This document shows positions 1-64,000 of a stretch of 64,000 nucleotides of DNA, in pieces. The stretch's first letter is position 1; each line of letters starts with the position of its first letter. The notes below the pieces were generated by a model, which ran no database searches, was not told the DNA's origin, and worked only from the letters and a program-made list of their open reading frames with translations. A program made the position numbers and the translations under genes. This stretch comes from Nocardioides kongjuensis (lineage in GTDB: Bacteria > Actinomycetota > Actinomycetes > Propionibacteriales > Nocardioidaceae): NCBI RefSeq assembly GCF_013409625.1, contig NZ_JACCBF010000001.1:4281001-4345000 (forward strand), read 5' to 3'.

Positions 1-1
1 G

Positions 2-1396
2 ACCCGTCACGACGAGCCGGCCGTCGCCGACATCAAGGGCTCGGCGCGGATGGCCGAGCTGATGCGTCGCACGGCGCGCCAGCAGGCGCCCGGCAGCCCG
101 CGCGAGTACCGCGTCTTCTGGCGTGACGACCGGCTGGTCCTCGACCGCGGCAAGCTCGGCCAGGTCCGCCGCCAGCTGATGTCGCAGGGGTTGCGCAACA
201 AGCAGCTCCCGCGGGTCTCGAACGCCCTCCTCGACGCGCTGTGGCGCCAGGTCCGCGGCGAGCGCGGTCGCGAGCAGGGCCGCGAGAAGTTCAACGACGA
301 GATGCTCTCGCGCGACGACTTCCTCGACTTCGCCCTCGCCTGGTGGCCGCCGCTCGACGCGCCGACCGTGCTGTGCTGGCTGCGCGAGCCGGAGTTCCTG
401 GCCCGGGTCGGCGAGGGCCTGCTCTCCGGTGAGGAGCAGCGGCTGCTGGCGAAGACCTGGGCCCACCTCGACCCGTCACGGCCGATCAGCCCGCAGATCT
501 CGATCGAGGACGTGCCGCTGCTCGACGAGCTGCGCTACGCCCTCGGCGACGTGCCGCAGAAGGCCGACGACGAGCGCGACGACCCGATGGCGCTGATCGA
601 GGGTGCGGTCGACATCCAGGAGCTGATGACCGCCTCGGACCGCGAGTTCGCGCCGTCCGGTCGCGCCTGGCGCCCGCCGATCTCGAGCATCGAGGACGAC
701 GGCTACGCGCACGTCCTCGTCGACGAGGCGCAGGACCTCACGCCCATGCAGTGGCGGATGGTCGGCCGCCGCGGCCGCACCGCCTCGTGGACGATCGTCG
801 GCGACCCCGCCCAGTCGTCGTGGCCGGTGCCGGCCGAGTCGGACGCCGCTCGTGCGGCTGCCCTGGAGCGCAAGCAGGTGCACTCGTTCCACCTGTCGAC
901 CAACTACCGCAACTCGGCCGAGATCTACGCCTTCGCGGCGGCCTACGCGTCCCGCGTCGGCCTCGACGCGGACCTGCCCGACGCGGTGCGTCGGACGGGT
1001 GAGGAGCCGGTCGTCGTCGACCTGCCCGCCGGCGCCAGCGCTGCCGAGCTCGAGGCCGCCACCCGCGCTGCCGTGCTCGACGTCGCGGGGCAGGTCTCGG
1101 GGACGGTGGGCATCGTCGTACCCGTGGCCCGGCGCTCCGAGGTCAACGCCTGGCTCGCCTCCTGGCCGGAGCTGGCCGACGACGCCGCCGGCGCCCGCGC
1201 CGCCATCGACTCCTCGGTCACGCCCTCGGGCGAGGACCGGGTCGTCGTGCTCACCGGCCTCGACACCAAGGGCCTCGAGTTCGACGGCATCGTGGTCGTC
1301 CGTCCCCAGGAGATCGAGGACGAGTCGGCCACCGGCCGCGCCACGCTGTACGTCGTCCTCACCCGCGCCACCCAGCTGCTCACCACGATCGGCTGA
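2..1396 (+). CDS. HelR/UvrD-like helicase, 5'-truncated
   Basis: The 3' part (464 residues) of a superfamily 1 helicase-like ATPase; the frame is open to the window edge, so the true start lies outside. Visible motifs are DEAQD (Walker B, motif II), an NYRN motif, LDTKGLEFDGIV (motif V) and LYVVLTRAT (motif VI). The sequence around these motifs resembles actinobacterial HelR/HelD proteins, which remove stalled or rifamycin-bound RNA polymerase, rather than DNA-repair UvrD. The Walker A end is not in the window, so ATPase integrity cannot be judged. A large inverted repeat follows the stop codon and may end the transcript. Confidence 0.8.
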   Translation, partial: TRHDEPAVADIKGSARMAELMRRTARQQAPGSPREYRVFWRDDRLVLDRGKLGQVRRQLMSQGLRNKQLPRVSNALLDALWRQVRGERGREQGREKFNDEMLSRDDFLDFALAWWPPLDAPTVLCWLREPEFLARVGEGLLSGEEQRLLAKTWAHLDPSRPISPQISIEDVPLLDELRYALGDVPQKADDERDDPMALIEGAVDIQELMTASDREFAPSGRAWRPPISSIEDDGYAHVLVDEAQDLTPMQWRMVGRRGRTASWTIVGDPAQSSWPVPAESDAARAAALERKQVHSFHLSTNYRNSAEIYAFAAAYASRVGLDADLPDAVRRTGEEPVVVDLPAGASAAELEAATRAAVLDVAGQVSGTVGIVVPVARRSEVNAWLASWPELADDAAGARAAIDSSVTPSGEDRVVVLTGLDTKGLEFDGIVVVRPQEIEDESATGRATLYVVLTRATQLLTTIG

Positions 1397-1398
1397 CG

Positions 1399-1475
1399 GT
1401 CACCAACGATCCACGACTCGGCGCGCTCGGCGGCTCGCGACCGCCGTCGGCGGCGAACCGTGAATCGTTGCTGAC
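1399..1475. repeat. Imperfect inverted repeat after the helicase gene
   Basis: The 22-base arms at 1399-1420 and 1454-1475 pair at 18 of 22 positions around a GC-rich centre that can also fold. It may act as a terminator for the helicase gene. The right arm shares the core GTGAATCG with the palindromic element at 29129-29177. Confidence 0.55.
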
Positions 1476-1618
1476 GTCGGGCCAGGTCCACGACCGAGGA
1501 TCCCGGGGGATCCCGCGCCCAGGCCGGGGACCGGCCGGCGGCTCATGACCCGAACGGGCGGGTCGGACTGAGTACGCCGACCGACGCTCCGGGCGTGGCT
1601 GCGGCCGACCATCGGAGG

Positions 1619-1969
1619 ATGAGTCGCATCCTCCTGACGGTCGTGGTCGTGGGCGCGCTGGTCCTGATGGTCCGCGGCCTCGGCGAGCAGATCCACATCG
1701 AGAACACCAGCGAAGCCGTCCGCGCAGCCCGGCACGGGGCGGCGTTGATCGCGTGGGCGTGCGTCCTGCTGACCCTGGCCGCGGCGCACGGCTGGCTGGT
1801 GATGGGGCGCTCGCCCTGGATCGCGGTCGGACTGATGGCGCCGGTGGTGCTGTGCGGTGGCCTCACCTGGGTGGTGCCGGACAGCCTGTGGGGAGTGCTG
1901 GCCGCGCTGGTCGCCGTACCGGCTGCGGGGGTGGCGGTCCTCGTCGTGCTGCTGGTCCCGAGTCGATGA
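1619..1969 (+). CDS. Small membrane protein of unknown function
   Basis: A 116-residue protein with about four hydrophobic segments, the first starting at residue 3, as expected for an inner-membrane protein. The family is not recognised. The ATG at 1619 puts the first membrane helix at the N-terminus, but a GGAGG tract abuts it directly, too close for a normal ribosome site; GTG at 1595 is the alternative start. The stop overlaps the start of the next gene as ATGA, so the two are probably translated together and may form a small membrane complex (inference). Confidence 0.6.
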   Translation: MSRILLTVVVVGALVLMVRGLGEQIHIENTSEAVRAARHGAALIAWACVLLTLAAAHGWLVMGRSPWIAVGLMAPVVLCGGLTWVVPDSLWGVLAALVAVPAAGVAVLVVLLVPSR

Positions 1970-2376
1970 GGTCGCCCGGCACCGTCGGCCACCTCGTGCT
2001 CGCCGCAGTAGGCAGTGTCCTGCTGCTGGCCGTCTCCCGTCCGATCGACTGGAATGGGTCCGGGCCCGCCACGGCACGGGAGTGGGCGGTGATCGCGGCG
2101 GTGCTCGGCGCTTCCGGGCTGGTGTTCGGCACCATCGCCGGCGCTCTGGACGGCAACTTCGCCCACGAACCGTCGAGGATCAACGCGGTGTTCGCCGTGG
2201 TGTACGACGCCGTGCTCCTCGCGCCCCACTGGTGGCTGTCGCTGATGGTGCTGGGTCTGCTGCAGCTCCCCGCCGAACCCGCCCCGCCCGCAGCTCTCGC
2301 GGTACCCGTCCTGGGGTGGCTGGTCGGCGCGGTGGTCCTGCACGTCGTGTCCGGTGCCGTCGAGCGGGAGCTGTAA
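1966..2376 (+). CDS. Small membrane protein, coupled to the preceding one
   Basis: A 136-residue protein with about four predicted membrane helices (near residues 8-25, 38-58, 75-95 and 105-130) and no motif I can assign. The ATGA overlap with the previous gene fixes the start at 1966. Together the two genes make a bicistronic membrane-protein pair. An inverted repeat follows about 25 bases after the stop. Confidence 0.65.
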   Translation: MRSPGTVGHLVLAAVGSVLLLAVSRPIDWNGSGPATAREWAVIAAVLGASGLVFGTIAGALDGNFAHEPSRINAVFAVVYDAVLLAPHWWLSLMVLGLLQLPAEPAPPAALAVPVLGWLVGAVVLHVVSGAVEREL

Positions 2377-2402
2377 CACGCTGTCCACGCGACTGGTCGG
2401 CG

Positions 2403-2450
2403 GTTGTCAGCAGCGAACCCGCCATTCGCTCGGCGTGTCGTGCTGACAAC
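2403..2450. repeat. Nested inverted repeat in an intergenic gap
   Basis: Outer 10-base arms GTTGTCAGCA and TGCTGACAAC match perfectly (2403-2412 and 2441-2450). Inside them GCGAA (2413-2417) pairs with TTCGC (2425-2429). It probably terminates the bicistronic membrane-protein transcript. The 220-base gap holds nothing else I can identify. Confidence 0.5.
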
Positions 2451-2596
2451 GGTCAGGCAGTCGGGTGGACGGCGTGCTACTTCCGGGCCGGCGTGCAGGG
2501 TGGGGCACGGTCGCGGCCCGAGCTCGGCGGAGCTCGTCGACCGCGGGCTCGATCGCGGCGGCGACCCGGGATTGCGCACCCGGGCACACTGGACGG

Positions 2597-3475
2597 ATGA
2601 CGACGGACCGGCGCCTGCCCACGGTGGAGGACGTCCGCGGCCGGCTGGGGGAGGCGCTCTTCCTGCGGGTCGCCGGTCCTGACGGCGCCCGCCACCGCGA
2701 CCGGATCCACCACACGCCCGGACCGCGGTGGTTCGAGGGCGACAGCCCGATCGCGCGGGTGCACGGCGACGCGGCGATGTTCGTCGGCGGCATCCGGGCG
2801 CTGCTGCTGCAGAGCCTCCACCCCGCGGCGATGCGTGCCGTGTCGGAGCACTCCGGCTACCGCGGCGACATGTGGGGACGGTTGGCGCGCACCAGCCGGT
2901 TCCTCGCCGTCACCACCTTCGGGACCGCGACCGACGCCCAGCGCGCGGTCGACGCCGTGCGGGCGATCCACGACCGGGTCAGCGGCACGATGCCCGACGG
3001 GACGACGTACGCCGCCTCCGACCCGCACCTGCTGCTGTGGGTGCACGTCGCGGAGGTCGACAGCTTCCTGCGCGCCCACCGGGTCTACGGAGCCGAGCCG
3101 CTGGACGACGCCGGCTACGACACGTACGTCGCCCAGACCGCCGAGGTCGCGCGTCGCCTCGGCGTGCTCGACCCGCCCACCACGGTGGCCGAGCTCAGGG
3201 CGACCCTGGCGATGTTCCGGCCCGAGCTGCGCGGGACGCCGGAGGCGCGGGAGGCCGTGGGGTACGTGCTGCTGCGCCCCCCGCTGCCGCTGCTGGCCCG
3301 GCCGGCCTACGGCGTGCTGGCCTCGGCGGCGGTGGGGCTGATGCCGCGCTGGACGCGCGTTCCGCTCCGGCTGCCCTGGCTCCCGCTGGCCGAGCGCACC
3401 GCGGTCCGGGCGATGGGAGCCGCGGCCGTCGGCACCATCCGCTGGGCGATGACGCCGCGCGCAGCGTCGGCCTGA
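2597..3475 (+). CDS. MpaB-type oxygenase (DUF2236 family)
   Basis: A 292-residue protein of the oxygenase-MpaB/DUF2236 family, putative haem b oxygenases related to latex-clearing protein Lcp. The conserved block HGDAAMFVGGIRALLLQSLH followed by an arginine-rich helix (GRLARTSRFL) lies near residues 55-105, and WVHVAEVDSFL near 150. No signal peptide is seen. The substrate is unknown. Its position before an alkane monooxygenase and a lipid-import operon would suit oxidation of a hydrophobic substrate, but that is inference. ATG 2597 has only a weak upstream purine stretch. Confidence 0.75.
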   Translation: MTTDRRLPTVEDVRGRLGEALFLRVAGPDGARHRDRIHHTPGPRWFEGDSPIARVHGDAAMFVGGIRALLLQSLHPAAMRAVSEHSGYRGDMWGRLARTSRFLAVTTFGTATDAQRAVDAVRAIHDRVSGTMPDGTTYAASDPHLLLWVHVAEVDSFLRAHRVYGAEPLDDAGYDTYVAQTAEVARRLGVLDPPTTVAELRATLAMFRPELRGTPEAREAVGYVLLRPPLPLLARPAYGVLASAAVGLMPRWTRVPLRLPWLPLAERTAVRAMGAAAVGTIRWAMTPRAASA

Positions 3476-3513
3476 CGGGGGCGCCGCCCGCCGGGGCCAC
3501 CCGGATTTACGCG

Positions 3514-3551
3514 TTGTGCAGCCAACCAACGCCCCGAGCCCAAGTTGTGCA
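3514..3551. promoter_or_regulatory. Direct repeats TTGTGCA upstream of alkB
   Basis: TTGTGCA occurs at 3514-3520 and again at 3545-3551, 31 bases apart (about three helical turns), in the 163-base gap before the alkane monooxygenase. The same heptamer appears at 7836-7842 beside the pucR-type gene. It could be a regulator site; no binding protein can be named from sequence. Confidence 0.3.
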
Positions 3552-3638
3552 CCTCGCCCGAGATCGGTGACCGCTCCCGCTGCGACCGTTGAGTCCTACC
3601 CGGCGACGCCGCCGTCGCCACGTCCAAGGAGGCACCCG

Positions 3639-5102
3639 ATGGCCCGGTATGAAACGCGAGGAGCAGACGGCACGGTCGTCTCGTGGCGCGACAAGAAGCG
3701 CTACCTGTGGATCCTCGGACTCGTCGTACCCCTGACGCCGATCGTGGGGATCGCGCTGTTCGAGGCGAGCGACAACGCGATCTTCTTCTGGCTGACGCCG
3801 GTGGTGTTCTTCGGGATCATCCCGCTGATCGACCTGGTCGCCGGGTACGACGACACCAACCCGCCGGACGACGTGATCGACGCGCTCGAGAACGACAGGT
3901 TCTACCGCTGGGTGACCTACCTCTACCTGCCGGTGCAGTACGGCGGCTTCGTGGCCTCGATCTGGTACCTCGCCACCACCGACATGTCGGTGCTGGCGAA
4001 GGTCGGCCTCGCGATCTCGGTCGGCGTGGTCGGCGGCGTGGCGATCAACACCGCGCACGAGCTCGGGCACAAGCGCGAGTCGGTCGAGCGGTGGGCCTCG
4101 AAGATCGCCCTGGCGCAGACGTTCTACGGCCACTTCTACATCGAGCACAACCGCGGCCACCACGTCCGCGTCGCGACGCCGGAGGACCCGGCCAGCGCCC
4201 GGATGGGGGAGAGCGTCTACCGGTTCTGGCCGCGTACCGTGTCCGGCTCGCTCAAGAGCTCGTGGGAGCTCGAGGCCAAGCGCTACCAGCGCAAGGGCAC
4301 GCACCCGTTCCACCTCGGCAACGACGTGCTCAACGCCTGGCTGATGACCGTCGCGCTGTGGGGCGGGCTGATGCTGTGGCTCGGCCTGGCGTACGACGTC
4401 AACCCGCTCAGCCTGCTGCCGTACCTCCTCCTGCAGGCCGTCGTCGGCTTCTCCCTCCTCGAGGTCGTCAACTACATGGAGCACTACGGGATGGTCCGCC
4501 AGAAGGTCGGAACGCCGGGCAGGATGCGCTACGAGCGGGTCACGCCGGCGCACTCGTGGAACTCCAACAACATCGCGACCAACGTGCTGCTCTACCACCT
4601 GCAGCGCCACAGCGACCACCACGCGAACCCGACCCGTCGCTACCAGACGCTGCGCGACTTCAAGGACGCCCCCGTCCTGCCGACCGGCTACACCGGCATG
4701 ATCGTGGTCGCGATGTTCCCGCCGGCCTTCCGGGCGCTCATGGACAAGCGCGTCATCGCCCACTACGACGGCGACCTGCGTCTCGCGAACCTGCACCCCG
4801 CCAAGCGGGAGAAGCTGCTCAGGAAGTACCCCGTCCCCGCCGCCAAGCGCGCCGCCGAGGCCGCCGTCCGGGCCGACACCAGCGCCCACGAGTTCGAGGG
4901 CGAGGTGCTCGCCGCCCAGTGCCCCGGCTGCCAGTACACCTACGAGGTCGCCGAGGGCAACGAGCTCGAGGGCTTCGCCGCCGGTACGGCGTGGAAGGAC
5001 ATCCCCGACGACTGGTGCTGCCCCGACTGCGGCGTGCGGGAGAAGGTCGACTTCAAGGCCGTCGAGCCCCGCCACCACCTCATCGGCAAGGTCGGGGCGT
5101 GA
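3639..5102 (+). CDS. alkB: Alkane 1-monooxygenase fused to rubredoxin
   Basis: A 487-residue fusion. Residues 1-400 are an integral-membrane non-haem di-iron hydroxylase (AlkB) with its histidine motifs: HELGH (H140, H144), HNRGHH (H170-H175), NYMEH (H282) and RHSDHH (H324-H328). Residues about 425-475 are a rubredoxin with two iron-binding pairs, C428-P-G-C431 and C461-P-D-C464. AlkB hydroxylates terminal carbons of n-alkanes using electrons delivered by rubredoxin; here the electron donor is built in. AAGGAGG six bases upstream fixes ATG 3639. The stop overlaps the ferredoxin start (GTGA). AlkB-rubredoxin fusions are known in actinobacteria. A rubredoxin reductase is not in the window. Confidence 0.95.
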   Translation: MARYETRGADGTVVSWRDKKRYLWILGLVVPLTPIVGIALFEASDNAIFFWLTPVVFFGIIPLIDLVAGYDDTNPPDDVIDALENDRFYRWVTYLYLPVQYGGFVASIWYLATTDMSVLAKVGLAISVGVVGGVAINTAHELGHKRESVERWASKIALAQTFYGHFYIEHNRGHHVRVATPEDPASARMGESVYRFWPRTVSGSLKSSWELEAKRYQRKGTHPFHLGNDVLNAWLMTVALWGGLMLWLGLAYDVNPLSLLPYLLLQAVVGFSLLEVVNYMEHYGMVRQKVGTPGRMRYERVTPAHSWNSNNIATNVLLYHLQRHSDHHANPTRRYQTLRDFKDAPVLPTGYTGMIVVAMFPPAFRALMDKRVIAHYDGDLRLANLHPAKREKLLRKYPVPAAKRAAEAAVRADTSAHEFEGEVLAAQCPGCQYTYEVAEGNELEGFAAGTAWKDIPDDWCCPDCGVREKVDFKAVEPRHHLIGKVGA

Positions 5103-5302
5103 GTGCGATGCACATCGTCGCGGACCTCAAGAAGTGCGAGGGACTCGGGATGTGCGAGTCCATGGCCAACGACTACTTCGAGGTGGACGAGGACGAGGAG
5201 CTGGTCACCGTCCTCGACGCCGACCCGCCGGAGTCCGACCGGGCCCACGTCTACGCCGCCGTCCAGGCCTGCCCGGTGCTGGCCCTGACCCTCGAGGGCT
5301 GA
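5099..5302 (+). CDS. 3Fe-4S ferredoxin
   Basis: A ferredoxin of about 64-67 residues with three cysteines arranged as C-x5-C and a later CP, the pattern of single-cluster 3Fe-4S ferredoxins that feed actinobacterial cytochrome P450s and other oxygenases. GTG 5099 overlaps the alkB stop (GTGA); ATG 5108 is the alternative and gives MHIVADLKKCEG, a typical N-terminus. Its place in the alkB operon suggests it supplies electrons to this or a related oxygenase, although AlkB normally uses rubredoxin. The operon ends at a strong hairpin 11 bases further on. Confidence 0.9.
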   Translation: MSAMHIVADLKKCEGLGMCESMANDYFEVDEDEELVTVLDADPPESDRAHVYAAVQACPVLALTLEG

Positions 5303-5313
5303 CCCCCAGGACC

Positions 5314-5350
5314 ACCGAAGGCGCACCCACCTGCCGGGTGCGCCTTCGGT
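5314..5350 (+). terminator. Terminator of the alkB-ferredoxin operon
   Basis: A perfect 15-base-pair stem (5314-5328 with 5336-5350) around the 7-base loop ACCTGCC, followed by GCCGTTTCCC. The short T run and stem strength fit an intrinsic terminator in a GC-rich genome. Confidence 0.85.
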
Positions 5351-5436
5351 GCCGTTTCCCCAGCGTTCTGGGATGGTCCGGGCGACGTGGGGCCAGCAGG
5401 ATTCGGGAGTCATCCGAACTCCCGGAAGGAATCTCG

Positions 5437-6579
5437 TTGTCCAGCCCCGCCCGCCGTCGTACGGCGACCGTCGGCCTGCTCGCCGCCCTCGTCCCGCTCC
5501 TGCTCCCGCACACCACAGCCGAAGCAGCAGCCGGCAAGCCCCGCTGCCACGGCGAGGCCGCGACCGTCGTGGGCACGAACCGCGCCGACCGGATCACCGG
5601 CACGCCGGGCCACGACGTCATCGTCAGCAAGGGCGGCAAGGACGTCGTGACGGGCCTGGGCGGGGACGACGTGATCTGCACCGGCGGTGGCAACGACAAG
5701 GTGCTCGCCGGTGGCGGTGACGACTACGTGGACGCCGGCGGCGGCCGCGACGTCGTCGACGGCCAGGGCGGCGACGACGTGGTCTGGACCGGCGGCGGCA
5801 AGGGCGAGCTCGCCCTCGGCGGGCCCGGCAACGACCACCTGATCCTCGAGGGCAGGGCCTCGCACGCCCTCGCCGGGCCGGGCAACGACTACGTCGACGT
5901 CCACGGCCGGGGCGGGACCGTCGACGGCGGCGCCGGCGACGACGTGCTGCGCGGCGGCTCGGGGGACGACGCCATCGACGGCGGCGAGGGCAACGACATC
6001 TGCACAGGTGGCGCGGGCAGCGACCGCTGCCACGGAGGCGCGCCCGGGGGCGACGCCAATACCCCGACGGACCCGGACCGCTGCGACGCCGAGGTGATGA
6101 GGTCGTGTCGCTCCGCGGACTCCACGGCCTACACCGGCACCGCCGGCGGCACCCTGCAGTACGGCGGTGGCGTCATCGAGACCTGGACCGCGATCTTCAC
6201 CATGGACAGCGCCGACGACACCCCGCAGCTGGTCGAGGGACCGGCCGGCTTCCAGTGGAGCATCGCCGGCACCGACGAGAACGGCTGCACCTGGAGCGGC
6301 GCGGCGTCGCTGGCTGGTCGTGCGTCGTACACGGTGTGGCTGGACTTCGGCTACTACACCGGTCAGCTGTACCCCGACCGCAGCACGCAGGTCAGCGTCC
6401 AGGAGTCCTGCCCCGGCACCGGCACGCGGACCCAGCTGGTCACGCCGCTCAACGCGAACGCCGCCGACACGGGCAACGTCCCCCTGCACCCGGACATGTC
6501 GTGGATCCGTGGCAACCGGACCTACCACCCGGGCGGCGACGACACCGTCACCGCGACCTGGAGCTGGGACGCGCGCTGA
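5437..6579 (+). CDS. Secreted RTX-repeat calcium-binding protein
   Basis: A 380-residue protein. Residues 1-32 form a signal peptide (RRR, hydrophobic core, then AEAAA). Residues about 54-203 contain roughly nine to ten nonapeptides of the GGxGxD type, which fold as a calcium-binding beta-roll. The last 175 residues are beta-rich with no domain I recognise, and four cysteines suggest disulphides outside the cell. TTG 5437 is chosen because GGAAGGA lies six bases upstream and the signal peptide starts there. No type I secretion genes are nearby and the signal is Sec-like, so export is probably by Sec. The stop abuts the convergent regulator gene with no gap. Confidence 0.8.
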   Translation: MSSPARRRTATVGLLAALVPLLLPHTTAEAAAGKPRCHGEAATVVGTNRADRITGTPGHDVIVSKGGKDVVTGLGGDDVICTGGGNDKVLAGGGDDYVDAGGGRDVVDGQGGDDVVWTGGGKGELALGGPGNDHLILEGRASHALAGPGNDYVDVHGRGGTVDGGAGDDVLRGGSGDDAIDGGEGNDICTGGAGSDRCHGGAPGGDANTPTDPDRCDAEVMRSCRSADSTAYTGTAGGTLQYGGGVIETWTAIFTMDSADDTPQLVEGPAGFQWSIAGTDENGCTWSGAASLAGRASYTVWLDFGYYTGQLYPDRSTQVSVQESCPGTGTRTQLVTPLNANAADTGNVPLHPDMSWIRGNRTYHPGGDDTVTATWSWDAR

Positions 6580-7806
6580 TCAGCCCCGGTGGAACAGCTG
6601 GTGGTGCCGCAGCGCGACCGCGAGCTGCGGGCTGATCCGGGTGATCGGCTGGCCGAGCATCTCCTCGGCCTGGCCGAGCCGGTAGCGGATCGTGTTGCGG
6701 TGCACCACCAGCGTGCGCGCGGCCTCCTCGGCACTGCCACCGCTGTCGAGGTACGCCGTGAGCGTCTCGCGGATCCGCTGCACCCCCTCCTCCTCGCCGG
6801 CGAGCGGCCCGAGCCGGCGGGTCATGAACCGATCGACCTCCGGTGAGCAGCCGAGCAGGACGGGCAGCTCGACGTCGGCGTACGTCGCCAGCCAGTCGTC
6901 GGTGTCGGGGGCGGTGACCCGCAGCGTGCCCTGCGCCTCGCGGTGCGAGGCGACGAAGCCGGCGATGTTGGGGGTCGCGGACCCGACGCCGACGACGACG
7001 CTGTCGTGGCGCAGGTCGGCCGCGGCCGCCGCCAGCCCGGACAGGTCCGGCTGGTCCCGGGTGCCGAGCCACATCCAGAGCTGGCGACCACCGGGCTTGA
7101 CGATGAGCGGGTTGGCAGCGCCGATCCGGCGGGCCAGGTCGGCCGCCAGCGGTTCGAGCGCCCCGGCCTGCTCGGCGTCGCCGACCGAGAGGACGACGGC
7201 CGTGTGGTGCACGGAGATCGGGTATCCACCCAGCGCCGCCGACGCCTCGCGGGCGTCGCTGAGCTCGCCGGCGAGGATCGAGCGCACGGACTCGAAGCGC
7301 TGCGCCGCCGCACCGGCCAGCACCCGCGAGCGGGCGGCCTGGTAGGCGGCGATCGACTCGGTGATCGACTGGTCGAGCCAGACGCCGGCCCGGTTCCAGA
7401 AGTACATGAGCAGGTCGGCCCGGTCGAAGTCGGCCGGCGGCAGCTCCTTGATCACCTCGCTGACGTAGGCCCACACCTCCTGCTGGGCGATCCGGTAGAA
7501 CCGGATCAGCGACTCCAGCGGCAGCTGCCGGTCGGCGATGTCGACGGACAGCCGGCGCGCCGCCTCGGGCAGGTGGAAGTGCTGCTCGGGCTGGGCGAAG
7601 TCCCCGAGGAACGCCACCCAGTGCTCGCGGACGGTCACCCGCAGGATGTCCGGCAGCCCCTCGACCAGGGTGACCTCGGGCATCTCGCGCAGGATCGCGC
7701 TCGCCACGCGGTCGACCCAGGCGTCCACCTGGCCGGGCTGGGCCTGCTCGGCGACGTACGCCAGCAGCCACGGTGCGAGGTCGGACGGCACGGACTCGCT
7801 GCTCAC
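6580..7806 (-). CDS. PucR/CdaR-type transcriptional regulator
   Basis: A 408-residue regulator. The C-terminal 60 residues hold the PucR-type helix-turn-helix (SAEEAARTLVVHRNTIRYRL); the middle resembles a GGDEF-like CdaR sensor fold and the N-terminal 160 residues a helical RsbT-coregulator-like domain. Such proteins usually act on nearby or divergent operons. The gene diverges from the GMC oxidase-mce operon, with a 165-base gap holding a CRP-like site and a TTGTGCA motif, so control of lipid uptake is a reasonable guess. Start is GTG. Confidence 0.85.
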   Translation of the reverse strand: MSSESVPSDLAPWLLAYVAEQAQPGQVDAWVDRVASAILREMPEVTLVEGLPDILRVTVREHWVAFLGDFAQPEQHFHLPEAARRLSVDIADRQLPLESLIRFYRIAQQEVWAYVSEVIKELPPADFDRADLLMYFWNRAGVWLDQSITESIAAYQAARSRVLAGAAAQRFESVRSILAGELSDAREASAALGGYPISVHHTAVVLSVGDAEQAGALEPLAADLARRIGAANPLIVKPGGRQLWMWLGTRDQPDLSGLAAAAADLRHDSVVVGVGSATPNIAGFVASHREAQGTLRVTAPDTDDWLATYADVELPVLLGCSPEVDRFMTRRLGPLAGEEEGVQRIRETLTAYLDSGGSAEEAARTLVVHRNTIRYRLGQAEEMLGQPITRISPQLAVALRHHQLFHRG

Positions 7807-7835
7807 GGGCCCACCTTAGGGCGGCCCCGGCGTCT

Positions 7836-7842
7836 TTGTGCA
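7836..7842. promoter_or_regulatory. TTGTGCA motif in the pucR-mce divergent region
   Basis: A third copy of the heptamer found twice upstream of alkB, here followed by CGGTGACAA so that TTGT and ACAA flank an 8-base centre. It could be a shared operator of the alkane and mce units; unproven. Confidence 0.25.
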
Positions 7843-7886
7843 CGGTGACAACGCAGACCCGGTTCTTTGGACTGCGGCCACGAGAG

Positions 7887-7902
7887 CGTGACGACCGTCA
7901 CC
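7887..7902. promoter_or_regulatory. CRP/GlxR-like operator upstream of the mce operon
   Basis: CGTGACGACCGTCACC contains the perfect core GTGA-N6-TCAC, the half-sites recognised by actinobacterial CRP/GlxR (consensus TGTGA-N6-TCACA). It lies 70 bases before the GMC oxidase start and 81 bases before the pucR-type start. A similar site precedes the acetate-uptake genes at 52738-52753. Confidence 0.55.
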
Positions 7903-7971
7903 GGGTGGACTTGGCGCTCACAGGCGGGCCTGGCACAGGGGCCCTGCCGTTCTCATGGGGGGTGCAGCGGC

Positions 7972-9717
7972 ATGCGCGCTGACTTCGAGTACGACGTCGT
8001 CGTGGTCGGCTCCGGCTTCGGCGGGTCGGTCACCGCCCTCCGCCTCGCCGAGAAGGGCTACCGGGTCCTCGTGCTCGAGGCCGGGCGCCGGTTCGAGGAC
8101 GAGGAGTTCGCGAAGACCTCCTGGGACGTGCGCAAGTTCCTCTTCGCGCCGCGCCTGGGCTGCTTCGGCATCCAGCGGATCCGGCTGCTGCGCGACGTGG
8201 TCGTGCTCGCCGGGGCGGGCGTCGGCGGCGGCTCGCTCGTCTACGCCAACACCCTCTACCAGCCGAAGTCGGACGCCTTCTACAACGACCCGCAGTGGGC
8301 GCACATCACCGACTGGAAGGCCGAGCTGGCGCCGTACTACGACCAGGCGAGCCGGATGCTGGGCGTCGTCGAGAACCCGACCGTCACCCCCAGCGACGTG
8401 GTGATGAAGGAGGTCGCCGACGAGATGGGTGTCGGCGACACCTACCGGGCCACGCCGGTCGGCGTCTGCTTCGGTACGCGGGGCGAGGCGATCCCGGACC
8501 CCTACTTCGGCGGTGCCGGGCCCGAGCGGCGCGGCTGCCTGGAGTGCGGCGAGTGCATGACCGGCTGCCGCCACAACGCCAAGAACACGCTGCTCAAGAA
8601 CTACCTCCACCTCGCCGAGAAGATCGGCGCCGAGGTCCGGGAGCGCACCACTGTGGACGCGATCAGGCCCCGCCAGCACGGCGGTTACGACGTCGTCACG
8701 CACGTCTCGGGCCGCTCCGCGCGTCGTACGACCACGATCACCGCCGCCCAGGTCGTGCTGGCCGCCGGCACCTGGGGCACCCAGGAGCTGCTGCACGGCA
8801 TGCGCCGCTCCGGCGACCTGCCGGAGCTGTCGGACCGGCTCGGCGAGCTGACCCGCACCAACTCCGAGGCGCTGTGCGCGTCGAGCACCAAGCTGCGCAA
8901 CAAGGGTGACCACGACTTCCACCACGGCGTCGCGATCACCTCCTCGATCCACCCCGACGAGGTCACCCACGTCGAGCCCGTCCGCTACGGCAAGGGCTCG
9001 GGCCTGATGGGCCTGCTGCTCACCTTGATGACCGACGGGGGCGGCCGGACCCCGCGCTGGCTGCGCTGGGTCGGCCAGGCGCTGCGCCACCCGCTGCTGC
9101 TCCTGTCGGTGTACGCCGGCCTCGGCAGCTGGCCCGAGCGCACGATCATCGCGCTGGTCATGCAGACCAGCGACAACTCGATCACGGTGTTCCCGAAGAA
9201 GCGCCGGCTGCGTCGGGAGGGCAAGGTGCGGCTCACCTCGCGGCAGGGACACGGCGAGCCGAACCCGACCTGGATCCCCGCCGGCAACGAGGTGGTGCGC
9301 CGGATCAGCGACAAGATCGACGGCGGCTCGTACAGCACCGCCGGCGAGATCTTCAACATCCCCATGACCGCGCACTTCCTCGGCGGCTGCCCGATCGGCG
9401 ACTCCCCGCGGACCGGCGTGATCGACCCCTACCACCGGGTCTACGGGCACCCCGGGCTGCACGTCGTCGACGGCGCCGCGATCTCCGCGAACCTCGGCGT
9501 CAACCCCAGCCTCACCATCACCGCGCAGGCCGAGCGCGCGATGGCGGTGTGGCCCAACCGGGGCGAGGCCGACCGTCGCCCCGACCTCGGAGCCGGCTAC
9601 CAGCGGCTCTCCCCGATCGCGCCGGTGCGGGCGGCTGTGCCCCCGACCGCACCGGCTGCGCTGCGCCTCCCGCTGTACGTCGTCAAGGACCCGGTCGACG
9701 CGGAGGCCACCGCATGA
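7972..9717 (+). CDS. GMC oxidoreductase, cholesterol oxidase (ChoD)-like
   Basis: A 581-residue FAD-dependent oxidase. The dinucleotide-binding GSGFGGS is at residues 13-19 after a beta strand, followed by the GAGVGGGSLVYANTL flavin segment near 80. The C-terminus carries FLGGCPIGDSP and a VVDGAAISANLGVNPSLT block with the active-site region. This layout matches mycobacterial ChoD. A cysteine cluster C189-x2-C192-x2-C195-x3-C199 sits mid-protein. The likely reaction is oxidation of a 3-hydroxysteroid or other lipid alcohol; the exact substrate is unproven. It is translationally coupled (ATGA) to the mce permease gene, implying that its substrate is imported by that system. Confidence 0.85.
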   Translation: MRADFEYDVVVVGSGFGGSVTALRLAEKGYRVLVLEAGRRFEDEEFAKTSWDVRKFLFAPRLGCFGIQRIRLLRDVVVLAGAGVGGGSLVYANTLYQPKSDAFYNDPQWAHITDWKAELAPYYDQASRMLGVVENPTVTPSDVVMKEVADEMGVGDTYRATPVGVCFGTRGEAIPDPYFGGAGPERRGCLECGECMTGCRHNAKNTLLKNYLHLAEKIGAEVRERTTVDAIRPRQHGGYDVVTHVSGRSARRTTTITAAQVVLAAGTWGTQELLHGMRRSGDLPELSDRLGELTRTNSEALCASSTKLRNKGDHDFHHGVAITSSIHPDEVTHVEPVRYGKGSGLMGLLLTLMTDGGGRTPRWLRWVGQALRHPLLLLSVYAGLGSWPERTIIALVMQTSDNSITVFPKKRRLRREGKVRLTSRQGHGEPNPTWIPAGNEVVRRISDKIDGGSYSTAGEIFNIPMTAHFLGGCPIGDSPRTGVIDPYHRVYGHPGLHVVDGAAISANLGVNPSLTITAQAERAMAVWPNRGEADRRPDLGAGYQRLSPIAPVRAAVPPTAPAALRLPLYVVKDPVDAEATA

Positions 9718-10592
9718 CCGCGGCCCCCACCGCCCCGGTCCCGTCGGCCGGTGCGCCCGGCAAGCGCCGGGCCGGCCCGGACGGGATGGACGAACGGTCC
9801 CGCCGGGTCGCCCGCGAGGCGGTGCGCTCGACGTTCGTGTTCACGACGCTCGGCACCTTCGGCGACTTCTACGGCTTCGTCGGCAAGGTGTTCGCGGAGA
9901 TGTTCACGCGGCGCTTCCACTTCCGCGAGTTCGTCTCGCAGGCCTGGTTCATCACGACGGTCTCGTTCGGGCCGGCCCTGCTGGTCTCGATCCCGTTCTG
10001 CGTCGTGATCATCTTCCAGGTCAACCAGCTGCTCATCCAGATCGGTGCGGTCGACCTCGCCGGCGCGGGCGCGGCGGTCGCGGTGGTCCGCGAGATCGGC
10101 CCGATCGTGTCGGTGCTCGTCGTCGCGGGCGCCGGCGCCACGGCGATCTGCGCGGACCTCGGCTCGCGCAAGATCCGTGAGGAGATCGACGCGATGGTCA
10201 CCCTCGGCATCGACCCGATCGAGCGGCTCGTCGTGCCCCGGGTGGTGGCCTCGACCCTCGTCGGCGTCGCGCTCAACGGCATGGTGACCGTGGTCGGCCT
10301 GGTCGGCGGCTACTTCTTCTCCGTCGTGCTCCAGGGCGCGACACCGGGCCTGTACCTCTCCGACCTCACCCTGCTCGTCGGGCTGCCGGACTTCCTCGCC
10401 TCCGAGGCCAAGGCCGCGGTGTTCGGCCTGCTGGCCGGGCTGACCGCCTGCTACCTCGGCCTCAACGCCAAGGGCGGCCCCAAGGGCGTCGGCGAAGCGG
10501 TGAACCAGACCGTGGTCTTCGCGTTCATGCTGCTGTTCGCCGCCAACAGCGTGATCAGTGCCCTGTTCCTCCAGATCAAGCTCGGAGCGTGA
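9714..10592 (+). CDS. yrbEA: YrbE/MlaE-type permease, first subunit
   Basis: A 292-residue MlaE-family permease with about five to six membrane helices after a charged N-terminal tail of 45 residues. The conserved EIGPIVSVLVVAGAGATAICADLGSRKIREEIDA region (near residues 125-160) with the EExDA coupling helix is clear. YrbE pairs are the membrane core of Mce lipid importers and work with the MceG ATPase, which is not in this window. Start ATG 9714 overlaps the GMC oxidase stop. Confidence 0.92.
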   Translation: MTAAPTAPVPSAGAPGKRRAGPDGMDERSRRVAREAVRSTFVFTTLGTFGDFYGFVGKVFAEMFTRRFHFREFVSQAWFITTVSFGPALLVSIPFCVVIIFQVNQLLIQIGAVDLAGAGAAVAVVREIGPIVSVLVVAGAGATAICADLGSRKIREEIDAMVTLGIDPIERLVVPRVVASTLVGVALNGMVTVVGLVGGYFFSVVLQGATPGLYLSDLTLLVGLPDFLASEAKAAVFGLLAGLTACYLGLNAKGGPKGVGEAVNQTVVFAFMLLFAANSVISALFLQIKLGA

Positions 10593-10599
10593 GGCGCCG

Positions 10600-11439
10600 A
10601 TGAGCACGACCGCCCCGGGCTTCATCGCCCGCCACGTCGGCAGGCCGATGTCCTCGCTGCGCCGACTGGGCGACCAGCTGAGCTTCCACGGCAACGCCTA
10701 CGCGCACATGCCGCGCGCGCTCAAGCACTACCCGAAGGAGGTCGTCCGGCTGCTGGCCGAGGTCTCCCTCGGCTCGGGCGCGCTCGCCCTGATCGGGGGC
10801 ACCGTGCTGGTGATCGGCTTCCTCACCGCCGCGGCCGGCATCGAGGTGGGGCTGCAGGCGTACACGTCCTTCGACAACATCGGCGTCTCGACCCTGTCCG
10901 GCTTCTTCTCGGCGTACTTCAACACCCGCGAGGTCGCCCCGATCATCGCCGGCATCGCGCTGACCGCGACCGTCGGAGCCGGGTTCACCGCGCAGATCGG
11001 GGCGATGCGGGTCTCCGAGGAGATCGACGCGCTCGAGGTGATGGCGGTCCCGCCGGTGCCGTACCTGGTGACCACCCGGATCATCGCCGGCCTGATCGCC
11101 GTCGTCCCGCTGTTCGCGATCGCGCTGATGATGTGCTGGCTGGCGACCTACGTCGTCGTGACCGTCGGCTACGACCAGGCGCCGGGCACCTACCAGCACT
11201 ACTTCGACACCTTCTTGATCCCGAGCGACCTGTTCCTCGCGATCGTGAAGGTCGCGCTGATGGCGCTCGTGATCGTCTCGATCTGCTGCTACCACGGTTT
11301 CCGTGCCTCCGGCGGTCCCGCGGGCGTGGGCAAGGCGGTCGGCAAGGCCGTGCGCTCCGCGCTCATCTCGACCATGTTCATCGACCTGATCTTCGCGATC
11401 GCCATCTGGGGCGGTCCGTCGGTCCACATCGCGGGGTGA
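10600..11439 (+). CDS. yrbEB: YrbE/MlaE-type permease, second subunit
   Basis: A 279-residue paralogue of the preceding permease, with the matching coupling segment TAQIGAMRVSEEIDALEVM near residues 130-150 and five to six membrane helices. It pairs with the first subunit as the heterodimeric channel. Only seven bases separate it from yrbEA. Confidence 0.92.
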   Translation: MSTTAPGFIARHVGRPMSSLRRLGDQLSFHGNAYAHMPRALKHYPKEVVRLLAEVSLGSGALALIGGTVLVIGFLTAAAGIEVGLQAYTSFDNIGVSTLSGFFSAYFNTREVAPIIAGIALTATVGAGFTAQIGAMRVSEEIDALEVMAVPPVPYLVTTRIIAGLIAVVPLFAIALMMCWLATYVVVTVGYDQAPGTYQHYFDTFLIPSDLFLAIVKVALMALVIVSICCYHGFRASGGPAGVGKAVGKAVRSALISTMFIDLIFAIAIWGGPSVHIAG

Positions 11440-11446
11440 GGCGGCC

Positions 11447-12667
11447 ATGAGCACGCGCGAGAAGCACCCCCATCACGTCGACCGGCAGGTCGTCTACGGC
11501 TTCGTGTTCATCGCCCTCGTCGCGGCCCTGGTCGCCGGCACGATCGCGAAGTACCGCGGCGCCTTCGAGGACAACGTCGTGGTCACCGTCCAGGCCGACC
11601 GGGCCGGACTCACCCTCGCCCCGGGAGCGCCGATCAAGCTGCGCGGCGTCGAGATCGGCCGGGTCGGCCACATCGACAACGACCCCACGGCCGACGGCGG
11701 TGCCGGTGGGAAGGTGAGCATCGAGCTCGAGATCGACGCCGACAAGGTCGACCGGGTGCCCGCCGACGTGACCGCGCAGATCGTGCCGCCGACCGCGTTC
11801 GGTGCGAAGTACGTCCAGCTGACGCCGCCCGCCGATGACCCCGGCAGCAGTGGCGGGACGATCGAGGCGGGTGCCGTGATCCCGGCGGACCGGGTCACCG
11901 TCGAGGTCGACGAGGCCTTCGAGAACCTCACCAAGGTGCTCGACGTCGCCCGTCCGGCCGAGGTGAACTCGGCGCTGACCGCGGTGGCCGGCGCGGTCGA
12001 GGAGCGTGGCCAGCTGATCGGCAACCTGATCACCCAGACCGACACCTACCTGCGCTCGCTCAACCCGTCGCTGCGCACGCTGTCCGCCGACCTGCGGGTC
12101 GCCGACGACGTCGCCGACGCCTACGACATCGCGCGGCCCGACCTGGTCGGCATGCTCACCCACACCGGCGAGGTCTCGCAGACCCTGGTGCGGCAGCAGG
12201 CCTCGCTGCGTGCCCTCGAGCGCAGCATGACCGGGTTCAGTGACCAGACCGACGTGCTGCTGCGCAGCTCGCGGCACGGCCTGGTCGCCTCCCTCGGCCT
12301 GCTGCAGCCGGTGACCGACGTCCTCGAGCGCTACTCGCCCGAGCTGCCGTGCCTCGTGCTCGGCCTCGCCTCGGCCAACGGGCTCGCCGAGGCCGCCGTC
12401 GGCGGCACGCACCCGGGCGTCACCACGATCACCCGGATCGTCCCGGGCCGCGATCCCTACACCTACCAGGAGAACCTGCCCGAGCTCGGCGCCGACAACG
12501 GCCCGGCCTGCTACGGCCTCCCGTACGTCGATGCGCAGGAGGGCAGGGCCGTGCCGCCGTCGTTCCGCACCGGCGCCAACCCGTACGTCGGCCCGCAGCC
12601 CACGCCCAGCGAGGCGGTCGCAGACACGCTGCTGGGTGTTCTCGAGGGAGTGAGGAACCTGCCATGA
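11447..12667 (+). CDS. mceA: MCE-family protein MceA
   Basis: A 406-residue first MCE subunit. One N-terminal membrane anchor (residues 15-35) precedes the MCE domain (about 42-140, with GAPIKLRGVEIGRVGHI and FGAKYVQL). A long helical region then forms the tunnel seen in Mce complexes, and the C-terminal tail contains three cysteines. It shuttles lipid across the periplasm to YrbE. The stop overlaps mceB as ATGA. Confidence 0.92.
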   Translation: MSTREKHPHHVDRQVVYGFVFIALVAALVAGTIAKYRGAFEDNVVVTVQADRAGLTLAPGAPIKLRGVEIGRVGHIDNDPTADGGAGGKVSIELEIDADKVDRVPADVTAQIVPPTAFGAKYVQLTPPADDPGSSGGTIEAGAVIPADRVTVEVDEAFENLTKVLDVARPAEVNSALTAVAGAVEERGQLIGNLITQTDTYLRSLNPSLRTLSADLRVADDVADAYDIARPDLVGMLTHTGEVSQTLVRQQASLRALERSMTGFSDQTDVLLRSSRHGLVASLGLLQPVTDVLERYSPELPCLVLGLASANGLAEAAVGGTHPGVTTITRIVPGRDPYTYQENLPELGADNGPACYGLPYVDAQEGRAVPPSFRTGANPYVGPQPTPSEAVADTLLGVLEGVRNLP

Positions 12668-13722
12668 GCTCCACCTCCTCCGGCCGGCTGAGTCCCGAGA
12701 AGCGGCGCCAGCGCGCCGACCTCGTCAAGTTCACCGCCTTCCTCTCCCTGGCCGCCGTGTTCACCGTGTGGGTCGCGGCCGTCACCGGCGAGTACCGGCC
12801 GGGCGACCGCGACGACTACAAGGCCGTCTTCGACGACGTGTCCGGCCTCGCGGTCGGCGACGAGGTCCGCGTCGCCGGCGTCGACGTCGGCAAGGTGACC
12901 GGCATCGACGTACGCAAGGACAACACCGTGCTGGTCACCTTCGACGTCCGCGATGACCAGCAGCTCACCACCGGCACGCACGCGACGATCCAGTACCGCA
13001 ACCTGATCGGCGACCGCGTGGTCCAGCTGACCCGCGGTGAAGGGGACACCGGCGAGGTCCTCGCCGCAGGCGGCACCCTGCCGGCGAGCCAGACCGCCTC
13101 GGCGCTCGACCTCGACACCCTGCTCAACGGCTTCAAGCCGCTGTTCGCCGGGCTCAGCCCGACCCAGGTCAACGAGCTGTCCGGCCAGCTGGTGCAGGTG
13201 CTCCAGGGCCAGCAGGCCGCCGTCGCCACGCTGGTGCAGCACGTCGCGTCGTTCACCACGACGATCGGCGGACGCGAGGAGCTGATCGGGCAGGTGATCG
13301 GCAACCTCAACAGCGTCCTCGGGACCGTGGACGACCGCAAGGCGACCGTCGGCCTGCTCCTCGACCGGCTCGACGAGCTGTTGACCGGGCTCGACCAGCA
13401 GGACACCCAGGTCCTCGACGCCGCTGCCCGGATCGACCGTTTCGCGACCACGACGACCGACCTCGTGACGAAGGCACGCGGTGACCTGCGCACCGACCTG
13501 TCGGGGTTGGCCGTCTCGGCCCGCGGCATCAACACGAACGCGGGGACGCTGGAGACCGTGCTGCAGAACCTGCCGGCGCACTACCGGGCGGTGCAGAACA
13601 CCGCGTCGTACGGCAACTTCTTCAACTTCTTCCTCTGCGGCGTGCGGATCCAGACCGGCCTCGCCGGCGCGAACGTCACGACGCCGTGGATCTACTCCGA
13701 CGCCCCGAGGTGCAAGCGATGA
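12664..13722 (+). CDS. mceB: MCE-family protein MceB
   Basis: A 352-residue second MCE subunit. The anchor is at residues 22-42, then the MCE domain with GDEVRVAGVDVGKVTGI and YRNLIGDRVVQL, then a helical needle domain. The C-terminal NFFNFFLCGVRI segment is typical of actinobacterial MceB proteins. ATGA overlaps occur at both ends. Confidence 0.92.
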   Translation: MSSTSSGRLSPEKRRQRADLVKFTAFLSLAAVFTVWVAAVTGEYRPGDRDDYKAVFDDVSGLAVGDEVRVAGVDVGKVTGIDVRKDNTVLVTFDVRDDQQLTTGTHATIQYRNLIGDRVVQLTRGEGDTGEVLAAGGTLPASQTASALDLDTLLNGFKPLFAGLSPTQVNELSGQLVQVLQGQQAAVATLVQHVASFTTTIGGREELIGQVIGNLNSVLGTVDDRKATVGLLLDRLDELLTGLDQQDTQVLDAAARIDRFATTTTDLVTKARGDLRTDLSGLAVSARGINTNAGTLETVLQNLPAHYRAVQNTASYGNFFNFFLCGVRIQTGLAGANVTTPWIYSDAPRCKR

Positions 13723-14711
13723 GCCGCGTCACCAGCCCCGACCGGCTCGCCGCCCGCGGCCTGCTCGGCACCGTCGTCCTCGTCCTCGCCGTGCTCGCCG
13801 CGCTCAACGTCAACAAGCTCCCGCTGATCGGCAACGGCGACGTCGTGCACGTGGAGTTCGCCGAGGCCGGCGGGCTCAAGGGCGGTGATGCCGTCATGGT
13901 CTCGGGCGCCCGGGTCGGCAAGGTCCGCGAGGTCCGGCTGGACCGGAAGCACGTCGTCGCCGACGTGGTCCTCACCGATCCCGACATCGTGCTCGGCGAC
14001 CGGACCGAGGCCCGGATCATCACGATGACCCTGCTCGGCCGGGCCGCCGTCGAGCTGGTGCCCCGCGGCACCGGCGAGATCGGGGCGGGCGAGTCGATCC
14101 CGCTGGCGCGGACCTCCTCGCCGTACAACCTGACGAGCACGCTCAACGAGCTCACCGAGACCACCGCCGACATCGACAAGGCGCAGCTCGCGGCCGCGCT
14201 GGACCAGGCCTCGAGGACGCTGTCTTCGGCCAGCCCCGACCTGCGGCCCGCACTCGACGGGATCACCGCCCTGTCGCGAGCGGTGTCGTCGAACGACGAC
14301 GAGCTGCGCTCGCTGCTCGCCCACGCCGACAGCGTGACCGGGGTGCTCGCGAGCCGGGACCAGCAGATCGCCTCGTTGCTGACCAACGGGCGTTCGTTGC
14401 TCAGCGAGCTCGACGCCCGCCAGGACGTCGTCGTCAGCCTGCTCAGGAGTGCCCGTGCCCTGGCGGCCCAGCTGCGGCTGCTGCTGAAGGACACCGACGA
14501 CGTGCTCGGCCCGGCGCTCGACGAGCTCGACGGGGTCGTCGACGTGCTCAACGCGAACAAGAAGGACCTGCAGGCCAGCATCGTCGGCCTGCGCGGCTAC
14601 GCCACCGCCTTCGGCGAGGCGATCTCGAGCGGGCCGTGGTTCGACGCCTACATCCAGAACCTCACGTCGCCCGGAACCCTTGCTCCCGTCCTGTCAGGAA
14701 TCGTGCCGTGA
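13719..14711 (+). CDS. mceC: MCE-family protein MceC
   Basis: A 330-residue third MCE subunit with an anchor at residues 11-30, MCE domain at about 35-110 (KGGDAVMVSGARVGKV) and a long coiled helical domain to about 290. It is shorter than many MceC proteins and lacks a proline-rich tail. ATG 13719 overlaps the mceB stop; the next gene begins at a GTGA overlap. Confidence 0.9.
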   Translation: MSRVTSPDRLAARGLLGTVVLVLAVLAALNVNKLPLIGNGDVVHVEFAEAGGLKGGDAVMVSGARVGKVREVRLDRKHVVADVVLTDPDIVLGDRTEARIITMTLLGRAAVELVPRGTGEIGAGESIPLARTSSPYNLTSTLNELTETTADIDKAQLAAALDQASRTLSSASPDLRPALDGITALSRAVSSNDDELRSLLAHADSVTGVLASRDQQIASLLTNGRSLLSELDARQDVVVSLLRSARALAAQLRLLLKDTDDVLGPALDELDGVVDVLNANKKDLQASIVGLRGYATAFGEAISSGPWFDAYIQNLTSPGTLAPVLSGIVP

Positions 14712-15778
14712 ACCGCCTCGTGAACAAGAAGATCCTGGTCGCGCTCGTGGTCGCCGCCGTGCTGGTCGGCGGGCTCGCGTGGACCCGCGACACCGGCAGC
14801 ACCACGGTGCGCGCGTACTTCTCCAGCGCCGAGGGGCTCAACGTCAGCGACGACGTGAAGGTGCTCGGCGTGAAGGTCGGCACGATCACCGCGATCGAGA
14901 ACGAGCCCGACGGCGTGCTCGTCACGCTGGAGGTCGACTCCGGCCAGCCGATCCCCGCCGACGCGCACGCCGCGATCGTCTCCCCCAGCCTGGTCAGTGG
15001 GCGGTTCGTCCAGCTGGAGCCGGTGTACGACGGCGGCCCGCGCCTGACGGACGGCGCCACCATCGCGCTGGACAGGACGGCGGTGCCGGTCACCTTCGAC
15101 GACGTGAAGCAGCAGCTGACCGACCTCGCGACCACCCTGGGGCCCGACGCCGGGAAGAAGGACGGCCCGCTGGCGGTGGCGATCAAGGCGATCGACCAGA
15201 GCCTGGCCGAGGGCAGCTCCGACCAGCTGCGGACCTCGATCGCCGAGCTCCGGGGCGCCGCGACCGCCCTGTCCGACGGCCGTTCCGACCTGTTCTCGAC
15301 CATCGAGCACCTCGACACCTTCACCCGCAACCTCGCCCTCAACGACGCCGCGGTGCGGGGCTTCACGACCGAGCTCGACGACGTCAGCACCGTGCTCGCG
15401 GACAACCGCACCAACCTGACCGGCGCGCTCACCGACCTCGGTCAGGTGCTCGCGGTGACCGAGAAGTACTTCCGGAAGCACCGCAGGCAGATCCGTACGA
15501 CGACCGCCGACGTCAACCTGCTCGCCGCGGCCCTCGCCGACCGGTCCAACGAGCTCGCCGGCGTGCTGCACGTCGCGCCGCACGCGATCGTCGACCTCAG
15601 CAACACCATCCAGGACCAGGCGATCACCGGCCGGGCCACGCTGTCGGCGCTCGACAACGTCCCGCAGCTGCTCTGCGGCGCGGTGCTCGGCGTCGGCGGC
15701 ACGGCCGAGCAGTGCTCGACGGTGCTGCAGCCGCTCATCGACCTGCTCGGGATCGGCTCGATCGGAGGCACCCGGTGA
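14708..15778 (+). CDS. mceD: MCE-family protein MceD
   Basis: A 356-residue fourth MCE subunit: anchor at residues 7-23, MCE domain at 30-115 (SDDVKVLGVKVGTITAI and SGRFVQLEP), then a helical needle domain and a C-terminal part with two cysteines. The GTG start sits in a GTGA overlap. The reverse strand here is also open for long stretches; that frame is a codon-bias shadow. Confidence 0.9.
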   Translation: MNRLVNKKILVALVVAAVLVGGLAWTRDTGSTTVRAYFSSAEGLNVSDDVKVLGVKVGTITAIENEPDGVLVTLEVDSGQPIPADAHAAIVSPSLVSGRFVQLEPVYDGGPRLTDGATIALDRTAVPVTFDDVKQQLTDLATTLGPDAGKKDGPLAVAIKAIDQSLAEGSSDQLRTSIAELRGAATALSDGRSDLFSTIEHLDTFTRNLALNDAAVRGFTTELDDVSTVLADNRTNLTGALTDLGQVLAVTEKYFRKHRRQIRTTTADVNLLAAALADRSNELAGVLHVAPHAIVDLSNTIQDQAITGRATLSALDNVPQLLCGAVLGVGGTAEQCSTVLQPLIDLLGIGSIGGTR

Positions 15779-16983
15779 CCCGCTTGTCCCGCGCCCTCGT
15801 CCCCGCTGCGCTGGTGGCCGGACTGCTGTTCACCGGCTGCGACATCCAGCCCAACGACAACACGCTGCCCGGCCAGGTCGCAGTGCGCGACGACGGCTAC
15901 ACCGTCGAGGTGCACTTCGACCAGATCGAGAACCTGGTCCCGAACTCGACGGTCCAGAAGGACAACGTCGTGATCGGCACCGTCGGCGAGATCCGTGCCG
16001 AGGGCTGGGAGGCCGTCGTCGACCTCCACCTGCTCGACGACGTGCGGCTGCCCGCCGACGCCGTGTTCTCGATCGGGCAGAAGACCCTCCTCGGCGCCCA
16101 GTACGTCGAGGTGTCGGTTCCCGCCGGATCCACCGGAACCCGGCCGACGGACGCCCGCCTGGCCGACGGTGCCGTGGTCCCGGTCGCCCAGACCGGCACC
16201 TACCCCGCCACCGAGCAGGTCCTCGGCGCCGTCGCGCTGCTGCTCAACAACGGCGGTCTCTCCCAGATCAGCACCATCACCGGCGAGCTCTCGACCGCGC
16301 TGCGCGACCGGGTGCCCGACACGCGTGGCCTGGTCCGGCACACCGACGAGCTGCTCGCCGTCCTCGACGCCAACAGGTCCGAGATCGTGCGCGCCCTGGA
16401 GTCGCTCGACAGCCTCAGCGCCGGCCTGCGCAAGGACCAGGAGCAGATCGCCACCGCGATCGACCGGATCACGCCCGGCCTGAAGGTGCTCGACCAGGAG
16501 CGCAACCGACTGGTCAAGGCGGTCACGAGGACCAGCCGCACCGGCGCCCGCGCGAACGAGGTCATCCACGCCAGCGAGACCGCGCTGCTCGCCAACCTCG
16601 ACGCCCTCGGGCCGATCCTCACCAACCTCGGCCAGGCCAGCGAGTCGCTGCCCGAGTCCCTCAAGATCGCCCTCACCATCCCGTTCCCGGTGATGACCAC
16701 GCGCAACGCACTGCGCGGCGACTACGCCAACCTGTTCGCCACGCTCGACCTGCGCGACCAGAGCCTGCTGGGCAGCTGGCTCGGGCTGATCGGCGTACCG
16801 AGGACGACGCCCGCCGATGCCGCCGCCCCCGAGACCCCGGCGGTCCCGGAGGCGCCGGTGCCTGCGTCGGGCACTCCCGCGCCGAGCGAGCAGGCGACGC
16901 CCGGCGACACGCCGGCGCCGGTTGCGCCGACCGAGCCCGTGCCCGCCTGCGGGCTGCTCAAGAAGATCCTCGGAGGCTGCTAG
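15775..16983 (+). CDS. mceE: MCE-family lipoprotein MceE
   Basis: A 402-residue MCE subunit with a lipoprotein signal: lipobox LLFTGC near residues 17-22, so Cys22 would be lipidated. This is the usual position of the LprK/LprN-type lipoprotein in mce operons. The MCE domain spans about 40-130 and the helical domain follows. A proline/alanine/threonine-rich linker (about 345-390) precedes a terminal CGLLKKILGGC with two cysteines. GTG start in a GTGA overlap. Confidence 0.92.
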   Translation: MTRLSRALVPAALVAGLLFTGCDIQPNDNTLPGQVAVRDDGYTVEVHFDQIENLVPNSTVQKDNVVIGTVGEIRAEGWEAVVDLHLLDDVRLPADAVFSIGQKTLLGAQYVEVSVPAGSTGTRPTDARLADGAVVPVAQTGTYPATEQVLGAVALLLNNGGLSQISTITGELSTALRDRVPDTRGLVRHTDELLAVLDANRSEIVRALESLDSLSAGLRKDQEQIATAIDRITPGLKVLDQERNRLVKAVTRTSRTGARANEVIHASETALLANLDALGPILTNLGQASESLPESLKIALTIPFPVMTTRNALRGDYANLFATLDLRDQSLLGSWLGLIGVPRTTPADAAAPETPAVPEAPVPASGTPAPSEQATPGDTPAPVAPTEPVPACGLLKKILGGC

Positions 16984-16986
16984 GCC

Positions 16987-18363
16987 ATGCTGCTCACCCC
17001 GCTGATCAAGCGCCAGCTGCGCATCTTCACCGTGCTCGCGGTGGTCGCGCTCGGTCTCGCCTTCTTCCAGTACGCCCGGGTGCCGGCCATGCTCGGCATC
17101 GGCGTCTACGACGTGTCCGTCGACTTCGGCGACGCGAGCGGGCTCTACCCGAAGGCCGCGGTCACCTACCGCGGCGTCGAGGTCGGCCAGGTCTCGAGGC
17201 TCGAGGTCACCGACAGGGGCGCCATCGCCACCCTGCGCCTCGACGACGACGCGCGGATCCCGGCCGGCGCCTCCGCCGAGCTGCACAGCACCTCCGCCGT
17301 CGGCGAGCAGTACGTCGACCTGGTCGACCCGCGCACCCCGACGTCCGGGGAGCCTTCTGGGGGGAAGGCCGACGCGGGTTCCGGGGACGTGCTCGCCGAC
17401 GGCGCGAGGATCCCGCGGGACCGCGCGGTCGAGATGCCCCAGATCACGCCGGTGCTCGACTCCGTCAACCGGCTGCTGGAGTCGGTGCCGAAGGCGGAGA
17501 CCAAGCGGGTCCTCGACGAGGTCGACGCCGGCCTCGGTGGCGCCGGGCCCGACCTCAACGAGCTGGTCGACGCCACCGGCGACGTGCTGAGCGAGGCGCA
17601 GGCCCGGATCGACGCCACCACCTCGCTGATCGCCGCGGTGCAGCCGGTGCTGGAGACCCAGCGCGACCTCGGCTCGCGGACGCGGTCGTACGCCGCCTCC
17701 CTGGACCAGCTCACCGCAGCCCTCGCCGCGGGCGACTCGGCCGCCGTACGCACGTTGCTGCGGAACGCCCCCGGTGGACTGGACGCCGCCACCCGCACCG
17801 TCACCGACCTGCAGCCCGTGCTGCCGATGATGCTGGCCAACCTGACGACCAACGCGCAGGTGCTCCACACCTACCTGCCGCAGGTGCACCAGACCCTGGT
17901 CGTCTACCCGTCGCTCGTCGCGCGACTGCAGTCGGCGATCAACCCCCGGGCGAAGTACGGCGACGTGCAGCTCGACCTGCGTGCCGCGCTCAACAACCCG
18001 CCGACCTGCCAGAGCGGGTACCTGTCGCCGAAGCAGCGGCGCAACCCGCGGGCGACCGAGGTCCGCGACGTCGACACCCTGGCGCACTGCGAGATCGCGC
18101 CCGACGACCCGACGGCGATCCGCGGTGCCCGCAACCTCCCGTGCCCGGAGGGCGACGGTCGTGGCAACACCCCGGCTGCCTGTGGTGAGCACTTCGGTGG
18201 CGGTGTGTGGCCGGACTCGAGCGGCACCGTCGCCTACGACCTCGCCGTCGGTCGCGGAGACGGGACCGCGACCGCACCCGCGCCGGCCTCCGCCGGTGCG
18301 CCCGAGAACGGAGGAGACGAGCTGTGGAAGATCTTGGTGCTGGCACCCCTGGGGGTCCGGTGA
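16987..18363 (+). CDS. mceF: MCE-family protein MceF
   Basis: A 458-residue sixth and last MCE subunit. Anchor at residues 13-30; MCE domain (TYRGVEVGQVSRLEV, VGEQYVDLV) at about 37-140 with a glycine/serine-rich insertion near 120; helical domain; then a cysteine-containing C-terminal domain (about 335-425) and a low-complexity alanine/proline tail. With MceA-E it forms the hexameric tunnel. The stop overlaps the next gene (GTGA). Confidence 0.92.
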   Translation: MLLTPLIKRQLRIFTVLAVVALGLAFFQYARVPAMLGIGVYDVSVDFGDASGLYPKAAVTYRGVEVGQVSRLEVTDRGAIATLRLDDDARIPAGASAELHSTSAVGEQYVDLVDPRTPTSGEPSGGKADAGSGDVLADGARIPRDRAVEMPQITPVLDSVNRLLESVPKAETKRVLDEVDAGLGGAGPDLNELVDATGDVLSEAQARIDATTSLIAAVQPVLETQRDLGSRTRSYAASLDQLTAALAAGDSAAVRTLLRNAPGGLDAATRTVTDLQPVLPMMLANLTTNAQVLHTYLPQVHQTLVVYPSLVARLQSAINPRAKYGDVQLDLRAALNNPPTCQSGYLSPKQRRNPRATEVRDVDTLAHCEIAPDDPTAIRGARNLPCPEGDGRGNTPAACGEHFGGGVWPDSSGTVAYDLAVGRGDGTATAPAPASAGAPENGGDELWKILVLAPLGVR

Positions 18364-18827
18364 GGACCGGCGTCGTCGTCCTCGTGGCGGTCGTGCTGCT
18401 CCTCGTCACCGGCCAGCGGGCGCTGGCCTGGCACGACGAGCGGGCGCAGGTGACCGACGGGAGGGACGCCGTCGCCGCGGCGAGCGCCGAGGTCGAGGGG
18501 CTGATCGACATCAGCTCGGCGACCTCGGACGCCGACATGGAGGAGCTGCTCGCCGGCGCGACCGCCGGCTTCCGCACCGAGCTCGAGGGCCAGGCCGACC
18601 GGCTGCAGCAGGCCCTGACGGAGAACGCGGTCAAGGCCAGCGGCGACGTCGTCTCCGCCGGACTCGTGAAGCTGGCGGGCGATCGCGCGACGGTCATCGT
18701 CGCCGCCGCCGGGTCCGTGCAGAACAAGCAGACGAAGGCCGCCGAGCCGCGCAACTACCGGCTCACGGTCGACCTGCAGCGGGTGAAGGGGGACTGGCTG
18801 GTGTCCGGACTGGAGTTCGTCGCATGA
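18360..18827 (+). CDS. Mce-associated membrane protein 1
   Basis: A 155-residue protein with one N-terminal membrane helix (residues 3-20) and a small exported domain of the kind found at the end of actinobacterial mce operons (Mas proteins, SnoaL/NTF2-like fold). Such proteins stabilise the Mce complex; a direct role here is inferred from position. GTGA and ATGA overlaps join it to its neighbours. Confidence 0.8.
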   Translation: MRTGVVVLVAVVLLLVTGQRALAWHDERAQVTDGRDAVAAASAEVEGLIDISSATSDADMEELLAGATAGFRTELEGQADRLQQALTENAVKASGDVVSAGLVKLAGDRATVIVAAAGSVQNKQTKAAEPRNYRLTVDLQRVKGDWLVSGLEFVA

Positions 18828-19324
18828 GCGCCCTGCGCAGCCGCGGCCTGATCGTGGCGACCGTCGTGCTGGTCGTCGGCGTCGCCGCGGTCATCGTGGC
18901 CACCGTGGCCGCGCACCGCGCGTCGGCCGTCACGTCCGCCCGCGCCGAGGCCCTGGCGGCCGCGAAGGAGCGGGTCCCCGCCCTGCTCGGGTACGACGCC
19001 GCAACCCTCGACGCCGACCTGGCCACCGCCGACGACCAGACCACGGGTGGCTTCCACGCCGACTACGGGAGGATCCTCGACGAGGTCGTGAGGCCGACCG
19101 CCACCCGGCGGGGCATCTCCACCACCGCCACCGTGGATGCCGCGGGCGTCGTCCGCGGCACCCGCGACCGGGTCGTCGTGCTGCTCTTCCTCACCCAGAC
19201 CACGACCGCGGCCAAGGCGGAGGACGGCGGCAAGGGCGGGACGTCGGTCTCCGGCAGCCGGGTCGAGGTCACCATGGAGCGGGTCGGCGACGCGTGGAGG
19301 ATCGCGGGTCTCGAGCCGAGGTAG
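18824..19324 (+). CDS. Mce-associated membrane protein 2
   Basis: A 166-residue second Mce-associated protein: N-terminal helix (residues 9-30), then an exported domain that begins with a helix and DADLATADDQTTGGF, a pattern typical of Mas proteins, and ends in a beta sheet. It is the last gene of the run that began at 7972. Seven bases separate its stop from that of the convergent GNAT gene, and no hairpin terminator is obvious. Confidence 0.8.
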   Translation: MSALRSRGLIVATVVLVVGVAAVIVATVAAHRASAVTSARAEALAAAKERVPALLGYDAATLDADLATADDQTTGGFHADYGRILDEVVRPTATRRGISTTATVDAAGVVRGTRDRVVVLLFLTQTTTAAKAEDGGKGGTSVSGSRVEVTMERVGDAWRIAGLEPR

Positions 19325-19331
19325 GGCTGAC

Positions 19332-19916
19332 CTACCCGGCGCGCTCGGTGGCGGCCTCGATCTCGGCGAGCAGCGGGTCGCGCAGCCCGGTGGAGTCGTG
19401 CTCCCACCACACGTCGCGGTAGACGACGCGGCCCGTCATCCAGCTCTCGTACGCCGCCAGCGGCACCGCCTGGAACGCCGGGCCCGGCACCCGGCGGGTG
19501 GGTGCCTCGATGCCGAGGTCGGCGGCCGGGGACCAGCCGCGCCGGCCGTAGTAGCCCGGGTCGCCCTCGAGCACGACGACCGGAGCGCCGAGGCGGTCGG
19601 CCTCGGTGACCGCGGCCTGGAGCAGTGCCTTCCCGACGCCCCGGCCCTGCCGGTCCGGGGCGACGCTGAGCGGACTGAGCACGAGCACGTCGACCAGCGC
19701 CTGCCGGGTGTCGAGCCAGCCGTGGCTGAGTCCGACGTGCCCCACCAGCTCGCCGGTGCCGTCCACCGCGACGAGCTGGGCCCGGTCGAGCCCGCGCGCG
19801 ACGACGTCGCTCCACACGCCCACCACGGCCGCACCCTCGTCGCCGAAGGCGGCGGTGATCAGCTGCCGGGCCGCGTCGCTCTCGTCGGGGCGCTGCGGAC
19901 GGATCTCGGGGCTCAT
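19332..19916 (-). CDS. GNAT N-acetyltransferase
   Basis: A 194-residue acetyltransferase with the acetyl-CoA loop DRQGRGVGKALL near residues 88-99 and a following VVLEGDPGYYGRRGW block typical of the YhbS-like subfamily. The substrate is unknown. It is the last gene of a four-gene minus-strand operon; ATG 19916 overlaps the sugar-kinase stop as ATGA. Confidence 0.85.
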   Translation of the reverse strand: MSPEIRPQRPDESDAARQLITAAFGDEGAAVVGVWSDVVARGLDRAQLVAVDGTGELVGHVGLSHGWLDTRQALVDVLVLSPLSVAPDRQGRGVGKALLQAAVTEADRLGAPVVVLEGDPGYYGRRGWSPAADLGIEAPTRRVPGPAFQAVPLAAYESWMTGRVVYRDVWWEHDSTGLRDPLLAEIEAATERAG

Positions 19917-20851
19917 CCCGCCATGGTCGCAGCCGAGCGGGCGAACGCCTCGACCGCCGCGAGGTCGTAGCTCCCCGCGTCGGTCCCGAGCCCCTGCGCG
20001 ACCTGGGCGGCGGTGGCACAGCCGAGCGCGGCCGCCTCCGCCGGCGTCCGGTCGAGCGAGAGCCCCCGCAGGTAGCCCGCCGAGAAGGCGTCCCCGCAGC
20101 CGGTGGTGTCGACGACCTCGACGGCGTACGCCGGCACCTCCGTCACCCCGTCGGCGGTGGCGACGAGCGCGCCGCGTGCGCCCTGGGTGACCGCGACGCA
20201 GCCGGCGCCCGCGGCGACCAGCGCCAGTGCGCCCTCGGCGAGGGTGGCGGCGCCGGTGAAGCCGAGGACCTGCTCGTCGTTGGGCAGCAGGTGGTCGGTG
20301 TGGGGGAGGGCGGCGGCGATCCAGGCCAGCATGTCGGGGTCGCCGGGCGCGAGGACGTCGAGCGACGTGGTGATCCCGGCGGCGCGGGCGCGGGCGAGCA
20401 GCTCGGCCGCCGCGTCACCGCCGAGGAACTCCGGCCCGCCCAGGTGCAGGTGCGTGACGCCGTCGAGCACGTCGGCCGGCAGGTCGTCGAGCGTGAAGGC
20501 TCCGTTGGCGCCGATGCAGTGCCACGCCGGGCGCTCGCCGTCCGGGCGCACCGGCAGCACCGAGGCCGACGTCTGGGCGGAGTCCTTGCGGACCAGTCCG
20601 GCGACGTCGACGCCCTCGCGGGTCAGCAGGGCGAGCAGGGTGTCGCCGACGGGGTCGGTGCCGACGGCGCCGTACGACCGGACGGTGGCGCCCAGCCGGC
20701 TGAGCACGACCGCCGTGCCGCCCGCGGTGCCGGCCGGCGACATCCGGATCGTCTCGACCAGCTGGCCCTCGGAGCCCGCGGGGATCGACTCGATCCCCAG
20801 GACGTGGGTGTCGAGGACGTGCACGCCGACGGCGGCGACCACCATGCTCAT
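19913..20851 (-). CDS. PfkB-family carbohydrate kinase
   Basis: A 312-residue ribokinase-like kinase. The N-terminal glycine motif (GTAGGTAVVLSRLGA, about residues 40-55) and C-terminal signature DTTGCGDAFSAGYL (about 257-270, catalytic Asp in GCGD) are intact. It phosphorylates a sugar or nucleoside-derived alcohol. Coupled by ATGA to a class II aldolase, it may make the phosphate that the aldolase cleaves, as in the deoxy-sugar and DHAP-shunt pathways; this is inference. The start is MSMVV at 20851, with an AGG-rich stretch nine bases upstream. Confidence 0.85.
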   Translation of the reverse strand: MSMVVAAVGVHVLDTHVLGIESIPAGSEGQLVETIRMSPAGTAGGTAVVLSRLGATVRSYGAVGTDPVGDTLLALLTREGVDVAGLVRKDSAQTSASVLPVRPDGERPAWHCIGANGAFTLDDLPADVLDGVTHLHLGGPEFLGGDAAAELLARARAAGITTSLDVLAPGDPDMLAWIAAALPHTDHLLPNDEQVLGFTGAATLAEGALALVAAGAGCVAVTQGARGALVATADGVTEVPAYAVEVVDTTGCGDAFSAGYLRGLSLDRTPAEAAALGCATAAQVAQGLGTDAGSYDLAAVEAFARSAATMAG

Positions 20852-21495
20852 TCGCGAAGACCTTTCGGGGAGCCGTAGCCGCGCTCGAGCGCGGCCCGGA
20901 TGACGTCGAGCTGCTGCTCCTCGGTGAGCACGCGCGGTGTGCCGAGAGCACTGGCCCGGTGGTGCAGCTGGCACAGCCACTCGAGCAGGAGGGCGTTCTC
21001 GACCGCCTGGTCGAGCGAGCCGCCGAGGGTGACCGAGCCGTGGTTCGCCAGCAGGGCAGCACTGCGGCCGGCCAGGGCGGTCCGCACCGCAGCAGCGAGC
21101 TCGGCGGTCCCGAAGGTGGCGTACGGCGCCACGCGGACCTCGCCGCCCAGCGTGAGCTGCTGGTAGTGCAGCACCGGCAGGGTGTCGAGCACGCAGGCCA
21201 CCGCGGTCGCGAACGGCGCGTGCGTGTGGACCACGGCGGCAGCGGGCCCGTCGGCGTACACGCCGAGGTGGAGGGAGAGCTCGCTGGTCGGCGCGAGGGC
21301 TCCCTCGACGACGGTCCCGTCGAGGTCGACGACCGTGACGTCGTCGGGGGTGCAGGCGCCGAGTGGGACCCCGGTCGCGGTGATCGCGACCAGGTCGCCG
21401 GCGCGGGCGCTGACGTTGCCGGCGGTGCCGACGAGCAGCCCGGCGTCCGCGAGCCGGCGGGACGCGGCCGCGACCGCCGCCCTGAGCTGGTTCAC
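20848..21495 (-). CDS. Class II aldolase/adducin-family protein
   Basis: A 215-residue L-fuculose-phosphate-aldolase-like protein. Zinc-binding histidines appear in VVHTHAPFATAVAC (near residues 92-105) and LLANHGSVTLGG (near 150), with the catalytic glutamate region around TSELSLHLGVY. It would cleave a sugar 1-phosphate to dihydroxyacetone phosphate plus an aldehyde. GTG 21495 overlaps the tetR stop, and its own stop overlaps the kinase start, so all three are translated together. Confidence 0.85.
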   Translation of the reverse strand: MNQLRAAVAAASRRLADAGLLVGTAGNVSARAGDLVAITATGVPLGACTPDDVTVVDLDGTVVEGALAPTSELSLHLGVYADGPAAAVVHTHAPFATAVACVLDTLPVLHYQQLTLGGEVRVAPYATFGTAELAAAVRTALAGRSAALLANHGSVTLGGSLDQAVENALLLEWLCQLHHRASALGTPRVLTEEQQLDVIRAALERGYGSPKGLRE

Positions 21496-22145
21496 CGGCC
21501 GGCGGCGATCTGGTCCAGGTAGCCGGTGACCAGGGCGATCGCCTGGTCGATGAGGAAGGCATCGCCCTGCGGGTCGTTCTCGAAGGCGACCTGGAAGGCG
21601 CGGTCGCCGACCTCGACGGCGAGCTCGGCGATCGTGGCGAGCTGCTCCTCGTCGTAGGACCCGGCGGTGAGCAGCCCGGCGTCGATGCCGAACGCCAGCA
21701 GGTTCTCGGCCGTACGACGGTTGTGGTGGCGGCCGTAGTCGTAGATGGCGGGGTTGGTGCGCCCCCGCATCCAGATCTGCATGAAGGCCGGGCGCCGGTG
21801 GTAGACCTTCACGAACGCGCGCATCGCGGTGTCGACCATCGTCGCGACGGTGAGCTCCTCGACGGCGAGGAGGTCGGCGGCGACCTGGTCGTCCATCTCG
21901 GCCATGTCGCGCTCGCAGAGCGCGAGCAGCACGGCCTCCTTGTCGGTGAAGTACTGGTAGAGCGAGGCGACCGGCAGCTCGGCGGCCTCCGCGATCGAGC
22001 GTGTCGTGAGCCCGTCGACGCCGTTGGTCAGGACGAGCCGGGCGGCCGCTTCCAGGATCCGCTCGACCCGCTCGCGGGACCGGGCCTGGGCGGGGACCCG
22101 GCGGCGGCTGGGACCCGTGCTGGCTCCAACGGTGGCGGAAGGCAT
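21492..22145 (-). CDS. TetR-family regulator
   Basis: A 217-residue TetR regulator. The DNA-binding domain at residues 20-70 has LTTRSIAEAAELPVASLYQYF, the usual helix-turn-helix; the remaining helical part is the ligand and dimer domain. It heads a four-gene operon and diverges from the amine oxidase across 56 bases that contain a 9-base inverted repeat, the likely operator for both directions. Confidence 0.9.
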   Translation of the reverse strand: MPSATVGASTGPSRRRVPAQARSRERVERILEAAARLVLTNGVDGLTTRSIAEAAELPVASLYQYFTDKEAVLLALCERDMAEMDDQVAADLLAVEELTVATMVDTAMRAFVKVYHRRPAFMQIWMRGRTNPAIYDYGRHHNRRTAENLLAFGIDAGLLTAGSYDEEQLATIAELAVEVGDRAFQVAFENDPQGDAFLIDQAIALVTGYLDQIAAGR

Positions 22146-22157
22146 GCACGGAGTGTA

Positions 22158-22198
22158 GCCTCCGAACCCGAACCTGACACAGATTCATCTTCGGAGGC
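22158..22198. promoter_or_regulatory. Inverted repeat operator between tetR and amine oxidase
   Basis: GCCTCCGAA (22158-22166) and TTCGGAGGC (22190-22198) match perfectly over 9 bases with a 23-base spacer. The right arm covers the Shine-Dalgarno GGAGG of the amine oxidase, and the left arm is 13 bases from the tetR start. This is probably the TetR operator; the promoters lie inside it. Confidence 0.5.
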
Positions 22199-22201
22199 GA
22201 C

Positions 22202-23704
22202 GTGCAGAGCATCGATCCGCGATTCACCCTGGGCCGCCGCGGCCTGCTCGCCGGAGGTGCGGCGACGGTCGGTCTGCTCGCGCTCGAGGCGCTCGAGGCG
22301 GAGGTCCAGGCCGGCGTGCGCAAGGGCCGGCTGCCCCGCAAGGTGGACGTCGTCGTGGTCGGGGCCGGCATCGCCGGACTGGTCGCGGCCCGCCGGATCC
22401 GCAGCGCCGGGCACTCGGTGCTCGTCGTCGAGGCGCGAGACCGGGTCGGCGGCCGCGTGCTCAACCACGAGCTGCCGACCGGCGGCACCATCGAGGCCGG
22501 CGGCGCCTTCGTCGGCCCCACCCAGGACCACATCAAGCAGCTCGCGCACGAGCTCGGCGTCGCCACCTTCGACGAGTACGCCACCGGCAAGAACGTCTAC
22601 CTGTCCTCGCTGCTGGGGCGCATGGAGTTCACCGGAACCGTCCCGCCCGACCCGACGATCCTGCTCGATGCCGCGCTCGCGCTGAAGCGGCTCAACGCCT
22701 ACGCCTCGGAGCTGCCCGTCGACGCGCCCTGGTCGCACCCGCGCGCGGCCGAGTGGGACTCGGTGTCCCTCGGCGACTGGCTGCGCCGCAACACCGTCAA
22801 CAGCCGGGGCATCGAGAAGCTGATCCAGTCCTGGACCCAGCCCGGCTTCGGCGCCGACCCGGACCAGATCTCGCTGCTCTTCGTGCTGCACTACATCGCC
22901 TGCTCCGGCAACGAGACGACGCCGGGCACCTTCGAGCGCAACTCCGACACCGTCGGCGGCGCGCAGGAGAGCCGCTTCGTCGGCGGCTCCCAGCGGGTCC
23001 CGCTCGAGCTCGCCCGGCGGCTCGGCAAGCGGATCGCGCTCAACGCCGCGGTCACCCGCATCGTGCAGCCCGCCCACGGCCGGATCCGCGTGCACACCCG
23101 CCGCGGCAAGGTGAGGGCGCGCCGGGTCGTCGTCGCCGCCCCGCCGAAGCAGGTCCTCGGCATCGGCTTCTCGCCCGCCATGCCCGCCGGCCGGCAGGCG
23201 CTGCTCCAGCAGGTCCAGATGGGCCGGCTGATGAAGTGCGACGCGGTCTACGACAAGCCGTTCTGGCGCGACAAGGGCCTCACCGGCTTCGGCATCGCCG
23301 AGACCGGCGCGGTCCGGGTCGCCTTCGACAACCACGTCGCCGACACCGGCCACGGCGTGCTGCTCGCCTTCGTCGGCGGCTCCGCCTGGCAGCAGTTCGG
23401 CAACCGCTCGCTCGAGGAGCGTCGCGCCGCGGTCCTCGAGGGCTTCGCCAGGATGTTCGGCGAGAAGGCACTGCACCCGATCGACTACACCGAGCACGAC
23501 TGGACCCGCGAGCAGTGGAGCGGCGGCGGACCGACCGCGATCTACCCGCCGGGCGTGATGTCGACCCACGGCCAGCACATCCGTACGCCGCACGGCCGGG
23601 TGCACTGGGCCGGCACCGAGACCTCGACGTACTGGACCGGCTACATGGACGGCGCCGTGCGCTCCGGCGAGCGCGCGGCCCAGGAAGTGCTGGACACGCT
23701 GTGA
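22202..23704 (+). CDS. Flavin monoamine oxidase-family protein with Tat-like signal
   Basis: A 500-residue FAD oxidase. The Rossmann motif VVVVGAGIAGLVAARRI and EARDRVGGRV are at residues 50-85, and the flavin-binding C-terminus HWAGTETSTYWTGYMDGAVRSGERAA lies near 465-490; this is the pattern of monoamine, putrescine and L-amino-acid oxidases. Residues 10-25 (GRRGLLAGG) look like a twin-arginine signal but with no clear cleavage site, so a membrane-bound or exported form is possible. GTG 22202 has GGAGG four bases upstream. The substrate is unknown. The stop overlaps the next gene (GTGA). Confidence 0.85.
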   Translation: MQSIDPRFTLGRRGLLAGGAATVGLLALEALEAEVQAGVRKGRLPRKVDVVVVGAGIAGLVAARRIRSAGHSVLVVEARDRVGGRVLNHELPTGGTIEAGGAFVGPTQDHIKQLAHELGVATFDEYATGKNVYLSSLLGRMEFTGTVPPDPTILLDAALALKRLNAYASELPVDAPWSHPRAAEWDSVSLGDWLRRNTVNSRGIEKLIQSWTQPGFGADPDQISLLFVLHYIACSGNETTPGTFERNSDTVGGAQESRFVGGSQRVPLELARRLGKRIALNAAVTRIVQPAHGRIRVHTRRGKVRARRVVVAAPPKQVLGIGFSPAMPAGRQALLQQVQMGRLMKCDAVYDKPFWRDKGLTGFGIAETGAVRVAFDNHVADTGHGVLLAFVGGSAWQQFGNRSLEERRAAVLEGFARMFGEKALHPIDYTEHDWTREQWSGGGPTAIYPPGVMSTHGQHIRTPHGRVHWAGTETSTYWTGYMDGAVRSGERAAQEVLDTL

Positions 23705-24753
23705 GGCGGGCGCTCGCGCTCGCCCTGACCCTCATCGGTGTCGTCGCGCTCGCCGGCCCGGCGGCCGGGGAGCGGACGGCGCCGGAGAAGTGGCCGACGA
23801 CGGTCTTCTCGACCGTCGGCAAGCCCGGCTTCCCGGCCTACGTGCACGTCGCGCCGAACGGGCGGGTCTACGCGGCGACGTACACGAACCCGGCCGGCGA
23901 CACGATGGCCTCCCGGGTCCTCGAGTGGACCGCGAGCGGCACCCTGCTGCGGTCGTGGACGGTGCCCGGGCAGGACCTCGGCGCCCCGCACGGCGTGCAG
24001 GTCGCGACGTCCGACGCCCGCGGCCGGCTCGTCCTGCTGGAGAAGTCGCGCGCCCAGGTGCTCACGCTCAACCCGCGCACCGGCCGGTTCAAGGTGCAGG
24101 CCACCCTCCCCGACCTCCCCGGCGCGGGCCACCCGATCCCCAACTACGCGGCCTGGGGGCCGGGCGGCAAGCTGTACCTGACCGACTACGGCCAGGGCGT
24201 GATCTGGCGGATCCCGGCGAAGGGCGGCGAGCCCACGCCGTGGTTCCGGTCGGAGGCGCTCGAGGGCGCAGGGTTCGGTACGACGGGCATCGTCTACGAG
24301 CGCTCCCGCCGCTCCTTCCTGATCAGCCAGCAGACCACCGGCAACCCGCTCGACCTGCTCCGCGGCCACCTCTACCGGCTGCCGGTCGTGGCCGGCGGGG
24401 CGCCGGGGGAGATCGCCACGGTGTGGACCTCCGGCCCGCTCGACCTGCCCGACGGCTTCGGCGTCGCACAGTCCGGCAACGTCTACGTCGCGCTGCTCGG
24501 CACCAACCGGCTGGTGCGGCTCGGCCCCGACGGGAAGGTGCGCGCCACGTTCCCGCCCGGCCCGGTCCTCGGCGCCAACGGCTCGGCGATCCCGTTCGAC
24601 AGCCCCTCGAACGCGACCTTCCTCGGCACCCGGGTGCTCGTCGCCAACCAGTCCGCGATCCTCGGCACCGCCTCCCACCACGCGATCCTCGCGGTCGAGG
24701 TCGGTGAGCCCGGCGCCCGGGTGTTCATCCCGCGGCGAGCGCGGCTTCGCTGA
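23701..24753 (+). CDS. Secreted SMP-30/gluconolactonase-like beta-propeller
   Basis: A 350-residue protein with a signal peptide (residues 1-23, ending GPAAGE) and repeated beta-propeller blades (YVHVAPNGRVYAATY, PNYAAWGPGGKLYLTDYGQG, NVYVALLGTNRLVRLGPDGK). It resembles SMP-30/LRE-like lactonases and NHL proteins. It may hydrolyse a lactone or simply bind a ligand; no catalytic residues can be assigned safely. It is coupled by GTGA to the amine oxidase, so both probably act on one pathway outside the membrane. Confidence 0.75.
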   Translation: MRRALALALTLIGVVALAGPAAGERTAPEKWPTTVFSTVGKPGFPAYVHVAPNGRVYAATYTNPAGDTMASRVLEWTASGTLLRSWTVPGQDLGAPHGVQVATSDARGRLVLLEKSRAQVLTLNPRTGRFKVQATLPDLPGAGHPIPNYAAWGPGGKLYLTDYGQGVIWRIPAKGGEPTPWFRSEALEGAGFGTTGIVYERSRRSFLISQQTTGNPLDLLRGHLYRLPVVAGGAPGEIATVWTSGPLDLPDGFGVAQSGNVYVALLGTNRLVRLGPDGKVRATFPPGPVLGANGSAIPFDSPSNATFLGTRVLVANQSAILGTASHHAILAVEVGEPGARVFIPRRARLR

Positions 24754-24785
24754 CGGGCGTCGTGGGTCGGGTTGGTCGCCGCGCA

Positions 24786-24834
24786 TCTGACGAATGGGCT
24801 GTGAATTCACCGAAATCACAGCCCGCTCGTCAGA
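24786..24834. terminator. Palindromic bidirectional terminator element
   Basis: Two nested perfect stems, TCTGACGA/TCGTCAGA (outer) and GGGCTGTGA/TCACAGCCC (inner), separated by a 2-base mismatch each side, with an 11-base loop. It sits between two convergent genes and includes the stop codon of the MFS gene. A 49-base element at 29129-29177 has the same length, arms and GTGAAT core. Confidence 0.75.
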
Positions 24835-26086
24835 TACGAGCGGACTCCGGAACCACCGCCGGTGTCGTACGACGGGTCAGGCCCCGGATCGACGGCGCGC
24901 CCAGCGCCGCGATCGAGCTGAGCCCGATCACGGCGGCGACCACGACCAGCCACCGGTCCGTGCCGACGACGGCGGCGACCGGGCCGGTGAGGGCGAGGCC
25001 GAGCGGGCGGCAGACGAACGATCCGACCGTGTCGAAGGAGTAGACCCGGGCGAGCATGTTCTCGGCGACGTTCTCCTGGATCGCGAGGTCCCAGCTGACG
25101 CTGAAGAGCTGCAGCCCGACTCCGTGCACGAACGCGCCGAGCAGCACGACGGACAGGTCGTCGGCGACGGCCAGCGCGAGCGGGAAGGCGGCGGTCAGCG
25201 ACAGCATCAGCACGCCCCAGCGCAGCAGGTGGCGCGGTCGCCAGCGCAGCGCGACGACGCCGCCGGCGACGAAGCCGGCCATCAGCGCCGAGAGCGCCCA
25301 CCCCCAGGCCTCCTTGCTCCAGGTGTCGCTGACCACGATCGGGCCGAGCACGCCCTGCACCCCGCCGAAGCACAGGTGGTAGAGCAGCGCCTGCGCGATG
25401 AGCAGCCACAGCCAGGTGTGCCGGAACACCTCGCGCGCGCCGTCGGCCAGCTCGGCGAGGAGACGCTCGCGCTCGGCAGGCGCGGAGGCCGGGACCCGGA
25501 TCATCGCGAACAGCACCGCCGCGACGGCGTACGTCGCCGCGTCGACCGCGATCGCCCAGCCGGGGCTGGTGACCGCGACGATGACGCCGGCGACGGCGAA
25601 GCCGATCGCGAACGCCGTCTGGTTGGCCAGGCTGCGCAGCACGACGGCGCGGCCGAGCTGCTCGTCGGTGACCGTCGAGCGGGTCATCGCGTTGGAGGCG
25701 GGCTGGGCGATGGCGCCGAGGCAGCCGTTGACGACGCCGATCGCGGTGAGGAACCACAACGAGCCGTGGCCGGTGATCAGCACGGTGGCGCAGGCGCCCT
25801 GGCTGAGGGCCGTGGCTGCGGACGAGCCCTGCATGAGCAGCTGGCGCGGCAGGCGGTCGCCCAGCACGCCGCCGTACAGGATCGTGACGACCTCCGCCGC
25901 CGAGAAGGCCGCGACGACCAGGCCCAGCTGGGTGGCCGTGCCTCCCAGGTCGAGGACCGCGAACGCCAGCGCCACGGGGGTCATGGCCGACCCGAGTCCG
26001 CTGACGGCGACGCCTCCGACGAGCAGTCGGAAGTCGCGCGAGCGCAGGGGGGAGGGGGGCTTCACCCGAGGAGAATACTTCGCCAC
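24830..26086 (-). CDS. MFS transporter, multidrug-exporter type
   Basis: A 418-residue protein with about twelve membrane helices and the MFS motif A loop GGVLGDRLPRQLLM near residues 72-85. It belongs to the MFS_3/enterobactin-exporter-like group, often drug or siderophore exporters. The GTG start at 26086 lies inside a perfect 8-base inverted repeat and has no Shine-Dalgarno, so the message may be leaderless and repressed at that site. A MarR gene 550 bases away is a possible regulator. Confidence 0.85.
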   Translation of the reverse strand: MAKYSPRVKPPSPLRSRDFRLLVGGVAVSGLGSAMTPVALAFAVLDLGGTATQLGLVVAAFSAAEVVTILYGGVLGDRLPRQLLMQGSSAATALSQGACATVLITGHGSLWFLTAIGVVNGCLGAIAQPASNAMTRSTVTDEQLGRAVVLRSLANQTAFAIGFAVAGVIVAVTSPGWAIAVDAATYAVAAVLFAMIRVPASAPAERERLLAELADGAREVFRHTWLWLLIAQALLYHLCFGGVQGVLGPIVVSDTWSKEAWGWALSALMAGFVAGGVVALRWRPRHLLRWGVLMLSLTAAFPLALAVADDLSVVLLGAFVHGVGLQLFSVSWDLAIQENVAENMLARVYSFDTVGSFVCRPLGLALTGPVAAVVGTDRWLVVVAAVIGLSSIAALGAPSIRGLTRRTTPAVVPESARI

Positions 26087-26096
26087 CTAAGTATTC
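26073..26096. promoter_or_regulatory. AT-rich inverted repeat over the MFS start
   Basis: GAATACTT (26073-26080) and AAGTATTC (26089-26096) are perfect inverted copies with an 8-base centre that contains the GTG start codon of the MFS gene. It is markedly AT-rich for this genome. It is probably an operator for a MarR- or TetR-like repressor controlling the exporter. Confidence 0.5.
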
Positions 26097-26148
26097 GCCA
26101 ACGAATTACCTGTTTCGGCCCCGGCGGTGCGCGGGCAGGCTCGCGAGC

Positions 26149-26622
26149 ATGACCGAGTCAGCTGCTCCGTACTTCCCGCCGCCCGGGCCGTCACGCCGCT
26201 CGTCCATGGTGCTGCGCCACCTCGCCAGCGTCGTCCTCGCACTCGGCCTCACGCCTGTCGGTGTGCTCGTGTTCGACTACGGCGCCGGCAACTACTACCT
26301 CGAACGGGCCCGGAGCTTCGACAACTCCGGCACGACGGGCGAGCTGCTGCTGATGCTGGTCGGTGCCGTGATCCTCGTGGCCGTCGCCGTGACCGCGCGG
26401 ATCTCCGGCCTGGGGCCGGTGCTCGCCGGCCTGGTCTGGGGCGTGGCTCCGTTCGTCTGGTTCCTCGCCGACGTCCGCAGCTTCTTCGACTTCACCCGGG
26501 ACCTGCCGTCGGCCTACTTCTGGTTCGCCTCGCCGTCGTACCTCTTCCCGCTGGTCGCGGTCCTCTGCTTCGGCAGCGGGCTCGCCGGGCGCTGGCGCGG
26601 AAGCCTGCGGGTGGCGCAGTAG
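26149..26622 (+). CDS. Hypothetical membrane protein
   Basis: A 157-residue protein with a proline/serine-rich N-terminus and four predicted membrane helices (near residues 25-43, 65-83, 87-105 and 125-147). The family is not recognised. It lies divergent to the MFS exporter and nine bases before the MarR gene, so it may share their regulation. Confidence 0.65.
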   Translation: MTESAAPYFPPPGPSRRSSMVLRHLASVVLALGLTPVGVLVFDYGAGNYYLERARSFDNSGTTGELLLMLVGAVILVAVAVTARISGLGPVLAGLVWGVAPFVWFLADVRSFFDFTRDLPSAYFWFASPSYLFPLVAVLCFGSGLAGRWRGSLRVAQ

Positions 26623-26631
26623 CGTTCGGCC

Positions 26632-27138
26632 ATGGCCGAGGACTGGACGGACCGTCATGTCGCGCGGTGGAAGGACCACTGGCTCGACCTGGCCTTCGAC
26701 GAGGCCGTCGAGGGTGTGTTCGTCCGGGTCAACCGGATCGACCGCTACCTGCGCCGGGCCAAGCAGCGCGCCGTGGCCGAGGTCGGGCTGACCGACTTCG
26801 AGTACGACACCCTCCACGTGCTGATGATCCGCGACACGCCCGGCTCCGCCTCGCCCACCGAGCTCGCCACCGAGCTCGGGGTCTCGGGTGCCGGGATGAC
26901 CGGGCGGCTCGACGGCCTCGAGAAGGCCGGCTGGATCCGCCGGATCCCCGCCGTCGACGACCGCCGGCGGGTGATCGTCGAGGTGACCAAGACCGGCATG
27001 ACGATCTGGCGCCGGGCGATGGAGCTGCGGGGCCGGGCCGAGGACGACCTCGCGGAGGCGCTCACCGAGCGCGAGCTGGCCACCCTCAACCGGCTCTTGA
27101 AGAAGGTGACGGTGCGCTCCGAGGAGCGCGAGCGCTGA
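26632..27138 (+). CDS. MarR-family regulator
   Basis: A 168-residue winged-helix regulator. PTELATELGVSGAGMTGRLDGLEKAGWIRR (about residues 80-108) is the recognition helix and wing, followed by the conserved DDRRRVIVEVT wing. MarR proteins respond to small phenolic or drug-like ligands and often control an adjacent exporter; the MFS gene upstream is the obvious candidate. The ATG is inside the palindrome CGGCCATGGCCG and has no clear Shine-Dalgarno. A strong terminator follows. Confidence 0.85.
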   Translation: MAEDWTDRHVARWKDHWLDLAFDEAVEGVFVRVNRIDRYLRRAKQRAVAEVGLTDFEYDTLHVLMIRDTPGSASPTELATELGVSGAGMTGRLDGLEKAGWIRRIPAVDDRRRVIVEVTKTGMTIWRRAMELRGRAEDDLAEALTERELATLNRLLKKVTVRSEERER

Positions 27139-27478
27139 ACGGGAAGGCGGGTGGCCCGTCCTGAGTCAGGACGGGCCACCCGTTCGCGTCGCACCGACCC
27201 CCCACAGGCCGAGAACGCGAGGAGCGGTCCAGCTCCGACTGGCGGAGCGTCAGGACCGCGAGCAGTCGCTTCGAGAGGTACGGCGTCGGCCGCAGCCCCA
27301 GCGTCCGGAAGACGCCCGAGCACAGGGCGGCGGTCGTCTCCGGGCTCAGCCCGAGCTGGGCCGCGATGGCCGACTCGGACTGGCCCAGGGCGATCAGCCG
27401 CAGCACCTGGCGTTCCCGGATGCCCAGCCGGTCGAGCCGGCTGGTGGCGGCGAGGTAGGTGAGCTCGAGCATCGTCAT
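27086..27478 (-). CDS. Small LuxR-type helix-turn-helix protein
   Basis: A frame of 130 codons. Residues about 15-75 are a LuxR/GerE-type HTH (LGIRERQVLRLIALGQSESAIAAQLGLSPETTAALCSGVF as two helices); no receiver or sensor domain is present. The last 45 codons run through the bidirectional terminator and 53 bases into the antisense of the MarR gene, so the natural C-terminus may be shorter and the stop may have been lost. It is five bases downstream of the 127-aa gene and probably shares its message. Confidence 0.55.
   Translation of the reverse strand: MTMLELTYLAATSRLDRLGIRERQVLRLIALGQSESAIAAQLGLSPETTAALCSGVFRTLGLRPTPYLSKRLLAVLTLRQSELDRSSRSRPVGGRCDANGWPVLTQDGPPAFPFSARAPRSAPSPSSRAG
27148..27182 (+). 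terminator. Terminator after the MarR gene
   Basis: A perfect 15-base-pair stem, 27148-27162 with 27168-27182, around a 5-base loop GAGTC, ten bases after the MarR stop. It also works in the reverse direction and lies inside the 3' part of the minus-strand LuxR-like frame. Confidence 0.85.
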
Positions 27479-27483
27479 GGCTC

Positions 27484-27867
27484 TCAGGCGGGGAGGATCG
27501 GCCCGCGCAGGTGGAACCGGCGGGTCCGCGGCGGGAGGGACACGGGCCGCGGACCCGCCAGGCCGAGGACGACGGGCGCGCCGGGCGTGCCGGCGTCGTA
27601 CCGCCGCAGGATGAGGAGGACGGCGGCCTCGGTACGGCGCATCCGCGCGTACGTCGCCTGCAGCTCGTCCTCGCCGGTCTGGGTGTCGAGCTGCGCCTCG
27701 CACATGTGCTGCCAACGGGCGCGCAGCGCCGTGACCAGCGCGGTCGGGCCGTCGAAGTACGGGCGCCACTCCTCGCGCCAGGGCACCGCGCCGCTCATGT
27801 CGGTCGCGGCGGCCGCCTCGACCTCGCGGATGATGCGGGTGCGTTCGTGGGTCTCGGACCAGGTCAT
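27484..27867 (-). CDS. Hypothetical protein, 127 aa
   Basis: A cytoplasmic protein with a tryptophan-rich, charged N-terminal half (MTWSETHERTRIIREVEAA, then WREEWRPYFDG) and helical middle. The family is unrecognised. ATG 27867 has GGAAGG eight bases upstream; a longer frame to 28032 is less likely. It diverges from the sigma-factor gene across a 195-base region with an inverted repeat. Next to an HTH protein and a sigma factor it could be a regulatory partner (inference). Confidence 0.6.
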   Translation of the reverse strand: MTWSETHERTRIIREVEAAAATDMSGAVPWREEWRPYFDGPTALVTALRARWQHMCEAQLDTQTGEDELQATYARMRRTEAAVLLILRRYDAGTPGAPVVLGLAGPRPVSLPPRTRRFHLRGPILPA

Positions 27868-27961
27868 GACGGTTTCCTTCCGGGGAGCCGCGGGAGTGCC
27901 GCGCGGGGTGATGGGGCGTTTCGGGGGGGCGCTGGAAGGAGGAGGCGCCGGGGCGGGGCGG

Positions 27962-27986
27962 TGATACGCGGAATCTCGACGTATCA
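27962..27986. promoter_or_regulatory. Inverted repeat upstream of the sigma-factor gene
   Basis: TGATACG (27962-27968) and CGTATCA (27980-27986) are perfect inverted copies with an 11-base spacer, 77 bases before the sigma factor start. It is a candidate operator for the divergent pair; the LuxR-type HTH protein is a possible binder. Confidence 0.45.
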
Positions 27987-28062
27987 GCGGTACTGGTTCG
28001 CGGGTCAGATGTGCGGGACGATGCATCCGCAAGCTCTCGCGTCGAGCGATAGGGGGTCGGGT

Positions 28063-28635
28063 GTGGACGTCGATACACCGCTGTCAGCGCTCGTCCCCGC
28101 GGCGCGGGAAGGAGATCAGCATGCATGGGATGCGATCGTGGACCGCTTCCTCCCGCTGGTGGACGCGATCATCCGCGGCCACCGGCTCTCGGAGGCCGAC
28201 GGCGACGACGTCAGCCAGACCGTCTGGCTGCGCCTCGTCGAGCACCTCGGCGACCTGCGCGAGCCCGCGGCGCTGCCCGGCTGGATCCGCACGACGACCC
28301 GCAACGAGTGCCTGCGCCTGCTGGCGGCCCGCGGCCGGGTCCGTCCCGTCGACCCGCAGGACGCCTCCGGTCTCGACGCGGTCGTCGACGACGTCGCCGG
28401 GACCGACCTCCTCGCGGCCGAGAGCCGCCAGCTGCTCCGCGAGGCCCTCGCCGTGCTCCCCGAGGCCCGCCGGGCCCTGCTCCTGCTCCTGCTCGCCGAC
28501 CCACCCGTCGGCTACGAGGAGATCAGCCGCCGCCTCGGCATCCCCGTCGGCAGCATCGGCCCGACCCGCGCCCGCGCGCTCGAGCAGCTGCGCCGTACCC
28601 CCGCGCTGCGCCGACTGGTGGAGGTGATCCCGTGA
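28063..28635 (+). CDS. ECF-like sigma-70 family RNA polymerase sigma factor
   Basis: A 190-residue sigma factor. Region 2 at residues about 17-80 (AWDAIVDRFLPLVDAII, DGDDVSQTVWLRLVEHL) and region 4 at about 125-175 (LPEARRALLLLLL, YEEISRRLGIPVGSIGPTRARALEQLR). No sigma-1 or -3 regions, so ECF-type. GTG 28063 is preferred because AGGGGG lies seven bases before it; ATG 28021 is possible. It overlaps the next gene (GTGA), which encodes a probable partner rather than a typical zinc anti-sigma. Confidence 0.88.
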   Translation: MDVDTPLSALVPAAREGDQHAWDAIVDRFLPLVDAIIRGHRLSEADGDDVSQTVWLRLVEHLGDLREPAALPGWIRTTTRNECLRLLAARGRVRPVDPQDASGLDAVVDDVAGTDLLAAESRQLLREALAVLPEARRALLLLLLADPPVGYEEISRRLGIPVGSIGPTRARALEQLRRTPALRRLVEVIP

Positions 28636-29102
28636 CCGGTCCCCTGGACGACGACGAGCTGATGGCCCTGCTCGGCGAGGCCGTCGCCGAGGAGGCGGCC
28701 GTCAGCGACCGACGGCGTACGGCGGCCAAGGCTGCCTTCACCTGGCGCTCCGTCGACGCCGAGCTGGCCGAGCTGCTCCACGACTCCGCGCTCGACGCCG
28801 GCGCCGCGGTCCGCTCGGCTTCCGGCGGTGAGCCGCGCACGCTGTCCTTCGGCCACAGCGGCCTCACCCTCGAGGTCGAGATCGACGGCGAGACCCTGCT
28901 CGGCCAGGTGATCGGCACCGGCTCCGCCGCCTCGGCCGTGGAGCCCGCCTCGGTCCTCCTGGAGCGCCCCGCGGCCGAGGCCCTGAGCGCTGAGGCCGAC
29001 GCCGCCGGGTTCTTCCGGCTGGAGGGTGTGCGGCCCGGCACCGTGCGGTTCATGGTCGAGCAGGGTGGCTGGTCGCTCACCACGCCCTGGGTGACGCTGT
29101 AG
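28632..29102 (+). CDS. Sigma-factor-coupled protein of unknown function
   Basis: A 156-residue protein. The N-terminal 60 residues are acidic and helical (DDDELMALLGEAV, WRSVDAELAELLHDS); the C-terminal part is beta-rich with TLEVEIDGETLLGQVIG and a closing GFFRLEGVRPGTVRFMV, resembling a carboxypeptidase-regulatory-like or carbohydrate-binding fold. It has no membrane helix and no HxxxCxxC motif. GTGA coupling to the sigma factor suggests a soluble regulator or sensor; unproven. Confidence 0.65.
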   Translation: MTGPLDDDELMALLGEAVAEEAAVSDRRRTAAKAAFTWRSVDAELAELLHDSALDAGAAVRSASGGEPRTLSFGHSGLTLEVEIDGETLLGQVIGTGSAASAVEPASVLLERPAAEALSAEADAAGFFRLEGVRPGTVRFMVEQGGWSLTTPWVTL

Positions 29103-29128
29103 CGCGTGGTCGGGTCTTCCGCGTCGTA

Positions 29129-29177
29129 CCTGACGAACAGGTCGTGAATCGGCGCGATCTGCAGCCCATTCGTCAGG
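29129..29177. terminator. Palindromic bidirectional terminator element
   Basis: CCTGACGAA (29129-29137) pairs with TTCGTCAGG (29169-29177) around a 31-base centre with GTGAATC and weaker internal pairing. It lies between convergent genes. It has the same 49-base length as, and is identical at 32 of 49 positions to, the element at 24786-24834. Confidence 0.65.
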
Positions 29178-29189
29178 TGCGTGTGTGGG

Positions 29190-30629
29190 TCAGGTGAGTG
29201 GGCCGACGATCCGGATGTCCTCGTGGATCCGGGCGTCGTGCTCGTCGATGGCCGTTGCCTCGACGGCCTGCCACGCGGCGCGCGGGGAGGTCTTGCTCGC
29301 GCGCATCTCGGCCGCGACCAGGCCTGTCACGACGGGTGCCGAGAACGACGTGCCGCTCCACTGGGCGAGGCCGTCGAACTTCCGCACGACGCCCGCGTGG
29401 GGAGGCTCGTGACAGGTGTAGGTACCGATCGGGAAGGCGTTGACGAGGTTGCGGCCGCGCGCATAGACCTTCACCCAGTGCTTGCCGTAGTTGGAGAAGT
29501 CCGAGACCTTCTTGTCCGGGTCGACCGAACCGACCGAGACGGCCCAGGGAAAGGCGGCCGGCCAGAACTCGTCGTCGCTCGCGTCGTTGCCCGCCGCCGC
29601 GATCACGAGGACGTCGTCGCGCTCGGCCAGGCGGTACTTCACCCCCAGCATGGCGAAGGACAGTGCCGGGAGGTTGCCGAAGGTGTGGGTGCCTGCGGAG
29701 ATGCTGATCAGCTGCGGGTGGTCGTTGTCGCCGAGTGCCTCGTCGAGCTGCCGGACGATCCTCGACTCCCAGATCGCGCCGCCGAGGGTCAGTGCACCCT
29801 CGACCTCGATCCGGGTCTCCGGGGCCAGGCAGCTGATCACGCCCGCGACGAACGTGCCGTGCCCGGCGTACGGGTGGATCGCCGCGCTGTTGACGTGCTC
29901 CTCGTCCGTGGAGTCCGCGAACACGTCGTCGGACTCGAGCCAGGGCGAGGCCGCGCTGTCGATCGCGTCCATCCACAGGCCGGTGTCGACGACGGCCACG
30001 CGGACCTTGTCCTTCGCGTCCGGAGCGGGGATCGGGTCGGGCTGCTGGGGCGGCCAGGGCCGGCGGCTGCGCGGCACCTCGGGCTCGGTGGCCGGGCAGA
30101 ATCCCGGCTTGAGGGTCGTGACGTACACGAGGTGGTCGGGCGCAGCGACCGGCGGTGTCTCGTCCTCGTCCGACCGGCCGAAGAAGTCGTTCAGCTCGGT
30201 GACGGTCGCCAGGACGTCGTCGCCCCGGTCACGGCGGCTCGGGAGGCGCAGGACCACGAGGTGGTCAGCGACCGGGTCCTCCACGCGCTCCGGCTCGCCG
30301 CGGAAGTCCTCGCCGCGGCCGCGGAACCACTCCATGACCTCCTCGAGCCGCTCGGCCTGCACGAGGGCGTGGCCGGGCCGGTAGAAGAAGCGGATGTCGG
30401 CGTCGTCCTTGACCGCCCGGTCCTCCGGGCCGGCGGCCGCGATCTCGCCCTTGAAGGCGTCGCGGATCACCCGCGCCTGGACCCTGGCCTTCTCCCGATC
30501 GATCCGTCCCGGGTCGGTCGGACGGACCTGGGAGAGGTCTGGTCGCCGCAGGCGCCAGGGAAGGCGGAGCAACCGGATCAGCGGGCTGAGCGGGTTGAGC
30601 GTGCGAGCAGGACCATCGGGCTGTGACAT
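29190..30629 (-). CDS. Subtilisin-like (S8) serine protease, cytoplasmic
   Basis: A 479-residue protease. The catalytic triad reads D215 (VAVVDTGLW), H257 (GHGTFVAGVIS) and S428 (GTSFSAPVVTGL), all intact; the oxyanion asparagine is in AAAGND. The N-terminal 200 residues contain no signal peptide but a charged region and a fold that may act as a pro-domain. A cytoplasmic S8 protease is unusual for a housekeeping enzyme. ATG 30629 is supported by AGGAG six bases upstream; frames extending to 30743 are not needed. It diverges by 112 bases from a CHAT protease gene, suggesting a joint system. Confidence 0.85.
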   Translation of the reverse strand: MSQPDGPARTLNPLSPLIRLLRLPWRLRRPDLSQVRPTDPGRIDREKARVQARVIRDAFKGEIAAAGPEDRAVKDDADIRFFYRPGHALVQAERLEEVMEWFRGRGEDFRGEPERVEDPVADHLVVLRLPSRRDRGDDVLATVTELNDFFGRSDEDETPPVAAPDHLVYVTTLKPGFCPATEPEVPRSRRPWPPQQPDPIPAPDAKDKVRVAVVDTGLWMDAIDSAASPWLESDDVFADSTDEEHVNSAAIHPYAGHGTFVAGVISCLAPETRIEVEGALTLGGAIWESRIVRQLDEALGDNDHPQLISISAGTHTFGNLPALSFAMLGVKYRLAERDDVLVIAAAGNDASDDEFWPAAFPWAVSVGSVDPDKKVSDFSNYGKHWVKVYARGRNLVNAFPIGTYTCHEPPHAGVVRKFDGLAQWSGTSFSAPVVTGLVAAEMRASKTSPRAAWQAVEATAIDEHDARIHEDIRIVGPLT

Positions 30630-30639
30630 AGCCGCTCCT

Positions 30640-30695
30640 GAGGGGGGAGGACTCGGGCCGATTGCACCGGGCGGCGCTAACGTAGTGCCCCCCTC
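30640..30695. promoter_or_regulatory. Divergent promoter region of the S8 and CHAT genes
   Basis: The 112-base gap carries an 8-base inverted repeat, GAGGGGGG (30640-30647) and CCCCCCTC (30688-30695), around an AT-richer centre with TTGCAC and CTAACG. It is a likely shared control region; exact promoters cannot be set. Confidence 0.35.
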
Positions 30696-30741
30696 GCGAC
30701 GCCGTAAAGGAGTCCGTTCCCCACAACCCGGCGAGGCGCCC

Positions 30742-33273
30742 ATGGAGGACCTGCTCGACCTGGCGCTCGACCAGCCCGAGGAAGCCCGTCGGCGTGCCGA
30801 GGTCGTCCTCGCCGCGGAGCCCGACGAGCTCAGCCGGTCGTACGCCTACCAGTGCCTCGGCATCGTCCTCCGCGACGCCGGCAGCACGGTCGAGGCGCTG
30901 GCCGCCCTGCGCAGCGCGGTGCGGGCCGCGCGCCGGAGCGCCGACCCCGATCGGGTGCGCGACGTCCGCGCGACCCTGGGGGTCACCCTCGCCTTCGACG
31001 GCCGCTCCCGGGCCGCGCTGCGAGAGCTCGAGACGGCCTTCGCCGGCGCCGAGGGCGAGGTCGCAGCCAAGATCGCGGTGCGGCTGGCGGGTGTGCTCAC
31101 CGTGCTCGGGCGGCATGACGACGCCATCCCGGTCCTTCACGTCGCTCTTCGGGAGATCCAGCAGGCGGGGAACCGCGCCTGGGAGGCGCGGACCCACCTC
31201 TGGCTGGCCTACGTCCTGCTGCGTCTCGGTCGCGTCGACGAGGCCGAGACCGCGGTGGTCGCGAGCGCCCGCATCCTGGCGGAGGAGGGCGCCTGGGTCG
31301 ACCGGCTCGCCAGCCTGACGAACCTCGCCGAGATCGCGGTCGCTCGGGGAGATCACGCTGCCGCGTTGCGCCGCTTCGCCGACACGGCCGAGGCGTATGA
31401 CCGGGCGGGTTTGCCGATCGCGCCCGGCTTCGTCTCGATGTTCGCCGACGCCTACCTCTCAGTGGGGCTCACGGTCGAGGCGGTTGCGCTCCTTCGCGAC
31501 TTCGACGCAAGGATCGCTCCGCTCGAACAGGCCGAGTTCCTGGCAACGCTGGCCACGGCATTGCTCGCTGATGGTGATGCCGCGGCGGCAGTCGATGCGG
31601 CACGGCAGTCTGCGTTGCTCTTCAAGCGCCAGGACCGGCCTTGGTTCGGGCTGCGCAGTCGCCTCACCGCCGTCCGGGCACGCCTGGCCCAGGACGACCG
31701 GCGTGGTCTGGTCGGCGAGGCCGCGGCAGTCGCCGAGGAGCTCGACACGCAGAGTGCGGACGAGGCCCCCCTCGCCCTCACCCTCGCCGGCCGGCTGGCC
31801 CAGGGCGACGACCGGGCGAACTTCTGGACCCGGGCCGCGTCGTACCGCCACCACCCCAATGCCCTCGTCCGCGCCGGCGCCTGGCACGCCCAGGCCCTGG
31901 CCCGCGAGGAGACGCACGACCGGGGCGGGGTGCTGCGCGCGGCCGCTGCCGGACTCGACGCGATCGACGAGCACCGACGGCTGATCGGCTCCTCCGAGCT
32001 CCGGGCGCTGGCGACCACCCACGGGCGTGACCTGACGACCATCGCGCTGCGGCACGCGGCCAGTGACGCCCGGACCCTGCTGCGGTGGAGCGAGCGGACC
32101 CGGGCCACGGCGCTGGCGCAGCCGCCGGCGACCTCGGACGCGGCGACCATCCCTGCCTCGCTGGCGGCCCTGCGCGACAACGGACGGCAGCTCGCCGAGG
32201 CTCGGCAGGAGGGCGCGGAGACCGAGGAGCTCGAGCGGGAGCGGCGGCGCCTGGAGCGGGCGGTGCGGGCGGAGAGCCACACGCTGTCGGCCACCACGGC
32301 CGCGCAGCAGCGGCCGGCGCGGGTCGAGGAGATCCTCGCGGCGACCGGCGAGACCTGCCTGGTCGAGCTGGTCGACGTCGACGGGAGCCTCCACGTCGTG
32401 GTCGCCCACGCCGGAAAGGTACGACGCCGGGTCGCCGGCACGACCAGCGAGATCGCCGCCCTGCTCGGCCCAGCGGGGATGCTGCTGCGGCGTGCGGCCC
32501 GCGGCCGGCCTGCCGACACCGGCGCCATCGGGAAGGCCCTCCAGGAGGCGGTCCTCGGCGACGCCGTCCGCCTCCTCCCCGACACCCCGGTCGTGCTCGC
32601 ACCGACCGCCCGTCTGCACGGACTGGCCTGGTCGCTGCTGCCCACGCTCCACGACCGGCCGTTCGCGGTGGTCCCGTCGGCGGGCCAGTGGCTGCGGGCC
32701 CGGGCCACCCCGCCTCCGCGGAACGCCGGCACGGTCCTCGTCGCCGGCCCGTCCCTGGCGAGCGGCGGCGCCGAGGTGCCGGTCCTGGCGCAGCGGCACC
32801 CGGACGCCGTCCTGCTCGACGGGCCGGGCGCCACGCTCACCGCGGTGCTGGCCCACCTCGACGGCGCTGGTCTGGTCCACCTGGCCGCCCACGGCCGGTT
32901 CCGGGCGGACAGCCCGCTGTTCTCGGCGCTCGACCTGGCCGACGGCCCGCTGACGGTCCACGACCTGGAGCGGGTCCGGCGGGCGCCGTACCGCGTCGTG
33001 CTCTCGGCCTGCGAGTCCGGCGTGCTCGCCCCGGTCGGTGCGGACGAGCTCCTCGGGCTGGCGGCGGCGCTGTTCTCGCTCGGCACCGCCGGCCTGGTGT
33101 GCAGCGTCGGTGAGGTCAACGACGACGCGACCGCCGCCCTGATGGTCGACCTCCATGCCGCGCTCGCCACCGGCAGCGACCCGGCGACCGCCCTGTGCGA
33201 GGTACGCCGCCGAGCCGCGGGCGACCCGGTCGCGGCCGGCACCGCAGCGGCCTTCCTCGCGCTGGGCGTGTGA
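30742..33273 (+). CDS. TPR-CHAT protease
   Basis: An 843-residue protein. Residues 1 to about 480 are repeated helical pairs (tetratricopeptide-like, e.g. LGIVLRDAGSTVEALAAL, LAYVLLRLGRVDEAETAV). Residues about 560-843 form a CHAT caspase-like peptidase domain with the catalytic dyad H717 (HLAAHGRF) and C757 (VVLSACESG). TPR-CHAT proteins act as triggered proteases in bacterial immunity and cell death, the best known being the CRISPR-associated Craspase partner; no CRISPR genes are here. Parts of the TPR region look somewhat less GC-rich than neighbouring genes, hinting at transfer. ATG 30742 has GAGG five bases upstream. Confidence 0.88.
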   Translation: MEDLLDLALDQPEEARRRAEVVLAAEPDELSRSYAYQCLGIVLRDAGSTVEALAALRSAVRAARRSADPDRVRDVRATLGVTLAFDGRSRAALRELETAFAGAEGEVAAKIAVRLAGVLTVLGRHDDAIPVLHVALREIQQAGNRAWEARTHLWLAYVLLRLGRVDEAETAVVASARILAEEGAWVDRLASLTNLAEIAVARGDHAAALRRFADTAEAYDRAGLPIAPGFVSMFADAYLSVGLTVEAVALLRDFDARIAPLEQAEFLATLATALLADGDAAAAVDAARQSALLFKRQDRPWFGLRSRLTAVRARLAQDDRRGLVGEAAAVAEELDTQSADEAPLALTLAGRLAQGDDRANFWTRAASYRHHPNALVRAGAWHAQALAREETHDRGGVLRAAAAGLDAIDEHRRLIGSSELRALATTHGRDLTTIALRHAASDARTLLRWSERTRATALAQPPATSDAATIPASLAALRDNGRQLAEARQEGAETEELERERRRLERAVRAESHTLSATTAAQQRPARVEEILAATGETCLVELVDVDGSLHVVVAHAGKVRRRVAGTTSEIAALLGPAGMLLRRAARGRPADTGAIGKALQEAVLGDAVRLLPDTPVVLAPTARLHGLAWSLLPTLHDRPFAVVPSAGQWLRARATPPPRNAGTVLVAGPSLASGGAEVPVLAQRHPDAVLLDGPGATLTAVLAHLDGAGLVHLAAHGRFRADSPLFSALDLADGPLTVHDLERVRRAPYRVVLSACESGVLAPVGADELLGLAAALFSLGTAGLVCSVGEVNDDATAALMVDLHAALATGSDPATALCEVRRRAAGDPVAAGTAAAFLALGV

Positions 33274-33277
33274 CCGA

Positions 33278-33291
33278 TAGAACCTGTTCTC
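33278..33291. promoter_or_regulatory. KstR-like operator upstream of the lipase
   Basis: TAGAACCTGTTCTC fits the KstR consensus TnnAACnnGTTnnA at every fixed position except the last. It lies 12 bases before the lipase start. KstR represses sterol and lipid catabolism genes in actinobacteria, consistent with a secreted lipase. Confidence 0.55.
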
Positions 33292-33303
33292 GTTGGGGAG
33301 GGC

Positions 33304-34242
33304 ATGCTGCGCCGTGCCCTGACGACCGTCGCCGTCCTGCTCGCCCTGCTCGGCGGCCTCCTCGTCGCACCCCCGGCGCAGGCCGACACCAAGCCGCTGC
33401 CGGTGCCCTACAGCTTCTTGCCGAACGCCGCGTTCGGTGGCATGCCCGGCGCCAACGCTCCCGGCACCAACGACTTCACCTGCACGCCCACCGCCGCCCA
33501 CCCGCGCCCGGTGATCCTGCTGCACGGCATCCTCGGCAACCGCTCCACCAACTGGCAGACCTACGGCCCGCTCCTGAAGAACAACGGCTACTGCGTGTTC
33601 TCGCTGACCTACGGCGTCGAGTACGACGTCACCCCGGTCAACCTGTTCGGCGGCCTCGACGACATGCGGACCAGCGCCCGCCAGCTCAAGCGGTTCGTCA
33701 CGAGAGTGCTGGAGGCGACCGGTGCGACCAAGGTCGACCTGGTCGGCCACTCCGAGGGCACGCTGATGCCGCAGTGGTACCTCAAGTACCTCGGCGGCGC
33801 GAAGCGGGTCGAGAACTTCGTCGGCCTCGCCTCCGCCTTCAAGGGCACCGGCGTCGCCTCGCTCGGCGACCTGGTCGCCGGCGTCCTCCCCGACGGCATC
33901 CTGCCGACCGGCTGCCGCTCCTGCCTGCAGTTCTCGCCGACGTCAAGGTTCATGAAGAAGCTCCACGAGGGCGGCATGGTCCAGCCCGGGGTGCACTACA
34001 CGAGCATCGTCACGAAGTACGACGAGCTGGTGCTGCCCTACACCAACGGCACCCTGCCCGGCGTGAACAACGTGGTGCTCCAGGACGTCTGCAAGCAGGA
34101 CTACTCCGAGCACTTCCAGATCGCGTCGAGCCGCAACGCCGCCCAGGTCGTGCTCAACGCGCTCGACCCCGAGCACCCGCGGCCGATCCGCTGCGCGCTG
34201 GTCCTGCCGTTCGTCGGCGAGCTGATCCCCGGACTGCTCTGA
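33304..34242 (+). CDS. Secreted lipase/esterase
   Basis: A 312-residue alpha/beta hydrolase. A signal peptide (residues 1-27, cleavage after AQA) leads to a mature enzyme with the oxyanion segment LLHGILGNRSTNW and nucleophile elbow GHSEG (Ser near residue 151). Four cysteines outside the core suggest disulphides. It resembles actinobacterial extracellular triacylglycerol lipases. A GGGGAGG tract supports ATG 33304, and a KstR-like operator overlaps the promoter. Confidence 0.88.
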   Translation: MLRRALTTVAVLLALLGGLLVAPPAQADTKPLPVPYSFLPNAAFGGMPGANAPGTNDFTCTPTAAHPRPVILLHGILGNRSTNWQTYGPLLKNNGYCVFSLTYGVEYDVTPVNLFGGLDDMRTSARQLKRFVTRVLEATGATKVDLVGHSEGTLMPQWYLKYLGGAKRVENFVGLASAFKGTGVASLGDLVAGVLPDGILPTGCRSCLQFSPTSRFMKKLHEGGMVQPGVHYTSIVTKYDELVLPYTNGTLPGVNNVVLQDVCKQDYSEHFQIASSRNAAQVVLNALDPEHPRPIRCALVLPFVGELIPGLL

Positions 34243-34254
34243 GCGGGAGCGCCG

Positions 34255-34275
34255 TGGCCGAATAGGCTTCGGCCA
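34255..34275 (+). other. Hairpin ending at the PhzE-like start codon
   Basis: TGGCCGAA and TTCGGCCA form a perfect 8-base-pair stem with a 5-base loop (TAGGC); the last base is the A of the next gene's ATG. It could be a weak terminator for the lipase or mask the start codon. Confidence 0.4.
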
Positions 34276-36200
34276 TGCCAGATCAGCTCAGCACCAGCCT
34301 CACTGCCCGGGAAGCCATCACGGCCGTCCAGGGGCACGAGGCCTGGGCGATCATCCGGCGCTCCACCCGCGCGGGCGACCGCGACACCGTCGGCGTCCTC
34401 GGCGGCACCCGCAGCGTGGTCGAGTCGATCATGGACATCCCGCTCGAGACCGGCGTGCCGGAGCCGGGGCACATCTGCGACCGGCTGGTCGCCGTCCCCT
34501 TCCGCCAGGTCGGCGAGCGCGGCTTCGAGGCCCACGACGACGGCACTCCGCTCGTCGTGGTCGACGTGCAGAGCGAGCACGAGTTCTCCGTGGCCGACGT
34601 CATCGACGCGATCGACCCGGTCGAGGTGGAGTTCACCGACCGCGGCGGCTTCGAGACCTCCGACGAGGAGTACGCCAAGATCGTCGCGGCGATCATCGAC
34701 GGCGAGATCGGCCAGGGCGAGGGCGCGAACCTCGTCGTCGGCCGCAACTACCGCGCCGTCGTCGCCGACTTCGGCCCCGACGTCGCACTGACCGTCTTCC
34801 GCCGCCTGCTCGAGCGCGAGCGCGGCGCGTACTGGACCTTCGTCTTCTTCACCGGCGACCGCTTCCTCATCGGCGCCTCGCCCGAGCGGCACGTCTCCGT
34901 CCACGGCGGCGACGTCCGGATGAACCCGATCTCCGGCACCTTCCACCTGCGCCCGCCCGCCGGCGAGACCCGCAGCACCGAGGCCCGGCTCCGTGAGTTC
35001 CTCAAGGACGAGAAGGAGATCTACGAGCTCTTCATGGTCGTCGACGAGGAGCTCAAGATGATGTGCGACATCTGCACCGAGGGCGGCCAGGTGCTCGGCC
35101 CGTTCCTCAAGCCGATGACCCACCTGATCCACACCGAGTACCTCCTCGCCGGCCGCACGACGCGCGACGTGCGCGAGGTCCTGCGCGACACGATGTACGC
35201 CGCGACGGTCACCGGGTCGCCCGTCGAGAACGCCTGCCGGCTGATCAAGCAGTACGAGCCCGAGGGCCGTGGCTACTACGCCTCCGCGCTGGCGATCTTC
35301 GGCCGCGACGAGGAGGGCGAGCCTGTCCTCGACAGCCCGATCGTGCTGCGGACCGCCGACGTCACCCCGGACGGCCACGTCAAGGTCACCGCCGGCGCCA
35401 CGCTGGTGCGCGACTCCGTGCCGGCGTACGAGGTCGCCGAGACGCACGCCAAGGCCGGCGGCATCCTGTCCGCCTTCGGCCTGGTCCCGCCGGCCCCGGT
35501 GCCCACCACGGACATCGCCACCCTCGTCGCCGACGAGGAGGTGCTGATCGCGCTCAACGCCCGCAACAACCGGCTCTCCGGCTTCTGGCTCGCCGACCAG
35601 GCCGGCACCCCGGTCGACCCGCGCCTGGCCGGGAAGTCCGCCGTCATCCTCGACGGCGAGGACGACTTCGTGAACATGCTGCGCCACATGCTCGCCCGGA
35701 TGGGCATGACGAGCGACGTCGTGCGCCACGAGGAGTACGCCGACGGCGTGCTCGACGGCTACGACCTCGTCATCGTCGGGCCCGGCCCGGGCGACCCGCG
35801 CGACGACGCCGACCCGAAGATGGGCCAGCTCCGTGCCGCCGTCGCCTGGCTGCTCGCCAACGAGAAGCCGTTCGTCGCGGTCTGCCTCGGCCACCAGGCG
35901 CTGTGCCACCAGCTGGGCATCCCGCTCGCCTACAAGGACATCGTCTTCCAGGGCACCCAGGCGACCGTGCTGCTCGACGGGCGTCCCCAGCGCGTCGGCT
36001 TCTACAACACCTTCGTGGGTCGCGTCGGCGACGACGTGGCGCTGCCCGAGGGGGTGCGGGTGGACGCCGACGCCGAGACCGGCGACGTCAACGCGCTGAC
36101 CGGCCCGCACTTCCGGGGTGTCCAGTTCCACGCCGAGTCGATCCTCACCGAGCGCGGCTTCGACCTCGTCCACGACCTGGTCTCCGGCGTCCTGCTGTGA
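34275..36200 (+). CDS. PhzE-like fused chorismate aminotransferase (ADIC/anthranilate synthase family)
   Basis: A 641-residue fusion. Residues about 1-430 are a chorismate-utilising domain with NPISGTFHLRPP and TVTGSPVENACRLIKQYEPEGRGYY, which read like PhzE and the ADIC synthases rather than TrpE. Residues about 455-640 are a class I glutamine amidotransferase with GPGPGDPRDD, nucleophile C537 (VCLGHQALC) and the FHAES histidine-glutamate. ADIC synthases turn chorismate plus glutamine into 2-amino-2-deoxyisochorismate for phenazines or enediynes. No other phz genes are present, so its product is unknown. Confidence 0.85.
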   Translation: MPDQLSTSLTAREAITAVQGHEAWAIIRRSTRAGDRDTVGVLGGTRSVVESIMDIPLETGVPEPGHICDRLVAVPFRQVGERGFEAHDDGTPLVVVDVQSEHEFSVADVIDAIDPVEVEFTDRGGFETSDEEYAKIVAAIIDGEIGQGEGANLVVGRNYRAVVADFGPDVALTVFRRLLERERGAYWTFVFFTGDRFLIGASPERHVSVHGGDVRMNPISGTFHLRPPAGETRSTEARLREFLKDEKEIYELFMVVDEELKMMCDICTEGGQVLGPFLKPMTHLIHTEYLLAGRTTRDVREVLRDTMYAATVTGSPVENACRLIKQYEPEGRGYYASALAIFGRDEEGEPVLDSPIVLRTADVTPDGHVKVTAGATLVRDSVPAYEVAETHAKAGGILSAFGLVPPAPVPTTDIATLVADEEVLIALNARNNRLSGFWLADQAGTPVDPRLAGKSAVILDGEDDFVNMLRHMLARMGMTSDVVRHEEYADGVLDGYDLVIVGPGPGDPRDDADPKMGQLRAAVAWLLANEKPFVAVCLGHQALCHQLGIPLAYKDIVFQGTQATVLLDGRPQRVGFYNTFVGRVGDDVALPEGVRVDADAETGDVNALTGPHFRGVQFHAESILTERGFDLVHDLVSGVLL

Positions 36201-36210
36201 GCGTCCCGAC

Positions 36211-36768
36211 GTGCAGCTGATCGCGGGGTCGCCGGCGTCGTACCTCGTCGCGGACGAGGTCGTCGAGTCCACGGCGCCCGCGATCGTCGCGCTGGCCGAA
36301 CGGCTGGGCGCGGGCGCCCCGGACGACGCCGCGTTCGCGGCCGCCGCCTTCGCCTGGGTGCGCGACGAGATCGCTCACGCCGGGGACGCCGGGGACCCGC
36401 GGTTCGCGGTGTCGGCGACCGAGGTGCTCGCCGACGGGGTCGGCTGGTGCTACGCGAAGGCCCACCTGCTCGCCGCCGTGCTGCGGGCGGGTGGCGTACC
36501 GACCGGCCTGTGCTACCAGTGGCTGGCCGACGGGGACGCGCACGTCGTGCACGGCCTGGTCGCGGTGCACCTCGACGGCGGCTGGCACCGCCAGGACCCG
36601 CGCGGCAACAAGCCCGGTGTTGCCGCCGAGTTCTCCCTCGACGAGGAGCGGCTGGCCTGGCCGGTCGACCCCGCTGCCGGCGAGATCGACTGGCCCGAGG
36701 TGCACGTCGTACCGGCTGCCGGTGTGGTCGCCGCGCTGCGGCGCGGCGAGCTCGCGGTGGCGCTGTGA
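36211..36768 (+). CDS. Transglutaminase-like cysteine protease-fold protein
   Basis: A 185-residue transglutaminase-like protein. The Cys-His-Asp triad is visible as GWCYAKAHLLAAVLRAGG (Cys near residue 74), VHGLVAVHL (His near 112) and a following WHRQDPRG Asp. Small proteins of this type are predicted proteases or transamidases. GTG 36211 starts ten bases after the PhzE-like stop; its stop overlaps pabA (GTGA), tying it to the chorismate genes. Confidence 0.8.
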   Translation: MQLIAGSPASYLVADEVVESTAPAIVALAERLGAGAPDDAAFAAAAFAWVRDEIAHAGDAGDPRFAVSATEVLADGVGWCYAKAHLLAAVLRAGGVPTGLCYQWLADGDAHVVHGLVAVHLDGGWHRQDPRGNKPGVAAEFSLDEERLAWPVDPAAGEIDWPEVHVVPAAGVVAALRRGELAVAL

Positions 36769-37310
36769 CCACTCCCGACGTCGTGGTCGTCGACCACCGC
36801 GACTCCTACACCTGGAACCTGGTCCACCTGGTCGCCGGCGTCACCGGCGTGCTGCCGACGGTGGTCCAGTGGGACGACCGGGTCGACCTCGCGGCGTACT
36901 CCCACATCGTGCTGTCCCCCGGCCCGGGCCACCCGGGCGAGTACGCCTGGGGCTTCGACGAGGACCGGCCGGTGCTCGGCGTGTGCCTCGGGATGCAGGG
37001 ACTGGTGGTGGCCTTCGGCGGCGAGGTGGGGCGGGTCGAGCCCGCGCACGGCACGGTCGAGCCGGTGACCCACGACGGGCGCGGGGTCTTCGCCGGACTG
37101 CCGGACCCGATCGCCGCGGTGCGCTACCACTCGCTGGCCGCCACGCGGCTGCCCGACGAGCTGGAGGCCACCGCGTGGGCGGCGGACGGCACCGTGATGG
37201 GGGTCCGGCACCGGACCCGGCCCCTCGAGGGCGTGCAGTTCCACCCGGAGTCGGTCCTCTCCGAGCACGGCGCGCGGCTGGTCGCGAACTTCCTCGCAGT
37301 GGCAGGGTGA
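36765..37310 (+). CDS. pabA: Aminodeoxychorismate synthase glutamine amidotransferase
   Basis: A 181-residue class I amidotransferase with DHRDSYTWNL at the N-terminus, LSPGPGHPGE, nucleophile C74 (GVCLGMQG) and FHPES near the end. It supplies ammonia from glutamine to the partner at 37315. The partner is PabB-like, so folate p-aminobenzoate synthesis is more likely than tryptophan. Confidence 0.85.
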   Translation: MTTPDVVVVDHRDSYTWNLVHLVAGVTGVLPTVVQWDDRVDLAAYSHIVLSPGPGHPGEYAWGFDEDRPVLGVCLGMQGLVVAFGGEVGRVEPAHGTVEPVTHDGRGVFAGLPDPIAAVRYHSLAATRLPDELEATAWAADGTVMGVRHRTRPLEGVQFHPESVLSEHGARLVANFLAVAG

Positions 37311-37314
37311 GCGC

Positions 37315-38559
37315 ATGGTGATCCAGGGCGAACCCGCGGAGCTGTTCGCCCGGATCCAGGCACGCCACGCCCGCTGCATGTGGCTCGACGGCGGAGGCGC
37401 CCGCACCTGGTCGCGACGCCGCTCGATGCTCGGCTGGCTCGACGAGGACGACGTGTCCCTGACCTACGACGCCGCCGCCCGCGAGGTGACCCGCCACGCC
37501 GGCGGCCGCTCGGTGGTGGTCGGTGACGACCCGTTCGCCGTGCTGGAGGCCGAGCTGGCCGACGGGCGGCCGAGCGACCAGTGGTTCGGCTACTTCGGGT
37601 ACGCCGCGCGCGCCGACCTGCCCGCCGTGCCCGACCCGGACCTGCCCGACGCCCTGTGGCTGCGGCCCTCGCACATCCGGGAGTACGAGCACCCGCTCGC
37701 CGCCCCCGCCGCCTCCCTCGGCATCACGGCCGGTGAGCCGACCCCCACGCCGCCGGCGTACGCCCGGGCGTTCGCGAGGGTCCAGGAGCACCTGCACGCC
37801 GGCAACTCCTACGAGGTCAACCTCACCCACCGCCTCCGGGCGGGCAGCCCGCTCAGCCCGGCGGCGGCGTACCTGCGGCTGCGAGCGCTCAATCCCGCTC
37901 CCTACGCGGGCTTCCTGCAGCACGACGTCGACGGCGCGCGGGCGTGGCTGCTCAGCTCATCCCCCGAGCGGTACGCGCTCGTCGACGAGGACCGGGTCAT
38001 CGAGACCAAGCCGATCAAGGGCACCACCGCGCGCGGGAGCACGCCGGCCGAGGACACCGCGGCGCGGGACCGGCTGGCGAGCGACCCCAAGTTCCGTGCC
38101 GAGAACCTGATGATCGTCGACCTGCTGCGCAACGACCTCGCGCTGGTGTGCGAGGTCGGCTCGGTGGAGGTCCCCACGCTGATGGACGTCGAGTCGTACG
38201 CGTCGGTGCACCAGCTGGTGTCCACGGTCCGGGGTCGGCTCCGCGACGACGTCAGCACCGTCGCCGCGCTCAGGGCGCTGTTCCCCGCCGGCTCGATGAC
38301 CGGCGCGCCCAAGCTGCGCACGATGGAGATCATCGAGGAGGTCGAGGCCACCCCGCGCGGGGTCTACTCCGGCGCCTTCGGCTGGATCTCCGGCGACGGC
38401 CGCGCCGACCTCGGCGTCGTGATCCGCACCCTCACCACCTCCGGCGACGACTACGTGCTCGGCACCGGCGGCGGGATCACCGTCGCCAGCGACGTCGACG
38501 AGGAGTGGGCCGAGACCGAGTGGAAGGCCGCCCGGCTGCTGCAGGCGATCAACCCCTGA
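37315..38559 (+). CDS. pabB: Aminodeoxychorismate synthase component I
   Basis: A 414-residue chorismate-binding enzyme. ETKPIKGTTARG (near residues 230-240) contains the lysine that marks PabB over TrpE, followed by NLMIVDLLRNDL, FPAGSMTGAPK and the terminal TGGGITVASDVDEEW. It makes 4-amino-4-deoxychorismate for folate. It follows pabA by four bases. A pabC lyase is not in the window. Confidence 0.88.
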   Translation: MVIQGEPAELFARIQARHARCMWLDGGGARTWSRRRSMLGWLDEDDVSLTYDAAAREVTRHAGGRSVVVGDDPFAVLEAELADGRPSDQWFGYFGYAARADLPAVPDPDLPDALWLRPSHIREYEHPLAAPAASLGITAGEPTPTPPAYARAFARVQEHLHAGNSYEVNLTHRLRAGSPLSPAAAYLRLRALNPAPYAGFLQHDVDGARAWLLSSSPERYALVDEDRVIETKPIKGTTARGSTPAEDTAARDRLASDPKFRAENLMIVDLLRNDLALVCEVGSVEVPTLMDVESYASVHQLVSTVRGRLRDDVSTVAALRALFPAGSMTGAPKLRTMEIIEEVEATPRGVYSGAFGWISGDGRADLGVVIRTLTTSGDDYVLGTGGGITVASDVDEEWAETEWKAARLLQAINP

Positions 38560-38561
38560 CC

Positions 38562-39095
38562 GTGAGCCGCTCGTCCGGGTTCGAGGTCGCGGACGGGGGT
38601 AGGCGTGGGGTCGTGCCCGTCGTCCAGTCCCGGATCCGCGTCCCTGTCCCGCCGGAGGTCGCCTTCGCGGTCTCCCAGACCACGGGCGCGGTGCGCCGCC
38701 GGTGGGACGTGTTCATCCGCGAGCAGCACTTCCTCGACGGGGCGAGCGAGCCGGCCACCGGCGTGCGGACGTTCACGCGACAGCGCCTGGGGCCCTCGAT
38801 GGTCAGCCGCTACGTCTCCTACGCCCCGCCTCGCAACGTCGGCATGGTGATGGAGCGCGGCCCCTGGTTCTTCGACAGGCTCGGCGCCGGCTGGCGCTTC
38901 GAGGCCGACGGGGAGGGGACCGTCGCCACCTGGAAGTACAGCTTCACCTGCCGGCCGCGGTTCCTCGCGCCGGTCGCGGAACGGATCGGCCGGGTCCTGC
39001 TCGGCAGGGAGATCCGGGCCCGGATCGAGGGTTTCGCCCGTGGGTGCGGTGACCCGGTCGTGCTCGCGGCGGTCCGCCCGGGTGGGCAGACCTGA
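38562..39095 (+). CDS. SRPBCC-fold (polyketide cyclase/START-like) protein
   Basis: A 177-residue protein whose core from about residue 20 (SRIRVPVPPEVAFAVSQTTG) is typical of SRPBCC ligand-binding proteins; WKYSFTCRPRFLAPVAERI closes the fold. The ligand is unknown. GTG 38562 is two bases after the pabB stop; GTG 38613 is an alternative start that matches the domain edge better. Confidence 0.7.
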   Translation: MSRSSGFEVADGGRRGVVPVVQSRIRVPVPPEVAFAVSQTTGAVRRRWDVFIREQHFLDGASEPATGVRTFTRQRLGPSMVSRYVSYAPPRNVGMVMERGPWFFDRLGAGWRFEADGEGTVATWKYSFTCRPRFLAPVAERIGRVLLGREIRARIEGFARGCGDPVVLAAVRPGGQT

Positions 39096-39101
39096 GCGCA
39101 C

Positions 39102-39686
39102 TCAGCCCGGCGACGCGCTCGGGTCCGCCCCCGCGCCGGTCTCGGCGGCGTGGGTGGACAGCGTCGTGAGCGTGGCGACGACCCCGCGCACGACCCGCTT
39201 CTCGTCGTAGGGCGCCGGGTCGACCACGTCGACCTGCTGGATCAGGTCGCCGTTCTGGACGAAGCCGGTGACGTAGAGCTGCTCCTTCGTCGCGTTGACG
39301 ACCACGCGCGCGTCGTCGGCCTGCTCGACGCTGGGCGTGCGGACGTCGGCGTCGGCACCCTGCCCCATCGTCCTCCAGGCCTGGTCGAGGGTGCCGGGGA
39401 AGAGCAGGTAGTTGGACGTGATCACCGCGTCGCCACTGCCCTCGGCCGGGGTGAAGCGGCACTCCGGCTTCGTGGGCGTGCCGGCGTGCTCGGTCGCGTC
39501 GATGCCGAACTGTGCCTTCACGAACGCCGTGTCCAGGGCGTCGCACGGGTTCCACAGCGCCGGGGTCTCGCTCGGCAGGTCCGGCTTCGCGCCGACCTTC
39601 TCGTCATCGCCGCACGCGGCGAGAGCGAGGGTCGGCAGCAGGGCCGCCGTCACGAGCGCGGCACGACGCAGGTGCGTCCTAGGCAT
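39102..39686 (-). CDS. DUF3558-like lipoprotein
   Basis: A 194-residue lipoprotein. The signal sequence ends in the lipobox ALAAC (Cys near residue 24). The mature part has the NPCDALD and CRF cysteines of actinobacterial DUF3558 proteins, an envelope family of unknown function. ATG 39686 overlaps the histidine-kinase stop by eight bases, so it is the third gene of the two-component operon and may be an output or sensor accessory. Confidence 0.78.
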   Translation of the reverse strand: MPRTHLRRAALVTAALLPTLALAACGDDEKVGAKPDLPSETPALWNPCDALDTAFVKAQFGIDATEHAGTPTKPECRFTPAEGSGDAVITSNYLLFPGTLDQAWRTMGQGADADVRTPSVEQADDARVVVNATKEQLYVTGFVQNGDLIQQVDVVDPAPYDEKRVVRGVVATLTTLSTHAAETGAGADPSASPG

Positions 39687-41109
39687 GGGGGTTGTTCTCC
39701 CGTCCGGGCAGCTTGAGCACGAGGCGGGCGCCTCCGCTCGCATTGGCGGTCGCCATCACCGAGCCCGAGTGCCGCTCGGCGACCTGGCGCACGATCGCCA
39801 GCCCGAGACCCGATCCGGGCAGGGTGCGGGCGTCGTCGGAGCGCCAGAACCGGTCGAAGATCCGGGTCCGGTCGCCCTCGGCGATCCCGGGGCCCTGGTC
39901 GTCGACGGTCAGCACGCCGTCGCTGAGGCGAACGGTCACCTGACCGCCCTCGGGGCTCCACTTGGCGGCGTTGTCGAGCAGGTTGGTCACCGCACGCTCG
40001 AGCTCGGCGTCCTCGCCGATCACCCACCACGGCCGGGTGAAGACCTCGAACTCGAGGCTGGGTGCGCGACGTCGGACGCGCTGGACCGCGTGGTCGACGA
40101 CGTCGGCGAGGTCGACCGGCTCGACCTGGACCGGTATCGGCTCGTCGCGGGCGAGCTCGGTGAGGTCGCCGATGAGGGTGGTGAGCTCCTCGATCTGGGC
40201 GCGTACGTCGTCGAGCAGCTCGTCGCGCGCGTCGGGCGGCAGGCCGCCGAAGCCGTCGGCGCTGCGGGCGGTCATCGTGAGCAGGTCGATGTTGGTGCGC
40301 AGCGCTGTCAGCGGCGTGCGCAGCTCGTGGCTCGCGTCGGCGACCAGCTGGCGCTGCCGGGTCCGGCTCGCGTCCAGCGCCACCAGCAGGTGGTTGAAGG
40401 CCGTCGCCAGCCGGGCGACCTCGTCGTCGCCCTCGACGGGCAGCGGGGTGAAGTCCTCGGTGCGGGCGATCTCCTCGACCGAGCCGCTCAGGCGTCGTAC
40501 CGGACGCAGGCCGTTGCTCGCCACGGCCCAACCCGCCAGCCCGGCCGCGAGGACGCCGAACACGCCGAACGCGACCGTCACCCAGCCGAGCCGGCGCAGC
40601 GTCCGGTCCTGGTCGACCAGCGGCTGCGCGATGATCAGCGCGAGCCCGCTCTGCTGGGTGGGGACGGCGACCACGCGGTAGCGCTCGCCGCCGAGCACGA
40701 TCGTGCGCAGGCTGCGGTCGCTCTTGCCCTGCGCCACCTCCAGCTCCGAGCGGCCCAGCTCCAGGGTCGGGCCGCGGTCGAGGATCCGCAGCGTTCGCTC
40801 GTTGTAGTCCAAGATCGCGATCCGTACGTCGCCCGCGCCGAGGGCCCACGACGGGATGCCCTGCGAACCCGCCTGCAGGAGGGTGTCCGAGTCGGCGGCC
40901 TTCTCGGCCCGGGAGACGAGCGCGTTGTCGAGGGTGTCCTGCATCTGCACGCGGGCGGTGATGTAGGCGCCCACCGCCACGAGCGCCACCGACATGCCGA
41001 CCGCGATCGTGGTCAGCCAGATGACCCGGCTCGCCAGCGAGCGGCGGTAGTGCCAGCGCCCGTCGGGTCCCGGACCCATCGCGAGGCCCCAGGAGGTCGC
41101 CATGCTCAC
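39679..41109 (-). CDS. Sensor histidine kinase, MprB-like
   Basis: A 476-residue membrane kinase: helices near residues 30-52 and 178-200 flank an extracytoplasmic sensor; a HAMP region follows; the H-box is SHELRTPL (His near 268); N, G1 and G2 boxes are [18 protein letters not shown] and GSGLGLAI. It phosphorylates the regulator encoded just upstream. The arrangement is like mycobacterial MprAB, which answers envelope stress. GTG 41109 overlaps the regulator stop. Confidence 0.92.
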
Positions 41110-41816
41110 TCCGTCGCGCGCAGGACGTACCCGATGCCGCGGACGGTGTGGATCAGCCGCGGCTCGCCCTCGGCCTCGGTCTTGCGGCGCAGGTAGCCGA
41201 CGTACACCTCGAGCGAGTTCGCCGTCGTCGGGAAGTCGTAGCCCCAGACCTCCTCGAGGATGAAGCTGCGGTCGAGCACCCGGCGCGGCCGGCGCAGGAA
41301 CATCTCGAGCAGCGTGAACTCGGTGCGGGTCAGCTCGATCAGCCGGCTGCCGCGGCGCACCTCGCGGGTGGTGACGTTCATGGTGAGGTCGGCGAAGGAG
41401 AGGACCTCCTCCTCGGCGCCGTCCTCGATCGGCGCCACCCTGCGCAGCAGTGCGCGCAGCCGGGCCAGCAGCTCCTCGAGCGCGAACGGCTTGGTCAGGT
41501 AGTCGTCGGCGCCGGCGTCCAGCCCCTCCACCCGCTCGCCGACGGCGTCGCGCGCGGTCAGCACCAGGATCGGCACGTCGTTGCCCGCCGCCCGCAGCGC
41601 GCGCGTGGCCTCGAGGCCGTCGAGCTTGGGCATCATCACGTCCATCACGACCACGTCGGGCGCGACCGCGCCGATCCCGGCGAGGGCCTCGGCCCCGTCG
41701 CCGGCCAGGTGGACGTCGTACCCGTTGAACGCGAGCGAGCGTCGCAGCGACTCCCGCACGGCACGGTCGTCGTCGACGACGAGGACGCGGTGCGGGACGG
41801 CGGTACGTGCGGACAC
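41106..41816 (-). CDS. OmpR-type response regulator, MprA-like
   Basis: A 236-residue regulator. The receiver domain (residues 8-120) has the acidic DDD, phosphorylation Asp in [12 protein letters not shown] and the LTA and K of YLTKPF; the winged-helix DNA-binding domain is at about 140-233 ([24 protein letters not shown]). GTG 41816 opens the receiver directly. It leads the kinase and lipoprotein genes. Confidence 0.92.
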
Positions 41817-41874
41817 GCCCCCATCATGGCCGATCGGCCTGAGCGGTGCCTGAGAGGCGCGAGCGCGGACCGGA

Positions 41875-43275
41875 TCAGTCGTCGTCGATGGCGGGGTCGC
41901 GCTCGACCTCTCCGGCGATCTGCTCCAGCCCGGTGCGGATCGCGGCATCGGTCATGGTGAAGCTGCGCGCGATCAGGCGCACGACGTCGGCGGAGTGGTC
42001 GAGGTAGGCCGCCGAGCTGCGCAGCGTGTCGGTGACCGTGCCGACGAGGTAGGAGTACTCGCCCCACCCGCCGTAGGTGCCCAGGCCCATCCCGCTGGGC
42101 CGCTGCCACGGGGCGAACTCGGTCGCGCCGTCGAGCTGGGTGGCGGCACCGGTCAGCACCGGGCTGATCTCGGTCTCGATCGCCGTGGCGATCCGGCGCA
42201 GCTCGTCGGCGTCGGTCTGGATCTCCTCGAAGTACGCCGGGTCGGTGTGCTGGAGGATCCGCGGCTCGGCGAGGTCGTAGGTGCCGTTCTCCCAGCCGGG
42301 GAGCCGGCTCACCGTGCGCACCATGGACTGGATCGCGGTCTCCTCGGTCGCGATGTCGTCGGAGAGCTTCTCGAGCGCCTGCCGGATGTTGGTCAGGACG
42401 CCGACCGGGTTGTCGGCGCTGAGGGGGACCGGCTGCTGCTTCCTCTCCGGGATGAAGTCCTTCGAGGTCTGCAGGACCGTGCCCGCGATCGCGAAGGCCG
42501 CCGACGTCGCTCCCAGCGTCAGCGGACCGAGGATGGCCGAGAGCCCGCCGACGATGTTGAGGATCGCCACGATGTCCCCGCCGCCCCCGGCGGAGATGTC
42601 GGAGGCCTTCATCGCGTCGATCGACTTCACCATGATGTCGGCGAGGCCGTCGGCCCCGTTCTTCCACGCCTCGGCCTCGCCGTGGGCCGCGGCGTAGAGC
42701 ACCGACGTCACCGCGCCCAGCCCCTCCAGGGAGTGGGGGATGCGGGCGGTGACGTCCTGCTGGAGGTGCCACATCGCCTCGCCACGGAAGCCCGCGACGT
42801 TGGTGTTGACCACGTCGATGGAGGTGTAGAGGTCGACCGCGGGGTCCCAGGCGTCGCCGGTCTTCGGGTTCGGGTTGCCGGTCGCGGCGATCGCCTTCGC
42901 GGCGTTGTACGTCGCCTGCACGGCACCGTCGAAGTCGGCCGGACGAGGCCGGGTGATCCACGGCCGGAACATCTCGTGGATCTCGGTCGTGTAGTAGTCG
43001 ATGAGCCCCTGGAGGCTGTCGAAGGGCCAGCCCGGCGGGATGGGGAGCGTGGTCGGGGTGCCCGTGAACGGGTCGGTCACCTGACCGCCCTTCTCGAACG
43101 TGCTCCCGTTGTAGTGCCCCCCGAGGGGGGAGATGTGGATGCCGCGGCCTGCGTCGGTGCCCTCGAACCCGCCGTCGACCGTGCCGTTCATCCCGAACCA
43201 CGACAGCTGCGCCTCGATGGCGGCGTCGACGATCTTGCCGACGAGCTCGGGGAGGTCTTCAGCGGTGTAGGCCAT
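41875..43275 (-). CDS. Large hypothetical protein, possible ESX-type helical protein
   Basis: A 466-residue protein that I do not recognise. It is mostly helical, has no signal peptide, and holds one hydrophobic stretch of about 35 residues ([19 protein letters not shown]...). Helical N- and C-terminal parts with many Asp, Ala and Thr recall WXG100/LXG-like secreted proteins, but no clear WxG motif pair is present. ATG 43275 gives [11 protein letters not shown] 43308 is a poorer start. It ends 58 bases before the response regulator, so it may be the first gene of that operon or a target of it. Confidence 0.6.
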
Positions 43276-43324
43276 GGGAGAGGGGATCCCCCGGCTGCCC
43301 GGTGTCAAACGTCGTGGTGAGGGC

Positions 43325-44191
43325 TCACAGGTAGCGCTGGGCGACCCGCGCCGCCCGGGCGCCGTACTGCCCGCCGAACAGGCAGGCGTGGACGAGCAGC
43401 GGGAACAGCTGGTGATAGCCCAGCCGGTCCTCCCAGCCGTCGGCCAGGGGGTGGGCCTCGTCGTAGGCCGTCATGACCTGCGGCAGCTGGGGCAGGCCGA
43501 ACAGGGCCAGCATGGCGAGGTCGACCTCGCGATGCCCGCCGTACGCGGCCGGGTCGATGACGACCACGCGGTCGCCGGCACCCCACAGCACGTTGCCGTT
43601 CCACAGGTCGCCGTGCAGCCGGGCGGGCGGCTCCTCGGGGACGATCGACGGGGCCCGGGCGGCGGCGGTCTCGATCAGCGCGGCGTCCTCGGCGCTGAGG
43701 ATGTCCTTGTCGCGCAGCACCTTGAGGTACGGCGCGATCCGCCGCTCGGCGTGGAACTCCGCCCAGGTCGGCAGGGTGCGGTTCGGCAGGGGCAGCCGGC
43801 CGATGTAGCCGTCGGAGTCGGCGCCGAACCCGGTGGCGCCGTACGCGTGGGTGGCGGCGAGGGCGCGGCCGAAGGAGCCGGCCGCCTCGGCCGTCGGGCG
43901 GCCCGCCTCCACCCAGTCGAGGATCAGGCAGTCGGTGTCGACGGCGAGCACCTCGGGGGTGGCGACGCCGCCGCTCGCAGTGGCCTCGGCGAGCCAGCGC
44001 AGGCAGGCGGCCTCACGGGCGAAGAACTGCGGTGGCGCGGGGCTGAGCGTCTTGAGGAAGGCCGAACGGCCGCTGGACAGGCGCAGCTTGACCGCCGTCG
44101 AGATGTCGCCGCCGGCCACCGGCGCGGTGGCGACGACGGCAGCGCCGAGCAGCTGTTCGGCCCTCCCGGCGACGACCGGCTGGCGCGCCAT
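43325..44191 (-). CDS. Fructosamine kinase-family protein
   Basis: A 288-residue protein of the fructosamine/ketosamine-3-kinase family (APH-like fold). The catalytic loop HGDLWNGNVLW (near residues 193-203) and the DPAAYGGHREVDLAML metal-binding segment are intact. It phosphorylates glycated protein or free sugar amines to promote their removal. Confidence 0.88.
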   Translation of the reverse strand: MARQPVVAGRAEQLLGAAVVATAPVAGGDISTAVKLRLSSGRSAFLKTLSPAPPQFFAREAACLRWLAEATASGGVATPEVLAVDTDCLILDWVEAGRPTAEAAGSFGRALAATHAYGATGFGADSDGYIGRLPLPNRTLPTWAEFHAERRIAPYLKVLRDKDILSAEDAALIETAAARAPSIVPEEPPARLHGDLWNGNVLWGAGDRVVVIDPAAYGGHREVDLAMLALFGLPQLPQVMTAYDEAHPLADGWEDRLGYHQLFPLLVHACLFGGQYGARAARVAQRYL

Positions 44192-44226
44192 CGGCTCCCC
44201 CTGTCCGGCCCGTCAGGCGGACCGGG

Positions 44227-44628
44227 TCAGGCCTGGCCCTTGAGGGCGGCCGGGATCTTCGAGCCCTGCTCGATGGCGCGTTCGGGTGCCTTGACCTTCT
44301 TGAAGCTGCGGATCGCCAGGAACACCAGCAGGCCCGCGAGCAGCACGTAGAACGCGAACACGATCAGGAACGCCCAGTGCAGGTCGAGGCCCTTGCCGTT
44401 CCAGTTGATGAAGTAGGCGATCGCCACCGAGAGCATGATGATCGCGAGCACCAGCAGGAAGCCCGCCGCCGCGACCAGCCCGAGCCCGACACCGCCGGCC
44501 GTCACGCTGACCTTGAGCTCGGACTTGGCGAGCTGGATCTCCTTGCGGATCAGCGTGGAGATGTCGGTCTGCGCGTCCTTGATGAGACGTCCGATGGTCG
44601 GCTCTTCGCGGAGCGGTTCGGTGGCCAT
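44227..44628 (-). CDS. Phage-holin-superfamily membrane protein (DUF1469)
   Basis: A 133-residue protein with an amphipathic N-terminus (TIGRLIKDAQTDISTLIRKEIQLAKSELK) and two membrane helices (near residues 48-73 and 84-106), the layout of actinobacterial Phage_holin_3_6 proteins. These are host envelope proteins, not phage lysis genes. It lies 35 bases from the fructosamine kinase and divergent to nhaA, with a large inverted repeat between them. Confidence 0.8.
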   Translation of the reverse strand: MATEPLREEPTIGRLIKDAQTDISTLIRKEIQLAKSELKVSVTAGGVGLGLVAAAGFLLVLAIIMLSVAIAYFINWNGKGLDLHWAFLIVFAFYVLLAGLLVFLAIRSFKKVKAPERAIEQGSKIPAALKGQA

Positions 44629-44640
44629 GCGGCCGACCTT

Positions 44641-44801
44641 ACCGTCGATCGACAGGAGGCCGCCTACTACGCGGCACCCCAAGGGCGCGCTGGCGGCGTT
44701 GCCGACGCTGGACGTGCCCCCAGCATGCCTGCGCGCCGGGCGCCTTGCCAGCACACCCCCGTGGCACCGCTCGCCACGGCGCCCTCCTGCCGATCGACGG
44801 T
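44641..44801. repeat. Long imperfect palindrome between the holin-like gene and nhaA
   Basis: Arms of 19 bases, 44641-44659 and 44783-44801, are inverted copies at 18 of 19 positions (around TCGATCGA). Inside, GCGG-CC-GGG-G-GCTGGC is again repeated in inverse with point differences, so the 161-base unit folds as a long hairpin. The outer end of the left arm provides the AAGG used by the holin-like gene. It may be a mobile MITE-like relic or a control structure. Confidence 0.55.
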
Positions 44802-44891
44802 CGCCGACATCGCTAGGATCGCTACAGGTGAGCCGGGAAGTCTGGTCGGCATGTGAACGCCCCTGCCCGCACGACGCCAGGAGACCCCGCC

Positions 44892-46319
44892 GTGTCCGAG
44901 CCCCCGCACCAGCACCCGCACCACCCCGACGACCTGTGGCGTCGCGGGCCCGTCTGGACCGCGAGCGAACGACCCCTGGCGCGCTACGTCGCCCGCCCGT
45001 TGCGGGAGTTCCTCCACGTCGAGTCGGCGGGCTCGGTGCTGCTGCTCGCTGCCACCGTGCTCGCGCTGCTGTGGGTGAACCTGCCGTTCGACGGCTGGGC
45101 GTCGGCGTACGACCACTTCTGGCACACCCCGCTCGCGATCGAGATCGGTGAGTGGCGCATCGAGGAGTCGCTGCAGCACTGGGTCAACGACGGGCTGATG
45201 ACCGTCTTCTTCTTCGTCGTGGGCCTGGAGATCAAGTACGAGCTGGTCCACGGCGACCTGCGCGACCCGCGCACCGCCGCGCTGCCGATCGTCGCCGCGG
45301 TCGGCGGGATGGCCGTGCCGGCGCTGGTCTACGTCGCGGTCGTCGGTGGCGGCGCCGGCTCGGCCGGGTGGGGCATCCCGATGGCGACCGACATCGCCTT
45401 CGCGGTCGGGGTGCTCGGGCTGCTCGGGCCGCGGATCCCGTCCGCGGCACGGCTGTTCCTGCTCACCCTCGCGATCGTCGACGACATCGGCGCGATCCTC
45501 GTGATCGCGGTGTTCTACACCGACGACCTCTCGCTCGGCTGGCTGTTCGCCGCGCTGGCGCTGCTCGCCGGGATGGCCGTGCTGAGGGCGGCGCGGGTCT
45601 GGGCGATCCCGGTGTACGCCGTGCTCGGCGTCGCCGTCTGGTTCGCCCTGCTCCAGTCAGGAGTGCACGCGACGCTGGCCGGCGTCGCGGTCGGCCTGCT
45701 CACTCCGGCAGTCGCGCTGCTGCGTCCCTCGGTCGCCACGGAGTACGCCGTCGAGGGGCTGCGCGACAACGACCTCGACGCCGAGGAGCTGCACCGGCTG
45801 CGCTTCCTCATCGGCGAGTCCGTGCCCGTGGTCGAACGGCTGCAGACGCGGCTGCACCCGCTGTCGTCGTACGTCGTGCTGCCGGTGTTCGCCCTCGCCA
45901 ACGCCGGTGTCGCCCTCGGCGACGGCGTCCTCGGCGACGCGCTGCGGGCGCCGGTCGCGCTCGGCATCGCCGCCGGCCTGGTCCTCGGCAAGCCCGTCGG
46001 CATCACCCTCGCCTGCTTCCTCGCGATCCGCCTCGGCGTCGGCCGCATGCCCGAGGGCACCTCGTGGCCCCAGGTCGTCGGCATCGGCGCCGTCGCCGGG
46101 ATCGGCTTCACCGTCTCGCTGTTCATCGCCGGGCTGTCCTTCCCCGGCTCCGAGGTGCTCACCGCGGAGGCGAAGGTCGGCATCCTGCTGGCGTCGGTCC
46201 TCGCCGCGGTGGTCGGTGTCGTGCTCCTGCTGCTCTCGGGCCGCGCCGATCAGAACGGGACTGCGGTCGCCAGCAGTCCTGACCCGGTGCCCCTGCCGGA
46301 CACCAGCCGGCAGAACTGA
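44892..46319 (+). CDS. nhaA: Na+/H+ antiporter NhaA
   Basis: A 475-residue antiporter with about twelve membrane helices. Family hallmarks are MTVFFFVVGLEIKYEL, PMATDIAFAVGVL and the essential double Asp in LAIVDDIGAILVIAVF. It expels sodium in exchange for protons. GTG 44892 is preferred to GTG 44853 because AGGAG lies eight bases before it. Its last 70 bases overlap the convergent gene. Confidence 0.93.
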   Translation: MSEPPHQHPHHPDDLWRRGPVWTASERPLARYVARPLREFLHVESAGSVLLLAATVLALLWVNLPFDGWASAYDHFWHTPLAIEIGEWRIEESLQHWVNDGLMTVFFFVVGLEIKYELVHGDLRDPRTAALPIVAAVGGMAVPALVYVAVVGGGAGSAGWGIPMATDIAFAVGVLGLLGPRIPSAARLFLLTLAIVDDIGAILVIAVFYTDDLSLGWLFAALALLAGMAVLRAARVWAIPVYAVLGVAVWFALLQSGVHATLAGVAVGLLTPAVALLRPSVATEYAVEGLRDNDLDAEELHRLRFLIGESVPVVERLQTRLHPLSSYVVLPVFALANAGVALGDGVLGDALRAPVALGIAAGLVLGKPVGITLACFLAIRLGVGRMPEGTSWPQVVGIGAVAGIGFTVSLFIAGLSFPGSEVLTAEAKVGILLASVLAAVVGVVLLLLSGRADQNGTAVASSPDPVPLPDTSRQN

Positions 46320-47029
46320 ACGGCATCGAGCTCGAGCTCCTCGCCACCGGCGCCGGCGCCCCACTCGCCGCCGGCGGGTCCGCCGAGCGTGAGCCGGTAG
46401 GGCTTGCCGTGACGCTGTGCCCACTCGGCCACGACGTCGGCGACGATGACGCCGTCGTGCTCGGGTCGCAGCACCATCGCGGTGCCCGTCGCCTCGGCGA
46501 GGTCGCTGCGGTGCATCCAGGTGTCGCGCGTCAGGATCACGTCGACGAGGTACCCCAGCGCCCAGCTCTCCTCGACCCCCTGCACCTCCTGCGGCACGCC
46601 CATGTCGCGTCGGCGGAGGAGCCCCGGGACCATCCGGCGGCCCCGGACCGCGCGCGGGCCGACCCGGCGTACGTCCTCGACCAGTCGGGCGGGGCTGTGG
46701 TCCGCGCGCTCGCGCACCTGGACGTCGGTCAGTGCGTCGAGGAACGCGATCCCCTTCGCGGCGGCGTCCTTCCCGGCGATCCTGCGCTGGCGGGCGCCCT
46801 CGCGGATCCCGGCGGCCATCTCGGCCATGCCCACCACGTGGGCGGTCATCTGCCGCACGTCCCACAGGGTGCAGGCGGTCGGGCGGGTCCAGTCGCTCAC
46901 GGCGAGCGCCGCGACGGCGTCGGCGTAGTTGCGGTACTCGTCGGCGGCGAGCCTCATGGCGGTGCTGCGCTCGAGCGCGGGTCGGCGCAACGGCCGGCCG
47001 TTCGAGGGGTCCTTCACGGTGGTGCTCAT
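46250..47029 (-). CDS. Mycothiol-dependent/DinB-like maleylpyruvate isomerase family protein
   Basis: A 259-residue protein of the TIGR03083/MDMPI group. The N-terminal helical bundle has TACTLWDVRQMTAHVVGMAE, with one metal-ligand His near residue 56, and TRDTWMHRSDL later. Members use mycothiol or metal; the reaction is unknown. It is the second gene of a tetR pair (ATGA overlap) and its 3' end overlaps nhaA by 70 bases. Confidence 0.8.
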   Translation of the reverse strand: MSTTVKDPSNGRPLRRPALERSTAMRLAADEYRNYADAVAALAVSDWTRPTACTLWDVRQMTAHVVGMAEMAAGIREGARQRRIAGKDAAAKGIAFLDALTDVQVRERADHSPARLVEDVRRVGPRAVRGRRMVPGLLRRRDMGVPQEVQGVEESWALGYLVDVILTRDTWMHRSDLAEATGTAMVLRPEHDGVIVADVVAEWAQRHGKPYRLTLGGPAGGEWGAGAGGEELELDAVQFCRLVSGRGTGSGLLATAVPF

Positions 47030-47667
47030 TTCCGGGTTCCTGCCTTTCGGCGGGTCGGGCTCTTCCCGGGGAGGGGGAGGAGCCCGACGGCGTCCGCGAA
47101 CATGTCGATGGCCCGGTCGAGCAGCCGCGCGAAGCGGTCCCCACCCGGGTCGTTGGCGAGCTGCTGGTCGATCAGCCCGCTGATCAGGGAGATGTAGATG
47201 TCGATGTCGGCGCGGTCCGAGACGCCCAGGCCGGTCAGGAAGGCCACGCCCTGGTCGAGCACCCGGACGGCGGGCGCGTACGACTCCGGCGTGGGCTCGA
47301 AGCCCGGGATGGTCCGCTGGTTCATCAGCTGGTGCCGGGCCAGGTCGGCGACCGCGTAGTCGAAGAACACCCGCGCCATCCGGTGCAGGGCCGCCCGCGG
47401 GTGGTCCGGCAGGTCGTCGAGGGCCCGGGAGGCGTGGGCCTCGAACTCCGCCCACGCCTCGCCGTACATCGCGTCGTAGACGGCGTTCTTGGAGTCGAAG
47501 TGGGAGTACAGCGACGGCGGCTGCATCCCCACCGCGCCCGCGATGTCGCGCAGCGTGATGCTCGCGATCCCCACCTCGCGGGCCTGGGCCCACGCGGCGT
47601 CGAGGATCTCCCGACGAGTGGCCGCACGCCGTTCGGCGATCCTATTGCGAGTCGGAGTGCCTACCAT
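47026..47667 (-). CDS. TetR-family regulator
   Basis: A 213-residue TetR regulator with its HTH at about residues 28-50 (ITLRDIAGAVGMQPPSLYSHF). The C-terminal domain resembles the TetR_C_33-like group. It is coupled to the DinB-like gene and probably controls both through an AT-rich site at its own start. ATG 47667 lacks a Shine-Dalgarno, so the transcript may be leaderless; GTG 47688 is the alternative. Confidence 0.85.
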   Translation of the reverse strand: MVGTPTRNRIAERRAATRREILDAAWAQAREVGIASITLRDIAGAVGMQPPSLYSHFDSKNAVYDAMYGEAWAEFEAHASRALDDLPDHPRAALHRMARVFFDYAVADLARHQLMNQRTIPGFEPTPESYAPAVRVLDQGVAFLTGLGVSDRADIDIYISLISGLIDQQLANDPGGDRFARLLDRAIDMFADAVGLLPLPGKSPTRRKAGTRK

Positions 47668-47674
47668 AATTAGG
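47660..47674. promoter_or_regulatory. AT-rich palindrome at the tetR start
   Basis: CCTACCATAATTAGG has CCTA and TAGG arms and covers the ATG of the TetR gene. It is the most AT-rich point in the area and could be an autoregulatory operator or -10 element. Confidence 0.3.
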
Positions 47675-47757
47675 AGAATGCGCTCCACGCGTGCCCGTTG
47701 TCAACGGCGAAAACGGGCCTCGTCACAGCAGCCCCAGGCGTCCCGGGCGCGACCGCC

Positions 47758-48177
47758 TCACCCCCGAGGCAGCACCTGGGACGACCCGAGGAACCTCGTC
47801 ACGCTGATCCGCAGCGCCACGCGGTTCGGGTTGGGCCGCGGCTCGCGGTAGCGCTCGGCGTACCGCTCGCAGGCACGCGCGACCGACGCCGGGTCGGAGA
47901 GCACCTCGGCCGTGCCGACGATGGTCGACCACCGGGCGCCGTCGACCTGGCTCACGGCGAGTCGGCCGTCGCGGCGCAGGTTGGCCGCCTTCTGCGAGCC
48001 GCCGTCGGTGATCACCCAGGCGCACTCCTGCTCCGGGTCGAGCACCGCGCCGACGGCGACGGCGTGCGGAGCGCCGTCGCGGTCGAGGGTGCTCAGCGTG
48101 CAGAGGTGGCGCTCGGTCCAGAAGGCCACGAGCGGGGCCGGCAGTGCCGTCCAGACGACGGGGTGCAGCACGGGCAA
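47758..48177 (-). CDS. Pyridoxamine 5'-phosphate oxidase-like flavin/F420-binding protein
   Basis: A 139-residue split-barrel protein (PPOX class), with LCTLSTLDRDGAPHAVAVG at residues 19-37 and a VDGARWSTIVGTAEVL strand pair typical of actinobacterial F420- or FMN-dependent reductases. TTG 48177 is chosen because GGAGGA lies seven bases upstream. The substrate is unknown. Confidence 0.8.
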   Translation of the reverse strand: MPVLHPVVWTALPAPLVAFWTERHLCTLSTLDRDGAPHAVAVGAVLDPEQECAWVITDGGSQKAANLRRDGRLAVSQVDGARWSTIVGTAEVLSDPASVARACERYAERYREPRPNPNRVALRISVTRFLGSSQVLPRG

Positions 48178-48259
48178 GGCTGGTTCCTCCTCGGATGTCG
48201 ACCCGGGTGCGATGATGCTGGCGACCTGCGACGATCGTTCAGACACTCGGGAGAACGCG

Positions 48260-48433
48260 ATGGGCATCTTTCGCCAGAATGCGGGCGAGACTCGCGAAGA
48301 CTACGTCCGTCGTCACTGGAACCGCTCCGGCGTCGTCGCCAACGGCGTCACGCTGGTCGATCTCTACGACCGGATCCGGGCGCTCGAGGCGCGGGTGGCG
48401 GAGCTGGAGGCTCGGGCCCGGCACGATGGTTGA
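48260..48433 (+). CDS. Small coiled-coil protein, 57 aa
   Basis: A 57-residue frame starting MGIFRQNAGETREDYVRRHW and ending in a short coiled coil (LYDRIRALEARVAELEARA). GGGAGAA upstream gives it a ribosome site. The family is unknown, but the heptads and high content of charged residues support a real protein. It is followed by a strong terminator 62 bases on. Confidence 0.6.
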   Translation: MGIFRQNAGETREDYVRRHWNRSGVVANGVTLVDLYDRIRALEARVAELEARARHDG

Positions 48434-48495
48434 GCCGGAGGCCTCGTCCTGCCTCGACGAGCTCTTCGTCGACGGGCCGCCGCGCTGGCCACGCT

Positions 48496-48535
48496 CCGCG
48501 CGTCCGGCCGGGACTGATCCCGACCGGACGCGCGG
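48496..48535. terminator. Bidirectional terminator between the small ORF and acs
   Basis: A perfect 12-base-pair outer stem (48496-48507 with 48524-48535) continues past one mismatch into a 5-base-pair CGGGA/TCCCG stem with a CTGA loop. It lies nine bases after the acs stop on the minus strand and ends the 57-aa gene on the plus strand. Confidence 0.85.
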
Positions 48536-48544
48536 CAGGGACGC

Positions 48545-50527
48545 TCAGGCCTCGGTGGAGGTGGCCTGGCCGGCGGAGATCAGGTCCATGATCGAGGCGT
48601 CGGCGAGGGTCTGGGTGTCGCCGACGGAGCGACCCTCGGCGACGTCACGCAGCAGGCGGCGCATGATCTTGCCCGAGCGGGTCTTGGGGAGCTCGGGGAC
48701 GATCATGATCTGGCGTGGCTTGGCGATCGGGCCGATCTCCTTGCGGACGTGGTCGGAGAGCTCCTTGACGATCTCGGGGCCGCCGTCGCCCGCCTCGTTG
48801 CGCAAGATCACGTACGCGACCACGGCCTGGCCGGTGTCGGGATCCGTGGCGCCGACCACGGCGGCCTCGGCGACCTTGGGGTGCGAGACGAGGGCCGACT
48901 CGATCTCGGTGGTCGAGAGGCGGTGGCCGGACACGTTCATCACGTCGTCGACGCGGCCGAGGACCCAGATGTCGCCGTCGTCGTCCTTCTTCGCGCCGTC
49001 GCCGGCGAAGTAGTAGCCCTCCTTCTTGAAGCGTGACCAGTACGTGTCGACGTACCGGTCGTCGTCGCCCCAGATGGTGCGCAGCATCGAGGGCCACGGC
49101 GAGGTGACCACGAGGTAGCCGCCCGAGCCGTTGGGCACGGGGTGGCCCTCGTCGTCGACGACGTCGGCCTCGATGCCGGGGATCGCGGTCATCGCCGAGC
49201 CCGGCTTGCCGGCGGTGACGCCGGGCAGCGGGGAGATCATGATCGCGCCGGTCTCGGTCTGCCACCAGGTGTCCACGACCGGCGTGCGGTCGCCGCCGAT
49301 GACGTGGCGGTACCAGACGTAGGCCTCCGGGTTGATCGGCTCGCCCACCGAGCCGAGGATCCGCAGCGACGACATGTCGTACTGGTCGGGGATCTCGTTG
49401 CCCTGCTTCATGAACGAGCGGATCGCGGTCGGGGCGGTGTAGAACAGCGAGACCTTGTAGTCCTGGATGATCTTCCACCAGCGGCCCGGGCCGGGCGCGT
49501 CGGGCGTGCCCTCGTAGAGCACCTGGGTGACGCCGTTGGCGAGGGGGCCGTAGACGATGTAGGAGTGGCCGGTGACCCAGCCGATGTCGGCGGTGCACCA
49601 GTAGACGTCGGTCTCCGGCTTGAGGTCGAAGACCGCGTTGTGGGTGTACGCCGCGCCGGTCAGGTAGCCGCCGGTCGTGTGCAGGATGCCCTTCGGCTTG
49701 CCGGTCGTGCCGGAGGTGTACATGACGTAGAGCGGGTGCTCGGAGTCGAACGCCTCGGGGGTGTGCTCGCTCGATGCACCGTCGACGGCGTCGTGCCACC
49801 ACACGTCGACGGCGTCGTCCCACCCGTTCTCACCCAGGTCCTGGCCGGTACGGCGCACCACGAGCACCTTCTCGACCACGTCGGTCTTGGTGCGGGCCTC
49901 GTCGACGGCCGGCTTGAGGGCGGAGGCGGTGCCGCGGCGGTAGCCGCCGTCGGCGGTGACGACGACCTTGGCCTGGCAGTCGTCGAGGCGCGAGGCGAGC
50001 GCGTCGGCGGAGAAGCCGCCGAACACGACCGTGTGCGGGGCGCCGATCCTGGCGCAGGCCAGCATCGTGACGACGGCCTCGGGGATCATCGGCAGGTAGA
50101 TCGCGACCCGGTCGCCCTTGCCGACGCCGAGGTCGGTGAGCGCGTTCGCGGCCTTGGAGACCTCGTCCTTGAGCTCGGCATAGGTGAGGTCGCGGGTGTC
50201 GTCCTCCGGCTCGCCGACCCAGTGGATGGCGACCTTGTCGCCGCGGCCGGCCTCGACGTGCCGGTCGACGCAGTTGTAGGCCGCGTTCAGCTTGCCGCCG
50301 ACGTACCACTTGGCGAACGGCGGGTTGTCCCAGTCGAGGACCCGGTCCCACCTGGTGTCCCACGACAGCCGCTCGGCCTGCTCGGCCCAGAAGCCCTCGC
50401 GGTCGGCCCTGGCGGCGGCGTACGCGTCGGCCTTCACGTTGGCGTCGGCCGCCAGCTCGGCCGGCGGCTCGAAGCGCCGGTCCTCCTTCAGCAGGTTGGC
50501 CAAGGTCTCGGCGGTCTGGTCGCTCAC
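48545..50527 (-). CDS. acs: Acetyl-CoA synthetase
   Basis: A 660-residue AMP-forming acetate-CoA ligase of normal length. YTSGTTGKPKG (phosphate loop), WWQTETG, and the C-terminal PKTRSGKIMRRLLR with the regulatory lysine are intact. It activates acetate to acetyl-CoA. GTG 50527 follows AGGAGA by five bases. A degenerate CRP-like site is about 22 bases upstream, and the acetate transporter is the next gene unit on the same strand. Confidence 0.95.
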   Translation of the reverse strand: MSDQTAETLANLLKEDRRFEPPAELAADANVKADAYAAARADREGFWAEQAERLSWDTRWDRVLDWDNPPFAKWYVGGKLNAAYNCVDRHVEAGRGDKVAIHWVGEPEDDTRDLTYAELKDEVSKAANALTDLGVGKGDRVAIYLPMIPEAVVTMLACARIGAPHTVVFGGFSADALASRLDDCQAKVVVTADGGYRRGTASALKPAVDEARTKTDVVEKVLVVRRTGQDLGENGWDDAVDVWWHDAVDGASSEHTPEAFDSEHPLYVMYTSGTTGKPKGILHTTGGYLTGAAYTHNAVFDLKPETDVYWCTADIGWVTGHSYIVYGPLANGVTQVLYEGTPDAPGPGRWWKIIQDYKVSLFYTAPTAIRSFMKQGNEIPDQYDMSSLRILGSVGEPINPEAYVWYRHVIGGDRTPVVDTWWQTETGAIMISPLPGVTAGKPGSAMTAIPGIEADVVDDEGHPVPNGSGGYLVVTSPWPSMLRTIWGDDDRYVDTYWSRFKKEGYYFAGDGAKKDDDGDIWVLGRVDDVMNVSGHRLSTTEIESALVSHPKVAEAAVVGATDPDTGQAVVAYVILRNEAGDGGPEIVKELSDHVRKEIGPIAKPRQIMIVPELPKTRSGKIMRRLLRDVAEGRSVGDTQTLADASIMDLISAGQATSTEA

Positions 50528-50548
50528 GGTTGTCTCCTGATCGAATCG

Positions 50549-50564
50549 GGTGCCACAGGTCACA
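50549..50564. promoter_or_regulatory. Degenerate CRP/GlxR-like site upstream of acs
   Basis: GGTGCCACAGGTCACA has a perfect TCACA half and a GTGC half in place of GTGA, with the right 6-base spacing. It is supported mainly by the clearer site before the partner transporter genes. Confidence 0.35.
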
Positions 50565-50618
50565 TTAGGACCCACGGGAAGTGTGGTCACCAGGGGTTGC
50601 ACGAGGGTTGCTCGTGCC

Positions 50619-50653
50619 GGAGGCCGGGACGGGTTCCTCCCGTCCCGGCCTCC
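50619..50653 (-). terminator. Terminator of the DUF485-actP operon
   Basis: A perfect 15-base-pair stem (50619-50633 with 50639-50653) around loop TTCCT, 33 bases beyond the actP stop. It separates actP from the acs promoter. Confidence 0.85.
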
Positions 50654-50686
50654 AGGTCGGTGGTGGCGCAGTGGGCCGGGACCGGC

Positions 50687-52327
50687 TCAGTGCTGCACGG
50701 CCTGCTCGGCGCCCGCGCCGGTCAGCGCGCGCACCTCGAGCTCGGTGAACCGCTCCTCCGCGGCCGGCTCCTTCGAGGTGACCGTGCCGAGCCAGCCGAA
50801 GAAGAAGCCGAGCGGGATCGAGAGCAGGCCCGGGTTCTCGAGCGGGAACCAGTGGAAGTCCACGCCGAGCGGGAACAGTGCCTTGCTGATGATCTCGCCG
50901 TCCGGCGTGACCGCGGTCTTGCCGGAGACGACCGGCGAGAAGAACACCAGCGTGATCGCGGAGACCAGGCCGCCGTAGATGCTCCAGGTGGCGCCGCGGG
51001 TGTTGAAGCGCTTCCAGAACATGTTGTAGACGATCGACGGCAGGTTGGCCGAGGCCGCCACCGCGAAGGCGAGGGCCACGAGGAACGCGATGTTGAGGTT
51101 GCGGGCCGGGATGGCCAGCAGGATCGCGACCACGCCGAGCCCCGCCGCGGCGTACCGGGTCACCTTGATCTCCTCCGCCTCGGTGGCCTGGCCCTTGCGG
51201 ATGACCGAGTTGTAGATGTCGTGGGCCACCGAGGTCGACGACGTCAGCGTCAGGCCGGCGACCACCGCGAGGATGGTCGCGAAGGCGACCGCGGAGATCA
51301 GGGCGAGCAGGATCGCGCCGCCGGTCGATCCGGCACCGCCTCCGACCGCCTCGGCGAGGAGCGGCGAGGCCAGGTTGCCCTCGCTGGCGGCCACGTCGCT
51401 GCCGACGCCGGTGTTGAGCAGGGCCGCGGCACCGAAGCCGAGGACCAGCGTGAACAGGTAGAAGACGCCGATCAGGCCGATCGCCCACAGCACCGACTTC
51501 CGCGCGTCCCGCGAGGTCGGGACGGTGTAGAAGCGGACCAGGATGTGCGGCAGGCCCGCCGTGCCCAGGACCAGGGCCAGGCCCAGGCTCAGGAAGTCGA
51601 GCTTGTGGGTCGTGTCGATGCCGTACTTCAGGCCGGGCTCGAGGAAGCCGGGCTTGCCCGAGTTGCTGGACGCCGCGCCGAGGAGCTCGGAGAGGTTGAA
51701 GTGGAACTTCGCCAGCACCAGGACGACGATCAGCGCCGAGCCGATCATCAGCAGGACGGCCTTGACGATCTGCACCCAGGTGGTGCCCTTCATGCCGCCG
51801 ACCGTGACGTAGACGATCATCAGCGCGCCGACGCCCGCGATGACCGCGCTGATGGCGAGGGTGTTCTCCTTGTCGATGCCGAGGAGCAGCACGACCAGGC
51901 TGCCGGCGCCGACCATCTGCGCGAGCAGGTAGAAGATCGACACGACCACCGTGGAGGTCGCTGCGGCCGTGCGGACCGGGCGCTGCTTCATCCGGTACGC
52001 CAGCTGGTCGGCCATCGTGTAGCGGCCCGAGTTGCGCAACATCTCCGCGACCAGCAGCAGGGCCACCAGCCACGCCACGAGGAAGCCGATCGAGTAGAGG
52101 AAGCCGTCGTACCCGGCCAGCGCGATGGCGCCGGAGATGCCGAGGAAGGAGGCGGCCGACATGTAGTCGCCGCCGATGGCGAGGCCGTTCTGGAAGCCCG
52201 AGAACGACCGGCCGCCGGCGTAGAAGTCCGCCGCGCCGCTGGTCTGGCGGCTGGCCCGGATCGTGATGAAGAGGGTCAGCGCGACGACGCCGAGGAAGAG
52301 GCCCGCGGTGAGTACCTGGTGGTCCAT
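50687..52327 (-). CDS. actP: Cation/acetate symporter ActP
   Basis: A 546-residue sodium:solute symporter family protein with about thirteen to fourteen helices. Family segments include FYAGGRSFSGFQNGLAIGGDYMSAASFLG, GGMKGTTWVQIVKAVLL and the SGRYTMADQLAYR loop. It takes up acetate and related short acids. It is coupled to a DUF485 protein, its usual partner (ATGA at 52327), and lies beside acs. Confidence 0.93.
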   Translation of the reverse strand: MDHQVLTAGLFLGVVALTLFITIRASRQTSGAADFYAGGRSFSGFQNGLAIGGDYMSAASFLGISGAIALAGYDGFLYSIGFLVAWLVALLLVAEMLRNSGRYTMADQLAYRMKQRPVRTAAATSTVVVSIFYLLAQMVGAGSLVVLLLGIDKENTLAISAVIAGVGALMIVYVTVGGMKGTTWVQIVKAVLLMIGSALIVVLVLAKFHFNLSELLGAASSNSGKPGFLEPGLKYGIDTTHKLDFLSLGLALVLGTAGLPHILVRFYTVPTSRDARKSVLWAIGLIGVFYLFTLVLGFGAAALLNTGVGSDVAASEGNLASPLLAEAVGGGAGSTGGAILLALISAVAFATILAVVAGLTLTSSTSVAHDIYNSVIRKGQATEAEEIKVTRYAAAGLGVVAILLAIPARNLNIAFLVALAFAVAASANLPSIVYNMFWKRFNTRGATWSIYGGLVSAITLVFFSPVVSGKTAVTPDGEIISKALFPLGVDFHWFPLENPGLLSIPLGFFFGWLGTVTSKEPAAEERFTELEVRALTGAGAEQAVQH

Positions 52328-52713
52328 CAGTGCTCGCTCCTGCCGTGAGAGGCCTTGCCGGCCAGGGAAACGAAACGCTCGTCGAGCTCGCGGGCGAGCG
52401 GGTCGAGCTTCTTGGTCGAGTAGCTGCTGTAGAGCCAGGCGAGCAGGAACGTCGTCGCGAACTGCAGCAGCCCGAGGACCAGCGCGACGTTGATGTTGCC
52501 GACGACCTTGGTGCTCATGAAGCCGGTCGCCCACATCGAGAGCACGACGTAGGTGAGGTACCAGGCGAGGAAGGCCGCGGTCGCGGGGAACGCGAAGCCG
52601 CGGTAGCGGCGCTTCAGCTCGGCGAACTCCGGCGAGGCGTGGAGCTCGTCGTACACGGGGTCATGGCGCGCTGCGGCGACATTGGGGTCATGGGGCGAGA
52701 TGTCGGACGTCAC
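52327..52713 (-). CDS. DUF485 membrane protein, ActP partner
   Basis: A 128-residue protein with two membrane helices (near residues 45-63 and 75-99) and SPEFAELKRRYRGFAFP before the first, the DUF485 (YjcH) signature. It is the small partner of acetate symporters. GTG 52713 follows AGGAGG by six bases. Confidence 0.9.
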   Translation of the reverse strand: MTSDISPHDPNVAAARHDPVYDELHASPEFAELKRRYRGFAFPATAAFLAWYLTYVVLSMWATGFMSTKVVGNINVALVLGLLQFATTFLLAWLYSSYSTKKLDPLARELDERFVSLAGKASHGRSEH

Positions 52714-52737
52714 GACGGGCCTCCTCGTCGATGGTGG

Positions 52738-52753
52738 TGTGACGGGCGTCACG
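52738..52753. promoter_or_regulatory. CRP/GlxR-like operator upstream of DUF485-actP
   Basis: TGTGACGGGCGTCACG matches TGTGA-N6-TCACA at nine of ten fixed positions. It is centred about 32 bases before the DUF485 start. In related actinobacteria acetate uptake is controlled by cAMP-CRP/GlxR. Confidence 0.65.
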
Positions 52754-52983
52754 GGCTGGTTCCGACGCTAGGAGCGGCGGTACGGGGTGGGGGAGGGGTG
52801 CGGTCCGGCTGCGCGCCGAGTGGGTCCGGGTTGTCGACCAGCGGTCGGTACGACGCGACGAACGGTCGGTCCGCGCGGGGATCGCCGGTGTTCACCTCGA
52901 CGACAGCCGGGGTCCACCCGGGCGGGGTTGGCTGGGCCGGCTGGCCCCCTTCAGCTCCCCGCCTCACCGAAAGAGCACTCACG

Positions 52984-54447
52984 ATGACCGCTTCCCGCCG
53001 CACCATGCTCGCCGGCGGTGCCGCCGGCGTCGGCTTCGCCGTCACCGGCGCCATGCCCTCGCTCGCCCAGGCCACGCCCGGCCGCGGCGACGACCACCGC
53101 GGCCGGGGCCGCGGTCGCGCCGTCACCCCGTTCCCGCCGCTGCAGGACGACCCCGCCGGGCTGCTCGCACTGCCCGCGGGCTTCTCCTACGCGATCGTCA
53201 CCCGCGCCGGCGTCACCCGCCTCGACGAGGGCGGCCTGACTCCCAACGCGCACGACGGCACCGCCGTGTTCACGACCGGCCGCGGCCGCTACCGCCTGAT
53301 CCAGAACCACGAGCTGAAGGCGGGCTCGCCGCTCGGCGTACCGCACATCGAGGGCACCGTGTACGACGAGGGCGCGGTCGACGCCGGCGGCTGCACCGTG
53401 ATCCGCACCGACGCCCGGGGCCGCAACCTCGGTGAGACCGTCGGCATCTCCGGCACGTCGACCAACTGCGCCGGCGGTCCGACGCCGTGGGGCACCTGGC
53501 TGACCTGCGAGGAGACCGAGGACCGCGCCGGCAAGGCGTGGAGCGGCAACGGCAGGAGCGGCACGTACGCGAAGGACCACGGCTACGTCTTCGAGGTCTT
53601 CCACGACGGCCGGGCCAACCCGAAGCCGATCAAGGCGTTCGGCCGCTACGCCCACGAGGCGCTCGCCGTCGACCGTGCCCGCAAGCACGTCTTCCTGTCC
53701 GAGGACGCCTCCGGCCCGAACGGCCTGTTCTACCGCTGGACCGCCCCGCGCGGCTTCGAGATGGGCCCGGACCTCGCCGACCGCCTGGCCGACGACGCCG
53801 GCGTCCTCGAGGCGATGCAGATCCTGATGCCCGACGGCTCGGTCCTGCCGGACGTCGCGTACCTGACCTCCGCGCAGCTCGGGCTGCCGTTCCGCGTGCA
53901 GTGGAAGGCGGTGCCCGACCGCGACGCCCGGACGACGTCGGTGCGCAAGCAGTTCGCCGCGACCGGCGAGGTCACCCGCGGCAAGAAGTTCGAGGGGGTG
54001 TGGGGCACCGACCGTGGCGTGTACGTCGTCAACTCCTACGCCTTCTCCGACGGCGACCTGCCCGCGGACGCCGTGCCCCACGACGGCATGGTCTGGTTCT
54101 ACGACTACCAGGACGAGACCATCCAGCTGGTCAGCTACTTCCCCCACCAGAAGACCGCCGCGTCCGGTGCCGTCGCGACGTACGACGACCTGACCTTCGA
54201 CGGCCCCGACAACGTCACCGTCACCCCCTGGGGCTCGCTCGTGCTCGCCGAGGACGGCGCCGGCGCCTCGCACGTGCTGTCCACGACGCCGTACGGACCG
54301 ACCCAGGCGATCGCCCGGAACATGCTCAACGACTCCGAGTTCACGGGACCGACGTTCTCCGAGGACGGCAAGGTGCTGTTCGTGAACATGCAGACCCCCG
54401 GGCTGACCTTCGCGATCACCGGGCCGTGGGAGACCTACCTGGGCTGA
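52984..54447 (+). CDS. PhoX-like (DUF839) Tat-exported protein
   Basis: A 487-residue exported protein with twin-arginine signal SRRTMLAGGAAGVGFAV at residues 4-20. The beta-propeller of the PhoX/DUF839 family follows, with RLIQNHELKAG, GTWLTCEETEDRAG and LSEDASGPNGLFYRW motifs that in PhoX bind calcium and iron at the phosphatase site. It may be an alkaline phosphatase. No Pho box was identified. The 230-base upstream gap holds a repeated CGGTCGGT but no clear promoter. Confidence 0.85.
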   Translation: MTASRRTMLAGGAAGVGFAVTGAMPSLAQATPGRGDDHRGRGRGRAVTPFPPLQDDPAGLLALPAGFSYAIVTRAGVTRLDEGGLTPNAHDGTAVFTTGRGRYRLIQNHELKAGSPLGVPHIEGTVYDEGAVDAGGCTVIRTDARGRNLGETVGISGTSTNCAGGPTPWGTWLTCEETEDRAGKAWSGNGRSGTYAKDHGYVFEVFHDGRANPKPIKAFGRYAHEALAVDRARKHVFLSEDASGPNGLFYRWTAPRGFEMGPDLADRLADDAGVLEAMQILMPDGSVLPDVAYLTSAQLGLPFRVQWKAVPDRDARTTSVRKQFAATGEVTRGKKFEGVWGTDRGVYVVNSYAFSDGDLPADAVPHDGMVWFYDYQDETIQLVSYFPHQKTAASGAVATYDDLTFDGPDNVTVTPWGSLVLAEDGAGASHVLSTTPYGPTQAIARNMLNDSEFTGPTFSEDGKVLFVNMQTPGLTFAITGPWETYLG

Positions 54448-54550
54448 CGCGGTTCCGCTGGGCGAGAGCCCGGTGCGTCGGCGACGTCCCCGCGGCTACC
54501 GTCGCGGGAGTCGATCGCACCGGGCGATCAGCCCAGTCCCGGGAGTCACC

Positions 54551-55078
54551 TTGTCGATCCGTTCCCTGAACCACGCCGTCCTGTTCGTCTCCGACGTCGA
54601 GCGCAGCGTCGAGTTCTACTGCGACGTCCTCGGCTTCGAGAAGCTGCCGTTCGACTTCCCCGGCGGCGCCTTCCTGCGGGGCAGGAACTCCGCCAACGAC
54701 CACGACCTCGGCCTCTTCCAGGCCCGCTCGCCGCGCGCCGCCGACGGCTCCGTGGGCCTGTACCACCTCGCCTGGGAGGTCGAGACCCTCGCCGACATGG
54801 TCGCCGCCCGCGACCGGCTCGCCGCTGCCGGCGCGCTGACCGGCATGGCCAACCACGCCAGCACCAAGGCCCTCTACTGCCGCGACCCCGACGGCATCGA
54901 GTTCGAGGTGACCTGGCTGGTCCCCGACTCCCGCCTGCGCGAGGAGCTGGTCCCCGGCGTCGCGCCCACCCGCCCGCTCGACCTGGACGCCGAGATCGCG
55001 ACGTACGGCGCCGACACGCCCGGCGGGCCGCGGGCCGACCTGGCGCTGATGGTGGAGCTGCTGGGGCGCACGGAATAG
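54551..55078 (+). CDS. VOC-family dioxygenase/glyoxalase-like protein
   Basis: A 175-residue vicinal-oxygen-chelate protein. Metal-ligand positions are visible as LNHAVLFVSDVERSVEFY (His near residue 7), GLYHLAWEVET (His near 74) and GIEFEVTWL (Glu near 118). It resembles catechol-2,3-dioxygenase-like or glyoxalase proteins; the substrate is unknown. TTG 54551 is used because GGGAG lies five bases before it. Confidence 0.8.
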   Translation: MSIRSLNHAVLFVSDVERSVEFYCDVLGFEKLPFDFPGGAFLRGRNSANDHDLGLFQARSPRAADGSVGLYHLAWEVETLADMVAARDRLAAAGALTGMANHASTKALYCRDPDGIEFEVTWLVPDSRLREELVPGVAPTRPLDLDAEIATYGADTPGGPRADLALMVELLGRTE

Positions 55079-55117
55079 GTCGCACCGGTCCGGGCCGCGT
55101 CGATCTACGCTGCGCGG

Positions 55118-55480
55118 GTGGACGATGCTGGACAGGCGGACGAGCTCGACGAGCGTGAGCGCATCGAGCTCGGGGCGGTCACGCCCGGGGGAGTGGAGTA
55201 CCGCGTCGTTGTGGCGATGCGTGGGATCCCGTTCCGACCGATCGTGCTGGTGAACCCGTTGAGCCTGCTGGTCGAGCTCGCTCACAGTGGCGTCGCCCGG
55301 TTGCTGACCGCTCGGATGCCGATCCGCAAGGTAGGTGTGTTCGAGGTTCGCCGGGACGCGCTCGGGCGGCGCGTCCACCTCAGCTGGGTCCCCAGCCTCG
55401 ACGAAGCCCTCGTGCTTGCCGCCGAGATCTGTGACGAGGTTGCGGCCGGCGAGCCTCGCTGGGGCGACCCCGCCGCCTGA
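55118..55480 (+). CDS. Hypothetical protein, 120 aa
   Basis: A 120-residue protein with an acidic N-terminus and two mixed alpha/beta segments (VEYRVVVAMRGIPFRPIVLVN, RKVGVFEVRRDALGRRVHLSW). The family is not recognised. Codon use looks slightly less GC-rich than in its neighbours, which may mean recent arrival. Start is GTG with no obvious ribosome site. Confidence 0.55.
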   Translation: MDDAGQADELDERERIELGAVTPGGVEYRVVVAMRGIPFRPIVLVNPLSLLVELAHSGVARLLTARMPIRKVGVFEVRRDALGRRVHLSWVPSLDEALVLAAEICDEVAAGEPRWGDPAA

Positions 55481-55563
55481 CGCGCCGCCTCTGCCATCGC
55501 TGTAACAGCGGGACGTGACGTGCGCCACCGAGACGGGTCTGGTGTACCCCACCTCGGATCTGG

Positions 55564-55582
55564 TTAGGTAAGGCTTACCTGA
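55564..55582. promoter_or_regulatory. DtxR/IdeR iron box of the siderophore operon
   Basis: TTAGGTAAGGCTTACCTGA is close to the IdeR consensus TTAGGTTAGGCTAACCTAA, with a perfect AGGTAAG-G-CTTACCT palindrome. It lies 22 bases before the first siderophore gene. Iron-loaded IdeR would repress the operon here. Confidence 0.9.
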
Positions 55583-55604
55583 TCTCGGACGAGGAGTACT
55601 TGCC

Positions 55605-57065
55605 GTGCCCCAGCTCCCGCTGCACCACGTGTTCCACCCTGACCACGCCGACCACTACGCCGCGACCCTCGGCGAGGGTCTCGACCACCTGCTGCGCCAG
55701 CTCAAGGGGGTGGCCGGGCCGGCGACGGGGTTGAGCCCCGACGCGGCCGAGCAGCGGGTCGCGGCCGTCGACCTCGAGCGGCCGCTCGACGACGCGGGCC
55801 AGGTGCTCGCGGAGATCTCGCGGCTGTGGCTCGACGACGCGGTCTGGTTCCACGAGCCGTCGTACGCCGCCCACCTCAACTGCCCCGTCGTCGTGCCCGC
55901 CCTGCTGGCCGAGCTGTTCATCGCCTCGGTCAACAGCTCGCTCGACACCTTCGACCAGAGCGTGGGCGCGACGTTCATCGAGCGCCGCCTCATCGAGTGG
56001 ACCGCCCGGCGCATCGGCTTCGGGGACGCGGCGGACGGGGTGTTCACCAGCGGCGGCAGCCAGTCCAACCTGCAGGGACTGCTGCTCGCCCGCGGCCGCC
56101 CCGAGCGGGTCCCCGCCGAGCGGCTGCGGATCCTGGCCTCGGCCGAGAGCCACTTCTCGGTGCAGAAGTCCGCGCGGCTGCTGGGGCTCGGCGACGAGTC
56201 GGTCGTCAGCGTGCCGACCGACGAGCGGCACCGGATGGACCCGGTCGCGCTGGAGCGTTCGCTCGCCGCCTGCGTCGACCTCGGGCTGCGACCGATGGCC
56301 GTCGTCGCGACCGCGGGGACCACCGACTTCGGCGCGATCGACCCGCTCGCGCAGGTCGCCGACCTGGCCGTGGCGTACGACGCGTGGTTCCACGTCGACG
56401 CGGCGTACGGCGGCGGGCTCCTCGTCTCACCCACCCGCCGGGTGAGGCTGGACGGCATCGAGCGTGCCGACTCGGTGACGATCGACTTCCACAAGACGTT
56501 CTTCCAGCCGGTGTCGTCGAGCGCGATCGTCGTCCGCGACCGCGCGACGCTGCGCCCGGCGACCTGGCACGCCGACTACCTCAACCCGCGCGAGGCCACG
56601 AACCCCAACCAGGTCGACAAGAGCCTGCAGACCACGCGCCGCTTCGACGCGCTCAAGCTGTGGGTGACGCTGCGGACGATGGGCCCCGACCTGGTCGGTC
56701 GGTACGTCGACGAGGTGATCGACCTCGCGGCCCTGGTCCATGACGCCCACCGCGACCTGGACGACCTCCGGTTCGCCGCCGCGCCCGAGCTGAGCACCCT
56801 CGTCTTCCGCTACGTCCCGCCGGGGCCGCCGGTGGAGGAGAAGGAGAGCGCTGCCGTCAACAACGCGATCCGCGAGGCGCTGTACGCCTCGGGCCGGGCG
56901 ATGGTCGCGGCCACCAAGGTCGACGGCGTCCAGCATCTCAAGCTCACGCTGCTCAACCCGATGGCGACGGTCGAGGACATCACGGGCGTCCTCGACCTCG
57001 TCCGGGAGACGGGCGCCCGGCTCGCCCCCGTGCACCGGCGGCCGGCACTGGAGGTCGCCCGGTGA
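55605..57065 (+). CDS. desA: PLP-dependent lysine/diamine-type decarboxylase DesA
   Basis: A 486-residue group II decarboxylase. FTSGGSQSNLQGL binds PLP phosphate and the Schiff-base lysine is K297 (TIDFHKTFFQ). In desferrioxamine clusters DesA makes cadaverine from lysine; ornithine or diaminobutyrate cannot be excluded from sequence. GTG 55605 follows GAGGAG by eight bases, just after the iron box. Its stop overlaps desB (GTGA). Confidence 0.9.
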   Translation: MPQLPLHHVFHPDHADHYAATLGEGLDHLLRQLKGVAGPATGLSPDAAEQRVAAVDLERPLDDAGQVLAEISRLWLDDAVWFHEPSYAAHLNCPVVVPALLAELFIASVNSSLDTFDQSVGATFIERRLIEWTARRIGFGDAADGVFTSGGSQSNLQGLLLARGRPERVPAERLRILASAESHFSVQKSARLLGLGDESVVSVPTDERHRMDPVALERSLAACVDLGLRPMAVVATAGTTDFGAIDPLAQVADLAVAYDAWFHVDAAYGGGLLVSPTRRVRLDGIERADSVTIDFHKTFFQPVSSSAIVVRDRATLRPATWHADYLNPREATNPNQVDKSLQTTRRFDALKLWVTLRTMGPDLVGRYVDEVIDLAALVHDAHRDLDDLRFAAAPELSTLVFRYVPPGPPVEEKESAAVNNAIREALYASGRAMVAATKVDGVQHLKLTLLNPMATVEDITGVLDLVRETGARLAPVHRRPALEVAR

Positions 57066-58357
57066 TCACCCACGACTTCGTCGGCATCGGCCTCGGGCCG
57101 TTCAACCTCGGCCTCGCCTGCCTCACCGACCCCCTGCGAGCCGGCGACGAGCTCGACGGAGTCTTCCTCGAGGCCCGCGACCGCTTCGCCTGGCACCCCG
57201 GGATGCTGCTCGACGACGCGACCCTCCAGGTCCCGTTCCTCGCGGACCTCGTGACCATGGCCGACCCCACCTCGCGCTGGTCGTTCCTCAGCTACCTCAA
57301 GCAGGCCGGCCACCTCTACCCGTTCTACATCCGCGAGAGCTTCTACCCGCTGCGCAAGGAGTACGACGACTACTGCCGCTGGGCCGCCGAGCGGCTGCCG
57401 TCCGTGCGGTTCGGGCAGCAGGTCACCGGCGTCGAGCACGACGGGACGGCGTACCTCGTCACCTCCGCGACGGGCCAGACGTACCGGACCCGCCGCCTGG
57501 TCCTCGGCATCGGCACCTCGCCGCGCGTGCCCGAGCCGCTGCGCCCGCTCCTCGAGCACGGCCGCGCGACCCACTCCGCCGACTACCTCGCCCGCAAGGC
57601 CGAGCTCCAGCAGCAGGACCGGATCACCATCGTCGGCAGCGGCCAGAGCGCCGCCGAGATCTACCAGGACCTGCTCACCGAGGCGCCCGACCACGGCTAC
57701 GAGCTCGTGTGGCTCACGCGCAGCCCGCGGTTCTTCCCGATGGAGTACACCAAGCTCACCTTGGAGATGACCTCGCCGGAGTACGGCGCGTACCACCGCG
57801 CGCTCCCCATCGACACCCGCGACCGCCTGGCCCGCGAGCAGCGCCACCTGTTCAAGGGGATCAGCGGCGACCTGGTCGACGCCATCTTCGACCTGCACTA
57901 CCAGCAGCGGGTCACCGGCACCGGGCCGAGCACGACCCTGCTCACCCACACCGAGGTCCGCGCCGCCTGCGCCCTGCCCGACGGCGGCAGCGAGCTCGAC
58001 CTGCTCCACGTCGAGACCGGGGAACCGTTCTCCCTGCAGACGGGCGGACTGGTGCTCGCCACCGGGTACGCCCCCACGCAGCCGGCCTTCCTCGACGGCG
58101 TCCGCGACCGGATCCGGTACGACGCCCGCGGCCGCTACGACGTCGCCGCCGACTACTCCGTCGACGTCCACGGCGGCGAGGTCTTCGTGCAGAACGCCGA
58201 GGAGCACACCCACTCCCTGCTCGCGCCGGACCTCGGCATGGGCCCGTACCGGAACTCGGTCATCGTCGCGGCCATGCTCGGCCGCGAGGTGTACCCGATC
58301 GAGAAGCGGATCGCCGTGCAGACCTTCGGCGTCCCCGACCACCTGAGAGGTCTCTGA
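57062..58357 (+). CDS. desB: Amine N-hydroxylase DesB
   Basis: A 431-residue flavin monooxygenase of the lysine/ornithine N-hydroxylase family. FAD motif GIGLGPFNLGL is at residues 8-18 and NADPH motif VGSGQSAAE near 190; LATGYAPTQP is the conserved C-terminal ATGY. It hydroxylates the terminal amine of cadaverine to start hydroxamate formation. Confidence 0.92.
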   Translation: MITHDFVGIGLGPFNLGLACLTDPLRAGDELDGVFLEARDRFAWHPGMLLDDATLQVPFLADLVTMADPTSRWSFLSYLKQAGHLYPFYIRESFYPLRKEYDDYCRWAAERLPSVRFGQQVTGVEHDGTAYLVTSATGQTYRTRRLVLGIGTSPRVPEPLRPLLEHGRATHSADYLARKAELQQQDRITIVGSGQSAAEIYQDLLTEAPDHGYELVWLTRSPRFFPMEYTKLTLEMTSPEYGAYHRALPIDTRDRLAREQRHLFKGISGDLVDAIFDLHYQQRVTGTGPSTTLLTHTEVRAACALPDGGSELDLLHVETGEPFSLQTGGLVLATGYAPTQPAFLDGVRDRIRYDARGRYDVAADYSVDVHGGEVFVQNAEEHTHSLLAPDLGMGPYRNSVIVAAMLGREVYPIEKRIAVQTFGVPDHLRGL

Positions 58358-60630
58358 TGCAGATCACCCTCGAGCCCGTCGACCTCGCGCGCGACCTCGA
58401 CCTGCTCCGCGCCTGGGTCACCCACCCGCGCTCGGCGTACTGGATGATGCAGGGCGCCACCCGCGCCGAGGTCCGCGCCGAGTACGCCCGCATCGCGGCC
58501 GACCCGCACCACGACGCCTGGCTGGGCCGGGTCGACGGCCGGCCGACCTTCCTCGCCGAGACCTACGACCCGACGCACTCGCCGCTGGCCGGCCTCCCCG
58601 AGGTCCGCGCCGGCGACCTCGGCATGCACGTCCTCGTCGCGCCGCCGACCGGAGCGGCGGTCCCGGGCCTCACGACCGCGGTCTTCGGCGCGGTGATGGA
58701 GCACTGCTTCGCCGACCCCGCCGTGCAGCGGGTCGTCGTCGAACCGGACGCGCGCAACGAGAGGATCCGGGCGAAGAACCTCGCCGCCGGGTTCGTCGAG
58801 CTCCGGGAGGTCCCGCTGCCCGGCAAGACCGCGATGCTCTCGATCTGCACGCGCGAGTCCTGGTCGTCGAGCAGGCCCGAGACGTCGGCCGACCACCTCA
58901 CGCCCGAGCTGATGGACCGCGCGCAGCGGCACCTGGTGGCCAAGGCGCTGGGGGAGCTCGCGCACGAGCGGTTGATCACGCCCGTGGCGGAGGGCGAGCG
59001 GTGGCGCGTCGAGGCCGGCCCGTCGTCGTACGCCTTCGCGGCGCGACGGCACCTCCTCGACCACTGGGTCGTCGACCCCGCCTCGATCGAGCGGGTGCGC
59101 GACGGCGCCCCGGCCCGTCCGGACGCGCAGGAGCTCGTCGCGGAGCTCGCACCCGCGCTGGGCATCCCGGACCAGCTGTTGCCGACCTACCTCGAGGAGA
59201 TCGCCTCCACCCTCGCCGCCGGCGCCTGGAAGCTGCGTCACCGCAGGATCCCGGTCGCCGAGCTGGTCGACGCGGGCTACCAGGAGATCGAGTCCGCGAT
59301 GACCGAGGGACACCCCGCGTTCATCGCCAACAACGGGCGGATCGGCTTCAGCCTCGACGACTACCGCGCCTACGCGCCCGAGACCGGGCGACCGGTCCGG
59401 CTGCACTGGCTGGCCGCCCGGCGCGACCTCACCCAGCTGTCGCTGGCCGCCGGCGGGACCGAGGCCGGGCTGTACGACGGCGAGCTGGCGCCCGAGGTAC
59501 GCGACCGCTTCGCCGGCCGGCTCCGCGCCCTCGGCCTCGATGCGGACGACTACCTGCTCCTGCCGGTCCACCCGTGGCAGTGGCAGCACAAGCTGGCGAT
59601 CACCTTCGCCCCGGACGTCGCCCGTCGCGACCTCGTCCACCTCGGCGCGGGCGACGACGACCACCACCCGCAGCAGTCGATCCGCACGTTCTTCAACGCC
59701 AGCCGCCCCGAGCGGCACTACGTGAAGACCGCGCTCGCCATCCAGAACATGGGCTTCGTGCGCGGTCTCTCGCCCGCCTACATGGCGGCCACGCCGGCGA
59801 TCAACGACTGGGTCGCCTCGGTGGTGGAGGCCGACGACGAGCTGCGCCGCTGTGGTTTCGGGGTGCTCCGCGAGCTGGCGGCGATCGGCTACACCGGCGA
59901 CGCCTTCCACCGCACGGCCGGCCCGTCGCCGTACCGGAAGATGATCGCGGCCCTGTGGCGCGAGAGCCCTGTCCCGCGCACCCCTGGCGGCGAGCAGCTG
60001 ACCACCATGGCGGCGCTCCTGCACCGCGACGCCGACGGCGACGCGCTCGTCACGGCCTGGATCAAGGCGTCACCGGTCGACGCGGCGACCTGGGTGCGGG
60101 CCTACCTGCGGGCCTACCTGCGTCCGCTCGTGCACTGCCTGCACGCCTACGACCTGGCGTTCATGCCGCACGGCGAGAACCTCCTGCTGCGGTTGCGCGA
60201 CCACGTCCCGGTCGGTGCGTTCATGAAGGACATCGGCGAGGAGGTCGCCGTGATGGGCGACCTGGACCTACCGGCCGGGGTCGAGCGGATCCGCGGCGAG
60301 TTCCCCGACGACGTGAAGGCGCTCGCGATCCACACCGACGTCCTCGACGGCGTGCTGCGCTTCGTCGCGGCGATCCTCGACGAGGACGGGGTGCTGCCGG
60401 CCGAGGAGTTCTGGGCGATCGCGCGCGCCACCATCGAGGAGCACGCGGCCGACCACCCGGAGCTCGCGGTCGCGGCGGCGTCCTACGACCTGCTGCGTCC
60501 GGAGTTCCGGCACAGCTGCCTCAACCGGCTCCAGCTGCGCAACACCCTGCAGATGGTCGACCTGACCGACCAGGCCGAGTCGCTCATCTTCGCGGGGACC
60601 CTGGCCAACCCGGTCGCGGTGCAACGATGA
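58357..60630 (+). CDS. desD: Fused DesC acetyltransferase-DesD siderophore synthetase
   Basis: A 757-residue fusion. Residues 1-180 are a GNAT acyltransferase (HPRSAYWMMQGATRAEV, VVVEPDARNERIRAKNLAAGF) like DesC, which acylates N-hydroxycadaverine. Residues about 195-757 are an IucA/IucC NIS synthetase like DesD: HPAFIANNGRIGFSLDDY, LLLPVHPWQWQHK, KTALAIQNMGFVRGLSPAYM and AFMPHGENLLLRL are conserved. DesD joins and cyclises the hydroxamate units with ATP. In Streptomyces these are separate genes. The start overlaps the desB stop (TGATG). Confidence 0.92.
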   Translation: MQITLEPVDLARDLDLLRAWVTHPRSAYWMMQGATRAEVRAEYARIAADPHHDAWLGRVDGRPTFLAETYDPTHSPLAGLPEVRAGDLGMHVLVAPPTGAAVPGLTTAVFGAVMEHCFADPAVQRVVVEPDARNERIRAKNLAAGFVELREVPLPGKTAMLSICTRESWSSSRPETSADHLTPELMDRAQRHLVAKALGELAHERLITPVAEGERWRVEAGPSSYAFAARRHLLDHWVVDPASIERVRDGAPARPDAQELVAELAPALGIPDQLLPTYLEEIASTLAAGAWKLRHRRIPVAELVDAGYQEIESAMTEGHPAFIANNGRIGFSLDDYRAYAPETGRPVRLHWLAARRDLTQLSLAAGGTEAGLYDGELAPEVRDRFAGRLRALGLDADDYLLLPVHPWQWQHKLAITFAPDVARRDLVHLGAGDDDHHPQQSIRTFFNASRPERHYVKTALAIQNMGFVRGLSPAYMAATPAINDWVASVVEADDELRRCGFGVLRELAAIGYTGDAFHRTAGPSPYRKMIAALWRESPVPRTPGGEQLTTMAALLHRDADGDALVTAWIKASPVDAATWVRAYLRAYLRPLVHCLHAYDLAFMPHGENLLLRLRDHVPVGAFMKDIGEEVAVMGDLDLPAGVERIRGEFPDDVKALAIHTDVLDGVLRFVAAILDEDGVLPAEEFWAIARATIEEHAADHPELAVAAASYDLLRPEFRHSCLNRLQLRNTLQMVDLTDQAESLIFAGTLANPVAVQR

Positions 60631-62609
60631 TCGTGCGCGACGCTCACGGAATCCCCAGTGTCTTCGGGGGTTCCGTGCTCGAGGTGGCCCGCGAGCAGGG
60701 CCGCGCCACGGCCCAGGACCGGGCCTGGCAGCTCGAGGTCGAGCGGCGCCGGGCGGAAGGGACCTGTGCGGAGCTGTTCGGCCCGAGCGCGCTCGAGTGG
60801 GACGTCCTGGCCCGCCGCGCGCTGCTCGTCGACCTCGCCCGCCGCGCGTACGCCGCCCTCGTGCCCGAGAGCCGCGCCTTCGTCGACGCGTACGTCGACG
60901 GGGTCAACGAGGTCCTCGAGCGCCGGTGGCAGCCGTGGACCCCGCTCGCGGTGTTCGCCGTGCAGCACCTGCTCTTCTCCGGCTTCGTGAGCCAGCTCTG
61001 GGGCCGCCACCTCGCCGCGACGGCCGGCGAGGAGTGGCTCCCTCTGTTCCGCACGGAGGGCCTGCCCGGCGGCAGCAACGCCCTCGTCGTCGACGGCTCG
61101 CTCACCGTGAGCGGGCTCCCGATCCTCGCCGGCGACCCGCACCGCGTGATCGAGGCCCCCGGGTGCTACGCCCAGGTCCGCCTGGTCTGTACCGACCCCG
61201 ACGACCCCTTCGACGTCGCCGGCCTCACCTTCGTCGGCGTGCCCGGCGTCCAGCACTTCGGCCATGCCGGCGGCGTCGCGTGGGGGATCACGAACGCCGT
61301 GGCCGACGACGAGGACGTGTACGCCGAGGACCTCGTCCGCCACCAGGACGCGGTCATCGCCCGCGGCAGGTCGGGCTGGGAGCCGGTCGCACGCCGGGTC
61401 GAGCAGGTGCGGGTCCTGGTCGAGGAGGACCGGTACGACGTGCACGAGGTCGAGGTGCTCGTCACCGACCGCGGCCCGGTCGTGCTCGGCGGACCGGGCG
61501 AGCCGGACACGTACAGCCTGCGCACCCCGTCCCACGTGCTCGGCGACCTCGGCCTCGACGCGATCCTCCCGCTGCTGCGCGCCCGCACGAGCGCCGACGT
61601 GACCGCCGCCTTCACCGGCTGGGTGGGACCGGTCGACAACCTCGTCGTCGGCGACCGCCACGGTGCGACCGAGCACCGCGTCGTCGGCCGGATCCCCGAG
61701 CGCGACGCGGACCGCCGCTGGACCGGCGGCTGGGTCGCCGACCTGCCCCGCCGCACCGGGCCCGTGCTGGTCACCGCCAACGACCGAGCCACCCCGGCCT
61801 TCGCGCGGGTCGGGACCGACTTCGCCCCACCGCACCGCGCCCGCCGGATCCGCGACCTGCTCGACGACCTCGCTGCCACCGGTCCGATCACCGCGGAGCA
61901 GGTCGCCGCCGTCCTCGCCGACGACCGCCAGAGCGCAGGATCCGCGCTCCTCGACGCCATCGCCTCCCTCCTCGACCTCACCGGCCGCGCCGCCGCACTC
62001 CGCGCCCGGCTGCTCGCCTGGGACCGCCGGATGGCGGCCGACAGCATCGAGGCCGCCCTGTTCGCCCGGGTCCGTGCCGCCGTCGTCGAGGGGCTGCACG
62101 ACGCCCCCGCGCTCGCGGGCGTGGACCGCAGCCCTCACGGAGAGCTGTTCGCTCCCTGGTTCGACCTGCGCAGCCGGATACGCCTGTGCCTGCCCGCGAT
62201 CCTCGCGGCCGAGAAGCCGTTCGGGGTCGACGTGCTGCAGGTCGTCGCCACCGCGCTCGAGCAGGTCGCCGCGCAGCCGGAGCCCGCGTCGTGGGGGACC
62301 GACCACGTCGTCGTACCCCTCACGCCGCACCAGCAGCTCGGCCTGCCCGCACCCGCGGGCACCGCGCCGCCCTCCGTGCCCCTCGCCGGCGACGACGACT
62401 GCGTCCTCGCCACCCGGGCGCTCGGTGGCACCGGCGCCTGCATCCACGGTCCCGTCGCCCGCTGGGTCTGGGACCTGGCCGGCGACAGCCGCTGGGTCGT
62501 CCCGCTCGGCGCGTCCGGTGACCCGGGCTCCCCGCACCACCACGACCAGCAAGCCGTCTGGGCCACCGGCGGCGCCCTTCGCGTGAACCGCACCCTGGAG
62601 CAGCCATGA
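60627..62609 (+). CDS. Penicillin acylase-family amidohydrolase
   Basis: A 660-residue N-terminal nucleophile hydrolase precursor. Autocleavage before S150 (LPGGSNALVV) would give an alpha chain of about 149 residues and a beta chain of about 510; the beta chain holds GGVAWGITN and LVTANDRATP segments. The alpha chain is short for the family and no signal peptide is seen, so it may act in the cytoplasm. In the siderophore operon (ATGA overlap) it may remove or exchange an acyl group during maturation or recycling, as PvdQ does for pyoverdine; inference. Confidence 0.8.
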   Translation: MIVRDAHGIPSVFGGSVLEVAREQGRATAQDRAWQLEVERRRAEGTCAELFGPSALEWDVLARRALLVDLARRAYAALVPESRAFVDAYVDGVNEVLERRWQPWTPLAVFAVQHLLFSGFVSQLWGRHLAATAGEEWLPLFRTEGLPGGSNALVVDGSLTVSGLPILAGDPHRVIEAPGCYAQVRLVCTDPDDPFDVAGLTFVGVPGVQHFGHAGGVAWGITNAVADDEDVYAEDLVRHQDAVIARGRSGWEPVARRVEQVRVLVEEDRYDVHEVEVLVTDRGPVVLGGPGEPDTYSLRTPSHVLGDLGLDAILPLLRARTSADVTAAFTGWVGPVDNLVVGDRHGATEHRVVGRIPERDADRRWTGGWVADLPRRTGPVLVTANDRATPAFARVGTDFAPPHRARRIRDLLDDLAATGPITAEQVAAVLADDRQSAGSALLDAIASLLDLTGRAAALRARLLAWDRRMAADSIEAALFARVRAAVVEGLHDAPALAGVDRSPHGELFAPWFDLRSRIRLCLPAILAAEKPFGVDVLQVVATALEQVAAQPEPASWGTDHVVVPLTPHQQLGLPAPAGTAPPSVPLAGDDDCVLATRALGGTGACIHGPVARWVWDLAGDSRWVVPLGASGDPGSPHHHDQQAVWATGGALRVNRTLEQP

Positions 62610-63139
62610 GCATCGCAGTCCGCCCCGTCGACCCGGCCGCCGACGCGGCCGTCCTGCACGCCTGGGTGACCCAGCCGCGCGCGAGGTTCTGGGGCATGAG
62701 CGACCACTCGGTCGACGACGTCGCGCACGTCTACGCCTACATCCACGACCAGGCCCACCTCGCGGCCTACCTCCTCCTGTCCGGCGACCACCCGCTCGGG
62801 CTGCTCCAGACCTACGACCCCGCTGTCGACGAGATCGGCCGGTGGTACGACCGCGCGCCCGGCGACGTCGGCGTCCACCTCCTCCTGGCCGACGACCCGC
62901 GCCGCGCCGGCCGCACCCGCGAGGTCATCGCCGCCGGGCTCGACCTCGTCGCCCACCTGCCCGGCTGCCGCCGGCTCGTGTTCGAGCCGGACTCCCGCAA
63001 CACCGCGTCGGTCAGCCTGCTCGAGCGTCTCGGCTGCGTCCGCGGCCCATTGGTCGAGCTGCGCACGAGCGTCGCGGAGAAGCCGGCGCAGTTCTTCTTC
63101 CTGGATCGCGAACGCGCGCTCGTGCTCGCCCGGCGGTGA
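62606..63139 (+). CDS. Stand-alone DesC-like acetyltransferase
   Basis: A 177-residue GNAT enzyme close in pattern to the N-terminal domain of the fused gene (HAWVTQPRARFWGMSDHS, LVFEPDSRNTASVSLLERLG). The operon therefore holds two hydroxamate acyltransferases, perhaps for two acyl donors such as acetyl- and succinyl-CoA. It overlaps the acylase stop (ATGA) and is the last gene of the operon. Confidence 0.88.
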   Translation: MSIAVRPVDPAADAAVLHAWVTQPRARFWGMSDHSVDDVAHVYAYIHDQAHLAAYLLLSGDHPLGLLQTYDPAVDEIGRWYDRAPGDVGVHLLLADDPRRAGRTREVIAAGLDLVAHLPGCRRLVFEPDSRNTASVSLLERLGCVRGPLVELRTSVAEKPAQFFFLDRERALVLARR

Positions 63140-63151
63140 GCCCGGGCACCC

Positions 63152-63175
63152 GGTCGGTCGGTCAGCCGACCGGCC
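63152..63175. terminator. Terminator ending the siderophore operon
   Basis: GGTCGGTCGG and CCGACCGGCC form a 10-base-pair stem with one G-U pair and loop TCAG. It includes the stop codon of the convergent GyrI-like gene, so it serves both directions. Confidence 0.7.
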
Positions 63176-63626
63176 AGACGATCCGGGTCTGCCAGGTGGA
63201 GGGATCGGGGTGGGACTCGGGGTCGGAGAGGTACGTCTCCCACACCTGCGCGGCAGGCTCGAGCCCCTGCTCGGACATCCACGCCACGAGCTCGCCGTAG
63301 GAGCGTTCCATCGTGTCGTACGGACCGACGTGGATCGCCTCGACGGCGCGGCCGCCGGGAAGGACGAGGCGATGGGCCCCGTCGCGAGGATCGGCGGGCC
63401 GGGACACGGGGAACCCGGCCTCCACCTCGACGGTCTCGTCCGGCATCCGGGGGTAGAAACCGAAGGGAGGACCGACGATCTCCAGGCCCGCCTCCTGGGC
63501 CTGCGCGGCTGCCTGGTGGAAGGCGTCCTCGAAGAACGCGGCAAGCTCGGCGCGTGGCACCTCGCCACGCACGGCGATGCTCTCCTGGGGCTCGAGGTGG
63601 ACGACGTGCGGCGAGATGAGCGGCAT
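63162..63626 (-). CDS. GyrI-like/effector-binding domain protein
   Basis: A 154-residue stand-alone GyrI-like (AraC effector-binding) domain with EPQESIAVRGEVPRAELAAFF at the start and GGRAVEAIHVGPYDTMERSYGEL, the family's hallmark strand-helix. Such proteins bind or hydrolyse small hydrophobic ligands. No DNA-binding part is present. ATG 63626 begins the domain. Confidence 0.8.
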   Translation of the reverse strand: MPLISPHVVHLEPQESIAVRGEVPRAELAAFFEDAFHQAAAQAQEAGLEIVGPPFGFYPRMPDETVEVEAGFPVSRPADPRDGAHRLVLPGGRAVEAIHVGPYDTMERSYGELVAWMSEQGLEPAAQVWETYLSDPESHPDPSTWQTRIVWPVG

Positions 63627-63713
63627 GCAGCGAGTCTGGCGCCGTCGTCGCGGACGCCGGCAGGGTCGAAGGTCCCGGAGCACGCCGGCGACAGCCTCGG
63701 GACGACCCCGGCG

Positions 63714-63743
63714 GTGAGCCCGTGAGCCGCGTGAGCCCGTGAG
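63714..63743 (+). repeat. Short tandem GTGAG repeats upstream of narK
   Basis: GTGAG occurs at 63714, 63722, 63731 and 63739, 8-9 bases apart, in the 218-base gap before the nitrate transporter. It could be a regulator array or chance slippage. Confidence 0.35.
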
Positions 63744-63844
63744 ACGGAGTTGACGAGACGAAATCTGCGGGCACACCGCGGCGAAACCGCCGGCCCACAG
63801 GCTTCAGGGGTACGAACCGGACCCGACCCTGCCAGGAGCCCGCG

Positions 63845-64000
63845 ATGACCCTCACCAGTCCCACGGGTGGCGACCTCGCCGCCCGCGCACCCGAAGCGCC
63901 CCTCCGCCGACGGAAGGGCCGCTGGATCGACGACTGGCGCCCGGAGGACAGGCAGTTCTGGGAGGAGACCGGGGCGCCGATCGCCAGGCGCAACCTGGTC
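63845..64000 (+). CDS. narK: Nitrate/nitrite transporter, 5' part
   Basis: The first 52 codons of a gene cut by the window end. The translated segment has WIDDWRPEDRQFWEETG and IARRNL, the signature N-terminus of actinobacterial NarK-type MFS nitrate transporters. AGGAG six bases upstream fixes ATG 63845. The membrane part lies beyond the window. Confidence 0.8.
   Translation, partial: MTLTSPTGGDLAARAPEAPLRRRKGRWIDDWRPEDRQFWEETGAPIARRNLV

Follow-up and report, generated by a model that had tools for sequence, protein, structure and literature searches.

Genes for an ECF sigma factor, a 156-aa protein (p156), a subtilisin-like S8 protease and a TPR-CHAT protease constitute a conserved actinobacterial module that is present in many soil actinobacteria, and the arrangement of these genes points to p156 as the fixed partner of the sigma factor and a likely, overlooked anti-sigma factor. 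With evenly balanced confidence, we propose that the locus studied here in Nocardioides kongjuensis works as an ECF54-type sigma switch that is autoregulated and gated by proteases. The gene grouping itself is already known; new here are the assignment of p156 as the probable inhibitor of the sigma factor and a likely promoter, GTATCA-N15/16-SSTC. The locus lies in the window, the whole stretch of 64,000 nucleotides that was analysed (contig NZ_JACCBF010000001.1, positions 4,281,001 to 4,345,000), and contains the following features, in window coordinates:

27086-27478, minus strand: LuxR/GerE-type HTH frame, 130 aa (Pfam GerE 31.3 bits, above cut-off); C-terminal third doubtful
27484-27867, minus strand: 127-aa protein, lineage-specific accessory, probable regulon member
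27942-27967, minus strand: predicted sigma-dependent promoter of the 127-aa/HTH unit, GTATCA-N16-CCTC
27981-28006, plus strand: predicted sigma-dependent promoter of sigma-p156, GTATCA-N16-GGTC
28063-28635, plus strand: ECF sigma factor, 190 aa, ECF54-like context (Pfam/NCBIfam; conserved p156 partner)
28632-29102, plus strand: p156 (156 aa), candidate anti-sigma factor and protease substrate (AlphaFold2; weak CarboxypepD_reg match; tandem pairs)
29190-30629, minus strand: S8 (subtilisin-like) protease, 479 aa, D215/H257/S428 (Pfam; invariant triad)
30630-30741, no strand: S8/CHAT divergent control region, 112 bases, without GTATCA motif
30742-33273, plus strand: TPR-CHAT protease, 843 aa, H717/C757 (Pfam; invariant dyad)

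Open reading frame coordinates together with Pfam and NCBIfam matches confirmed the six genes of the initial annotation at these positions. The sigma factor scored above cut-off with Pfam Sigma70_r2 (39.3 bits) and NCBIfam sigma70-ECF (58.2 vs 42.9) and just below it with Sigma70_r4_2 (25.1 vs 25.7 bits), and Peptidase_S8 (91.9 bits) on the S8 protease and CHAT and TPR_12 (94.5 and 55.8 bits) on the TPR-CHAT protease were all above cut-off. The catalytic residues had been described as intact, and in alignments that include the window D215, H257 and S428 of the S8 protease, along with N348, are invariant in 23 sequences, and H717 and C757 of the CHAT protease in 24. No signal peptide was apparent in the S8 protease when the sequence was inspected by eye. 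The GTGA coupling of the sigma pair, a 4-base overlap of the sigma and p156 genes, and the single 112-base region between S8 and CHAT were likewise found as described.

Co-occurrence of the four genes in other genomes had been suggested as a check, and they are indeed kept together: all four were present in each of the 21 Propionibacteriales loci read (the window and 20 chosen by p156) and in 70 of 80 named loci selected by the sigma factor alone, a scan that used the sigma profile, the p156 profile being too variable for it. Across 396 genomes, p156 and this CHAT subtype shared 42 genomes of 49 and 48 positives, respectively (Fisher 9.9e-43), and they co-occur even where CHAT lies far from p156 (G264, G232, G308, G188, G335 and G381; L162-L168). 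This persistence over distance argues against sigma-p156 and S8-CHAT being two independent units that merely travel together, which we consider very improbable, although each pair is kept more tightly than the quartet and the pairs are held apart in those same genomes. The S8 and CHAT genes are divergent with a gap of <=400 in 94 of 117 distinct loci; the order and orientation of the protease genes vary among loci, unlike the sigma-p156 pairing. A sigma gene without visible p156 was seen in 4 of the 80 sigma-selected loci, one of them at a contig end, and p156 without a nearby sigma gene in four loci (L081, L082, L100 and L119), two of them close to contig ends. Four Geodermatophilus loci span the range from all four genes (L191) through sigma, p156 and an S8-like fragment (L196) to sigma only (L219 and L232). 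No called protein fuses any two of sigma, p156, S8, CHAT and the 127-aa protein.

The initial annotation had grouped all six genes into one cassette; the four core genes are conserved as such, but the HTH and 127-aa genes fall outside this core, the 127-aa protein or a paralogue being found in 9 of the 147 genomes analysed from the order. The HTH/127-aa unit is a lineage-specific addition that appears to belong to the sigma regulon. The C-terminal third of the HTH frame is doubtful because the 130-aa product exceeds its small relatives in length (of 11 HTH matches below 200 aa, 8 have 81-92 aa and the rest 131, 192 and 193), its coding score is low (8.7) and the frame crosses an inverted repeat, read by eye at 27149-27181.

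The p156 gene follows the sigma gene directly on the same strand in 131 tandem pairs, 94 of them overlapping, and is placed otherwise in 12 cases (a few loci entered this count twice). This fixed pairing suggests that p156 is likely the missing anti-sigma factor. Genes directly downstream of ECF sigma factors usually encode anti-sigma factors, and the presence of proteases in the system suggests a destructible inhibitor. Both considerations weigh against p156 being a positive adaptor that brings the sigma factor to the proteases or to RNA polymerase, a role that we regard as quite unlikely, even though the fixed sigma pairing and the independent protease pairing of p156 would fit a scaffold equally well. 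Because p156 is also found in trios with CHAT and S8 that have no adjacent sigma gene (L099 and L113), it links the sigma half of the system with the protease half.

The published proposal for ECF54 is different: the proteases would act on the sigma factor directly, breaking it down until some signal halts them, and no anti-sigma factor would be involved. Direct proteolysis of sigma is stated for ECF54 in the relevant passage of PMC8999054, and the conservation of the proteases with the sigma factor in the 80 sigma-selected loci agrees with it. However, it gives no inhibitor role to p156, the closest partner of the sigma factor, and p156 stays with sigma in five loci that have no protease within 8 kb (L086, L092, L093, L106 and L117). 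In addition, the carboxypeptidase-domain protein of the proposal, which we take to be p156, matches only the regulatory-like CarboxypepD_reg (23.4 bits, below the Pfam cut-off of 32.3), for which precomputed PF13620 entries are listed for many relatives. We therefore judge direct proteolysis of the sigma factor unlikely, and a carboxypeptidase function of p156 was rejected, given this match, a modelled beta sandwich and no catalytic peptidase domain.

An AlphaFold2 model of p156, the candidate anti-sigma factor, predicts a helical N-terminal part (residues 7-52) and, with confidence, a beta sandwich (69-156); the earlier description of the protein as beta-rich holds for this second half. Residues 36-63 received no confident placement when p156 was modelled alone, and they contain the most conserved 12-residue block of the protein (37-48); this would fit a segment that folds on a partner. 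Several observations weigh against the proposed role. The single most conserved residues lie mostly in or just before the beta sandwich (G126, G91, R61 and F128). Among weaker p156 matches in the phylum (E 1e-10 to 1e-3), 15 start at profile position >=37 and miss most of the N-terminal part. Sigma-p156 coupling is only weakly N-terminal (8 of the top 10, 47.5% of the top 40 and 42% of the top 100, where 41% is expected). Against known anti-sigma families, the only Pfam match was RsiG at E 0.0035, below cut-off. Profile search of the PDB found no relative with E <0.29, and fold search found nothing at E <=0.001, the best hit having 0.015 and many hits being immunoglobulin- or fibronectin-like sandwiches.

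A bipartite promoter-like motif, GTATCA-N15/16-SSTC, is found upstream of many sigma genes. GTATC[AT] precedes 69 of 130 operon leaders compared with 62 of 1587 other genes, and the spacer to [GC]CTC peaks at 15/16 (39 of 67). Background genes with GTATC[AT] have the same spacer peak (20 of 38), so either some of these genes are genuine targets or the peak is a less specific signal than it seems. The full motif is absent before sigma or the leader in 37 of 80 and 30 of 55 loci. We infer that GTATCA-N15/16-SSTC is probably the sigma factor's own promoter. The motif occurs in 55 of 80 leader-or-sigma upstreams but in 0 of 77 CHAT upstreams; with another 51 CHAT upstreams, also negative, the bipartite form precedes none of 128, and it was not found in the 112-base S8/CHAT gap of the window. 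For S8 in the 80 named loci, the motif precedes 8 of 40 S8 leaders (counted in its relaxed form) versus 3 of 32 other S8 genes; in another group of four S8 cases, three are sigma-operon leaders, L085 being the exception. Since the motif stands before many sigma genes and not before CHAT, the sigma factor seems to control itself and not the proteases in this genus. The idea that the sigma factor sets transcription of the whole cassette finds support for its own gene but not for the proteases: it was rejected for CHAT, and for S8 it would apply mainly where S8 heads the sigma operon.

The N. kongjuensis genome carries 8 motif sites compared with 3 in the reversed control. Two stand back-to-back at the sigma and 127-aa promoters, and six lie elsewhere, against the three of the control; four of these six are in promoter position. 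The four precede, respectively, an apparent endonuclease/exonuclease/phosphatase gene, a gene truncated where the locus ends, a frame of 50 aa and a gene whose product looks secreted. By inspection, no recurring gene family was apparent at motif sites elsewhere. GTATCA is unlikely to be an operator of the LuxR-type HTH, since no 127-aa gene was called in the loci of 34 of the 39 motif-bearing operon leaders. In the distant genome of L106, three motif sites lie in a polysaccharide-like locus adjoining sigma-p156, of which one gene was checked with Pfam.

In the switch that we propose, p156, cotranscribed with the sigma factor, would keep sigma inactive in resting cells, most likely through its N-terminal helical part, while S8 and TPR-CHAT would be expressed independently from the divergent control region between their genes. 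CHAT would be activated by a signal inside the cell, probably perceived by the TPR repeats, and, alone or through S8, would cut p156 and free the sigma factor. Freed sigma would then drive GTATCA-N15/16-SSTC promoters, its own operon first and, in this lineage, the 127-aa/HTH unit as well. The sequences themselves show the conserved gene set, the constant sigma-p156 pairing, the intact catalytic residues and the motif before many sigma genes, whereas the inhibition and cleavage of p156's partnership with sigma, the use of the motif by the sigma factor and the kind of signal are inferred. With slightly less than even confidence, we extend this to a broader proposal, in which p156 is the missing ECF54 anti-sigma factor and is cut by a TPR-CHAT protease that works without CRISPR. 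The release of ECF sigma factors by proteases, known from the CRISPR-linked Csx29/Csx30 and CalpL/CalpT, would then serve actinobacteria as a general signalling device in which the second protease, S8 or in some lineages a trypsin-like one, is exchangeable.

A phage- or stress-triggered death cascade, in which CHAT activates S8 or the reverse, the cell is killed or stalled and the sigma factor mainly boosts the response, would recall the CHAT proteins described in CRISPR-linked immunity (PMC10028731), and in one relative (L039) sigma-p156 adjoins a protease-like protein that carries a DNA/RNA nuclease domain at its C-terminus. That is the sole nuclease-bearing case noticed, however, and no motif precedes CHAT. 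Moreover, a defence-island location was rejected for the window: Pfam placed nine of the ten genes tested near the locus in ordinary families and the tenth in none, no cas family was matched among them, and the one PADLOC match among the window neighbours, a flavoprotein to the 'desaturase' model, was judged generic. Searches of phage and plasmid collections returned no p156 record at E 1e-5. We consider a death cascade quite improbable; the phage or defence link of the initial annotation was not borne out by the window neighbours or by these collections, and its protease cascade found no support from sequence alone.

A likely brake and a likely promoter make control of ECF54 approachable with a two-plasmid reporter. 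ECF54 is known as a group of actinobacterial ECF sigma factors whose conserved gene context includes subtilase, CHAT and carboxypeptidase-labelled genes (Casas-Pastor 2021 and Huang 2015, as cited by PMC8999054), and our locus, assigned to ECF54 by gene context, has the ECF sigma, carboxypeptidase-like, subtilase and CHAT genes. In its ECF54 passage, the review lists the group as proteolysis-controlled without an anti-sigma factor, citing only gene context; here, in contrast, the probable anti-sigma factor is identified as p156, and a candidate promoter is added. The S8 protease shares the subtilase domain with IetS-type proteases of candidate defence systems, with weak matches to IetS models (E 6e-7 in PADLOC and 4e-5 in NCBIfam), but its NCBIfam score of 22 bits is a long way short of the cut-off of 900. 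Caspase-fold protease genes are also kept near sigma-factor genes, as described for EACC2-caspase systems with an ECF sigma (PMC8195603) and for myxobacterial metacaspase operons that include sigma-70 (PMC3501461); those systems differ in protease families and partners, and the passages describing them mention no S8 or p156-like protein. In CalpL/CalpT/CalpS, a Lon-SAVED protease (CalpL) activated by cyclic tetra-adenylate cuts an anti-sigma factor and frees an ECF sigma (PMC11417357), but Pfam found neither Lon nor SAVED in the six window proteins.

Searching the PDB with the CHAT profile gave matches at about 1e-6, confined to the CHAT core, with chains labelled 'CHAT domain protein' (8d9f, 7x8a and others), which we take to be Csx29. 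The best analogue of our locus would be type III-E Csx29/Csx30/CASP-sigma, minus CRISPR, in which a protease frees an ECF sigma factor from its anti-sigma factor and sigma motifs lie in the system's own locus (PMC10028731). The two would have in common a TPR-CHAT protease, an ECF sigma factor, an inhibitor partner (putative in our case) and sigma motifs inside the locus; they differ in that none of the ten genes tested around our locus is a cas gene, that p156 has no detectable PDB relative and hence no match to a Csx30 homologue, and that an S8 protease is added. If our reading is correct, the CHAT-protease/anti-sigma/sigma logic of type III-E CRISPR would be a common, CRISPR-independent circuit in actinobacteria.

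The cassette of ECF sigma factor, 156-residue protein (p156, encoded directly after the sigma gene and a candidate anti-sigma factor), S8 protease and TPR-CHAT protease is best read as a protease-gated, self-amplifying ECF sigma factor: p156 would inhibit the sigma factor, CHAT and/or S8 would remove p156, and the freed sigma factor would transcribe its own operon. The cassette counts as a known context pattern because section 3.3 of PMC8999054 gives an account of it under the sigma group ECF54; other caspase-sigma neighbourhoods are treated in PMC8195603 and PMC3501461. No experiment on the cassette was found in the literature searched, and the primary ECF54 papers may hold more on p156 or promoters. 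So far as we know, neither the role proposed for p156 nor the proposed promoter has been described for this cassette before, and both are open to direct testing.

The window sequence confirmed the annotated layout of six genes (27086 to 33273), with a GTGA overlap joining the sigma and p156 genes and 112 shared bases separating the divergent S8 and CHAT genes; GerE, ECF sigma, S8, TPR and CHAT domains were found by Pfam. The catalytic residues, described initially as intact, are invariant in alignments of 23 S8 sequences (D215/H257/S428) and 24 CHAT sequences (H717/C757). The HTH frame exceeds its small relatives in length: at 27086-27200 it crosses a perfect inverted repeat (27149-27181) before entering the end of the MarR gene; its natural stop may have been lost. 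Among ten nearby genes tested, nine belong to ordinary families (transport, regulation, oxidoreductase, lipase, transglutaminase-like or chorismate/amidotransferase), while the tenth matches no family; none looks defence-like. The defence role suggested in the initial annotation is not supported.

The cassette is real and widespread, and the proposed co-occurrence of its four genes in actinobacteria was borne out. Within the order, 48 of 147 genomes encode p156; at 20 of these places about 20 kb was read (only 14.5 and 13.1 kb at two of them). Gene calling found sigma, p156 and CHAT at all 21 loci, including the window, and S8 at 19, the remaining two being recovered by six-frame search; the named p156 relatives listed were largely Nocardioides, which makes a Nocardioides-like actinobacterium the probable host. 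In a phylum sample of 396 genomes, 49 carried p156 and 48 the CHAT subtype (E <= 1e-60); 42 carried both (Fisher p 9.9e-43), leaving seven genomes with p156 alone and six with CHAT alone; direct reading of five of these six, leaving out G490, placed a weak p156 beside CHAT in each (G172, G352, G382, G393 and G403). When the sigma factor was the sole criterion for picking loci in named genomes, the 80 best among 566 confirmed loci included p156 in 76, CHAT in 73, S8 in 72 and the full four genes in 70; six of the ten incomplete loci were shorter than 12 kb, and the other four (L196, L219, L232 and L235) were not.

In 131 cases p156 comes immediately after sigma on the same strand; the two genes overlap in 94 of these, and in 34 the overlap is exactly 4 bases. 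Another 12 p156 genes lack this placement (a few loci were counted twice under different handles). At 94 of 117 distinct loci, S8 and CHAT are transcribed divergently across a gap of at most 400 bases. In Nocardioides the order is sigma-p156 then S8/CHAT; in another Propionibacteriales family CHAT is found either upstream of sigma or in convergent orientation to p156; and in Lentzea, Saccharothrix, Micromonospora and Cellulomonas it is mostly CHAT< S8> sigma> p156>. Some genomes carry p156, with or without sigma, away from CHAT, and S8 adjoins CHAT in five of seven places apart from p156 (L163-L167; not L162 or L168). Extra p156-CHAT-S8 trios occur without adjacent sigma (L099, L113), and p156 therefore links both halves of the cassette. 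Two genomes from a single family (L118/L176 and L168) have a non-S8 protein next to CHAT; we read it, from its sequence, as a protease with trypsin-type motifs, its NAL1_N match being weak in L176 (E 0.0014) and absent in L168. Short tandem peptide repeats (such as PAYQGN, PYPGGT, GTRTNPY, HPFWGG; EPHYQ/EPYYQ-type) stand directly before or inside the protease domains of S8 genes in L094, L098, L102 and L108 and of trypsin-like genes in L168 and L176; they are possible multi-cut activation linkers. The S8 relatives in L083 and L110 have, by eye, a signal-peptide-like start, unlike the window S8. At L039:10464-12287, a 607-residue protein directly behind sigma-p156, trypsin-like to the eye in its first half and ending in a DNA/RNA non-specific endonuclease domain (PF01223, E 1.3e-42), is a possible effector.

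Exact bipartite words upstream of sigma gave a GC-rich pair in 11/56 and GTATC-GCTC in 10/56 regions (shuffled maximum 8); the GTATC family was taken forward, since it came up repeatedly in variants that overlap, and was put to a test of its own. Its strict form occurred in 10/56 sigma upstreams, where 20 shuffles averaged 0.05, the same loci having both suggested and first tested it. In 80 named loci, largely independent of that choice, the motif preceded 24/80 leaders (first genes of sigma operons), 14/41 internal sigma genes and 12/888 other genes. GTATC[AT] preceded 69/130 non-identical leaders against 62/1587 other genes of the same loci (p 5e-50); its distance to [GC]CTC in leaders peaked at 15 (30 cases) and 16 (9), together 39/67, and background sites had the same peak (20/38). 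In the window's own genome, GTATCA-N15/16-SSTC had eight sites against three in a reversed control, among them a back-to-back pair:

27942-27967, minus strand, predicted promoter motif facing the 127-aa/HTH unit
27981-28006, plus strand, predicted promoter motif facing sigma-p156

The strict form had 52 sites (control 25) in 15 other genomes with p156 and three (control 5) in five without, groups that differ in genome size. Because 34 of 39 motif-bearing leaders belong to loci without a called 127-aa gene, it is sigma that the motif tracks, not the HTH. Where the 127-aa gene is present, 7/8 and 4/5 cases have the [GC]CTC form ahead of it.

The initial annotation had the sigma factor setting transcription of the proteases, which is not supported: the full motif precedes CHAT in 0/77 and 0/51 upstreams and GTATC[AT] in 0/77 and 1/51, against 43 and 25 (full) and 55/80 and 33/55 (GTATC[AT]) loci for leader or sigma, counted over up to two regions per locus for sigma and one per gene for CHAT. 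The S8/CHAT gap holds a different element, with a TTTAC-N16-ACTA core (6/45 S8 upstreams, all Nocardioides-like), which we read as housekeeping-like and in the S8 direction.

Elsewhere, three motif copies accompany a sigma-p156 pair beside polysaccharide-like genes (L106:1900-10187; a UDP-sugar dehydrogenase by Pfam, chain-length-type and DegT-type genes by eye), and L144 has the motif before another chain-length-like gene. Copies just beyond the CHAT or S8 3' end in L089, L102, L103 and L040 point outwards from the cassette, and gene calling places nothing within 300 bases of them; small genes or RNAs possibly lie behind them. A paralogue of the 127-aa protein, in the window's genome (L271, G000:C1:4187119-4187457) and four relatives (L267-L270), precedes a 443-461-residue protein, cytochrome P450-like by eye, and adjoins a divergent membrane-protein-like gene; no motif was found at these five loci.

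The AlphaFold2 model of p156 (75 sequences; mean pLDDT 80.5, pTM 0.58) has a helix at 7-36, a short helix at 43-52 and a confident beta sandwich at 69-156, for which the PDB gave no significant match. Its 'carboxypeptidase' label reflects Pfam CarboxypepD_reg, a regulatory-like domain precomputed for many relatives, which the window protein matches at 23.4 bits, below the 32.3 cut-off. Residues 37-48 are the most conserved 12-residue block (mean entropy 1.77 bits against 2.09-2.82 elsewhere, 132 sequences) yet lie within 36-63, where pLDDT is below 50; from this combination we infer that the segment may fold on a partner. Against this count the most conserved single residues, which include G126, G91 and F128 of the sandwich plus R61 and S52, and 15 of the weaker phylum matches, whose alignment starts at profile position 37 or beyond. 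A coupling analysis of 132 sigma-p156 pairs (effective number 90, 346 columns) placed eight of the ten strongest links in residues 1-62 (binomial p 0.014), but the share of this part fell to 47.5% in the top 40 and 42% in the top 100, where 41% would be expected, a weak signal confounded by relatedness.

Among solved CHAT chains, the CHAT core gave weak sequence matches to 8rot (991 residues; 2e-8) and to 8d9f, 7x8a and others (about 1e-6). We take 8d9f, 7x8a and others to be Csx29. Protease-gated sigma factors have precedents: cleavage of Csx30 by Csx29 relieves inhibition of CASP-sigma, whose motifs the authors found inside the CASP locus itself (PMC10028731), and the anti-sigma factor CalpT, bound to CalpS, is cut by CalpL (PMC11417357). 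We hypothesize that the window CHAT protease shares the mode of action of the solved CHAT proteins, to which its core is weakly similar; the cassette itself is not a member of the CRISPR-linked CHAT systems.
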